This document shows, piece by piece, positions 1 to 35,732 of a DNA stretch of 35,732 bases. Source of the DNA: a virus; IMG/VR virus record IMGVR_UViG_3300038457_000033, positions 1 to 35,732 of that record; one strand, 5' to 3'. Every line of letters starts with the position of its first letter. The first letter of the stretch is position 1. The notes under the pieces are model-generated. The model was given only the letters and a program-made list of their open reading frames with translations. It was not told the DNA's origin and searched no databases. Made by a program: the position numbers and the translations under genes.

Positions 1-492
1 GCGGTCGCGGTCGCGCCCGGCCTGGTCGACCTTCGCGGCGCCATCATCACCAGCCAGTTGAGCTGGGACTTCACCAACCAGAACCTCATCCCGTACTCGG
101 GGACCTACGCGGCCGACACGATCACGGGCGCGGTGTGGGCGAACACGAACGGCGGGCAGACCACGTTCACGGTCTCGTCCGACCTGACCGCCGACATCAA
201 CGCCGGCGACGTCATCGAGGTCACCGGCGTGGTCTCGACCGCTGCGGCGGGCGTCTTCAACGGCCAGTTCGTGGTCGTCTCGATCACGTCGACGACCATC
301 GTCGTGGTGCAACTCGCGGCCGCCAACCCAGGCACCTACTCGAGCGGCGGTTCGGTCAGCGCGGGCGGCGGCGCGCTCCCCGTGTCGATCCTCGACGTCC
401 AAATCGGAAACTCGATGGCGGTCGTCTACAACCCCGTCACCGGCTTCGCCACCTGGAACCGCCAGGGCGACGTCGCCATCATCCTGATCTAA
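1..492 (+). CDS. virion decoration-type protein, 5' end missing
   Basis: The reading frame is open from base 1 and ends at TAA 490-492, so the true start lies to the left of the window; a TTG at 58 is only an internal start candidate. The C-terminal part carries a beta-rich module (residues about 25-95 counted from base 58) with a glycine-rich edge, a hydrophobic V/I/T stretch and a central 'VFNGQF' like the 'YNGSF' of the sheath modules. The last residues (QGDVAIILI) look like a beta strand. Its position directly before the capsid gene suits a head decoration or cement protein; that role is inference from gene order. I cannot name a family for the N-terminal part. Confidence 0.6.
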   Translation, partial: AVAVAPGLVDLRGAIITSQLSWDFTNQNLIPYSGTYAADTITGAVWANTNGGQTTFTVSSDLTADINAGDVIEVTGVVSTAAAGVFNGQFVVVSITSTTIVVVQLAAANPGTYSSGGSVSAGGGALPVSILDVQIGNSMAVVYNPVTGFATWNRQGDVAIILI

Positions 493-534
493 CCCGGTCG
501 GCCGCGATCGCCTGACCTTTAGAGGAAACCGAAG

Positions 535-1554
535 ATGCCCAACATCGCACCGGCCTACGTGACGATCTCGCCGAACTACACGATGCCCGAGCTGATCCTG
601 CCGTACAGCCAGGCGTCGGGCGCGTTCGCCCTGCTCCCGACCGGGGGGCCGCTGGTCCGCCTGTCGGACGGCGACCTGCAGGTTTACATCCGCCGCATCG
701 ACGTGCGGACCAAGGTGGCGGCGGGCCAGAGCGCCTACAACGAGCTGCCGTCGGTCGGCGTGGCGTTCTCGCAGATCAAGACCCCGACGTACCTCCAGCG
801 GGTTCGCGCCGAGTACGACCACCACGACACCGCGGCGGTCGGCCGGTGGGGCGCTTCCATCGTCGAGGTCCAACGCCTCGGCATGCGGATGGCCCACTTC
901 CAGCTCGGCCGCGTAGCCCTTCTCGACGGCTTCAACCCGGCGAACGGCGAAGGCCTGCTCAACGCCAACGGCGCGACGTCGGTGCCGCTGCCCCCGGACT
1001 CGAACAACCACGACACCGTCGTCACCTACGACAACGGCGAGATGGCGTTCTTCCTGATGGGGCAGGTCGCGGCGATCAAGTCGCGGACCAACCAGCTCGG
1101 CATCGGCCGGAAGTTCACCATCCTCGGGCCGCAGGAAACCCTGAGCCTGTTCGAGTACAACGTGATCCAGCTCACTCAGATGCAGCGCGTCGGCGCCGGC
1201 ACGACCTCGACCGCCGGGACCGTCAAGTCCGTGCTGATGGACAACGGCGACGAGCTGATGTGGTGCTACGACGACACGCTGATCGGCAAGGGCGCGAACG
1301 GGACCAACGCGGTCCTGATCGTCATGCCCGAGGTCGAGAAGCCGCAAGGCTCGGCCTGGAACACCAACGAGTTCGCGAAGCTGGCCCCGGGCCTCGACGC
1401 CTGCACGCTCCAGCTCTGCGACATGGCGGCGCCTAAGGAGATCCCGACGCCGCTTCCCGGCGGCGCGATCGACGTGCTGTCCGAGTTGCGACTGACTTCT
1501 GGATGGGGCGTGAGACCAGAAAGTATTACAATCGTGAGCATGCAGCAGTCTTAA
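535..1554 (+). CDS. probable major capsid protein
   Basis: 339 residues, starting at ATG 535 after a good ribosome site (AGAGGAAA). Length, mixed alpha/beta composition and position between a decoration-type protein and neck genes fit a major capsid protein. It resembles the DUF2184 type of capsid proteins of BcepF1/PB1-like myoviruses as I remember them, but this was not searched. Recognisable stretches are the N-terminal 'YSQASGAFALLPTGG', the middle 'RTNQLGIGRKFTILGP' and the C-terminal 'ELRLTSGWGVRPES'. It would assemble as hexamers and pentamers into the head shell. The next gene starts 45 bases downstream. No protease or scaffold gene is visible here; both would lie to the left of the window. 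Confidence 0.7.
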   Translation: MPNIAPAYVTISPNYTMPELILPYSQASGAFALLPTGGPLVRLSDGDLQVYIRRIDVRTKVAAGQSAYNELPSVGVAFSQIKTPTYLQRVRAEYDHHDTAAVGRWGASIVEVQRLGMRMAHFQLGRVALLDGFNPANGEGLLNANGATSVPLPPDSNNHDTVVTYDNGEMAFFLMGQVAAIKSRTNQLGIGRKFTILGPQETLSLFEYNVIQLTQMQRVGAGTTSTAGTVKSVLMDNGDELMWCYDDTLIGKGANGTNAVLIVMPEVEKPQGSAWNTNEFAKLAPGLDACTLQLCDMAAPKEIPTPLPGGAIDVLSELRLTSGWGVRPESITIVSMQQS

Positions 1555-1599
1555 TCAAGGCTGCGTCGAACCAAGCGAAGACAACAGGGACCTTTCACC

Positions 1600-2124
1600 A
1601 TGAGCGAACTCTACATCGGAAACGCGACCCGCCAGTTCCTCGATTTCTACTACCGGATGCCGGAATCCAACCAGTCGCGCGTGCAGAAGATCAGGCCCGG
1701 CGGGCAGATCAAGATCAGCGGCGACCTCACCACCGCCGCCATCGACGTGATCGTCGACCAGCACAAGAAGTACGGGCTCACCCGCGTTTCCGAGATCGAC
1801 CGCACCAAGGACTTCAGCGGCATCTGCTACGACGTCGACCGGCCGATCCGCGTCGACAGCCTCCGGCGCGCGATGGACAAGAAGATCGACGTCCTCGTCG
1901 CGAAGGGCAAAGAGATACGCAAGCTCGCGGCCATCGCCAACAGCAACGCGCTCGAAACCTCGTTGGAAGAGAGCGGCCGGCCCGAAGGCCTGCGCGAGCT
2001 CGACACCAGCATCGTCGAAGAAAACCCCACGGAAGATTCCGAACAGAGCGTGTCCGAAGGCATCAAGGTCGTCGCGGACGGCCACGCGCCGCCGCGCGGC
2101 AGGGCGTCCCGCCGCAAAGGATGA
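1600..2124 (+). CDS. unknown head/neck region protein
   Basis: 174 residues from ATG 1600 with a weak purine-rich ribosome site (ACAGGGA). The first 110 residues look globular, with 'IRPGGQIKISGDLT' and 'VIVDQHKKYGLTRV'. The last 60 residues are acidic then basic and low in complexity (EENPTEDSEQ, then RGRASRRKG), probably disordered. Its place between capsid and connector genes and the 6-base gap to the next gene suggest a structural or assembly role. I do not recognise the family. Confidence 0.6.
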   Translation: MSELYIGNATRQFLDFYYRMPESNQSRVQKIRPGGQIKISGDLTTAAIDVIVDQHKKYGLTRVSEIDRTKDFSGICYDVDRPIRVDSLRRAMDKKIDVLVAKGKEIRKLAAIANSNALETSLEESGRPEGLRELDTSIVEENPTEDSEQSVSEGIKVVADGHAPPRGRASRRKG

Positions 2125-2130
2125 GGAACG

Positions 2131-2637
2131 ATGCAGCCATCGCTCGCGGGGTTTCTCAATTTCGTGAGAACACAGATGGGCATCACGACCGCGGTGCTTC
2201 CGGATAGCTCGCCGGTCATCGCGATGGCTTTGGGCGTCGCCCTGGCCATCGCCAACCCCTGGTTCGCGTGCGTGGGGCGAACCTTGTGGCCAGGGATTGT
2301 GATTCCTGGCGTGCCGCAGGTCTCGATTTACACGCTGATGGTCTACAACCTCGCCGGTTCGAACCTGATCAACTACGCACAGGACGTTCCAGACGCGCCG
2401 CCGGTCAAGGGGTCCGAGCTTCCATACTTTGAGAACTTGCGAGACAAGTGGGACATCAACGGCTTCGTCTCTGGGATCATCCAGGAGTCCCACGACGAGA
2501 CGACCGGCAACTCGATGGTCGTGCAGGAAGCGGCGAAGAACTTCACGCTCGCAGACATCCAGTATATCAAGGACCCGTTTGGGAGACAGTATTTGGCTTT
2601 TGCCCAGCGATTCGGAAGCCTTTGGGGAATCAACTGA
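2131..2637 (+). CDS. unknown virion-region protein
   Basis: 168 residues from ATG 2131, preceded by GATGAGGA. The N-terminal half is hydrophobic and small-residue rich (MALGVALAIANPWF, then YTLMVYNLAGSNLINYAQD). The C-terminal half is polar and helical (SGIIQESHDETTGNSMVVQ) and ends with 'QYLAFAQRFGSLWGIN'. Proteins with this profile sit next to the capsid gene in related myoviruses, where they are listed as structural without a defined role. It is tightly spaced with its neighbours, so it belongs to the head operon. The function is not established. Confidence 0.6.
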   Translation: MQPSLAGFLNFVRTQMGITTAVLPDSSPVIAMALGVALAIANPWFACVGRTLWPGIVIPGVPQVSIYTLMVYNLAGSNLINYAQDVPDAPPVKGSELPYFENLRDKWDINGFVSGIIQESHDETTGNSMVVQEAAKNFTLADIQYIKDPFGRQYLAFAQRFGSLWGIN

Positions 2638-2655
2638 GAACGAAAGGCTTGCGCC

Positions 2656-3246
2656 ATGACCTTCCCGAGCGACCAGAACAACCCGGCTGGCAGCCTCCCC
2701 GTCTACTTCGGCGGCGCGTTGCCGGCGAACGTCGTCGCGAGCCAGAACACGCAGGTCAAGTCGGGACCTGGCGTATTCTACGGGCTCGGCGTCAACACCG
2801 TTGGCACGACCTCGACGGCCGCGCTCTACGACGGCGCGAGCGGACCGGCGACCGTCACCATCGCGACCCCTGGCGTGGTCAGCGCCCCGGCGCTCAAGTA
2901 CCTGCAGCCGGGCGCGGCGATTAAGCTCACGACGACCGGCGCGCTGCCGACCGGCCTGACCTCAGACACCACCGTCTACGTCAGCGCCTTGGACTTCGCC
3001 CCTGGCGTCTTCCAGGTCGCCGACACGAAGGCGCACGCGCTCGCCAGCACGAACTCGATCAACACGACCGGGACTCAGTCCGGCGTTCACACGGCATGGG
3101 ACGTGTCGACGCCAGTCGGGACGTTCGCGACGACCGCCGCTGGCGAAGTGCCGTATCCGGCAATCGGCGCGCAGTTCGTTGAGGGCCTGATCATGATCAC
3201 GGCCGACGGCGGAGGCGCCGCCAACGTGACGGTGCTTTACCGGTGA
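2656..3246 (+). CDS. virion protein with a 'GALPTGLT' beta module
   Basis: 196 residues from ATG 2656 with GAAAGG upstream. Residues about 79-137 hold a beta module widespread in phage structural proteins: 'IKLTTTGALPTGLTSDT' then 'VYVSALDFAPGVFQVAD' and 'NTTGTQSGVHTAWD'. The flanks are glycine, threonine and valine rich and end in 'VTVLYR', as in head fibre or decoration proteins. Its position next to the neck genes suggests a head-surface or neck component; this is inference. The module is a distant relative in style of the one repeated in the sheath, plug and J proteins. Confidence 0.6.
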   Translation: MTFPSDQNNPAGSLPVYFGGALPANVVASQNTQVKSGPGVFYGLGVNTVGTTSTAALYDGASGPATVTIATPGVVSAPALKYLQPGAAIKLTTTGALPTGLTSDTTVYVSALDFAPGVFQVADTKAHALASTNSINTTGTQSGVHTAWDVSTPVGTFATTAAGEVPYPAIGAQFVEGLIMITADGGGAANVTVLYR

Positions 3247-3253
3247 GGCTCCG

Positions 3254-3712
3254 ATGATCCTTCATCTCGGCGTAATCGAACAAAATTATGCCTACGACCA
3301 AAAGGTCGGAAAGGGCAGGAAACGGCGCGTGTCCAAGAGCGTGTCGACGGGCGACGTAGCTGAGTTCCTGGAAGCTAAGTATCATCCTATGGAGATATTT
3401 TTTGAAATCCACGGCAGCGAAATCGCCGCCGACCTCGAAGAAGGACTCGCTGGCGCGCTCGAAAGCCTGCTGATGGGTGCGCCGCCGGACGCATCGGCCT
3501 TCGGTTCGGCCGAGAACAAGATTGACGAACGGTTCCGCAAGTTCCTCGACGCTGGAGAGATGGAATCCCTCGGCTATCCCGGCGTGCCGACCGAGGCGGC
3601 GCTGCGCGGGGTCAACCACCGGATGGCCAAGCCGTATCAGAAGCGCGAGGCTAGAAAAAGTTTCATCGACACGGGCCTTTATCAGGACGACTTCAAATCG
3701 TGGGTCGACTGA
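3254..3712 (+). CDS. putative head-tail completion (neck) protein
   Basis: 152 residues from ATG 3254. The C-terminus contains 'KSFIDTGLYQDDFKSWVD', close in shape to the 'LxDTGxLxxS' strand-turn of HK97 gp10-like completion proteins, and it lies in the expected place between the head genes and the tail terminator. The middle is acidic and helical with alanine-rich stretches. Its TGA overlaps the ATG of the next gene (TGATG), so the two are probably translationally coupled. The neck assignment rests on this motif and gene order. Confidence 0.5.
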   Translation: MILHLGVIEQNYAYDQKVGKGRKRRVSKSVSTGDVAEFLEAKYHPMEIFFEIHGSEIAADLEEGLAGALESLLMGAPPDASAFGSAENKIDERFRKFLDAGEMESLGYPGVPTEAALRGVNHRMAKPYQKREARKSFIDTGLYQDDFKSWVD

Positions 3713-4746
3713 TGGCCAGCGCCGACGAAGCTGCCCGTGCCCGCACGCCGCTCGGCGCCGATCTCAAGGCCGGGGTCGACCAGCTTTCGCTCAACCAGAC
3801 CATTACGTTTACCCGGTACGTCCGGTTGATCCTGCCGCTCGACGGGATGGCCTTCTGGGTGCGCGCTGACCTGGTGTCCGAAGGCGCTCTCTACAACGCG
3901 CTGAAGTTCAACGCGGCGGCCTACAACCAGTCTCCGAAACTCATCACAGCCGCCAAGACCCTGGTCGCGAAGGGTTCGTTCCATTACGCGACCGAAACCC
4001 GTCAGGACGAGGCCGAGACGTTCGGGTTCAACCGGGTGGTGTTCACGTCGGAGCAGGAAGTCCAGGACCTCAACTGCATCGCGCCGAACGAGCTTTACGT
4101 CGGGGAGTTCGAAGGCGTCCGGTTCGCGTTTTCGAGCCGGGGGTCGTTCTACCGTCAGGCGGACCTGTTCCACTACGTCGGGGTCGCGGTTTATCCGGAC
4201 ATGGCGACGCAGCTCGTCGACTCGATTGCGGGCTTCGACCGGAGCCTGGTGGTGTCGAACAGCCTACCGGCGTGGCTCTCGCTGAACAACTACGAGCCAT
4301 TCTACGGCTACGGCAACCCGAGCCTGCCGATCTACCCGTCGTTCCTGGTGCCGGACAACATCGAACCGCCGTTCGCGGCGGTGCACATAGCGCCGGAATC
4401 GACGCGCGCGCTGTCGATGACGCAGCACGTCGGGGGCCGAGGAACGCTTCGCCAGCTCGTCGCCGACAAGGTCAGGGTGACGATTTGGGGGACGAGGAAC
4501 GTCAGCGCCCTCGACTTTGTCGCCTGCGTCAATCAATATAGCGCCGACTACGGGGTGATCGGGATGATGAGCCAGCCGGTCGTCCGGGACGACAAGCGGA
4601 CGCAGGCCGAGCTTGGTACGATCGCGATGAAGAAGGTGGTGGACTTTGAAATAAGCTACTACCAAGAGCGAATCAACGACGTCGCGCGCCAGATGATCCT
4701 GTCCGCGATCCCCGCGTTCAACATCGGCGGCCTCGTGGCCGCATAG
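3712..4746 (+). CDS. putative tail terminator / neck protein
   Basis: 344 residues. I chose ATG 3712, which overlaps the upstream stop in TGATG; an in-frame GTG at 3700 would overlap the neighbour more and lacks a ribosome site. The C-terminal 110 residues look like a tail-terminator fold: 'VRVTIWGTRNVSALDFV', then 'SQPVVRDDKRTQAELG' and 'KKVVDFEISYYQERIND'. I recall similar segments in neck-terminator proteins of DUF3383-sheath myoviruses. The N-terminal 220 residues are extra and unassigned. It would cap the tail tube and sheath and join the tail to the head. Confidence 0.5.
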   Translation: MASADEAARARTPLGADLKAGVDQLSLNQTITFTRYVRLILPLDGMAFWVRADLVSEGALYNALKFNAAAYNQSPKLITAAKTLVAKGSFHYATETRQDEAETFGFNRVVFTSEQEVQDLNCIAPNELYVGEFEGVRFAFSSRGSFYRQADLFHYVGVAVYPDMATQLVDSIAGFDRSLVVSNSLPAWLSLNNYEPFYGYGNPSLPIYPSFLVPDNIEPPFAAVHIAPESTRALSMTQHVGGRGTLRQLVADKVRVTIWGTRNVSALDFVACVNQYSADYGVIGMMSQPVVRDDKRTQAELGTIAMKKVVDFEISYYQERINDVARQMILSAIPAFNIGGLVAA

Positions 4747-4762
4747 CACCAGGAGCCTTCCG

Positions 4763-5695
4763 ATGCCCCAGAACCCCATCCCCGTCTCTATCGCCAACGC
4801 TTCCGGCAACTCGTGGTTCGTCAACGGCACGACCGGCAGAGACAACAACTCCGGAAGCCCTCAGGCGCCTTTCGCGTCGCTGGCCGCCGCGCAGAACGCC
4901 GCGGTCGCCAACAACAACGACGTGGTCTACCTGGACGGCACCGCCCACCTGACCGCCCCGCTCAACTGGGCGAAGAACGGCGTGTCGCTTGTCGGCTTGG
5001 CCGCCCCGTCCGACAACGGCCGGGCGCGAATCTCCACCGCCGCCGGGCTGACCCAGGCCCAGGTGACCGCGTTCCATCCGATGGTCAACGTGACGGCCCA
5101 GGGCTGCTCGTTCGTCAACCTCGGCACCTTCTACGGCTTCGACGGCACGCTCACGCCGCCGACCTCTCCGATCTGCTGGGCCGAACTGGGCGGGCGCAAC
5201 TACTACACCAACTGCCAGTTCCTCGGCGGCGGCGACCTGCTCACGGCGGCGCTGGCCGCCATGCGGTCGATCACCATCGGCGGCCAAGGCGAGAACCTGT
5301 TCACGGGCTGCACCTTCGGCCTCGACACGGTCGTCCGCGCGACCAACGCCAACGCGACGATGGAGTTCCTCGGCGGCACCACCCGCAACCGGATCATGAA
5401 CTCGCTGTTCCAGTCGTTCGTCAGCGACGCGGGCGACGTTCACATCCTGGCGGCGGCTGCCAGCGTGGACCGCAGCAACTACATCTTCGACTCGATCTTC
5501 GCCAACGGAGTGGACAGCACCGGCACCGCCATGACGGCGGCGATCAGCTGGTCCCCCACCGCCGGTGGAAACCTGATCCTCAACGCAGGGTGCATCTCCG
5601 TCGGAGCCACCGCGATCGCCACGGCTGGCCCCGTCTACGGAGCAGCAGGCGCGCTCGGCGCCACCACGTGGGGCATCGGCCTCAAGCTGACCTAA
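4763..5695 (+). CDS. right-handed beta-helix virion protein
   Basis: 310 residues from ATG 4763 (AGGAG upstream). It opens with 'SWFVNGTTGRDNNSGSP', the usual start of pectate-lyase-like beta-helix proteins. It continues with short hydrophobic strands and N/G turns: 'NNNDVVYLDGTAHLT', 'TNCQFLGGGDLLTAALA', 'LFTGCTFGLDTVVRA'. There is no signal peptide. It sits between the neck and sheath genes, an unusual place for a protein of this fold, which is more often a tail spike. It may be a head or collar fibre; catalytic residues could not be identified. Confidence 0.65.
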   Translation: MPQNPIPVSIANASGNSWFVNGTTGRDNNSGSPQAPFASLAAAQNAAVANNNDVVYLDGTAHLTAPLNWAKNGVSLVGLAAPSDNGRARISTAAGLTQAQVTAFHPMVNVTAQGCSFVNLGTFYGFDGTLTPPTSPICWAELGGRNYYTNCQFLGGGDLLTAALAAMRSITIGGQGENLFTGCTFGLDTVVRATNANATMEFLGGTTRNRIMNSLFQSFVSDAGDVHILAAAASVDRSNYIFDSIFANGVDSTGTAMTAAISWSPTAGGNLILNAGCISVGATAIATAGPVYGAAGALGATTWGIGLKLT

Positions 5696-5726
5696 ACCGG
5701 ACAGGCGCGACCTAAAGGAGAAATCC

Positions 5727-5870
5727 ATGCCGCAGACAGCACCGATCATCGTCGTTCGACCGAACGGCCTGCCGCCCGCCGATCAAAGCGGGGTCAGGTC
5801 GCCTGTCATCCAGAACTACGGCGCGCCGACCGTCTTCCTGGCGCAGGGACCCATCACGCCGCGGCCTTGA
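5727..5870 (+). CDS. small proline-rich protein
   Basis: 47 residues from ATG 5727 with a strong ribosome site (AAAGGAGAAATCC). It begins MPQTAPIIVVRPNGLPPADQ and ends GPITPRP. It fills the gap between the beta-helix and sheath genes, and the spacing and ribosome site argue that it is translated. There is no membrane segment or known motif. It may be a small structural or assembly factor; the family is unknown. Confidence 0.5.
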   Translation: MPQTAPIIVVRPNGLPPADQSGVRSPVIQNYGAPTVFLAQGPITPRP

Positions 5871-5915
5871 TCGGTCGCGGCCAATCGTTCAACGCCCTAA
5901 AAGGATGCCAGCGAC

Positions 5916-7805
5916 ATGAGCAACCCGATCGTCAACGTAGTCGTCAGCTTGCAAGTTGCGCCGGCGCCTTCGACCTTGCAGAAGCAGGGCGCGTTCATCT
6001 CCCAGGGCGCGACGAACACGTCCCCCGGGACCAAGTCGCTCCTGGCGCAGTACGGGGACCTCGCGCCGATCCTGAAGGGCGCGCTGTCCCTCACCGGCAT
6101 CAGCCAGTCGGGGGGCTTGGCGACCGCCGTTGCTGCGGCCGCGCACGGGTTCCCCATCGGCGACGTCATCGACCTGACCATCTTCGGCGCGAACCAGGCG
6201 GCCTACAACGGTGCGCAGCTCTGCACGATCACCACGACGACCCACTTCACGTTCGTCGTTCCGTCCGGCACCACGTCGCCGGCGACCGGGACGATTGTCT
6301 ATTCGCCGGAAGACGTCGGCGAGCTGGTCCAGATGGCGACGACGTTCTTCGCGCAAGGGCGGGCCCAGGCCGTGACGGTCCTCGAGCTTGGGGCAGGCAG
6401 CGTGGCCGACGGCGTCGTGTTCCTGACCGCATGGATCGCGCAGAACCCGAAGACGTTTTACTCCTACCTCGTCCCGCGCTACTGGGATTCGGACCCGAGC
6501 TTCCTCGCGATGCTCGCGAACTTCAACGCGACGGACGCACTGACCTACTTCTTCGTCACCTCGACCCTGCAGAACTGGACGAACTATCAGGCGACCATGA
6601 AGTGCGTCGACCTGATGATCGAGGCGCCGAACTACTCCGTTTGGCCGGCGAACGTCCTGACCGCGATCGCGTACTCAGCCGCGTGGGGCGTGAACGTGCT
6701 GACCGCCATAGCTTGGTCGGCCGCCGGCGGTGGAACCGTTACTGCTGCCACGACCAGCGATCACGGGGTCCAGCCGGGGCAACTGTTCTCGATTTCGGGA
6801 TGCACGCCGGCCGGCTACAACGGCAGCTTCATCGCCCTGCCTGGGACGACCGCCGAGGCGCTGATCTACGCGTTGGCGACGAACCCGGGAGCCGAAACGG
6901 TCCTCGGTGACCTGGACGCGAGCGCTGGCGGCACCGTGACCGCGTCGACGACCACGAACCACGGCATCGCGGTCGGGCAGAGCTTCCAGATCGCCGGTTG
7001 CCTGCCGGCGGGCTACAACGGGACCTTCGTCGCGATCGAGGGCACTACCGGCGAGACGCTCGTCTACGCGGTTCCGGCGGCGCTCGGAGCCGAAAGCCTG
7101 CTCGGCACGCTGGTGATGAGCCAGTACGCGTCGGCCGGGGTGCCGTCGACCGAGTTCAGCCACGCGGCTGACTTCTGGGTGACGCTCAACTACAAGCCGT
7201 CGTCGTCGAACAAGGTGACGCCGCTCAACTTCTCCTACCTGTTCGGCGTGACGCCGTTCCAGACCGAGGGCAACGCCGCGATCCTTTCGGAGCTCAACGC
7301 GGCCGGCGTCAACGTGGTCGGGACCGGCGCGCAGGGCGGGATCTCCGCCACGCTGCTGATCGGCGGCGAGACGATGGACGGGAACCCGTTCAACTACTGG
7401 TATTCGATCGACTGGGCGCAGATCAACCTGGCGCGCAACGTGACCGCCTACCTGATCAACGGCTCGAACAACCCGGTCAACCCGGTCTACTACAACCAGC
7501 CCGGCATCAACGGCCTGCAGCAGGTCGGCGTGTCGACCATGAACACCGGCATCACGAACGGCCTGGTGCTCTTCCCGGTAAAGCCGACCACGCTCGCGGC
7601 CCCGGATTACGTCGCCGCGCTCGACGCCGACACCTACGTCGGTTACACGGTCGTCAACGCAGAGCCGTTCATCGCCTACAGCACCGAGAACCCGAACGAT
7701 TACAAGGCGGGCATCTACGACGGCATGTCGGTCGAATACACGCCGCTGCGGGGGTTCGACTCCATCACCATCAACGTCGCCGTCTCGAACTTCGTGACCG
7801 GCTGA
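5916..7805 (+). CDS. tail sheath protein (DUF3383 type)
   Basis: 629 residues from ATG 5916. The N-terminal 'VVSLQVAPAPSTLQKQGAF' and the C-terminal third ('NPFNYWYSIDWAQINLA', 'NPVNPVYYNQPGINGLQQ', 'YTPLRGFDSITINVAVS') match the DUF3383 sheath pattern. The sheath contracts around the tube during infection. Three beta modules of the E1-FCCH-like kind are inserted: one at about residues 60-130 ('HGFPIGDVIDLTIFG') and two in tandem at about 270-400 ('HGVQPGQLFSISGCTP' and 'HGIAVGQSFQIAGCLP'). Before the tandem pair, the segment 'NVLTAIA(Y/W)SAA' is itself repeated. The modules probably project from the sheath surface. The tail tube follows 10 bases downstream. Confidence 0.88.
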   Translation: MSNPIVNVVVSLQVAPAPSTLQKQGAFISQGATNTSPGTKSLLAQYGDLAPILKGALSLTGISQSGGLATAVAAAAHGFPIGDVIDLTIFGANQAAYNGAQLCTITTTTHFTFVVPSGTTSPATGTIVYSPEDVGELVQMATTFFAQGRAQAVTVLELGAGSVADGVVFLTAWIAQNPKTFYSYLVPRYWDSDPSFLAMLANFNATDALTYFFVTSTLQNWTNYQATMKCVDLMIEAPNYSVWPANVLTAIAYSAAWGVNVLTAIAWSAAGGGTVTAATTSDHGVQPGQLFSISGCTPAGYNGSFIALPGTTAEALIYALATNPGAETVLGDLDASAGGTVTASTTTNHGIAVGQSFQIAGCLPAGYNGTFVAIEGTTGETLVYAVPAALGAESLLGTLVMSQYASAGVPSTEFSHAADFWVTLNYKPSSSNKVTPLNFSYLFGVTPFQTEGNAAILSELNAAGVNVVGTGAQGGISATLLIGGETMDGNPFNYWYSIDWAQINLARNVTAYLINGSNNPVNPVYYNQPGINGLQQVGVSTMNTGITNGLVLFPVKPTTLAAPDYVAALDADTYVGYTVVNAEPFIAYSTENPNDYKAGIYDGMSVEYTPLRGFDSITINVAVSNFVTG

Positions 7806-7815
7806 GGAGAACCAC

Positions 7816-8259
7816 ATGGGCAACCCGCTCGTCGATCAAGGCACGCTTAACCTCCTCAAGGCGTCGGTGGTGTGGGCCAGCTTCCCGGCCCTGACGGTGA
7901 CGCCGTCGTTCCTCGACAAGGCGGGGATCACGCTTCGGCTCGAAGGCGAGGCGTCGCAGCAGCACGAGACCATGACCGGCCTCGTGCAGTCGCCGCAGCC
8001 GTACATGATGATCAGCGTGGTCATCCCGCTGCTCAAGACGCAGCCGCTGTCGGACGCGTACAAGAACCAGATGGAATCGTCGTCGCTGATCGGGGACGGC
8101 ACCGTGTGGCCCGACGTTTCCAGCGGCGGCCTCGGGCAGTACCAGATCTCCAACATGTCGATCCAGAACGTCGGCGAGCTGAGCTTCGGCGGTTCGACCC
8201 CGCTCTACGGCGTGACGTGCAAGGGCATCTATTACATAAATTCTGCCTTGTGGAATTAA
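7816..8259 (+). CDS. tail tube protein
   Basis: 147 residues from ATG 7816 after GAGGAGAACC. It follows the sheath gene directly and has the size of a tube protein. Stretches such as 'VTPSFLDKAGITLRLEGE', 'PYMMISVVIPLLKTQPLS' and the final 'GVTCKGIYYINSALWN' fit tube proteins of this phage group. It polymerises as stacked hexameric rings forming the channel for DNA. The stop (8257-8259) lies only 11 bases before the hairpin that begins the homing endonuclease insertion, so the gene appears complete. Confidence 0.8.
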   Translation: MGNPLVDQGTLNLLKASVVWASFPALTVTPSFLDKAGITLRLEGEASQQHETMTGLVQSPQPYMMISVVIPLLKTQPLSDAYKNQMESSSLIGDGTVWPDVSSGGLGQYQISNMSIQNVGELSFGGSTPLYGVTCKGIYYINSALWN

Positions 8260-8270
8260 ATCCTGCTATA

Positions 8271-8292
8271 CTGCGGGCATGACCGCCCGCAG
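8271..8292 (+). promoter_or_regulatory. hairpin enclosing the GIY-YIG start codon
   Basis: A perfect 8-bp inverted repeat (CTGCGGGC at 8271-8278, GCCCGCAG at 8285-8292) has the six-base loop ATGACC, whose first three bases are the start codon of the homing endonuclease. No good Shine-Dalgarno sequence precedes it. A TATACT hexamer at 8267-8272 could be a -10 box, but no convincing -35 box is seen. In the transcript the stem would cover the initiation region, much as a hairpin restrains I-TevI expression in T4; that comparison is inference. Confidence 0.55.
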
Positions 8293-8950
8293 TGATTTTT
8301 ATGTCTACGTGTTCTTTCGCCCGAACGGCGTCCCCTGCTACGTCGGGAAAGGGTGGGGCAAACGGTGGCTCAAACACGAATGGCGCAGCACAAACCCACA
8401 TCTCGCAAATATAGTTCGGCGCGCTGGCGGCGAACTTCCGAAGGTTAAGATTCGAGAAGGACTGACCGAAAGCGAAGCGTTCACGACGGAAATTGCCTTC
8501 ATCGCCGCAATCGGACGCGAAGCGAACGGCGGTCCCTTGGTCAACATGACTGACGGCGGAGAAGGCGTATCTGGACTTAAAATGTCGGCAGCAGCCAGGG
8601 CAAAAATGGGTGCGACAAAAATAGGTAATAAATACAGTGTAGGCCGAAAGGCCTCAGCCGATACCAAGGCGAAGCAGCGCGCCGCGAAACTGAATCGCAA
8701 GCTGAGTCCCGAACATCGCGCGGCAATAGGCGATGCGCACCGTGGAAAGAAACGCGATCCGGCATGGGGAGCCGCGATCAGCGCGGCGAAGATGGGCCAC
8801 GAGGTAAAGTCCGAGACAATCGAAAAGCTTCGTTCATGGAAGCGGTCACCGGAACTGTGTGCGAATATAGCGGCGGCGACCAAGGCAGCTATGAATCGAC
8901 CGGACGTTCAGGCTAAACTACATGCGCCAAGAACAGGGGTGGCAACATGA
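8279..8950 (+). CDS. GIY-YIG homing endonuclease
   Basis: 223 residues. The catalytic domain is at residues 7-90: 'FYVYVFFRPNGVPCYVGKG' holds the two GIY/YIG strands (Tyr8, Tyr10, Tyr21, Gly23), followed by Arg29 and His33, and a likely metal-binding glutamate in 'EAFTTEIAFI' (Glu71). 'NMTDGGEGVSG' closes the domain, as in free-standing phage enzymes. Residues 100-205 are short basic repeats ('SAAARAKMGATK', 'SPEHRAAIGDAHRGKK') like NUMOD3 DNA-binding units. It would cut an uninvaded allele so that the gene is copied in. Its TGA overlaps the ATG of the tail chaperone (ATGA). Codon use is less GC-biased than in the structural genes, which indicates transfer. Confidence 0.88.
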   Translation: MTARSDFYVYVFFRPNGVPCYVGKGWGKRWLKHEWRSTNPHLANIVRRAGGELPKVKIREGLTESEAFTTEIAFIAAIGREANGGPLVNMTDGGEGVSGLKMSAAARAKMGATKIGNKYSVGRKASADTKAKQRAAKLNRKLSPEHRAAIGDAHRGKKRDPAWGAAISAAKMGHEVKSETIEKLRSWKRSPELCANIAAATKAAMNRPDVQAKLHAPRTGVAT

Positions 8951-9594
8951 AGATCGACAAGGCTCTAAACCTGATCGTGCCGGTCTACGGCGACGACGAG
9001 CAGACGGTCCGGTGCTACGTCCACTCGACGCCTGTTTCACGTGAAACATTCGAGAAGTATTTCCTGATCGTCTCGCAGACGTTCTCGCAGATATTCAACC
9101 AGGGCCTCGGTGCCGCCGCCGGACCCGCCGTCGCCATGCTGCTGCTCAAGAAGATCGCGGAGGTCGACAAGTCGTGGGACGGCCCGGAAGGTGTGCAGGC
9201 TGGCCTGGTCGAGGAGATGCGTCGGCTCACCAGCGTGGTCGCGCCGGGGGAAGACGGCGCCTGGCGGCCGATCCCGCTCAACATCGCGGTCGACCGGAAG
9301 CTCCTGACGCCCGACGACCAGGCGGAGGTCGAGAACGCCATCGTTTTTTTTATTGTGGTCTCGGCGATGCTGCGGCGCGCGGCGCGCCGGGAGATGCTGG
9401 AGACCGCTGTCGGGTACTGGGGTGCGCGAACCTCATCGTCGACCTGTGCGGAGTTCACAGCTTCCTTGGGGACGTCGACCGGGACCGCCAGTTCTGGCGG
9501 ACCGGAATCTGCTCATGCGGCCGGTCCGCAGCCGGCACCGCCGAAGGCTGCGACTGTGGTCGTGGACGGGAAACCGTCGTCGCTGCCTGTCTAA
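8947..9594 (+). CDS. tail assembly chaperone, short form
   Basis: 215 residues from ATG 8947, in ATGA overlap with the homing gene. 'VYGDDEQTVRCYVHSTPVSRE' (split here by reading, residues about 13-33), 'GPAVAMLLLKKIAEVD' and 'AEVENAIVFFIVVSAMLRRA' resemble tail assembly chaperones that precede the tape measure gene in DUF3383-sheath phages. It would coat the tape measure during tail assembly. Codons end almost always in G or C up to about 9420. After that the bias weakens in this frame and becomes strong in the -1 frame. The end of the short form is serine, alanine and proline rich. Confidence 0.72.
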   Translation: MKIDKALNLIVPVYGDDEQTVRCYVHSTPVSRETFEKYFLIVSQTFSQIFNQGLGAAAGPAVAMLLLKKIAEVDKSWDGPEGVQAGLVEEMRRLTSVVAPGEDGAWRPIPLNIAVDRKLLTPDDQAEVENAIVFFIVVSAMLRRAARREMLETAVGYWGARTSSSTCAEFTASLGTSTGTASSGGPESAHAAGPQPAPPKAATVVVDGKPSSLPV

Positions 9595-9719
9595 GCTGGG
9601 CGGCCAACGAAGGCTTCCCCGACTACATCGCGCAGTTCGGCGGCGGCCTAGAGTTTGCCTCGGCGCACGAGTATCGTTCTCGGTACAGCACGCTCGCCTT
9701 CGCGATGCGGGGTGGTTAA
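8947..9719 (+). CDS. tail assembly chaperone, -1 frameshift extended form
   Basis: Inferred G-GT style product: the frame at 8947 is read to a slip point between 9344 and 9423, then the -1 frame continues to TAA 9717-9719. The extension includes 'CANLIVDLCGVHSFLGD', then 'LSWAANEGFPDYIAQFGG' and 'YRSRYSTLAFAMRGG'. From about 9420 to 9719 this -1 frame has strong G/C third-position use and ordinary protein composition, unlike a shadow frame. It has no good start of its own at the point where its bias begins. By analogy with lambda gpG/gpGT, the extension would contact the tail tube. The exact slip site is unproven. Confidence 0.55.
9344..9422 (+). promoter_or_regulatory. candidate -1 frameshift signals
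   Basis: Two slip candidates lie in the chaperone gene. The first is a run of eight T at 9344-9351, containing the heptamer T TTT TTT in the right phase. A GC-only hairpin with a 7-bp stem and 3-base loop follows at 9373-9389, although its spacing of 21 bases is long. The second is GGGG at 9419-9422, exactly where codon bias moves from the first frame to the -1 frame. Codon bias favours the second site, while heptamer rules favour the first. Confidence 0.45.
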
Positions 9720-9821
9720 ATGGCCGACGGCAGAACCGATTCCTACGTCTATGTTATCTTCCGCCCGAACGGCGTGCCCTGCTACGTCGGGCACCAGGAA
9801 TTACGATATGACGGTGCGTAG
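9720..9821 (+). pseudogene. remnant of a second GIY-YIG homing endonuclease gene
   Basis: A 33-residue frame from ATG 9720, directly after the TAA of the extended chaperone, reads MADGRTDSYVYVIFRPNGVP then CYVG before diverging. The block 'YVYVxFRPNGVPCYVG' matches residues 8-23 of the intact enzyme at 8279 with one change, and the DNA is nearly identical over the same part. Homology stops right after the YVG codon, and an unrelated tail runs to TAG 9819-9821, overlapping the tape measure start. This is the 5' scar of a homing gene that was deleted. Confidence 0.8.
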
Positions 9822-11499
9822 CATAATCGACGTCGAACTGAACGACGACAAGTTCAAGGCGTTCGCGGCGCTGTTCGAAAAATACAGCGCGACGCTCGCG
9901 AAGACTCCCGGGGCGTGGGCGGCGGCTGGCAAGGAAATCCAGGGCAGCCGGAAGGGATTCGAGGCCATTGCGGCCGCGATGCTCGCCCAGAACGAGATGA
10001 CGCGCCGGGCGGCGACCGAGCAGCGGAAGAACGTCAACGAGCTGGACCGCGCCTCGACGCTGTGGCGCAGCATGGCGCGCAGCACGAGCAACGTCGCCGG
10101 GAACATCCGGGCGATGACCGGGCAGCTCCTGAAGTGGGCGTCGATCACCGGGATTGTGTCGGGCCTCGTCGGCGCCGGAGGTCTGTTCGGCATCGACCGC
10201 CTGGCGCTCGGGGTGGCGTCGGGGCGGCGGTCGTCCTTGGGCCTCGGGACGGGCTACGGCGAGCAGCGGGCGTTCCAGACCAACTTCGGCCGCCTGATAG
10301 ACCCGGACACGCTCCTGTCAGGCGTCAGCACCGCGCTGGCGGGCAACAGGACGGCACTGTTCGGGGCGGGCCTGTCTGGCAACCAGCTCCAGGGCAGCAC
10401 CGCGCAGGTGTCCGTCGAGGTCCTAAAGAGCGTCAAACGCCTGGTCGACCGGACGGACGAGAGCCAGCTCGGGTTCGTCGCCAACGCGCGGCGGTTGGGC
10501 GAGCTTGGGTTCGGCGTCGAAGACCTGCGTCGGCTCAAGCGCACGAGCGCGGGCGAGTTCCAGGGACTGATCGGCCAGTACGGGGCAAACCGCGGCGAGT
10601 TCGACCTGCCGCGCGACGTGTCCAGGCGGTGGCAGGAGTTCACCACGCAGATGTCCCGCGCCGGCCAGGGCATCGAGAACACGTTCGTGCGCGGCCTCGC
10701 GCCGCTCGCCCCGGGACTGACAAAGCTGTCGGAGTCCTTCGAGAAGGTCGTAAAGGCGTTCCTGCTTTCTCCGACGCTGGAGAAGTGGATCACAGCGCTG
10801 GACGTTGGTCTCGAGAAGCTCGCCAAGTACATCGGGACGCCGGAGTTCGAAAAAAACGTCCGGGACTTCGCCGTCAACCTCGGGAACGCGGCGGTAGCCG
10901 TCGGGCAGTTCGCGGCCTGGGTCGTCGGCAAAAGCCCGGAAGGCGCGACGACGGGCGGCCTGCTCGGCGAGAAAGAGGGTCACGACACCTGGAACGAGAT
11001 GCTTCGCGGTTCGCGCATCCTGCGGGACCGAAGGGCCGCCGGGACCGACACGCTCGGCGGCCAGTTCCTCGGCTCCCTGACGGGAGCGAACCTGCTCGGC
11101 ATCGTGCGGCGCAGCGAGGGAAGCGGCGACCAGGCCGTCTCCCCGGCGGGCGCCGTCGGGCGCTACCAGATCGAACCTGGCACCGCGCGCCAGTACGGGT
11201 TCGACCCGTCGCGGCTCAAGGACCCGGCCTACAACGAGACGGTTGCCAAGACGATCCTCGCCGACCTGGTGCGGCGCTACCACGGAAACACCAACGAGAT
11301 CCTCGCGGCCTACAACGCGGGACCAGGAGTTGCCAACCGCTACCGGGCGTCGGGAGACAACGCGGGGGTGCTGCCGCGCGAGACGCAGAAGTACATCGAC
11401 CGCGCCCAGCACATGCAGGGCTACACGCCCATCGTGGTGTCGGTGGAGAACAACACGGGCGGCAACGCGGCCGTTTCCGTCAACGGGCTGAAGAACTGA
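9808..11499 (+). CDS. tape measure protein with lytic transglycosylase domain
   Basis: 563 residues. I chose ATG 9808 (AGGAA upstream, start MTVRSIIDVELNDDKF); upstream in-frame sequence belongs to the chaperone region. Residues 1-130 are helical coiled coil. A hydrophobic glycine-rich stretch at about 112-130 (ITGIVSGLVGAGGLFGI) resembles tape measure membrane segments. Residues about 430-540 form an SLT lytic transglycosylase domain: Glu437 in 'VRRSEGSGDQ', 'SPAGAVGRYQIEPGTARQYG', 'EILAAYNAGPGVANRY' and 'LPRETQKYIDRA'. It sets tail length and opens peptidoglycan at DNA entry. It is short for the role, suggesting a fairly short tail. Confidence 0.85.
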   Translation: MTVRSIIDVELNDDKFKAFAALFEKYSATLAKTPGAWAAAGKEIQGSRKGFEAIAAAMLAQNEMTRRAATEQRKNVNELDRASTLWRSMARSTSNVAGNIRAMTGQLLKWASITGIVSGLVGAGGLFGIDRLALGVASGRRSSLGLGTGYGEQRAFQTNFGRLIDPDTLLSGVSTALAGNRTALFGAGLSGNQLQGSTAQVSVEVLKSVKRLVDRTDESQLGFVANARRLGELGFGVEDLRRLKRTSAGEFQGLIGQYGANRGEFDLPRDVSRRWQEFTTQMSRAGQGIENTFVRGLAPLAPGLTKLSESFEKVVKAFLLSPTLEKWITALDVGLEKLAKYIGTPEFEKNVRDFAVNLGNAAVAVGQFAAWVVGKSPEGATTGGLLGEKEGHDTWNEMLRGSRILRDRRAAGTDTLGGQFLGSLTGANLLGIVRRSEGSGDQAVSPAGAVGRYQIEPGTARQYGFDPSRLKDPAYNETVAKTILADLVRRYHGNTNEILAAYNAGPGVANRYRASGDNAGVLPRETQKYIDRAQHMQGYTPIVVSVENNTGGNAAVSVNGLKN

Positions 11500-11500
11500 C

Positions 11501-12241
11501 ATGGGAATCTCTCCGGGCCTCGCCGCATATAAGTTGAGCTTTCAGCTCAGCCCCATAATTTTGACCGGCGGCATCGCCACGGCCATCCCGGGCGGCGCGT
11601 TGCCGATCATCTCGATCACCGAGGCCATCAACTTCACCGAAGGGCTGCTCTCCGGCGGCGACAACCTGGACGACCTCGACGGGTTCTTCGCGAACTTCCG
11701 CCCGCTGCCCGGTTCGTCGATCATCGACCAGCAGATCGGCAAGTACCCGTTCGCCAACGCGGCGATAGCGGCCAACTCGGTCATCGCCCAGCCGCTCGCG
11801 ATCTCGATGAGGATGATATGCCCGGCGAGCGCCGAAGGCTCCTACGCGACGAAACTCGCGACGATGCTGGCGCTCCAGGCGACGCTCTCGCAGCACAACG
11901 CGCAGGGGGGCACCTACACCATCGCGACCCCGTCGTTCTTCTTCGTCAACTGCGTGATGACCGGCATGCGCGACACGTCGGCCGCCGACGACAAGCAGGC
12001 GCAGAACACCTGGCAGCTCGACTTCGAGAAACCGCTGCTGACGCTCGCCGACGCCCAGCAGGCACAGAACAACCTCATGAGCCAGATCACGAACGGGACC
12101 GCGATCGACGGCGTGCCGTCGTGGTCCGGGCTCGCGCCGACCGTCGGCAACCCGGCGAGCGTGGCCGCGCCGAGCATCATCCCGGCGGCGTCGAACCCGG
12201 CCGGCAGCGGGACTGCGGCCTCGATACCGGGGGCGCAATGA
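11501..12241 (+). CDS. tail/baseplate protein after the tape measure
   Basis: 246 residues from ATG 11501, one base after the tape measure stop. The first 190 residues look globular, with 'AYKLSFQLSPIILTGGIA', 'FTEGLLSGGDNLDDLDGFF' and 'TYTIATPSFFFVNCVMTG'. The last 50 are serine, proline and alanine rich and probably flexible. Genes in this position in related phages encode a protein joining tube and baseplate; I assign it by place only. It ends in ATGA overlap with the plug gene. Confidence 0.6.
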   Translation: MGISPGLAAYKLSFQLSPIILTGGIATAIPGGALPIISITEAINFTEGLLSGGDNLDDLDGFFANFRPLPGSSIIDQQIGKYPFANAAIAANSVIAQPLAISMRMICPASAEGSYATKLATMLALQATLSQHNAQGGTYTIATPSFFFVNCVMTGMRDTSAADDKQAQNTWQLDFEKPLLTLADAQQAQNNLMSQITNGTAIDGVPSWSGLAPTVGNPASVAAPSIIPAASNPAGSGTAASIPGAQ

Positions 12242-12729
12242 CGACGATCACGAACTTCGCGCCGACTGTCCTCGCGCCTTTTCAATTTCAGGCGACCCTC
12301 GACGGCGTGATCTACACCGTCATCGTCACCTGGAACCTGTTCGGCCGCCGCTGGTACGTCAACGTCTACGCTCCCGACGGGTCGCTCAAACTCTCGACCG
12401 CGCTCGTCGGCTCGCCGACCGGGGTCACGCTCCAGGGCCTCTCGTGGGCGGCCGGCATGGTCACGGCGACGGCAGCAGCCCCGCACGGCTACAAGGTCGG
12501 AAAGACAGTCCAGCTAACGGTCTCGGGGGCTTCGCCTGACGCCTACAACGGAAAGGTCCAGGCGTTCATCACCGGGCCATCGACGTTCACCTACCCGGTC
12601 GCTGCCGACCCAGGATCGGCGACGGTGTTCGGGGCGGCGTCCTACAACATCGACCTGGTCGGCGGCCACTTCGTGACCTCGACGATGGTGTTCCGCCAGG
12701 CCGCGAATCAGTTTGAAGTCACGCCTTGA
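12238..12729 (+). CDS. baseplate plug-like protein with inserted beta module
   Basis: 163 residues from ATG 12238 (ATGA overlap). Two separated parts look like the small baseplate plug family (DUF6983 type): the N-terminal 'FQATLDGVIYTVIVTWN', 'FGRRWYVNVYAPDGSLKLST' and the C-terminal 'IDLVGGHFVTSTMVFRQA' then 'NQFEVTP'. Between them, at about residues 65-135, sits an E1-FCCH-like module ('HGYKVGKTVQLTVSG', 'AYNGKVQAFITG', 'TFTYPVAADPGSATVFGA'). The plug closes the central channel of the baseplate before contraction. The module is an insertion relative to the shorter family members I know. Confidence 0.65.
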   Translation: MTTITNFAPTVLAPFQFQATLDGVIYTVIVTWNLFGRRWYVNVYAPDGSLKLSTALVGSPTGVTLQGLSWAAGMVTATAAAPHGYKVGKTVQLTVSGASPDAYNGKVQAFITGPSTFTYPVAADPGSATVFGAASYNIDLVGGHFVTSTMVFRQAANQFEVTP

Positions 12730-12730
12730 C

Positions 12731-13258
12731 CTACAAAAGGAGTCCATTCTTGCGAGCAAAATCAATAGGATCAAACGCGTGCTTCCTGAGATTGCAGGAG
12801 TCACACGTTAGCTGCAAATTGATTGGCTAATTCGATCCGCCTTTCGACAACGCGATAATGTGATCGACATGATAGCCGCGGTTAAGAGACTTTCGACAAT
12901 AGGCGCAGCGTCCTCGTTGGGCCTTGAACCTCGCCGCAATATCATCTTCGGTATGAACGCCGTTAGACTTGGCTTTAAGTGCTCGTCGATTGCGAGCATA
13001 CATGCGAAAAGCAGCGCCGTTCCTGGCCCGCCAAGACTTCAAATCGGCTTTAACTCGGTCTGGATGTCTCGCTCTATAGCTGGCAGTGTGCGCGGCTCTT
13101 TTTGCCCTGACAGCTTTAGGATTGGCATCAAGTTCGGCTTTAGCTCTCGCCATTCGAGATTTCGAAGCGCGCTTACGCTTCTTCGGCCGATCCGCCATAT
13201 ATTGTCGCATATAAGCGGCGTGAGCCGCCTTTTGCTTGGGCGTTTTTGTCTTAGCCAT
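12731..13258 (-). pseudogene. antisense HNH homing endonuclease interrupted by an in-frame TAG
   Basis: Read leftward from ATG 13256-13258, 143 residues end at TAG 12827-12829: a basic N-terminal region (MAKTKTPKQKAAHAAYMRQY) and then an HNH core 'CAYCRKSLNRGYHVDHIIAL' followed by 'SKGGSN'. In the same frame beyond the TAG come 31 residues that complete the domain ('PINLQLTCDSCNLRKHAFDP', ending at TAG 12731-12733). The window's other HNH protein has an amino acid at the stop position ('ADENLQLTCPTCNRKKGAK'). Without the second CxxC and the last catalytic part the enzyme should be dead. TAG ends several other genes here, so recoding is unlikely. Confidence 0.82.
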
Positions 13259-13284
13259 GATGCGCTCATATCGCGTCGTGGTCA

Positions 13285-13319
13285 GGACGGCCCTCCCGCT
13301 TATAACAGGAGGGCCGTCC
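13285..13319. repeat. 12-bp perfect inverted repeat before the hub gene
   Basis: GGACGGCCCTCC at 13285-13296 is exactly complementary to GGAGGGCCGTCC at 13308-13319, with an 11-base loop. It lies at the edge of the HNH insertion, upstream of both the leftward HNH gene and the rightward hub gene. No T run follows on either strand, so it is not an ordinary terminator. Its right arm overlaps the only Shine-Dalgarno-like sequence (AGGAGGG, 13307-13313) of the hub gene. Confidence 0.8.
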
Positions 13320-13320
13320 A

Positions 13321-14343
13321 ATTCGCTATTATAGGATAGAAATCAGCGACCCGTCGAGCGGGAAGGTCATCACCCCGCCGGGGTTCGACGGGCTTCTCGG
13401 CGGCGCGACCTACACCAGCTTCGTCAACGGGCAGACGCTTCCTGGCGCATGGAACGTCGAACTCGACGTCCCGGTCATCGGGGCCGCTACCCCGCAGGGC
13501 TCGGCGCTGGCGCGCGTGTGGGGGATCAGCCAGCAGGAGATCAGCCAGGCCAACGACCTGAAGGGCAAGAACATCAAGATATTCGGCGGCATGCAGAAGG
13601 GTCTGCCGCTGGCGAAGCCGGCCCAGTCCGGGCTTCTCGTCCAGGGCTACGTCTTCCAGGCCTTCGGCAACTGGATCGGGGTCGATCGGACGCTCGACTT
13701 GGTGATCAATCCTGGGCAGGCGTCGTCGTCGACTACTGGCGGGCTCGGCACGCTGGCCGCGCCGAAAAACATCGTTCTCAACTGGAAGGCCGGGACGCCG
13801 CTCGCGGGCGCGCTCCAGTCGACGCTGTCGACCGCGTTCCCCGGTTCGACAGTGACGGTCAACATCAACGCAGGCATCGTGCGGCCGAACGACGAGGTCG
13901 CCTACTTCCCAACGCTCGAGCAGCTCGCGCAGTACGTCGCCCAGACGAGCCGCGACGTCATCAAGACCGCGAACTACCGCGGCGTTACCATCGTGCCTGG
14001 CCAGAACGCGTTCTCGATCTTCGACGGTTCGGGAGCCGCCAGCGCGCAGAAGCCGATCGCGTTCGAAGACCTCATAGGGCAGCCGACATGGATCGAAGCT
14101 CCGAACATCTCGATCAAGACGGTCATGCGCGCGGACATCAGCGTCGGTGACGACGTCTCGCTCCCGCAGGCGGTGACGACGAACACGGCGGCGGCGCAGA
14201 CGTCGCAGGTCAACCAGGCGGTGGCCTTCCAGGGCGGATTCCAGATCGTCAGCGCGCGCCACGTCGGAAACTTCCGGCAGGCATCAGCAGATGCCTGGGT
14301 GAGTGTGTTCGAGGGCGCGCCGCTCAAACAGGCTGCCGCCTGA
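13321..14343 (+). CDS. baseplate hub protein, apparent ATT start
   Basis: 340 residues if read from ATT 13321. The frame has a TAA at 13303-13305 and no ATG, GTG or TTG until GTG 13516, yet coding is clear from 13321 (IRYYRIEISDPSSGK, 'GATYTSFVNGQTLPGAWNV', 'ELDVPVIGAATPQGSAL'). Related hub proteins, as I remember them, begin with M-I-R-Y-Y. AGGAGGG lies 7 bases before the ATT. The C-terminal part has 'TPLAGALQSTLSTAFPG' and 'ISVGDDVSLPQAV'. It forms the centre of the baseplate beneath the tube, holding the spike. It overlaps the spike gene (TGATG). The HNH insertion probably removed the normal start region. Confidence 0.7.
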   Translation: MRYYRIEISDPSSGKVITPPGFDGLLGGATYTSFVNGQTLPGAWNVELDVPVIGAATPQGSALARVWGISQQEISQANDLKGKNIKIFGGMQKGLPLAKPAQSGLLVQGYVFQAFGNWIGVDRTLDLVINPGQASSSTTGGLGTLAAPKNIVLNWKAGTPLAGALQSTLSTAFPGSTVTVNINAGIVRPNDEVAYFPTLEQLAQYVAQTSRDVIKTANYRGVTIVPGQNAFSIFDGSGAASAQKPIAFEDLIGQPTWIEAPNISIKTVMRADISVGDDVSLPQAVTTNTAAAQTSQVNQAVAFQGGFQIVSARHVGNFRQASADAWVSVFEGAPLKQAAA

Positions 14344-15452
14344 TGCCAGACAACAGCCAAAAAACCGCTTTAGCCCGGACGCTCAACCAGTTCGCGGAGC
14401 GCAAGGTCCGCGGCGCCATCGACCTGTTCGGCAAGGCCCTCCCGGCTTCGGTCGTCGCGGTCGTCAGCTCCGGCATCGTGACGGTGAAGTTTGAGATCGC
14501 GAAGACCACGAACAGCCCCTACACGCTGACAACCGTAACGATGCCGCTTCTCGGGTCAGAATACATCCGCTATCCGATCCAAGTTGGATGCAAGGGATTC
14601 GTGGTTTCGGCCGACGCCTACCTCGGCGGCGTGAGCGGGCTCGGCGGAGGCGTCGCCGATCTATCGCTGCGCGGCAACCTTTCGACGCTGGTGTTCTTTC
14701 CGATCGGAAACAGCGGATGGTCGGCGAGCGACGATCCGAACGCGCTGGTGCTCTACGGTCCCGACGGCGTCATCATCCGTAATCTGGCCGGCACGTCGAA
14801 GATCACGACGAACGCCGACGGCGTGACGGTCGCGCCGCCAGCCGGCAAGCCGACCGCGATCCAGAGCGACGCCCAACTCACCGGGCAAATCAAGAACCCC
14901 GGCGGCGGCACCTACAGCCAGCCGATAACCACGTCGGCCGACGTGACCGGAAACAACGTCATCGCCGGCGCGATGGTGTCGTCGCCGGCGGCCGCGTTCG
15001 GCACCGCGATGGTGGGCGGCCACGATGCCCTCACGACGGCAAATATAGGGACCGCCGCAGGGGACTTGATCGCCCTGGACGGGAGCGCCAAGCTCCCGGC
15101 CGTCGACGGGTCGCAGCTAACAAACTTGCCATCGCAGTTGACGGTCGGTTCCGCTCTCGTGGTGAGTCCATACGCGATCTCCACCGTGACGGTCCACGCG
15201 CACGGCCTTGGCGTTGTACCGAGTTATGTCAGAGCGACGATGACCTGCCTCACCGCGAACGCGGGCTACAGCATCGGCAACGTTGCGATGTTCGGCGTGA
15301 TTCTAACCGGTGCCGCAATCGTGCTCGACGCCACTGATTTGACGCTGATCACGTCGAACGCCGCATTTAATGTCCCGAACAAAACCACCGGCGCGCTGAC
15401 CGCACTTACGCCGGCGGACTGGTCGCTCACGCTGACGCCATACGCGCTTTAG
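14343..15452 (+). CDS. baseplate central spike, Gp138-type
   Basis: 369 residues from ATG 14343, overlapping the hub stop. Residues about 30-135 have the Gp138 N-terminal OB-like pattern: 'SGIVTVKFEIAKTTNSPYTL', 'VTMPLLGSEYIRYPIQVG' and 'LRGNLSTLVFFPIGN'. Residues about 135-185 look like a short beta-helix needle ('LYGPDGVIIRNLAG', 'ITTNADGVTVAPP'). The C-terminal 170 residues are an added fibre-like part (GTAAGDLIALDGSAKLPAVD) resembling tail fibre shaft and tip. The protein would pierce the outer membrane when the sheath contracts. Confidence 0.72.
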   Translation: MPDNSQKTALARTLNQFAERKVRGAIDLFGKALPASVVAVVSSGIVTVKFEIAKTTNSPYTLTTVTMPLLGSEYIRYPIQVGCKGFVVSADAYLGGVSGLGGGVADLSLRGNLSTLVFFPIGNSGWSASDDPNALVLYGPDGVIIRNLAGTSKITTNADGVTVAPPAGKPTAIQSDAQLTGQIKNPGGGTYSQPITTSADVTGNNVIAGAMVSSPAAAFGTAMVGGHDALTTANIGTAAGDLIALDGSAKLPAVDGSQLTNLPSQLTVGSALVVSPYAISTVTVHAHGLGVVPSYVRATMTCLTANAGYSIGNVAMFGVILTGAAIVLDATDLTLITSNAAFNVPNKTTGALTALTPADWSLTLTPYAL

Positions 15453-15468
15453 AACGAAGGCACGCTAG

Positions 15469-15522
15469 ATGCAAAGTCGCAAGGACTCGTGTAAGAATAT
15501 CACTGCGAGGAACGCGATATGA
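15469..15522 (+). CDS. possible 17-residue leader peptide
   Basis: A short frame from ATG 15469 (MQSRKDSCKNITARNAI) ends in a TGA that overlaps the ATG of the wedge gene at 15519 (ATGA). It could be a leader peptide that couples translation of the wedge, or chance. There is no strong ribosome site. It is listed because otherwise the wedge gene also lacks a clear Shine-Dalgarno sequence. Confidence 0.2.
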   Translation: MQSRKDSCKNITARNAI

Positions 15523-15866
15523 GAACCTATGGGAGGGTTTCGAATCCAGACGGATCGAAGACATGGGTGGTCGTGCAGACGGCTCCTGACGGAAGCAATG
15601 ACTATGTATGGCTCACAACTCTTTGCCAAGTTCTGCTGTTAAATCTTGGCGAATCTCCTTTTTATGCGAATTTTGGCATTCCCGCCAAGCCGTCGGTCGT
15701 CCAGCAGGTCCAGCCGGACTACTACGTCGCCAGGACCCAGCAGCAGTTCGCCAAATACTTCGCAAGCCTGATCGTGGCGAAGCGGGCGGCGCAAGCAAAC
15801 CCGACCTACGACATCGCGGTCACGACGAACCAGGGAGTTCGGATCGCTGCAAGCGTCCCGATTTAA
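15519..15866 (+). CDS. baseplate wedge protein, gp25/gpW-like
   Basis: 115 residues from ATG 15519. 'TLCQVLLLNLGESPFYANFG' is the signature-like start of gp25-type wedge proteins. It is followed by 'YVARTQQQFAKYFASLIVAK' and 'YDIAVTTNQGVRIAASVPI'. The size and the place before the J-like gene agree. It would link the hub to the outer wedge and nucleate sheath assembly. The AT-rich HNH gene starts three bases after its stop. Confidence 0.7.
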   Translation: MRTYGRVSNPDGSKTWVVVQTAPDGSNDYVWLTTLCQVLLLNLGESPFYANFGIPAKPSVVQQVQPDYYVARTQQQFAKYFASLIVAKRAAQANPTYDIAVTTNQGVRIAASVPI

Positions 15867-15869
15867 TCA

Positions 15870-16520
15870 ATGAATCTAATAGATAAAAAATGCCGCAGAT
15901 GTTCAATCGGTAAGCCAGCAGCGGAGTTCTTCAAAATGGCGGCCGCAAACGATGGGCTGCATTTATGGTGCAAAGGATGCTGCAAAGAATATCAGAATGA
16001 ATTACTTCGTCGGGACCCTGAGCATCGAATCAGATCAACAAAAAAACACGCTGCCAAAATAAGAATGAAACGAAAGATGTATAGGGAATTAAATGCAGGA
16101 AGGATACAATCCTATAATGCAAATTACTACTCATGCAATTCAGAAGAAATGCTAGCTAGATCGGCGGCATGGCATTTAAGAAATCCGCATTACAGCGTTG
16201 AATACTATGCCAAAAATGTTGATCTATGTAAGGCAAAAGATCACAGACGTAGAGCTAGAAAAAAAGGTATTGTTGGAACAACGTCAAAAGGTTTAATACA
16301 ACTTCTTCTGTCAGAACAAGGAGGGAAGTGTCCATATTGCCTTTCTAATCTGTACGAAGTTGGACATCATCTAGATCATTACATGCCTCTTGCTTTAGAT
16401 GGAAGGCATGCAGATGAAAATCTGCAACTGACATGTCCAACGTGCAATCGTAAGAAGGGTGCAAAAAATCCCATAGACTTTTTGCAGACAGTTATGCGCG
16501 CAATGGACGTGCCGATATGA
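15870..16520 (+). CDS. HNH homing endonuclease with N-terminal zinc ribbon
   Basis: 216 residues from ATG 15870. N-terminal Cys8, Cys11, Cys34 and Cys37 ('CRRC', 'CKGC') form a probable zinc ribbon. The middle is basic and helical. The HNH domain is at residues 154-206: 'CPYCLSNLYEVGHHLDHYMP' with Asp169-His170, then 'NLQLTCPTCNRKKGAKNPID' with Asn193. The base composition is clearly AT-richer than the flanking baseplate genes, which indicates recent entry. Its stop overlaps the next start (ATGA). It lies precisely between the wedge and DUF6527-like genes without breaking either one. Confidence 0.85.
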   Translation: MNLIDKKCRRCSIGKPAAEFFKMAAANDGLHLWCKGCCKEYQNELLRRDPEHRIRSTKKHAAKIRMKRKMYRELNAGRIQSYNANYYSCNSEEMLARSAAWHLRNPHYSVEYYAKNVDLCKAKDHRRRARKKGIVGTTSKGLIQLLLSEQGGKCPYCLSNLYEVGHHLDHYMPLALDGRHADENLQLTCPTCNRKKGAKNPIDFLQTVMRAMDVPI

Positions 16521-16870
16521 CGGCGGCGAACGTCCGGTTCATGACCTTGGCTGGCGATCCGTGCCACGACGGCGAGAAACCAGCGCGGTTCACCTTCGAC
16601 TGCGTCGGCTACAACCGAGGGAAAGACCCCAGGCTGCCGAAGACCCCGTGCGCGAACCTCCTGATCGCCCAAGGACCTCATTCCCATGCGCACGGCATCA
16701 AACGCGACCCGCAGGGGAATAACGGCGGCCGACCACAATGGACATGGGACGGAAACCGGACCGCGCCGACGTTCGCGCCGTCGATAAATTGCTCTGGGCA
16801 TTGTGGATGGCACGGCTACCTTCGCGCCGGTCGCTGTGTTAGCACATCAGATCAGGACGAGCCGGAGTAG
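16517..16870 (+). CDS. DUF6527-like protein
   Basis: 117 residues from ATG 16517 (ATGA overlap with the HNH gene). The C-terminal 'WTWDGNRTAPTFAPSINCSG' followed by 'HCGWHGYLRAGRC' is typical of small DUF6527 phage proteins. Cys14, Cys29 and Cys45, with histidines near 55-59 and 95-98, could bind a metal. The function is unknown. It stands between two baseplate genes, three bases before the J-like gene, but also occurs elsewhere in other phages, so a structural role is uncertain. Confidence 0.6.
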   Translation: MTAANVRFMTLAGDPCHDGEKPARFTFDCVGYNRGKDPRLPKTPCANLLIAQGPHSHAHGIKRDPQGNNGGRPQWTWDGNRTAPTFAPSINCSGHCGWHGYLRAGRCVSTSDQDEPE

Positions 16871-16873
16871 GAC

Positions 16874-18319
16874 ATGACCGACATCCCCGTCGTCGTCACC
16901 GCCGCCGGCGCGCAGCCCACGCCGCCCGCCGCGCTGCTCGCGGCGTTGATCGCCGCCGTCGCGGACGTGACCCCCGGCTACACGGCGACGCTCCCGGGAT
17001 CTCTGATCGAAGACGTGTCGAGCACCCAGGTCGGCGGCCTCGCCGTCTGCGACAGCGCCCGGGTCGAGACCATCAATTCGATCACGCCCTACGGCGCGAA
17101 CGCGTTCATGCTGCTCCAGCTCGGGCAGGTCTACATCGGCCCCGGAGCGGCCCCCGGAGTCCCGACCAACACCAGCGCGTTCGTGACGTTCTTCGCGGAG
17201 GACGCCAACTCGAACCCGCTGCCGGGCCAGGTGCTCGCGGTTGGGTTCACCGTCTCTGACGGCGTCTACCAGTACGTCGTCCAGGACGGCGGCGTCACCG
17301 GGTCGGACGGGTTGTCGCTGCCGCTGTTCTGCCTCGCGACGGTCGCTGGGTCCTGGGCGGTGCCGACGAACACCGTGACCCAGCTCGTCACGCAGGTGCC
17401 GTCGAACGTGATCCTGACGTGCACGAACCAGGAAGCCGGCGTGTCTGGAGCGGCCGCCGAAACCGAGGAGCAGTACCGCGCGCGCGTTCTCCAGGCCGGG
17501 CAGGCGATATGCCAGGGCGCGCCGACGATGCTCAAGACGCAGCTCTCGAACGTGCCGGGCGTCCAGCTGCGGCTGGTGTCGGTAGTCCAGCAGCCGGGCG
17601 GCGGCTGGGAGGTCATCTGCGGCGGCGGCGATCCCTACCAGGTCGGCTACGCGATCTACATGGGCCTGTTCGACGTCTCGACCATCGTCGGGTCGACCCT
17701 GGCGGTGACCGCCATCACGCAGGCGGCGAACGCCCAGATCACGACCGCGATCAACCACGGCTACGCGGTCGGCCAGCAGGCCGAACTCTCGGGCGTCGTC
17801 GGGATGACGCCGCTCAACGGCGTGCTGTTCACCGTCGTCGCGGTCGTCGACGAGAAGAACTTCACGATCAACGTCGACTCGGCCGGCTACCCGGCCTACG
17901 TCAGCGGCGGCGTGCTGACGCCGAACCTCCGCAACGTGACCGTAAGCATCAACGACCAGCCCGACATCTACTCGATCACGTTCGTCAACCCGCCGCTCCA
18001 GACGGTAACGGTTTCGGTGTCGTGGAACACGACCGCGCCGAACTTTGTGTCTCAGGCGGCCGTCGCGCAGCTCGCGGCACCGGCGATCGCAGCCTACCTC
18101 AACTCGATCACCGTCGGCGCGCCGATCAACCTGTTGGTCATGGACGCGGTGTTCCTCGCCGCTGTCGCGCCGGTGCTGGCGGGCGAACTCGTCTCGACGC
18201 TTTCGTTCTCGGTCTCGATCAACGGGGTCGCCACCGCGCCGACCGGCTCGCTGGTGATCGGCGACCCGGAAAGCTACTTCAGCGCCACAATCGCCGGCGT
18301 CACCGTGAACCAGAGCTGA
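16874..18319 (+). CDS. baseplate J-like protein
   Basis: 481 residues from ATG 16874 (GGAGTAGGAC upstream). 'GSLIEDVSSTQVGGLAVCDS' near the start, 'SGAAAETEEQYRARVLQAGQ' in the middle and 'AVAQLAAPAIAAYLNSITVG' near the end are hallmarks of gpJ-like baseplate proteins. It forms the wedge rim that carries fibres. At about residues 275-352 an E1-FCCH-like module is inserted: 'INHGYAVGQQAELSGVVG', 'PLNGVLFTVVAVVDEKNFTI', then 'AYVSGGVLT'. This makes it longer than the simplest family members. Confidence 0.82.
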   Translation: MTDIPVVVTAAGAQPTPPAALLAALIAAVADVTPGYTATLPGSLIEDVSSTQVGGLAVCDSARVETINSITPYGANAFMLLQLGQVYIGPGAAPGVPTNTSAFVTFFAEDANSNPLPGQVLAVGFTVSDGVYQYVVQDGGVTGSDGLSLPLFCLATVAGSWAVPTNTVTQLVTQVPSNVILTCTNQEAGVSGAAAETEEQYRARVLQAGQAICQGAPTMLKTQLSNVPGVQLRLVSVVQQPGGGWEVICGGGDPYQVGYAIYMGLFDVSTIVGSTLAVTAITQAANAQITTAINHGYAVGQQAELSGVVGMTPLNGVLFTVVAVVDEKNFTINVDSAGYPAYVSGGVLTPNLRNVTVSINDQPDIYSITFVNPPLQTVTVSVSWNTTAPNFVSQAAVAQLAAPAIAAYLNSITVGAPINLLVMDAVFLAAVAPVLAGELVSTLSFSVSINGVATAPTGSLVIGDPESYFSATIAGVTVNQS

Positions 18320-18322
18320 CGC

Positions 18323-19396
18323 ATGGCAACGCCCGTCGCGCTCTACAAGGCCGCCGTCTCGAAGGTCTTCGAGGCCGGGGTGGCCGTGACGCCGATCTTC
18401 GGCCCCGTCGCCGGAGGCATCATCACCAACCCGGCGACTGTGGCCGACCAGGGCATCGACCCGGTCGAGGAGTTGTTCCTCGACGTCACCGGACCGGCGT
18501 CGCCCTACCAGACCGAGACGACGATCGCTGTCCAGCCAGGGCAGAACTACGTGGTCACGCCCGGCCAGGCGACGAACGTGAGCGTCAACGCGAAGACGGC
18601 GGGGCACAGGTTCTCTGGCGTGGTCTTCCAGCCGCCGACGCCGTACCCGCCGGTGCCGCAGCCTGGGACGTTCCCTCCCGCTGGCCCGACGACGCTGACG
18701 GCGGTCATCCCGTCTTACCTTTACCAAGAGTACGCCGACGACGACGACCTGCAGTCGTTCGTCGCCGCCTACAACGGGCTGGCGCAGGGCTACGTCGACT
18801 GGTTCGCGAGCATCGGCCTGCCGGTCTATACCGGCCAGTCGATCTCCGGGGCGCTGCTCGACTGGGTCGCTCAGGGCGTCTACGGCATGATCCGGCCGGC
18901 GCTCTCGTCCGGTCGCAACCGGGACCTCGGGCCGCTGAACACGTATGCCTACAACACGCTGCCGCTCAACCGACGCAAGCTGATCGGCCCGACGAACGTG
19001 ACCGCGACGAGCGACGACGTCTTCAAGCGGATCATCACCTGGAATTTCTACAAGGGCGACGGCAACGTTTTCAACGTCAGGTGGCTCAAGCGCCGGGTCA
19101 TGCGGTTTTTAACGGGCGCGAACGGTTCTGCCCCGAACGTCGACCAGACCTACATCATCAGCGTTACGTTCGGAGCAGGTTCTGTGGTAAGCATCAGGAT
19201 CAGCGTCGGGACGCGGTCGATTACTGGCGGCGCGCTCTACAACAGGTTTGGGTTCAACCGCATGGCCTACAACTCACTGACCACCGCGTTCCACCCCGCC
19301 GCCGACCCGCCGCCGTTCGCGGCGATCTTCAAGGAGGCCGTCGATTCCGGCGCGCTGATTCTTCCATTCCAGTATAAATTCAGTGTTGCCATTTAG
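18323..19396 (+). CDS. gpI-like tail protein with N-terminal decoration module
   Basis: 357 residues from ATG 18323, three bases after the J gene. Residues about 30-95 form a beta module ('GGIITNPATVADQGIDPVEE', 'TTIAVQPGQNYVVTPGQATN', 'VSVNAKTAGHRFSGVVF') that also makes up most of the 98-residue protein at 20922. A proline-rich linker follows (PPTPYPPVPQPGTFPP). The rest has 'YADDDDLQSFVAAYNGLAQG', 'LDWVAQGVYGMIRP' and 'AYNSLTTAFHPAADPPPFAA', in the manner of DUF2612/gpI-like proteins that bind fibres to the baseplate. The role is assigned by position and general resemblance. Confidence 0.62.
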   Translation: MATPVALYKAAVSKVFEAGVAVTPIFGPVAGGIITNPATVADQGIDPVEELFLDVTGPASPYQTETTIAVQPGQNYVVTPGQATNVSVNAKTAGHRFSGVVFQPPTPYPPVPQPGTFPPAGPTTLTAVIPSYLYQEYADDDDLQSFVAAYNGLAQGYVDWFASIGLPVYTGQSISGALLDWVAQGVYGMIRPALSSGRNRDLGPLNTYAYNTLPLNRRKLIGPTNVTATSDDVFKRIITWNFYKGDGNVFNVRWLKRRVMRFLTGANGSAPNVDQTYIISVTFGAGSVVSIRISVGTRSITGGALYNRFGFNRMAYNSLTTAFHPAADPPPFAAIFKEAVDSGALILPFQYKFSVAI

Positions 19397-19419
19397 GGCC
19401 AACGGCACAGGAGCAATAA

Positions 19420-20052
19420 ATGTCGGTTTTTATTTTCGCCAATGACGCGTCGAGCACGCTGGCCGGGCCGATCTCGACCTCCGCGACCGTCGTCAACGTG
19501 GCGTCCGGCCAGGGCGCGCTGTTTCCCAACCCGAGCGCGGGGCAGCAGTTCGCTCTGACGTTCAACGACGCCGCGACGGGGCTTCTCACCGAGATCGTCT
19601 ATTGCACGGCCAGGACCGGCGACGCTCTGACCATCGTTCGAGCGCAAGAAGGCACCGACGCCCAATCGTGGCTCGCCAGCGACCTCGCGGCGAACCTGGT
19701 GACGGCCGGGCAGATGGCGGCGATGCTCCAGACGTCGACGCTTTACCCGGTGCGGCAGGTCACGGTCAGCGGCGCGTTCGTCACGACCACCGCCGACGCG
19801 AACGGGCACGTCGGGCTCAACCGGGCGACGAGCCTCGGCGCGTCCTCGACCACGCTGCCGTCCGGTGCGCAGGCTGGACAAACCTACTGGATCGACGACC
19901 TGGCTAAGAACTTCAACCGCTATCCGGTGACAGTCTCATATACCGCTGGTATGACGGGACCGGACGGCGCGACGCAGCAGATCCTCAACGTCAACGGCCA
20001 GAGCGCGTCGTTCACCTACTACGGCAGCAATCAGTGGAGCTTCAAGCCATGA
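19420..20052 (+). CDS. tail fibre / baseplate fibre adaptor
   Basis: 210 residues from ATG 19420. The first 95 residues are the common phage tail-fibre N-terminus: 'FIFANDASSTLAGPISTSAT', 'PSAGQQFALTFNDAATGLLT', 'ALTIVRAQEGTDAQSW'. The remainder is a beta-rich domain ending 'ILNVNGQSASFTYYGSNQWS'. It would attach to the baseplate J/I proteins. There is no signal peptide. Its stop overlaps the next start (ATGA). Confidence 0.68.
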   Translation: MSVFIFANDASSTLAGPISTSATVVNVASGQGALFPNPSAGQQFALTFNDAATGLLTEIVYCTARTGDALTIVRAQEGTDAQSWLASDLAANLVTAGQMAAMLQTSTLYPVRQVTVSGAFVTTTADANGHVGLNRATSLGASSTTLPSGAQAGQTYWIDDLAKNFNRYPVTVSYTAGMTGPDGATQQILNVNGQSASFTYYGSNQWSFKP

Positions 20053-20903
20053 TGAAACGATTCTTCGCGCTCGCCCTGGCCGCCGCGCTGGCGTTGGCAG
20101 GCCTCTCGCCGGCCGCTGCTCAGTTCGCCGATCAGGCGACCTACGCTGGAGCCGGGGCCGGGACAGCGAACGCCCAGACCCTCACGTTGCCGAACGCGAC
20201 GTCGCTGGCGGACTTGGTCGGCGTCATCGTCAAGTACGTGCCGAACGTCGGCAACACCGGCGACGCGACGCTGACCGTCAACTCGTTCGGTTCTCCGCCG
20301 CACTTCATGAAGCCGACCGGCTCCGGTCTTGTGGCGTTGGCCAGCGGCGATCTCGTCGCTGGCCAGCCGATATGGATCATGTACGACGGGACGTACTTCG
20401 ACGTTCTGAGCAATCTGAAGTCAGCGACGGTGACGTCGGTCGCCGCGTCGGTCCCGGCCGAGATGACAGTCGGCGGTTCGCCTGTCACCGGCGCCGGCAC
20501 GCTCGCGCTGGCGTGGGCTTCCGCTTCCGGCGCGAAGTTCATCGCCACGCCTTCCGGCGGCGGCTCCGGCGCTTATGCGGGTCGCGCCATCGTCAACTCG
20601 GACGTGCCGAACGGCGTCAAGGCATACGCGATCTGGTCGGCGTGCGGCAGCAGCCCGTGCACGTTGCTGGCGTCGCTCGGCGTCAGCAGCATGACCCGCT
20701 CTGCGACCGGCGTGTACGCGGTCAACTTCAGCCCGTCGATCTCCGGCACCGTGGTGTGCCAGGCGACTTCTGGCGTCTACAACGTCGCCATAGATGCCGG
20801 CGTGCCGTCGTCGAGCAGCGTGGCGGTCGGCATGTACGCGCCAGGCGGCGGCTCACCGCCGACGGACGCTGGTGGTGGAAGCATCGTCTGCTGGGGCCTG
20901 TAG
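20049..20903 (+). CDS. tail-fibre-like protein with a signal peptide
   Basis: 284 residues from ATG 20049 (ATGA overlap). The N-terminus MMKRFFALALAAALALAGLS then PAAAQ is a classic Sec signal peptide with an AxA-type cleavage site near residue 25. The mature part reads like a tail fibre: 'LPNATSLADLVGVIVKYVPN', 'GDLVAGQPIWIMYDGTYFDV' and a tip segment with two cysteines ('WSACGSSPCTLL') ending 'GGGSIVCWGL'. A Sec signal is unexpected on a virion part assembled in the cytoplasm. It could be an exported receptor-masking or lysis-time protein, or the signal may not be used. Confidence 0.65.
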   Translation: MMKRFFALALAAALALAGLSPAAAQFADQATYAGAGAGTANAQTLTLPNATSLADLVGVIVKYVPNVGNTGDATLTVNSFGSPPHFMKPTGSGLVALASGDLVAGQPIWIMYDGTYFDVLSNLKSATVTSVAASVPAEMTVGGSPVTGAGTLALAWASASGAKFIATPSGGGSGAYAGRAIVNSDVPNGVKAYAIWSACGSSPCTLLASLGVSSMTRSATGVYAVNFSPSISGTVVCQATSGVYNVAIDAGVPSSSSVAVGMYAPGGGSPPTDAGGGSIVCWGL

Positions 20904-20921
20904 GAACTTAAGGCTATCAAC

Positions 20922-21218
20922 ATGGCATCCGTCGCGCCTCCCGTCACCCCGGTCCCAGGATCGGCTTCGCAAGTGGTCACCGGCGGTACGCCGGTCATCG
21001 CCGCGCCAGCTGGCATCAACGGTGGGTTCATCACGAACCCGGCCACCGCCGCCGGAACGCTGTTCGTCAACCCGGTCGCCAACGCGACGACGGTCGCCAA
21101 CGGCACCACGTTCGGCCTGGCACCAGGACAGACCTGGGAGCTGATCGCTGGGCAGACGACGGTCACTTCTGTAAATGCACTTGATGATGCCCACGATTAT
21201 TCGGTCGTCGTTTGGTAG
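20922..21218 (+). CDS. small decoration-module protein
   Basis: 98 residues from ATG 20922. After a proline and valine-rich start, residues 33-98 are one beta module: 'GGFITNPATAAGTLFVNPVA', 'LAPGQTWELIAGQTTVTSVN', ending 'YSVVVW'. The same module is the N-terminal domain of the gpI-like protein at 18323, with the shared GG(I/F)ITNPAT, PGQ and SVNA marks. It may be a stand-alone capsid or tail-tip decoration. The main fibre gene starts four bases after its stop. Confidence 0.6.
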   Translation: MASVAPPVTPVPGSASQVVTGGTPVIAAPAGINGGFITNPATAAGTLFVNPVANATTVANGTTFGLAPGQTWELIAGQTTVTSVNALDDAHDYSVVVW

Positions 21219-21222
21219 GCCA

Positions 21223-23853
21223 ATGAAAAAAATCCTCCTCGCGCTGCTCGCCCTCGCGTTCGCGGTCCCCGCGCTCGCCCAAGGCCCCGGCCCGTCCGGC
21301 GGCGGTCCCGGCCCGGTCCCTGACCCGTGGACGGTCAGCGGCAACAACCTGCTCCCCGGCGGCCGAAAGGTCGTCACGACCGCGCCGACGACCGGTGCCG
21401 CCGGGTTCAACCTGCCGCACGGAACCGCGCCGACCGTTCCGGTCAACGGCGATACTTGGACCACCACCACCGGCATGTTCGTGCGCATCAACGGGGCGAC
21501 CGTCGGCCCGTTCGCCACCGCTAACTCTTTCGCCGCGACTTCGCCGCTCGGCGTCAGCTTCCCTGGAGGGGTCGTCACCTACGCTCTGAGTTCGCCGGTC
21601 CCACTTTCGCTCGGCGGCCTTGGCGGTTCGCAGGCGGCGGCTACGGCGGGGCAAGTCCCGGTTTGTCCCGGCTCTGGCGGGGCATGTGTGCCGACAACTC
21701 CAGGTACATTCTTTTCACAGAATTATGCAACTCCACCCGCCATTGGCGGAACGACGCCAGCGGCCGGAGCTTTTTCGTCCCTCGTAACCGGGCTAGGAAC
21801 AGGGCAGCAAATTCTATCTATAAAAGGCGGGGGTACAAATGCCAACGATGGTTCTGCCGTCTACTTTTACCAAGCGGGGGCGAACACAAACTCTATCGGG
21901 AATTACAGTGCAATCCTAGGCGGTGCATTCGATGACCGACTGACTTTATACGGCATTAATGGGATCGTTTTATACCATGCTGTCACGCTAGAAAATCTTA
22001 TCTCGGGCGGGAATTCATGTTTATTTGTTGACTCTTCGGGAACGGTGCAGGGAACCGGATCATCTTGCGGCACAGGCAGCACGGGATCAGGAACCGTCGC
22101 GTCAGGGACTTCCGGGTATTTAGCATACTACGGCGGCACGGGCACAACTGTCAGCGGCTTATCTACACCAGCTACTCTTTTCGCCTCGCCTCCTGCCATC
22201 GGCGGCACAACACCAGCGGCGGGCACTTTCACCACGCTTACCACCGGGACTTCCAATTTAGCCGGAGCGACGACGGTCAGCGGCGCGAGCTTCGGGCTCA
22301 GCGGCAACATCGCCGCCGCCGCGTGGACCACGAACGGAGTCCGCTACAAGAACGTCGCCGCGACGCTGACCGACACCAGCTCCAGCGGCACCGTGGCGGC
22401 CGCCTATACCGACTCGTGGGGCGGTAACACCATTGCGGCGTCGAGCGCGACGACTTACACGAACTACTATGGCAGCTATTTCTCCGTCCCTGTCGTAGGC
22501 ACGAACGTCACCTTTACGCACGCATACGCGCTCGGCGCCGACAGCATCAACACGACGACGCTCGCCATCGGCGGGTCGGCCGTCGTCGCGCGCGCGACCA
22601 ACGCGGCGTTCGGCGCGATGGAGGGCGATGGAACGACGATTTCCTGCACGGGTGGCGTATGCACGGCCATCGGTGGTGGCGGTGGTGGCGGTGGTGGCGG
22701 TGGTGCAGTTCAAAACGTAACGTGCTTGAACAATTCCGGCGACTACACGCTGATTCAAAATGCGCTTAATACTGGAAATCCAGTTCACGTGAGTGGATCG
22801 TGTTCGGTTACGACATCGCTTGGTATTAGCTCTGGTCAGTATATGTATGGGGATGGCAGAACACAGACGGTGCTTACTATGTCCAGCGGAGTCTCGACGG
22901 CCATCTACTGTAATTTCTCCTCAGTGAACGGTGGCCCTATATTTCAAGATTTTGGCATCGTCTTAGGTAGTAGTTCCGCCACAGGCATCAATTGCGACGG
23001 CAATCCAAGGTTCAAAATGTTCCGTATGAGAGTGTCTCTTGCTGGAACATGTCTGAGCATGAATGGAAATTCTGGAGGGGCCTTCATCCTAGACTTCGAG
23101 TGTGGGGCTTATAGTAACGGAATTACAGGTAGCGGGTCGCTTGACACAGTAACGATGGACGGCGTTCATTGCTGGAACTTTGGAGGCTCGGCTGGATACA
23201 TTGCCTCAGCTACCTGCGTCAATATAGGGCGGATGGACGATCTTAAGATTGCCAACCTTGAAAATTCCTTCGGCAACTGCATCACCATGTCTAGCGCAGC
23301 GACATTCGGAGAAATGTCAACTGTTGATTGTGATGGTTCAAACGGTATTATAATGGCAGCCGGTGAATTTACACTATCGTCTTATTTATCCACAATAGGC
23401 TCTGGGGGACAGCAATCTTTAGTTATGACAGGCGGGAATCTTACCGTGGCCTCTTTTGTTGTTGCTTTGGGTGCAGTCCCTGGGACAGTTGTATCTGTGA
23501 GTGGTGGTGCAACTCTAAACGTCAGCTCTGGGAATATGATTCTAAACAATGTTGATGCGACGGTTTTTGGTTGTAGCGGTGGGGACACGTCAATGAACTT
23601 AAACAACGTATTCTTTAGCGCAGCATCAGGTTTCGCATATTCCAACCCTAAAATAAATCAAGCCAGCGGCTGCCGCGTAACTCTGCACGCAAACAGGATA
23701 ACTGACAAGGGCAGCGGCGCTGGGACGTTCATCAATCTTGCTACCGACGATTGGCACAATGTTGTTGGAAACGCTGCACCTGGATGGACCGAAGTCGATC
23801 AAGTCATCAGCGCTGCTGTAGTTGGACTCAACAACCCCGCGTTCCCGCACTGA
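21223..23853 (+). CDS. large tail fibre / spike with signal peptide and beta-helix tip
   Basis: 876 residues. I chose ATG 21223, giving the signal peptide MKKILLALLALAFAVPALAQ; an in-frame ATG at 21175 would sit inside the previous gene. Residues 20-490 are fibre shaft with two phage-fibre repeats, 'PPAIGGTTPAAGAFSSL' and 'PPAIGGTTPAAGTFTTL'. A run of 11 glycines (bases 22672-22704) separates this from a right-handed beta-helix with many G/S/N turns ('YTLIQNALNTGNPVHVSGSC', 'GISSGQYMYGDGRTQTVLTM'). DNA is visibly AT-richer around 21700-22080 and from about 22700 to the end, as in mosaic host-range modules. It probably binds or degrades a surface polysaccharide. The catalytic residues are not identifiable by eye. 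Confidence 0.72.
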   Translation: MKKILLALLALAFAVPALAQGPGPSGGGPGPVPDPWTVSGNNLLPGGRKVVTTAPTTGAAGFNLPHGTAPTVPVNGDTWTTTTGMFVRINGATVGPFATANSFAATSPLGVSFPGGVVTYALSSPVPLSLGGLGGSQAAATAGQVPVCPGSGGACVPTTPGTFFSQNYATPPAIGGTTPAAGAFSSLVTGLGTGQQILSIKGGGTNANDGSAVYFYQAGANTNSIGNYSAILGGAFDDRLTLYGINGIVLYHAVTLENLISGGNSCLFVDSSGTVQGTGSSCGTGSTGSGTVASGTSGYLAYYGGTGTTVSGLSTPATLFASPPAIGGTTPAAGTFTTLTTGTSNLAGATTVSGASFGLSGNIAAAAWTTNGVRYKNVAATLTDTSSSGTVAAAYTDSWGGNTIAASSATTYTNYYGSYFSVPVVGTNVTFTHAYALGADSINTTTLAIGGSAVVARATNAAFGAMEGDGTTISCTGGVCTAIGGGGGGGGGGGAVQNVTCLNNSGDYTLIQNALNTGNPVHVSGSCSVTTSLGISSGQYMYGDGRTQTVLTMSSGVSTAIYCNFSSVNGGPIFQDFGIVLGSSSATGINCDGNPRFKMFRMRVSLAGTCLSMNGNSGGAFILDFECGAYSNGITGSGSLDTVTMDGVHCWNFGGSAGYIASATCVNIGRMDDLKIANLENSFGNCITMSSAATFGEMSTVDCDGSNGIIMAAGEFTLSSYLSTIGSGGQQSLVMTGGNLTVASFVVALGAVPGTVVSVSGGATLNVSSGNMILNNVDATVFGCSGGDTSMNLNNVFFSAASGFAYSNPKINQASGCRVTLHANRITDKGSGAGTFINLATDDWHNVVGNAAPGWTEVDQVISAAVVGLNNPAFPH
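22672..22704 (+). repeat. GGTGGTGGC tandem repeat coding for poly-glycine
   Basis: Three full copies of the nine-base unit GGTGGTGGC plus GGTGGT encode eleven glycines at the junction of the fibre shaft and the AT-rich beta-helix. It is a flexible hinge in the protein and a likely slippage or recombination point in the DNA, exactly where composition changes. Confidence 0.85.
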
Positions 23854-23891
23854 TAGGATATCGAGATGGATTACCCCTCGCGCTTCTTAGA

Positions 23892-24044
23892 CTTGTCACG
23901 CTTCCGGCTCTCGCTACTCAAGCGGCAGATACCCTCATCGCCAACGCGACCGGAGGATCGGCATCACCGACGGCTGTCTCGATTGGAAGCTGCTCGGCTG
24001 CTTCGAGCGCGCTGACGTACAACACTTCTACAAGTGAGGATACG
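23892..24044 (+). pseudogene. remnant of an older tail fibre C-terminal region
   Basis: Between the fibre stop (23853) and the endolysin start, one frame reads 'LVTLPALATQAADTLIANAT' then 'GGSASPTAVSIGSCSAASSA' and 'LTYNTSTS'. This is a recurrent segment of phage tail fibres, but here it has no start, is out of frame with the fibre upstream, and runs without a stop into the endolysin frame. It looks like debris left when the fibre end was replaced. Its G/C-rich codons match the phage backbone, not the AT-rich beta-helix just upstream. Confidence 0.6.
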
Positions 24045-24815
24045 ATGACAGCTACATCTATAGTCGATCTCGTCGGCGGGTCCATCATTCGCGCCGGGTC
24101 CGGAAACCGTCCCGCCGTATTGGCGATCCAGTCTGCCGTCGCCGTCAGCCCTGACGGCGTCTACGGTGACGCGACCAAGTTGGCCGTCCAAGGATTCCAG
24201 ACCAAGCACAACCTGAAGCCCGACGGCGAAGTCGGGCACATGACCGCTTCGGCGATGGACGCCGTTGCGTCGGCGCCGCCGACGGCGACGATTCAGGTGG
24301 TGTCGGCGCTCAGCGACGAGCCGACCTGGAACAGGCTGGCCCGGACTCAGATCGGCATCCACGAGGTCGGCGACAATCGCGGGCCCGACGTGGCTCGTTT
24401 CATTGCCGGCGCGCACGCCGGCGCGCTCGGCGAACCGTGGTGCGCGATCTTCGCGAACTGGGCGTTGGAGAGCTGCGGCGTCCGCGGCACCCGCAGCGCC
24501 TCGTCGCAGTCGTTCCGCGACGACCCGAACTTCGTGAAGCTGGACGGCCCGGCGTTCGGCGCGATCGTCGTGTATTGGCGCGCGCCGCGGGCGCAGGGCG
24601 TCGGCCACGTCGGGTTTTATCAAAAGGAAACCTCTACCCACATCTTTACGCTCGGCGGCAACGAGAGCGATATGGTCAAGGAGGAGTGGCTGCCGAAGGC
24701 CGCGTCATCCTTCGGGCTCGAGGGCTACTGGTGGCCGAAGGCGGTCGAATTGCCGAAGATCGGCCCCATCACCATCGACGTCGCGACGCCGCTGGTGACG
24801 GTAAAAGTGACCTGA
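24045..24815 (+). CDS. endolysin: peptidoglycan-binding plus CHAP-like amidase/peptidase
   Basis: 256 residues from ATG 24045 with GAGGATAC upstream. Residues 20-80 form a PG_binding_1 domain: 'AVLAIQSAVAVSPDGVYGDA', 'VQGFQTKHNLKPDGEVG'. Residues about 100-235 form a CHAP-like domain of the TIGR02594 kind: 'ARTQIGIHEVGDNRGPDVAR', 'GEPWCAIFANWALESCGV' with catalytic Cys133, and 'GVGHVGFYQKE' with His188. It cleaves host peptidoglycan at lysis. There is no signal peptide, so release should depend on a holin; the candidate follows 70 bases downstream. Confidence 0.85.
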   Translation: MTATSIVDLVGGSIIRAGSGNRPAVLAIQSAVAVSPDGVYGDATKLAVQGFQTKHNLKPDGEVGHMTASAMDAVASAPPTATIQVVSALSDEPTWNRLARTQIGIHEVGDNRGPDVARFIAGAHAGALGEPWCAIFANWALESCGVRGTRSASSQSFRDDPNFVKLDGPAFGAIVVYWRAPRAQGVGHVGFYQKETSTHIFTLGGNESDMVKEEWLPKAASSFGLEGYWWPKAVELPKIGPITIDVATPLVTVKVT

Positions 24816-24885
24816 ACCCATCGACGCCGTCTTGCGGGAAGACGGCCGAACACGTAAACACATCACAACGGACGGGGAATCGCCG

Positions 24886-25518
24886 ATGAACAGGATCGCC
24901 ACGGTCATCGCCTTCGCGCTGCTCTCTGGGTTTGTTTCTGGAGCCGCCGCTCAGGCGCCAACACCAGCACCAGCAGCTGCTCCGGCCGCCACCGCCTCCC
25001 CGGTACCCGTCCTGACGCCGCGGATCGCCGAACCAGTGACGCAGAACACCATCTCGACGACCGGACCCGTTACCAGCAGCACCACCATCAGCGCCGGCAC
25101 GCTCGCGGGCCAAGTCTTGATGTGGATAAGCGTGGTTGCCGTTCCCGTCATCAGCAAGTTCATCGTGGCGTGGCTGATCGCGCTCGCCAAGAAGGCAGGC
25201 GTCGAGACTTCGCAGGTGATGAGCGAACGGCTCGACCAGATGATCGAGAACGGTCTTCATTCCGGGGCAAGCACGGCGCAGGCCGACCTGACCGGCAAAC
25301 TGAACATCGACGTCAAGAATGACGTGATCCGAAGCGCGGTGCAGTACGCGCAGACCCACGCCGTCGACACGATCAAGAACCTCACCGGCGCGGACCCCAC
25401 CGACCCGAAGGTGATCGAGACTCTCCAGGCGCGCGCCACCAAAGTGCTCGCCAGCATCGGACCGAACGCGCCGGCGCAAGCCGCCGCGCCGGTCCCGTCC
25501 GTCGTCAACCGTTCCTAG
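24886..25518 (+). CDS. holin-like membrane protein with signal peptide
   Basis: 210 residues; I chose ATG 24886. The N-terminal MNRIATVIAFALLSGFVSGA then AAQ is a signal peptide, followed by a long A/P/T linker. One strong membrane segment at about residues 75-100 ('VLMWISVVAVPVISKFIVAW') is followed by a soluble tail with 'VIRSAVQYAQTHAVDTIKNL'. The layout of one helix plus an AVxxAxQ-type tail recalls LL-H-type holins. Its place directly after the endolysin supports a lysis role. The cleavable signal is unusual for a holin. Confidence 0.55.
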   Translation: MNRIATVIAFALLSGFVSGAAAQAPTPAPAAAPAATASPVPVLTPRIAEPVTQNTISTTGPVTSSTTISAGTLAGQVLMWISVVAVPVISKFIVAWLIALAKKAGVETSQVMSERLDQMIENGLHSGASTAQADLTGKLNIDVKNDVIRSAVQYAQTHAVDTIKNLTGADPTDPKVIETLQARATKVLASIGPNAPAQAAAPVPSVVNRS

Positions 25519-25525
25519 TAAAACG

Positions 25526-27388
25526 ATGCTCCACAAGCTCGGCAAGACTGACGCCCGTCCCGGTGCCATCAGCTTCAAGCTGAGCACCTATTTCAACCTT
25601 GCTGCGTTGCCGACGGCGCCTGCGGTGTTCGGCCATTACGCCGCGGTGAACTACTGGGGCATCCTCGGCAATGATACTCACGGCGATTGCGTCCTAGCCG
25701 GAGGCGATCACGAAACAATGCTGTGGACGGCGGAAGCCGGTAGCATCGCGCCGTTCAACGACACCTGCGCGCTGAGCGACTACGCCGCGTTGACTGGCTT
25801 CAACCCTGCCGACCCAGCCACCGACCAGGGCACCGACATGCAGGAAGCGGCGTCCTACCGCCGTACGACCGGCCTGATCGACGCCAACGGCGTACGGCAC
25901 AAGGTCGACGCCTATGTCGCGCCGGCCGTCGGTGATGTGAACGAATTGATGGCGGCGACTTACCTGTTCGGCGCGGTCGGCTTCGGTTTTCAGTTCCCCG
26001 CGAGCGCGATGACCCAGTTCAATGCGGGACAGCCTTGGTCAGTCGTTCCTGGTAGCCCGATTGAAGGGGGGCATTATGTTCCATGCCTTCGCGGGGAAAC
26101 GCTCATCAGTCTCCTTGACGGTCGAAATGTACCGATTGGAGAACTAGCGGCACTCGGAAAGAATCAATGGGTGTACGCTATTGATAAATCTCACCGCGTC
26201 GTTCCTGCTCTTGCAACGAATATCCGTCAGACAGGAAGAGGACGATCACTTGTCAGAATACATCTTGACGATGGATCATCGTTCGATTGTACGAACGATC
26301 ATCTAATTATGCTTCGGGATGGATACTATTTGGCGGCTGGTCTACTCACCGAAGGCGCATCTCTTATGCCTTTATATCGGCGGCTGTCGGATGGTTCTTA
26401 TCACAAGATGTTCGGCTACGAAGAGATCATGGACCCTTGCTCTAATGAGTGGGTATTTACCCACTGGCGCGTTACGGAAGAGGCTGTCGGCAGACGTTGG
26501 GGAGTCGTACATCATGATGATCGGAACAAAAGAAACAACTCGCCTAATAATCTAATCCGCATGTCATGGGACGCACATCGGGCGCTTCACGCCGCCGATA
26601 TGGATGCTCTAACGCAATATGTGAAAAGTGAAAAAGGCCGAGATCGATCAAGGCAACTTATGACAGATAGCTGGGCCGATGAAGACAGACGGAAGCGGCA
26701 CATCAATCATCTAAAGACCAATCCAAAATTGGCAGCGCATAGGAAGGCTGGTTTCTTCGACAAAGCAGCCCAAAGCCAAAATGGCAAAAAGACTGGTCCA
26801 ATCAATATCAAATTAACTCAGACGCCTGAAGCAAAAGCGAAGAAGGTAGAAACACAAAGAGAGCGTCTACTGACTGATCCGGCGTTTAGAGAAAAGAAAG
26901 CTGAGATAGCACGTCAAAACGGAAGTAAAGTATCCCGTCTTACAAGAGAGCAGATTATTTACGTTGAGGAACGTCTAAAAAATGCGCCCATTGGAAGAAA
27001 TGCTGAATTAGCGGATGAACTATGCGTAAGTCGTTCGGTTATTTCAAGAATAAAGAATGGACCTCACATAAATCACAAAGTTGTTGCGATTGAAGTTCTC
27101 CCTGGGGTGCATGATGTATATGACATGGAGGTTCCAAAATATCATAATTTTGCGATTGGATCCGGAGTTTTCGTGCATAACTGCGTTGGACGGCGCGCCA
27201 ATGGAAATCTGGTATGCGTCACTTGGGGTGCCCTGCAAGAAATAGAGCCATCCTTCGCTCAGTCTTTCAATGACGAATCGGTGGCGTACTTGTCCCTTGA
27301 GTCATTAAAGAATAGCATATCGCCTGAGAACTTCGACTTGGCGACGCTGCAAGCCGATCTGAACGCCTTACCCGTGCAAGGGAGTTGA
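25526..27388 (+). CDS. papain-like cysteine protein precursor containing an intein
   Basis: The 620-residue precursor (ATG 25526) splices to 254 residues. The mature protein belongs to an unnamed papain-like family I recognise from mycobacteria, Rhizobiales and phages: Cys55 in 'NDTHGDCVLAGGDHETMLWT', 'DQGTDMQEAASYRRTTGL', His183 in 'IEGGHYVP' and 'CVTWG' near the end, in the place of the papain N-W-G. The substrate is unknown; peptidase or amidase chemistry is expected from the Cys/His pair. It has no signal peptide. It sits between the lysis genes and the small-protein cassette. The intein splits it three residues after His183, between Pro186 and Cys553. Confidence 0.75.
   Translation: MLHKLGKTDARPGAISFKLSTYFNLAALPTAPAVFGHYAAVNYWGILGNDTHGDCVLAGGDHETMLWTAEAGSIAPFNDTCALSDYAALTGFNPADPATDQGTDMQEAASYRRTTGLIDANGVRHKVDAYVAPAVGDVNELMAATYLFGAVGFGFQFPASAMTQFNAGQPWSVVPGSPIEGGHYVPCLRGETLISLLDGRNVPIGELAALGKNQWVYAIDKSHRVVPALATNIRQTGRGRSLVRIHLDDGSSFDCTNDHLIMLRDGYYLAAGLLTEGASLMPLYRRLSDGSYHKMFGYEEIMDPCSNEWVFTHWRVTEEAVGRRWGVVHHDDRNKRNNSPNNLIRMSWDAHRALHAADMDALTQYVKSEKGRDRSRQLMTDSWADEDRRKRHINHLKTNPKLAAHRKAGFFDKAAQSQNGKKTGPINIKLTQTPEAKAKKVETQRERLLTDPAFREKKAEIARQNGSKVSRLTREQIIYVEERLKNAPIGRNAELADELCVSRSVISRIKNGPHINHKVVAIEVLPGVHDVYDMEVPKYHNFAIGSGVFVHNCVGRRANGNLVCVTWGALQEIEPSFAQSFNDESVAYLSLESLKNSISPENFDLATLQADLNALPVQGS
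26084..27181 (+). mobile_element. 366-residue intein with HNH-type endonuclease
   Basis: Residues 187-552 of the precursor. The N-terminal splice block starts with Cys187 ('CLRGETLISLLDGRNVPIGE'), and a block B-like 'DDGSSFDCTNDHLIM' follows. The C-terminal blocks are 'VHDVYDMEVPKYHNFAIGSG' and 'VFVHN', with Cys553 as the +1 nucleophile. The centre is not LAGLIDADG but His-Me finger HNH ('VVHHDDRNKRNNSPNNLI', 'WDAHRALH'), followed by basic repeats and a helix-turn-helix ('NAELADELCVSRSVISRIKN'). The DNA is clearly AT-richer than both extein parts, marking a recent insertion. All splice residues appear intact. Confidence 0.85.
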
Positions 27389-27390
27389 AT

Positions 27391-27717
27391 ATGAAACGAT
27401 TGTTACTCGCCTCCGCCATCCTGTTTGCGCCAGCGATTGTCTCGGCACAGACCCCCACGCAAGTCGGTCCTTGCGTGTGTACCTACGCCGGCACTGGTGT
27501 GACCTGCACATGCCCCGCGGCGCCGGCCATGACCCCAGTTCCAGTGGCCCCTGCTTACGATCCGGTGGCCGCAGCCCAAGCCGCACAGGGGATGGCGGCG
27601 CAGCAACAGTTGATATATTTGCAGTCACAGCAGTATCGTGACATTCAAATGCAGCAGTGGCAGAGAGATCACCCGCAGCAACCTTGGAACGGGCAACCCG
27701 ACCAGCATCCCCACTGA
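27391..27717 (+). CDS. small secreted cysteine- and glutamine-rich protein
   Basis: 108 residues from ATG 27391 (GGGAG upstream). Signal peptide MKRLLLASAILFAPAIVSAQ, then 'CVCTYAGTGVTCTC' with four cysteines that could form disulfides in the periplasm. The C-terminal half is Q/A/P rich ('QQQLIYLQSQQYRDIQMQQW'). There is no lipobox, so it is not a typical outer-membrane spanin. The function is unknown; its place after the lysis genes suggests a periplasmic role late in infection. Confidence 0.55.
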   Translation: MKRLLLASAILFAPAIVSAQTPTQVGPCVCTYAGTGVTCTCPAAPAMTPVPVAPAYDPVAAAQAAQGMAAQQQLIYLQSQQYRDIQMQQWQRDHPQQPWNGQPDQHPH

Positions 27718-27765
27718 ACCAGAGGCGAAGAATAATCTTCGCCGCAACACCAGAGAGAGGCCACC

Positions 27766-28089
27766 ATGTCTTGGATCGACACCGTTACTTCGCTACTCGC
27801 CAACCCGACGACCGCAGCCGCCGGTACTTCGATGCTCAATGCTATGGGCAGCAAGACGACAACCAACTCGCTGATTATGAATCAGCTCTCGCTGCTTGAG
27901 CAGAACCCCAGCTCGGCCGTCACCATCGTCAGCGCCATCGGCGGGATTTCCGGCGTGCCGCCGGCCATCATGCCGCTGGTCAATAACCTGCCAAACTTGG
28001 CGAACGACCCATCGCCAGCCGGCAAGGCTGCTCTGTTGTCGGCAGTCGCTCAGATCGAGAGTTTGCTGCCGCAGTCGCGCTGGCTGTGA
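27766..28089 (+). CDS. unknown small hydrophobic helical protein
   Basis: 107 residues from ATG 27766 (AGAGAGG upstream). It is alanine, serine and leucine rich: 'SLLANPTTAAAGTSMLNAMG' and 'AVTIVSAIGGISGVPPAIMP'. There is no charged membrane anchor pattern; it may be amphipathic. The stop overlaps the next start in GTGA. Phage-encoded relatives were not recognised. Confidence 0.5.
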   Translation: MSWIDTVTSLLANPTTAAAGTSMLNAMGSKTTTNSLIMNQLSLLEQNPSSAVTIVSAIGGISGVPPAIMPLVNNLPNLANDPSPAGKAALLSAVAQIESLLPQSRWL

Positions 28090-28421
28090 AGCTTCGCGTT
28101 GTATGGTGGATCCCTATCGCTGGCGTGTGGCTCGCGCACGCCAGCGGTTTATTCGTCCATGCCGAAACCATCATTGGGCCGGCCGGCAGGATACTTGGCG
28201 GCATCGACAAACTGGTCACCAATATGTCTGACTTGAGAAACTACGGGCCACAACAAGGGAACCTGACCGATGTCAATCCTAATGTATTTCATCAAGCACG
28301 GCTCCCAGATCATGGCGTTGCTCGCCAAGGGCAACACGCCGGGCGGCTCGCACCTCATCATCGAATTGCTCAACGCCAACATGCCGCTCATCAAAAAGAC
28401 ATGGCCCGAGTTGAACGCTAA
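28086..28421 (+). CDS. small exported protein, uncertain end
   Basis: 111 residues from GTG 28086 (GTGA overlap). The N-terminus MKLRVVWWIPIAGVWLAHAS then GLFVHAE looks like a signal peptide, and the next 40 residues ('IIGPAGRILGGIDKLVTNMS') are ordinary. From about 28270 on, the frame becomes His/Gln/Arg rich and lies over the better-biased gene at 28270. The last 50 residues are therefore either a true nested overlap or the result of a lost stop or frameshift. Confidence 0.4.
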   Translation: MKLRVVWWIPIAGVWLAHASGLFVHAETIIGPAGRILGGIDKLVTNMSDLRNYGPQQGNLTDVNPNVFHQARLPDHGVARQGQHAGRLAPHHRIAQRQHAAHQKDMARVER

Positions 28422-28509
28422 CGGCTTGCTCGATGATACGGTGGTGATGCTCAAGGAGCAGATCACAACGGCAACATCGCCTCTTCCGGTCCCCAACGTA
28501 GGCGCCTGA
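28270..28509 (+). CDS. unknown 79-residue protein
   Basis: 79 residues from ATG 28270 (AAGGGA upstream). MSILMYFIKHGSQIMALLAK and 'SHLIIELLNANMPLIKKTWP' suggest two amphipathic helices; the tail is T/P/V rich. Codon bias supports this frame over the overlapping one from 28086. It lies next to small membrane proteins. The function is unknown. Confidence 0.5.
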   Translation: MSILMYFIKHGSQIMALLAKGNTPGGSHLIIELLNANMPLIKKTWPELNANGLLDDTVVMLKEQITTATSPLPVPNVGA

Positions 28510-28510
28510 A

Positions 28511-28902
28511 ATGGCTAGGCGCGCAAAACGTCAGCCACCGCCTTCTTTGTTTCGGAGGACGATAGGCTCCATTAAACGCAATCCCGTGAAAGCCATAACC
28601 GCCGCAGTGGTTATTTTCGGCGGGATTCCTAGTGCGGTTGCCGGGGCAAACTATCTTGATCCAATTCTCCCCGCATTTCATTATTGGGTGTTGCAGCAAC
28701 TAGAGCCACTTCTCAAGGTTCAAAATACTCAAGCGGTAGGGCTCGATCGGTTCTTACTTTACCAACAGCAGAACGCATTGGCCAATGCAAAGGCTGATAG
28801 CGCGAGCAAGACCTCGTTCAAGACCGCGTTAAGGAATTAGAGTCGCAGTCCCGTGATACCCAGGCTCGTATTTGTAAAGCGACTAGCAAAGGCTGCCCGT
28901 GA
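28511..28902 (+). pseudogene. membrane/coiled-coil protein broken by a frameshift
   Basis: The ATG 28511 frame gives 109 residues and stops at 28840: a basic start (MARRAKRQPPPSLFRRTIGS), a membrane segment 'AITAAVVIFGGIPSAVAGAN', then helix. From 28801 the -1 frame continues as clean coiled coil ('REQDLVQDRVKELESQSRDT', 'QARICKATSKGCP') and ends at TGA 28900-28902, which overlaps the next start in GTGA as neighbouring genes do. The intact form would be a type II membrane protein with a periplasmic coiled coil, i-spanin-like in layout. No slippery heptamer is visible in 28801-28840, so a mutation or sequence error is more likely than recoding. Confidence 0.55.
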
Positions 28903-29321
28903 CCCACCCGTTCATGAGCTATTGCCGCAATCGGCTATTCGAGTGGGTGATGACCCTCTCGATGCTCGGAATGGCCATTGAAATAGGTATCTGGCCGAGG
29001 GCCGTGCAGGCAAGTTCATTCCGATTGATGCTTGACATCATTGACCCATTGAACGTCGGTATGTTTTTCATGGCGTTTGGGCTGCTGCGCATTGCGGCGC
29101 TGATCGCCAACGGAAGCTGGCCAGAACACGGTCCTCGCATGAGGGCGATGGGTGCTGGCGCGGCGGCAATGATGTGGGGGCAGATGGGCATCGCGCTTAT
29201 TCTGTTGACGTCACAGAGAGACGGTGTCCCTTCGCCTGGTATCTCGTTGTATTTTTTTATGACCATCGGAGAATTGCTCTCCGCTTACCGGGCCATGAGC
29301 GATGCAAGACCTGGGGGTTGA
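28899..29321 (+). CDS. multi-pass membrane protein
   Basis: 140 residues from GTG 28899 (GTGA overlap). Three or four hydrophobic segments: 'WVMTLSMLGMAIEIGIWP', 'VGMFFMAFGLLRIAALIAN', 'GAGAAAMMWGQMGIALILLT' and 'ISLYFFMTIGELLSAYRAM'. The size and topology would suit a second holin or an antiholin, but no family was recognised. Confidence 0.5.
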   Translation: MTHPFMSYCRNRLFEWVMTLSMLGMAIEIGIWPRAVQASSFRLMLDIIDPLNVGMFFMAFGLLRIAALIANGSWPEHGPRMRAMGAGAAAMMWGQMGIALILLTSQRDGVPSPGISLYFFMTIGELLSAYRAMSDARPGG

Positions 29322-29637
29322 CAAGCTTGGCCCTTTTCCTCTCTTGCAGCTTGTGGCGGCGGCGGTGATTCTCGCTGGCCTCGCGGCTGCGGTCTATCGA
29401 GGTACGCGCGATCGCAAGATATCAGCCGATCAGGAACCAATGTTCGGTAGTGGCAGATGGTATTTTGATGGCCCACTAAATGCTGCACTCGAAACGCTGC
29501 GCGATATCTACCGGGTCATGTGCAGCATTGATGGCCAAGTCGATACGTTCGGGGAAATAATGCGTACCCACATACGTCTGCTTCAGGAAATCAAGGACGA
29601 GCTCCACGAGCTAAACGGCAAAGGGCGCCGACGCTAA
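29302..29637 (+). CDS. single-pass membrane protein with coiled-coil tail
   Basis: 111 residues from ATG 29302, overlapping the upstream gene by 20 bases. One membrane helix ('LLQLVAAAVILAGLAAAVY') is followed by 'GRWYFDGPLNAALETLRDIY' and a helical, charged C-terminus ('RLLQEIKDELHELNGKGRRR'). The topology resembles inner-membrane spanin or chaperone-like phage proteins, but this is not decisive. Confidence 0.5.
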   Translation: MQDLGVDKLGPFPLLQLVAAAVILAGLAAAVYRGTRDRKISADQEPMFGSGRWYFDGPLNAALETLRDIYRVMCSIDGQVDTFGEIMRTHIRLLQEIKDELHELNGKGRRR

Positions 29638-29640
29638 CCC

Positions 29641-29757
29641 ATGATTCGCCTTAGCCTCGCCACCCAAGTCGCGTTGATTGTAATAGTGATTGGTGCCATC
29701 TTCGTCGGCATCTACCTTTCCGGCTACGGCGACTGCTGCGTGATCCACCTAGACTAA
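29641..29757 (+). CDS. 38-residue membrane peptide
   Basis: From ATG 29641, three bases after the previous stop: MIRLSLATQVALIVIVIGAI then FVGIYLSGYGDCCVIHLD. It has one membrane helix with a short tail containing two adjacent cysteines. No strong ribosome site is seen, so coupling to the upstream gene is likely. The family is unknown. Confidence 0.45.
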   Translation: MIRLSLATQVALIVIVIGAIFVGIYLSGYGDCCVIHLD

Positions 29758-29833
29758 GATACGTTACAGACAGCGGCCGGAACATAAGATAGACCAAAAT
29801 ACTTAGGCTCTCACTGACCCAAGGAGACGCCAC

Positions 29834-30046
29834 ATGCTCGGACTAATACTAATTGTATTCCTTTTACTTTTCTTTGTCGGCGGTGCCGTCCCTGGCCCGT
29901 GGTACGGTTCGCGGCCCGGCCCTGTCGCCGGCCAGCCTGTCGCGTCGCCCTACTTTCATGGATATGGCTATGGGCCGTATGTGCCGGGTGGCCTCGGCAT
30001 CGTGTTGGTGGTCGTTTTGATTCTCGTTTTGCTTGGCCACTTCTAG
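29834..30046 (+). CDS. DUF3309-like small membrane protein
   Basis: 70 residues from ATG 29834 with AAGGAGACGCC upstream. Two hydrophobic helices ('LGLILIVFLLLFFVGGAVPG' and 'GLGIVLVVVLILVLLGHF') flank a Gly/Tyr/Pro loop ('PYFHGYGYGPYVPGGLG'). The 'YGPYxPGGLG' plus 'LILVLLGHF' ending is the DUF3309 pattern found in many proteobacteria, so this may be host-derived. Confidence 0.6.
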   Translation: MLGLILIVFLLLFFVGGAVPGPWYGSRPGPVAGQPVASPYFHGYGYGPYVPGGLGIVLVVVLILVLLGHF

Positions 30047-30076
30047 CCCTCGTCTCTCCCGAAAGGAAATAACGCC

Positions 30077-30226
30077 ATGCCGAACACAGGACTGGTCCTA
30101 CTGGTTTTTGCATTTGTGCTCGCCTGCTGCGCCGCGATCAACATTCCCTCGGCCCGCGTCTCGCTCGGCTGGGCTGCCATAGCGTTCTATTTCGCGTCAA
30201 TTTTGTTTGGGCACCTTTCGCATTAA
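30077..30226 (+). CDS. 49-residue two-helix membrane peptide
   Basis: From ATG 30077 with GAAAGGAAAT upstream: MPNTGLVLLVFAFVLACCAA, then a short polar turn and 'LGWAAIAFYFASILFGHLSH'. It has two predicted membrane helices and a double cysteine. There is no match to a known family. It is part of the run of tiny membrane genes. Confidence 0.5.
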   Translation: MPNTGLVLLVFAFVLACCAAINIPSARVSLGWAAIAFYFASILFGHLSH

Positions 30227-30227
30227 C

Positions 30228-30434
30228 ATGGATGACGTTCCGCGAAAGCCGTCGCCCCGTTGCGCGAAACACAACGTCGCGATGGCTTGGTACAACATCG
30301 ACAAGCGCGGCGGTGGGCGTTCCCCAAAATATCGTTGCATGGTTTGTGTCGCCGACGCGAAGATCAAAGTCGATCGCGAGTGTGAGAATTGGCGTCGGCA
30401 CGCACCGAAGCGGTATCGTGCCGCGGTGCAATAA
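30228..30434 (+). CDS. small zinc-ribbon-like protein
   Basis: 68 residues from ATG 30228, one base after the previous stop. 'RCAKHNVAMAWYNIDKRGGG' and 'YRCMVCVADAK' give a CxxH...CxxC set that could hold one zinc. The C-terminus is basic (ENWRRHAPKRYRAAVQ), which suggests nucleic acid binding. It is the only cytosolic-looking product in this cassette. The function is unknown. Confidence 0.5.
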   Translation: MDDVPRKPSPRCAKHNVAMAWYNIDKRGGGRSPKYRCMVCVADAKIKVDRECENWRRHAPKRYRAAVQ

Positions 30435-30561
30435 TTATGATGCGGTGTGGGTTGCCATGCCGGCAGCTTTCGGCCATAAACGGCCCTCCCCAAACAGCAC
30501 AAAGGAAATTTCGCCTTAGCGTTCACGCCTAGCTTGCCCCCCATTTAACAGAGGACAAACC

Positions 30562-31161
30562 ATGACGTTCGCATACGCGCGAATTACCCTGGCCGCCTTG
30601 GCGGTCGCCGGCCTCGCCCTCTCTGCCCCAGCCGAGGCCCGGCACCACCACCACTACCGGCATCACCACCACCATTATCGGCATCCGGTTCCTCACCGGA
30701 CCCTAGACAGAGTGCCCACGGTGGCGAACGGCTGCGTTTCCGACAACAATGGGCACATTGCCTGCTTAGGCTCAGTAAAACGCACCAGTGAGGCTCCTGG
30801 TGGCAGGGCGGTTCGCGTTTCTGGCCAGCGGCATCATGAACGGGGGATTATCGGTGGCACCCGGCCATCTGGGTGCCCGCACGCGTGGTGCGGTTGCGGG
30901 GTCAGCCTGAAGGTCTTTGGCCGGATCATCCCGGAATTGAACCTTGCCGCCAATTGGCGGCGCTTCCCGGCAGCCATAGCGGCGGCTGGCAATGTGGCGT
31001 GGCGATGGGGCCACGTGTTTTATATCGAGGCCGTAAATGGTGATGGCACCGTCTTAGCCTATGATCCGAATAGCGGCGGTCACGTCGCCCATGTTCATAA
31101 TCGTAGTTTGCGAGGTTTCCGCGTGGTTAACCCCCACGGAACAAGGTATGCCAGCAGATGA
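30562..31161 (+). CDS. secreted His-rich CHAP-like protein
   Basis: 199 residues from ATG 30562 (AGAGGAC upstream). Signal peptide MTFAYARITLAALAVAGLAL then SAPAEA. It is followed by a histidine run with tyrosine and arginine (about residues 28-41) that could chelate metal. The C-terminal domain resembles small CHAP-like proteins of Rhizobiales: 'PSGCPHAWCGCGVSLKVFG', 'LNLAANWRRFPAAIAAAG' and 'WGHVFYIEAVNGDGTVLAYD'. Cys in 'WCGC' and His in 'GHVFYIE' are the candidate pair. It could act on periplasmic peptidoglycan as an accessory lysis or superinfection factor; this is inference. Confidence 0.6.
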   Translation: MTFAYARITLAALAVAGLALSAPAEARHHHHYRHHHHHYRHPVPHRTLDRVPTVANGCVSDNNGHIACLGSVKRTSEAPGGRAVRVSGQRHHERGIIGGTRPSGCPHAWCGCGVSLKVFGRIIPELNLAANWRRFPAAIAAAGNVAWRWGHVFYIEAVNGDGTVLAYDPNSGGHVAHVHNRSLRGFRVVNPHGTRYASR

Positions 31162-31277
31162 CGCGCCGTTGGCCGGATTTATCTAAACCGTTGCCGCCAG
31201 CGCCGTTCGTCTATCGGGTTTTCATGGCCGTTATTGTGCTGGGCGCGTTTGCGGCTCTGGTGGCTGTTTGGAGATGA
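31158..31277 (+). CDS. 39-residue membrane peptide
   Basis: From ATG 31158 in ATGA overlap with the CHAP-like gene: MTRRWPDLSKPLPPAPFVYR, then 'VFMAVIVLGAFAALVAVWR'. A proline-rich cytosolic start and one membrane helix. Its own stop overlaps the next start (ATGA), so three genes in a row are translationally coupled. The function is unknown. Confidence 0.5.
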   Translation: MTRRWPDLSKPLPPAPFVYRVFMAVIVLGAFAALVAVWR

Positions 31278-31402
31278 TAAATGAGCCAGGAATCTTTTGG
31301 TTCATCGCCGCACTAGCGATTGTCTTGCTAGCGTTGGTTGTGCCATTTGCGATTGGAGACGATCCGCCGGTGCCGCCGCCGGATTCGGCGTTCGATCTCT
31401 AG
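31274..31402 (+). CDS. 42-residue membrane peptide
   Basis: From ATG 31274 in ATGA overlap: MINEPGIFWFIAALAIVLLA, 'LVVPFAIGDD' and a Pro-rich tail (PPVPPPDSAFDL). One membrane helix. Its TAG (31400-31402) shares the sequence CTAG with the stop of the oppositely oriented gene at 31399. It is the last gene of the rightward cassette. Confidence 0.5.
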   Translation: MINEPGIFWFIAALAIVLLALVVPFAIGDDPPVPPPDSAFDL

Positions 31403-31491
31403 GGCAGATTCCCAAAAAGCAAAATGCCGATGGCCGCAATCACCACCATGAACGCGATCGCAAGCGCATCATGTTGCAAAATCTTTTTCAT
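31399..31491 (-). CDS. 30-residue membrane peptide
   Basis: Leftward from ATG 31489-31491: MKKILQHDALAIAFMVVIAA then IGILLFGNLP. One membrane helix with a basic start. It overlaps the end of the 61-residue gene by 23 bases and ends at TAG within CTAG, facing the rightward cassette. No clear ribosome site, so moderate confidence. Confidence 0.4.
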   Translation of the reverse strand: MKKILQHDALAIAFMVVIAAIGILLFGNLP

Positions 31492-31654
31492 TACGGTTCC
31501 GTATTTTCTCGGCGACGTCCAGAACGTGTTTGACGATCACTCTCGCCGATCGTGTTGCCTCCCAATCGGTGCATCCTCGGTGAAGTAGTCGGCTGATCGG
31601 CTTGTCTTCGAGCAGCGCGGCGCCGGCGGCGATAATTTCAGCCTGTGTCGTCAT
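31469..31654 (-). CDS. unknown 61-residue protein
   Basis: Leftward from ATG 31652-31654, in ATGA overlap with the tiny upstream peptide: MTTQAEIIAAGAALLEDKPI, then 'ATRSARVIVKHVLDVAEKIR'. It is helical and charged, in the style of small early phage proteins. The function is unknown. Confidence 0.5.
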   Translation of the reverse strand: MTTQAEIIAAGAALLEDKPISRLLHRGCTDWEATRSARVIVKHVLDVAEKIRNRNEKDFAT

Positions 31655-31719
31655 GGGCGCAACAGCCAAGCTAAGGTTCCAAGGCCTGGTAAGAGCAGAA
31701 TTACAGCGACATGCCACAT
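31651..31719 (-). CDS. 22-residue membrane peptide
   Basis: Leftward from ATG 31717-31719: MWHVAVILLLPGLGTLAWLL then RP. A leader related to the other genes (AGGGAGCCGGTGTG) precedes it and its TGA overlaps the next ATG. It has just enough length for one membrane helix. It could be a real peptide or a translational coupler. Confidence 0.4.
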   Translation of the reverse strand: MWHVAVILLLPGLGTLAWLLRP

Positions 31720-31741
31720 CACACCGGCTCCCTATTGTGCT

Positions 31742-31975
31742 TCAAGGCTGCATCATCCCTAACGTGAATACGGCCAGGAAGTTTTTATATTCTTCGTCTG
31801 TTTGGAATGTATGTTTTTCTATGTGTTCTACGGGATATGCATCAGACACGATTGCAAATTTTCCATCAGCCGATGGTACGGCTCGATCAACGACTTGATC
31901 GGTGCGCCACGTCAAATACGCGACAAGGCCGGTCGGCCGCGTTACCGTATGTTCTATTGCAACTAGGCGTCTCAT
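31742..31975 (-). CDS. unknown 77-residue protein
   Basis: Leftward from ATG 31973-31975 with AGGAGCACC before it. Beta-rich start (MRRLVAIEHTVTRPTGLVAY), then 'DAYPVEHIEKHTFQTDEEYK' and 'NFLAVFTLGMMQP'. A small soluble protein of the leftward operon; no family was recognised. Confidence 0.5.
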   Translation of the reverse strand: MRRLVAIEHTVTRPTGLVAYLTWRTDQVVDRAVPSADGKFAIVSDAYPVEHIEKHTFQTDEEYKNFLAVFTLGMMQP

Positions 31976-31982
31976 GGTGCTC

Positions 31983-32159
31983 CTATTCCTTTATCACGGT
32001 GATGCTGCCTTTTTCATCGACTGCAACAAGTCGGTGCCTCTCAGAAGGCCAATCACGATTGTACCCTTTGAGAATGGCTAATGCGTTATACATTTCTGGG
32101 CCAGCGCGTGTCGCATGAATCCAACCAAGTTCTCGGTCATACGTTTGCACCTTGAGCAC
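31983..32159 (-). CDS. unknown 58-residue protein, GTG start
   Basis: Leftward from GTG 32157-32159 with a strong leader (AAAAGGAGCCGGACG): MLKVQTYDRELGWIHATRAG, 'YNALAILKGYNRDWPSERHR', 'LVAVDEKGSITVIKE'. It is compact alpha/beta. The ribosome site decides the start. Confidence 0.5.
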   Translation of the reverse strand: MLKVQTYDRELGWIHATRAGPEMYNALAILKGYNRDWPSERHRLVAVDEKGSITVIKE

Positions 32160-32174
32160 CGTCCGGCTCCTTTT

Positions 32175-32261
32175 TTATAAGCCCTTGGCGGAACACGCGC
32201 CGGCCCCTGATCCTTGTCCTGGCCCACCGGCATTGCCCAGGTCTGAGGCGTGTTCCGCTAA
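32175..32261 (-). other. startless small frame with an 11-bp inverted repeat
   Basis: Leftward, after a ribosome-site-like AGAGGAG at about 32265-32271, a frame reads 'LAEHASDLGNAGGPGQGSGA' then 'GACSAKGL' and stops at 32175-32177, just before the leader of the next gene. Where a start codon would be there is TTA. GCGGAACACGC at 32188-32198 pairs with GCGTGTTCCGC at 32248-32258 across a 49-base loop. This may be a decayed gene or a structured leader; I cannot decide between them. Confidence 0.35.
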
Positions 32262-32270
32262 GTGCTCCTC

Positions 32271-32381
32271 TTATTGACAACCATGCATTAGAAAATGGTG
32301 GCTTGTGAAAGACCACCCGAGCAGACCACCGAAGAATAATCCTATCGCGACGCCGATCACGTAAGACTTGCCAATCGTCAT
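32271..32381 (-). CDS. 36-residue membrane peptide
   Basis: Leftward from ATG 32379-32381 with AGAGGAGCGCTGCG before it: MTIGKSYVIGVAIGLFFGGL, then LGWSFTSHHFLMHGCQ. It has a glycine-zipper-like membrane helix and a His/Cys tail. The family is unknown. Confidence 0.5.
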   Translation of the reverse strand: MTIGKSYVIGVAIGLFFGGLLGWSFTSHHFLMHGCQ

Positions 32382-32393
32382 CGCAGCGCTCCT

Positions 32394-32750
32394 CTAGTGG
32401 ATACCGTTACGTTGTAAGTTTCTCTGCCGCTGCTCGCGTGACTCAAACTCGCGCTCTGCCAACGTAATCTCAGCGAAATCTTTCGGGTGAGCGTGCCAAA
32501 AATCACCAACCAAATCTTCGTAAGTCGCCAAACCCTGCTCAACGGCGCAACCCTTGTCCATCGGATCGCTGCCGTTCTTCGGCCAGCAGCTAGGCCCACC
32601 AGCGATGTGCATCCCGACATAGAGCGGACAGTATTGAATCCTGTCGTGAGGACACTTGCTATCCTTCCTTGCTCGATGCCCGCTCACGGAATTTGCTCCA
32701 TTGCTGTGTGGCGCGGAATGATAATGTACCACTCCGCGCCGATTGTTCAC
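32394..32750 (-). CDS. unknown 118-residue protein
   Basis: Leftward from GTG 32748-32750, overlapping the previous stop as GTGA. An alternative GTG at 32685-32687 with GGAG upstream would give 97 residues and leave a hairpin outside the gene. The sequence has cysteines ('SKCPHDRIQYCPLYVG', 'GGPSCWPKNG') and a helical charged end ('FAEITLAEREFESREQRQRN'). A zinc-binding fold is possible. The function is unknown. Confidence 0.5.
   Translation of the reverse strand: MNNRRGVVHYHSAPHSNGANSVSGHRARKDSKCPHDRIQYCPLYVGMHIAGGPSCWPKNGSDPMDKGCAVEQGLATYEDLVGDFWHAHPKDFAEITLAEREFESREQRQRNLQRNGIH
32710..32740. repeat. inverted repeat near the start of the 118-residue gene
   Basis: GGCGCGGA (32710-32717) and TCCGCGCC (32733-32740) are perfect complements around a 15-base middle that can add two more pairs past one mismatch. 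It lies between the two possible starts of the leftward gene, so it may control initiation at GTG 32687. There is no T run. Confidence 0.5.
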
Positions 32751-33001
32751 TTGGGCGAAAGCTGAATTATCTCAGTTGTCTTTCCAGCCATGTTTTCGAT
32801 GATGGCGCGCTGGAAGATTGTCGGACCTTCGTAGCCTTCCGGCGGCTCTGGTCGAATATCGTAACGGCGACCTTCGCCATTCTTTTGATGGAGAGTTATT
32901 TCGGCCTCGCCAGGCGAACTTCCGCCGCGCAAAATTGTGAAGGATTCGGCGGCCAAAATCACCTGTCGGCCAACATCTTGGTAGAGTTTGATCGTAAACA
33001 T
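32747..33001 (-). CDS. unknown 84-residue protein
   Basis: Leftward from ATG 32999-33001 (GAAAGAAG-type purine tract upstream). It starts MFTIKLYQDVGRQVILAAES, then 'PGEAEITLHQKNGEGRRYDI' and 'ENMAGKTTEIIQLSPK'. It is a small beta-rich protein with the look of an early phage accessory protein. The longer frame from 33106 is less likely because it overlaps the 37-residue gene. Confidence 0.5.
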   Translation of the reverse strand: MFTIKLYQDVGRQVILAAESFTILRGGSSPGEAEITLHQKNGEGRRYDIRPEPPEGYEGPTIFQRAIIENMAGKTTEIIQLSPK

Positions 33002-33024
33002 GCTTCTGCTTCTTTCTGCTTCTG

Positions 33025-33138
33025 CTATGCCCGGAGCCGCCGGGCGCGGTATGATTTGATAACCTGCCAGAGGTCGCGCAACCATAGCCGCCGACACGCC
33101 CGACAACGAAGCGCGTGAGTGAATTGCCCGAATGTCAT
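33025..33138 (-). CDS. 37-residue basic CxxC peptide
   Basis: Leftward from ATG 33136-33138 with ATAGGAGCCACC before it: MTFGQFTHALRCRACRRLWL, then RDLWQVIKSYRARRLRA. One CxxC and a very basic end suggest nucleic acid contact or half a zinc site. The strong ribosome site supports translation. A short purine-repeat spacer separates it from the next gene. Confidence 0.45.
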   Translation of the reverse strand: MTFGQFTHALRCRACRRLWLRDLWQVIKSYRARRLRA

Positions 33139-33146
33139 GGTGGCTC

Positions 33147-33434
33147 CTATTTCATTTCCTGGGTCGCTGGAAGTTTGTTGCGCCATTTTGTGGGCGCGAA
33201 GTTTTCACCCCAATGATTTTTCGTAACCCACTCGACAAATTCTTCCATGTATTTGTCGTCCTCCGTCACTCCACATGCCTTGTCGATCATGCCGTCAAGG
33301 AATGATCCAGTCTTGGGGCGCTGCGGTCTGCCGGTCGCGCCACGAAAGGCGGCGTGGGCATCGGCTTGCGACCAAGAGAATAGAACAAAATCGCGCCACG
33401 CCATTTCATTGAACGCTTCCTGGGCCTCGTCCAC
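33147..33434 (-). CDS. unknown 95-residue acidic protein
   Basis: Leftward from GTG 33432-33434 with the leader AAGGAGCCGGTAGC. 'MDEAQEAFNEMAWRDFVLFS', 'GSFLDGMIDKACGVTEDDKY', 'MEEFVEWVTKNHW'. It is helical, acidic and soluble. It is the second gene of the leftward operon, after the putative regulator. No family was recognised. Confidence 0.5.
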   Translation of the reverse strand: MDEAQEAFNEMAWRDFVLFSWSQADAHAAFRGATGRPQRPKTGSFLDGMIDKACGVTEDDKYMEEFVEWVTKNHWGENFAPTKWRNKLPATQEMK

Positions 33435-33446
33435 GCTACCGGCTCC

Positions 33447-33980
33447 TTATTTCTTGCCGGCGTCTTTTGGAACGGTCGTCTTACCAAACCAATGATATAG
33501 GGTTGATTGTGGGACGCCGCTCAAGGCTTCCTTTTCCTTGATACTCAGCTTGCCGTTGAACCAAATCTTTTCAGCGCGGCGCTTCTTGGCCGATCTGTCG
33601 CCAGTGCGAGACAGGACGCTCGCCGCCTGTGCTTCCTGATAGCTCTCGGTCGGCCTCGGCGGGTACTGTGCATCGTTGAACATCCTGGCACCGCTGCGGT
33701 CGCTGCGCAGGCCGGTGGATAAGTCCAGGATCGCCGCGCCGGCCTTACTGACAGCCGCCTCGGCCTTGAGCCAATCCGAACGGTTAGGTCCGAATGTAAG
33801 CAGCCCGCGCGGAACTCCCAGCAATTCGCCCTCCCGCATCCTGATCTTGTCGATAGTCTCGCCTTTGTCACCGCGAAAGATAGCAACGGTAACGCCGTAG
33901 TCTTTGCGAAGCGTGGCTTCGTCCGTCTTGTGCGCCGCGTAGGCTTTGGAGATTTTCGTTGCTCGTTCCGGCGATGCCAT
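33447..33980 (-). CDS. resolvase-like HTH protein, putative regulator
   Basis: 177 residues leftward from ATG 33978-33980. 'ETIDKIRMREGELLGVPRGL' and 'AGAAILDLSTGLRSDRSGAR' recall the C-terminal half of a serine-recombinase catalytic domain, but the N-terminal catalytic-serine motif is not seen. The end is a helix-turn-helix ('LSIKEKEALSGVPQSTLYHW', then FGKTTVPK). I infer a DNA-binding regulator derived from a resolvase. No ribosome site precedes the ATG and the promoter's expected start point is within a few bases of it, so the mRNA would be leaderless. It stands at the head of the leftward operon. Confidence 0.5.
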   Translation of the reverse strand: MASPERATKISKAYAAHKTDEATLRKDYGVTVAIFRGDKGETIDKIRMREGELLGVPRGLLTFGPNRSDWLKAEAAVSKAGAAILDLSTGLRSDRSGARMFNDAQYPPRPTESYQEAQAASVLSRTGDRSAKKRRAEKIWFNGKLSIKEKEALSGVPQSTLYHWFGKTTVPKDAGKK

Positions 33981-33988
33981 GTAATTGT

Positions 33989-34016
33989 TCTATAGTAATT
34001 GACAACCAAAGGTCAA
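33989..34016 (-). promoter_or_regulatory. leftward sigma70-type promoter
   Basis: On the minus strand, TTGACC (34016-34011) and TATAGA (33994-33989) are separated by 16 bases. Transcription should begin near 33982, next to the ATG at 33980. It would serve the regulator and probably the whole leftward operon. Confidence 0.6.
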
Positions 34017-34028
34017 GGGGTATATAAG
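33999..34028 (+). promoter_or_regulatory. rightward sigma70-type promoter
   Basis: A perfect -35 box TTGACA (33999-34004) is followed after 16 bases by TATATA (34021-34026), or after 18 bases by TATAAG (34023-34028). Its -35 lies inside the spacer of the leftward promoter, so the two cannot easily be occupied together. TTGAC and GTCAA form an inverted repeat (33999-34003, 34012-34016) that could be an operator. Confidence 0.65.
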
Positions 34029-34052
34029 GCTTGTTGAGATTGACGTAACAGA

Positions 34053-34376
34053 ATGAAAAAAGGCCAGCTAGAAATGCCGATCAACTTTGAACGAATGGGC
34101 CGTATGATTAGCGGCAGCAAGAAGCCCCCGGATGGCCATATCTGCATATTTAACGCTAACGTCTGCACCAAATCTAAGGGCAAGATTTGGTTTGGCGATC
34201 TGGATTTGACTACCGACGCCGACGACCTGAAATCCTTAGCGTCAAAAATGGGCGAGACGCTATACATTTTGCGCGAAATGGATGCGCGCTTTACTAACGA
34301 GGCGACCCCACTTTATGAGAAAGCGGTTGCCTCTGTCGTTCCCGAAGGCGGACTCCACATCTCACAGTCAAGATAG
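34053..34376 (+). CDS. unknown 107-residue protein
   Basis: From ATG 34053; an in-frame ATG at 34074 is an alternative (100 residues). 'HICIFNANVCTKSKGKIWFG' with 'DLDLTTDADDLKSLASKMGE' looks like a compact alpha/beta protein. It is the first gene after the rightward promoter and so probably early. I recall similar small proteins in phage early regions but have no functional name. Confidence 0.5.
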   Translation: MKKGQLEMPINFERMGRMISGSKKPPDGHICIFNANVCTKSKGKIWFGDLDLTTDADDLKSLASKMGETLYILREMDARFTNEATPLYEKAVASVVPEGGLHISQSR

Positions 34377-34384
34377 GCCGCCGA

Positions 34385-34594
34385 ATGAAATCTTCGATCA
34401 CCTTGCAGGATGTAAGGCGCGCCGAGGAATTTGCTCGCTCTGTCGAGCGTGAGCGGTGCGCAAAGCTGGTTCCGACGAATTGGTGTGACGAGCTCCTGAC
34501 AGGGAAGGACGCGCCAAAACACCCACTTAATAATCGCGGCGTCGAAACCCTTCTTCGTGATATTCAAGACCGCATCCGCAACGTCAACAAATAG
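34385..34594 (+). CDS. unknown 69-residue protein
   Basis: From ATG 34385, eight bases after the previous stop. MKSSITLQDVRRAEEFARSV, then 'ERERCAKLVPTNWCDELLTG' and a helical end. It is typical of short helical accessory proteins repeated in phage early regions. The function is unknown. Confidence 0.5.
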   Translation: MKSSITLQDVRRAEEFARSVERERCAKLVPTNWCDELLTGKDAPKHPLNNRGVETLLRDIQDRIRNVNK

Positions 34595-34601
34595 AGCCAC
34601 C

Positions 34602-34775
34602 ATGTCTGAATTGACAGAAGACCAAATCGTCAAGGCAGCCGATATTCTTAGGGCCGACGAAGAAGCCCGCTATGCTCAAACTTGGCTTTGGAATGGGGCA
34701 GACACGGATTATGTTCAGGATCTATATTTCAAGGTTATGGTCCGACGGGTATTGAGCGCCGTCGATCAAGTGTAA
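34602..34775 (+). CDS. unknown 57-residue protein
   Basis: From ATG 34602 (AGAGCCACC upstream): MSELTEDQIVKAADILRADE, 'DYVQDLYFKVMVRRVLSAVD'. Helical and acidic; soluble. It continues the rightward early operon. Confidence 0.45.
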   Translation: MSELTEDQIVKAADILRADEEARYAQTWLWNGADTDYVQDLYFKVMVRRVLSAVDQV

Positions 34776-34797
34776 ACCGTCTAAGAAAGGACCGCCA

Positions 34798-35010
34798 GTG
34801 CAGACCAAAGACGCAAGGCAGTTTGAATTGGATCGGCTGCAAACTGAGAATGCGCGTCTGCGGTCTGCGCTTCAAGAGATCATCGAACACGATCAGATTG
34901 GCGGATACATACCCAAGGACGAACACTCGCGGCGTGAGCAGGGATTTAATATCGAAACCTATGACGGCGAATGCGCCAAGATTGCGCGACGCGCTCTCGA
35001 CAAACAATAA
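34798..35010 (+). CDS. unknown 70-residue coiled-coil protein, GTG start
   Basis: From GTG 34798 with AAGAAAGG upstream. 'ELDRLQTENARLRSALQEII' is a leucine-zipper-like coiled coil, then 'GYIPKDEHSRREQGFNIETY' and a helical end. It is the last gene before the terminator. Similar 70-residue proteins are common in phages, but their role is not known to me. Confidence 0.5.
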   Translation: MQTKDARQFELDRLQTENARLRSALQEIIEHDQIGGYIPKDEHSRREQGFNIETYDGECAKIARRALDKQ

Positions 35011-35021
35011 AATCCCAAAAT

Positions 35022-35051
35022 AAAACCCCGGCATTGCAGCCGGGGTTTTTT
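35022..35051. terminator. bidirectional intrinsic terminator
   Basis: AAAACCCCGGC (35022-35032) pairs with GCCGGGGTTTT (35039-35049) around the loop ATTGCA, and T continues to 35051. A weaker T-rich stretch lies on the other side for the minus strand. It separates the rightward early genes from the leftward genes beyond. Confidence 0.9.
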
Positions 35052-35076
35052 CATTTCGACTTTCAGACTTTGTGGA

Positions 35077-35319
35077 TTATTTTTCCTTTGCCGGCTTCTT
35101 GGCTTCAGGCTTCGGTTGCGCCTTCTTCAACGCCTCGTTCTCTGCCTTAAGCGCCGCGATCTGCACATTGGCTTTGTCAAGCTGGTCGGCCAATGCGGCC
35201 TTGATATTGGCGTCATTGGTCATGAGCTGCTGGACGACTGTCCCCTGTGTAGGTTGCTGGGCATAGACAGGAGACGTAACGACAAACAGTGCGGCGGTCA
35301 GCAGTAGAAGTTTCTTCAT
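35077..35319 (-). CDS. small secreted coiled-coil protein
   Basis: 80 residues leftward from ATG 35317-35319 (AAGGAACC upstream, and ATGA overlap with the HNH-like gene). Signal peptide MKKLLLLTAALFVVTSPVYA, then Q-rich sequence and a coiled coil ('DQLDKANVQIAALKAENEAL') with a K/P/A/E tail. It would work in the periplasm. Another exported phage protein; the function is unknown. Confidence 0.55.
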   Translation of the reverse strand: MKKLLLLTAALFVVTSPVYAQQPTQGTVVQQLMTNDANIKAALADQLDKANVQIAALKAENEALKKAQPKPEAKKPAKEK

Positions 35320-35732
35320 AGGGTTGGTTCCTTCGTGGTTGGATTTCCCGGTTTTCCGCCGGGCCGGTTTCTGTTGAATGGCCGCGACGGCCATTTGTAA
35401 TTCTCCGGGTTCGGAATCGTTGCCTTGCGCCGGCGCGAAGCCTTCCCGCTCTGCCGTTCCTCTAGTCTCCGGTTCTTTTTGATCAGCACCCGATCGGGAT
35501 GCTGGCCGTGTTCGCCGCGGACATTTGTTTTTGTCCGATGATCTACGGCGAGTCGGTAGACTAGACACATCGGATCGTTAGCCCGTGGCTCGTAGTCGAC
35601 ATGGACGCTCTTGCGGAAGACCTTCTTGCGGGCACCGAGCGGCGGATCGTGGTCGAGTTGGACCTTAGCGTCTCCGAAAAGACATTCGAGAAGGAAGCCT
35701 ATCCGGACTTTTGCGGCCGCAGGATATTTTGC
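35316..35732 (-). CDS. HNH-like protein, start outside the window
   Basis: The leftward frame is open to the right edge, so the N-terminus is missing; an internal ATG at 35568-35570 would give only 84 residues. Visible parts are 'FGDAKVQLDHDPPLGARKKV', 'VDYEPRANDPMCLVYRLAVD' and 'HRTKTNVRGEHGQHPDRVLI', then a basic end. The DHDPPL and ANDP...H..KT marks match a group of phage HNH-type nuclease-like proteins as I remember them. It could take part in packaging, DNA processing or homing. The stop overlaps the secreted protein's start (ATGA). Confidence 0.5.
   Translation of the reverse strand, partial: AKYPAAAKVRIGFLLECLFGDAKVQLDHDPPLGARKKVFRKSVHVDYEPRANDPMCLVYRLAVDHRTKTNVRGEHGQHPDRVLIKKNRRLEERQSGKASRRRKATIPNPENYKWPSRPFNRNRPGGKPGNPTTKEPTL

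Follow-up and report, generated by a model that had tools for sequence, protein, structure and literature searches.

A probable AUU start codon in a phage baseplate hub gene and candidate AUU/AUC starts among its relatives

The baseplate hub gene of a 35,732-base virus record, a single metagenome contig analysed over its whole length (hereinafter the window), very likely starts at an AUU codon, and predicted AUU/AUC starts recur in other genes and contigs of this phage group. The position of the codon, its conservation and recurrence, the strength of its Shine-Dalgarno site and its independence from a neighbouring HNH insert come directly from sequence analysis; we infer that ribosomes use the AUU, that the product begins with fMet, that output is low and that initiation is sensitive to IF3.

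Table 1 Features of the hub region and related genes in the window
Feature	Position	Strand	Remarks
Homing-endonuclease-like gene	8279-8950	+	phrog_314, E 1e-15; between tail genes
Plug gene	12238-12729	+	Normal ATG; Pfam PF22479 Pam3_gp18 plug, E 1.5e-4, just below cut-off
HNH endonuclease gene between plug and hub	12731-13258	-	Antisense; assigned from translation; Pfam HNH_5 weak, below cut-off; PHROG HNH/endonuclease VII families
Perfect 12-bp inverted repeat	13285-13319 (13285-13296 / 13308-13319)		Hub Shine-Dalgarno in 3' arm
In-frame TAA closing the hub frame upstream	13303-13305	+	Read from sequence
Shine-Dalgarno AGGAGGG	13307-13313	+	7 bases before ATT; homologous site in HNH-free L017
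Baseplate hub gene	13321-14343	+	340 codons plus TGA; proposed start ATT 13321-13323; phrog_196 match
Promoter-like site TCGACG-18-TATAAT	13328-13357	-	Inside hub codons 3-13; consensus 10/12
Gene after hub (spike/puncturing-protein position)	14343-15452	+	ATG in window; L016 homolog ATT
phrog_7986 family gene	15519-15866	+	ATG in window; ATT in L010/L012, L011, L016, perhaps L018
HNH/endonuclease VII-like gene	15870-16520	+	phrog_1035, E 4e-27; inside baseplate block

The hub gene and its aligned ATT codon

The hub protein matches phrog_196 (baseplate hub; E 2.5e-23, residues 2-338), which fits the location of its gene between the plug and spike-position genes, while searches of Pfam and of PDB sequences returned no match and no relative, respectively. 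Together with the phrog_196 match, the order tape measure - phrog_7750 - plug - hub - spike position - phrog_7986 - wedge likens the gene to Pam3-like/phrog_196 hubs, from which it differs solely in its start codon. Between the upstream TAA and ATT 13321 lie the codons CAG GAG GGC CGT CCA; no canonical start codon occurs in the frame from that stop to +64 codons, and the first ATG, GTG or TTG is GTG 13516, at +65 codons from the ATT. The sequence-only reading had reported both this absence of a standard start before GTG 13516 and an AGGAGGG 7 bases ahead of the ATT, and was right on each count.

In alignments of hub homologs, at first from 13 viral contigs and later from many more, the shared sequence begins with M-R-[YF]-Y, and its M falls on the window's ATT. 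ATT 13321 is therefore the M position itself, aligned with the start codon of the homologs, and shares this feature and the lack of canonical codons with infC-like starts. That relatives begin MIRYYR, as the sequence-only reading had it, is off by one residue: they begin MRYY, so the window's protein would be fM-R-Y-Y, not M-I-R-Y-Y. Codons 2-65 share 66-86% amino-acid identity with nine relatives, show dN of 0.13-0.35 against dS of 0.69-1.7, contain invariant residues of the alignment and, over the first 64 codons of the gene, are conserved to the same degree as the remainder. The earlier proposal that ATT 13321 opens an intact, conserved hub gene is thus supported by the aligned M and by dN<dS.

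Among 91 distinct hub N-termini, 85 carry ATG, GTG or TTG at the aligned codon. Two of the other six have a canonical codon nearby: ATG lies one codon upstream in L005, and TTG four codons upstream in L156, for which reason the ATA at the aligned position of L156 was discounted as a start. The remaining four, the window (ATT), L017 (ATT), L016 (ATC) and L037 (ATC), are different contigs and have no canonical codon at or near the aligned position upstream. The hub ATT is best read as a real, non-chance feature, because at precisely that codon three other contigs have ATT or ATC in place of a canonical start. A search of viral contigs for an exact copy of this start region found none, the base at 13321 being one contig's reading, and the window carries no phage tRNA able to explain the decoding. 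A single prophage relative was found in genomes (L048), with ATG.

In a tree of 46 hubs, all ATT/ATC hubs fall in one 17-member clade without grouping together; the most parsimonious history has four changes, at least two of which are required by well-supported branches. The ribosome-binding site and ATT of the window recur in L017 (GGAGGGYCGTCCRATTCGYTATTATAG), the common site being GGAGGG[C/T]CGTCC[A/G]ATTCG[C/T]TATTATAG, which argues for common descent of ribosome-binding site and start in the two contigs. This apparent relationship comes mainly from the stretch directly around the start, the score of the leader alignment alone being no higher than the best of 300 shuffles, which it equalled.

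Shine-Dalgarno strength and the plug-hub junction

Scored against an E. coli-type anti-Shine-Dalgarno, the AGGAGGG of the window has a duplex energy of -10.8, the strongest among 46 hubs, and is a strong site at workable spacing, though it sits inside a hairpin. The four ATT/ATC hubs range from -10.0 to -10.8, compared with a mean of -5.4 for the other hubs (one-sided Mann-Whitney p = 6e-4), and within the 17-member clade ATT/ATC and canonical hubs are fully separated (p = 4e-4). The same holds across all genes, with median energies of -10.0 for ATT, -10.4 for ATC and about -6 for ATG and GTG (p = 3e-4); all of these tests count related sequences as independent and include few ATT/ATC sites. 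Such a bias would follow if ATT/ATC could work as starts only with the help of a strong Shine-Dalgarno; sequencing errors would not be expected to produce it.

The hairpin is formed by the perfect 12-bp repeat around an 11-base loop (-26.0 kcal/mol folded alone; region z-score -2.8), and the window's folded leader is the most stable among the leaders compared. At -26 kcal/mol, a hairpin covering the Shine-Dalgarno should hinder initiation. It buries the hub site in the window only, its 5' arm being missing from the leaders of L016, L017 and L037, and this arm may have arrived with the HNH cassette. The loop and 3' arm, by comparison, resemble the L017 leader. A role as a terminator was dropped, the T run after the hairpin being missing on both strands. 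The promoter-like minus-strand site, a consensus match, could in principle transcribe the HNH gene through the hairpin, and the transcript would begin at about the hairpin itself.

The HNH gene has an in-frame TAG (12827-12829 in plus-strand coordinates) inside its HNH motif, which is therefore incomplete. As TAG ends several other genes of the window and is its normal stop, reading it as an amino acid was rejected, and the HNH gene is probably broken. The sequence AAAAGGAG near 12735-12742, previously suspected to be an old, displaced ribosome-binding site of the hub, turned out to be the HNH frame's own 3' end (...GLLL*).

The sequence-only reading had held that the HNH insertion left the hub on a rare start codon, and had proposed a comparison with HNH-free relatives. 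That comparison does not support an HNH cause: L016, L017 and L037 lack an HNH gene, have a short gap from plug stop to hub start and are likewise without a standard start (ATC, ATT and ATC, respectively). Conversely, L008 has a homolog of the HNH gene, with 41% identity, lying antisense at the same junction, and its hub starts with ATG. Insert and ATT/ATC start therefore occur independently, in both directions, and ATT/ATC is found in other genes as well (see below). Because the HNH-free L017 shares the ribosome-binding site and ATT of the window, this site most likely predates the insertion.

The plug-hub junction holds different extra genes in L002, L003, L005, L006 and L008, and therefore looks like an insertion hot spot. 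Within the window, three mobile-nuclease-like genes lie in the tail module (Table 1). Directly ahead of the tape-measure gene, TDSYVYVIFRPNGVPCYVG (about 9715-9795, plus strand) echoes the N-terminal part of the homing-endonuclease-like gene (SDFYVYVFFRPNGVPCYVG, 8279-8340, plus strand), as if it were the remnant of a second copy.

ATT and ATC at the start positions of other genes

Counting a Shine-Dalgarno plus codon without regard to homology gave a weak signal, ATT standing at 2.6-fold within the clade and AAC, AGC and GCG equally high, and a homology-based screen was therefore used instead. Open frames of 147 non-redundant loci (1.02 Mb) were compared all against all, and the codon at the homolog-voted start was recorded where it received at least 65% of the votes. 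At the voted start, the 218 distinct well-supported genes of the metagenome hub loci have ATG (142), GTG (53), TTG (14), ATT (7) or ATC (2), and no other codon; ATT/ATC thus accounts for 9 of 218, about 4%, a biased rate as the sample was centred on the ATT hub, although the non-hub sites were found without prior targeting. ATT/ATC sites are few in number, and related genes do not amount to independent cases. Isolate prophages contributed 47 genes to the screen, none with ATT or ATC.

Outside the hub, ATT was found in the phrog_7986 genes of L010/L012, L011, L016 and L018/L019 and in the tape-measure gene of L162, whose homolog in the window begins MTVRSIIDVE. In each of the pairs L010/L012 and L018/L019, contigs from two metagenomes have an identical site. 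Weaker cases are the phrog_7986 genes of L018 and L016, both with a weaker Shine-Dalgarno; the former also has an in-frame TTG 31 codons upstream and is perhaps an ATT start.

When six neighbouring families were screened, an ATT stood out at the spike-position gene of L016 (TGAGGAGTCCGTCCG-ATT), whose homolog in the window corresponds by synteny to the 'puncturing protein' of Pantoea phage PdC23; the L016 site is additional to the 218-gene counts, its vote having fallen one codon off. A CTG start of the spike-position gene in L158 was left out, with a weak vote (24/44) and a weak Shine-Dalgarno. One phage contig carries three candidate ATT/ATC starts, at the hub, the spike position and the phrog_7986 gene (L016:3001, L016:4036 and L191 minus-strand position 10060).

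Competing readings, precedents and meaning

Four other accounts of the hub start were weighed. The HNH gene lies immediately upstream of the hub, and the hairpin enclosing the ribosome-binding site is confined to the window, as would be the case if the insertion had removed the original start, leaving ATT as a fallback or the hub on its way to loss. This account is very improbable given the three HNH-free hubs with ATT/ATC, the HNH-bearing L008 with its ATG hub and an intact frame with dN<dS. A sequencing or assembly error hiding a true ATG (or GTG/TTG) at 13321 might be suspected in a single contig whose start region has no exact copy among viral contigs; it is distinctly improbable in view of the ATT or ATC at the aligned hub codon of three other contigs and the ATT of other genes seen in duplicate assemblies from separate metagenomes, and an error would not come with a strong Shine-Dalgarno.

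That translation begins at GTG 13516, the first canonical in-frame start, with the first 65 codons untranslated, is very unlikely because codons 2-65 are conserved, with dN<dS and invariant residues: such a start would remove R2, Y4, S33, G37, A43, D49 and A56, among other conserved residues, from a region under purifying selection, and the bases ahead of 13516 show no Shine-Dalgarno. Some intron or bypass systems place a mobile nuclease gene at the start of an essential gene, and by analogy an upstream start could be joined to the hub across the HNH cassette through RNA splicing, ribosome hopping or frameshifting. The chance of this is close to nil, since the window has no match to an Rfam intron, self-splicing or otherwise, or to any other RNA family at gathering threshold, HNH-free relatives have ATT/ATC behind a Shine-Dalgarno of their own, and the antisense HNH frame plus the hairpin would leave hardly any space for the core of a group I intron.

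For initiation at the AUU, the 30S subunit would dock on the strong AGGAGGG, and the initiator fMet-tRNA would pair with the first two bases of AUU despite a third-position mismatch normally penalised by IF3, giving a hub product that begins fMet-Arg-Tyr-Tyr as in the homologs. AUU/AUC would then be a minor, recurring start class in structural genes of the phage group, one that stays usable thanks to unusually strong Shine-Dalgarno sites, and would probably set a low output suited to few-copy proteins. A virion needs few copies of its hub, spike and tape measure; therefore either selection for low output or drift tolerated under a strong Shine-Dalgarno would fit.

The hub AUU belongs to the known non-canonical AUN starts and is not a new category. 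AUU/AUC main starts are known from just a handful of bacterial genes. T4 baseplate gene 26 offers a phage parallel, with an AUU that initiates a shorter internal product there and a predicted main start here. For infC the start codon is ATT in E. coli and ATC in Streptomyces, and starts of this type are subject to repression by IF3 (PMC5472188); pcnB of E. coli has an AUU start as mentioned in PMC13009471. In both, as predicted here, AUU/AUC is the main start of a real gene, with low output there (PMC5472188; for pcnB, via the mention in PMC13009471). Those are single host housekeeping genes with regulatory roles, whereas several phage structural genes appear to be involved here, and unlike in infC and pcnB the start codon is ATG/GTG/TTG in some relatives and ATT/ATC in others. 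Another parallel is S. aureus cvfC1 (AUU), ccpN and citZ (AUA), in which an AUN start is directed by an unusually strong Shine-Dalgarno; AUU/AUA starts with extended motifs give about 10% of AUG output there, and up to 30% in one case (PMC13009471). The S. aureus examples are Firmicute bacterial genes studied by ribosome profiling and reporters (PMC13009471), compared with phage genes whose starts are predicted here from sequence.

Candidate ATT/ATC starts in this phage group fall mostly where the Shine-Dalgarno is strong and, at about 4% in the hub-centred sample, are not far below TTG, providing natural cases in which to test the extent to which a strong Shine-Dalgarno may substitute for a proper start codon. 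A broader and tentative reading, which we consider rather unlikely, is that AUU/AUC forms a regular third-tier start class in the group, setting low tail-protein output or tying synthesis to IF3 levels, possibly via initiation fidelity relaxed by hosts or phages, and is hidden by gene finders through truncation. Gene finders limited to ATG, GTG and TTG would drop 65 residues of the window's hub and 52 of the L037 hub, and because they shorten hubs in this way the N-termini of phage structural proteins may be misannotated more often than thought.
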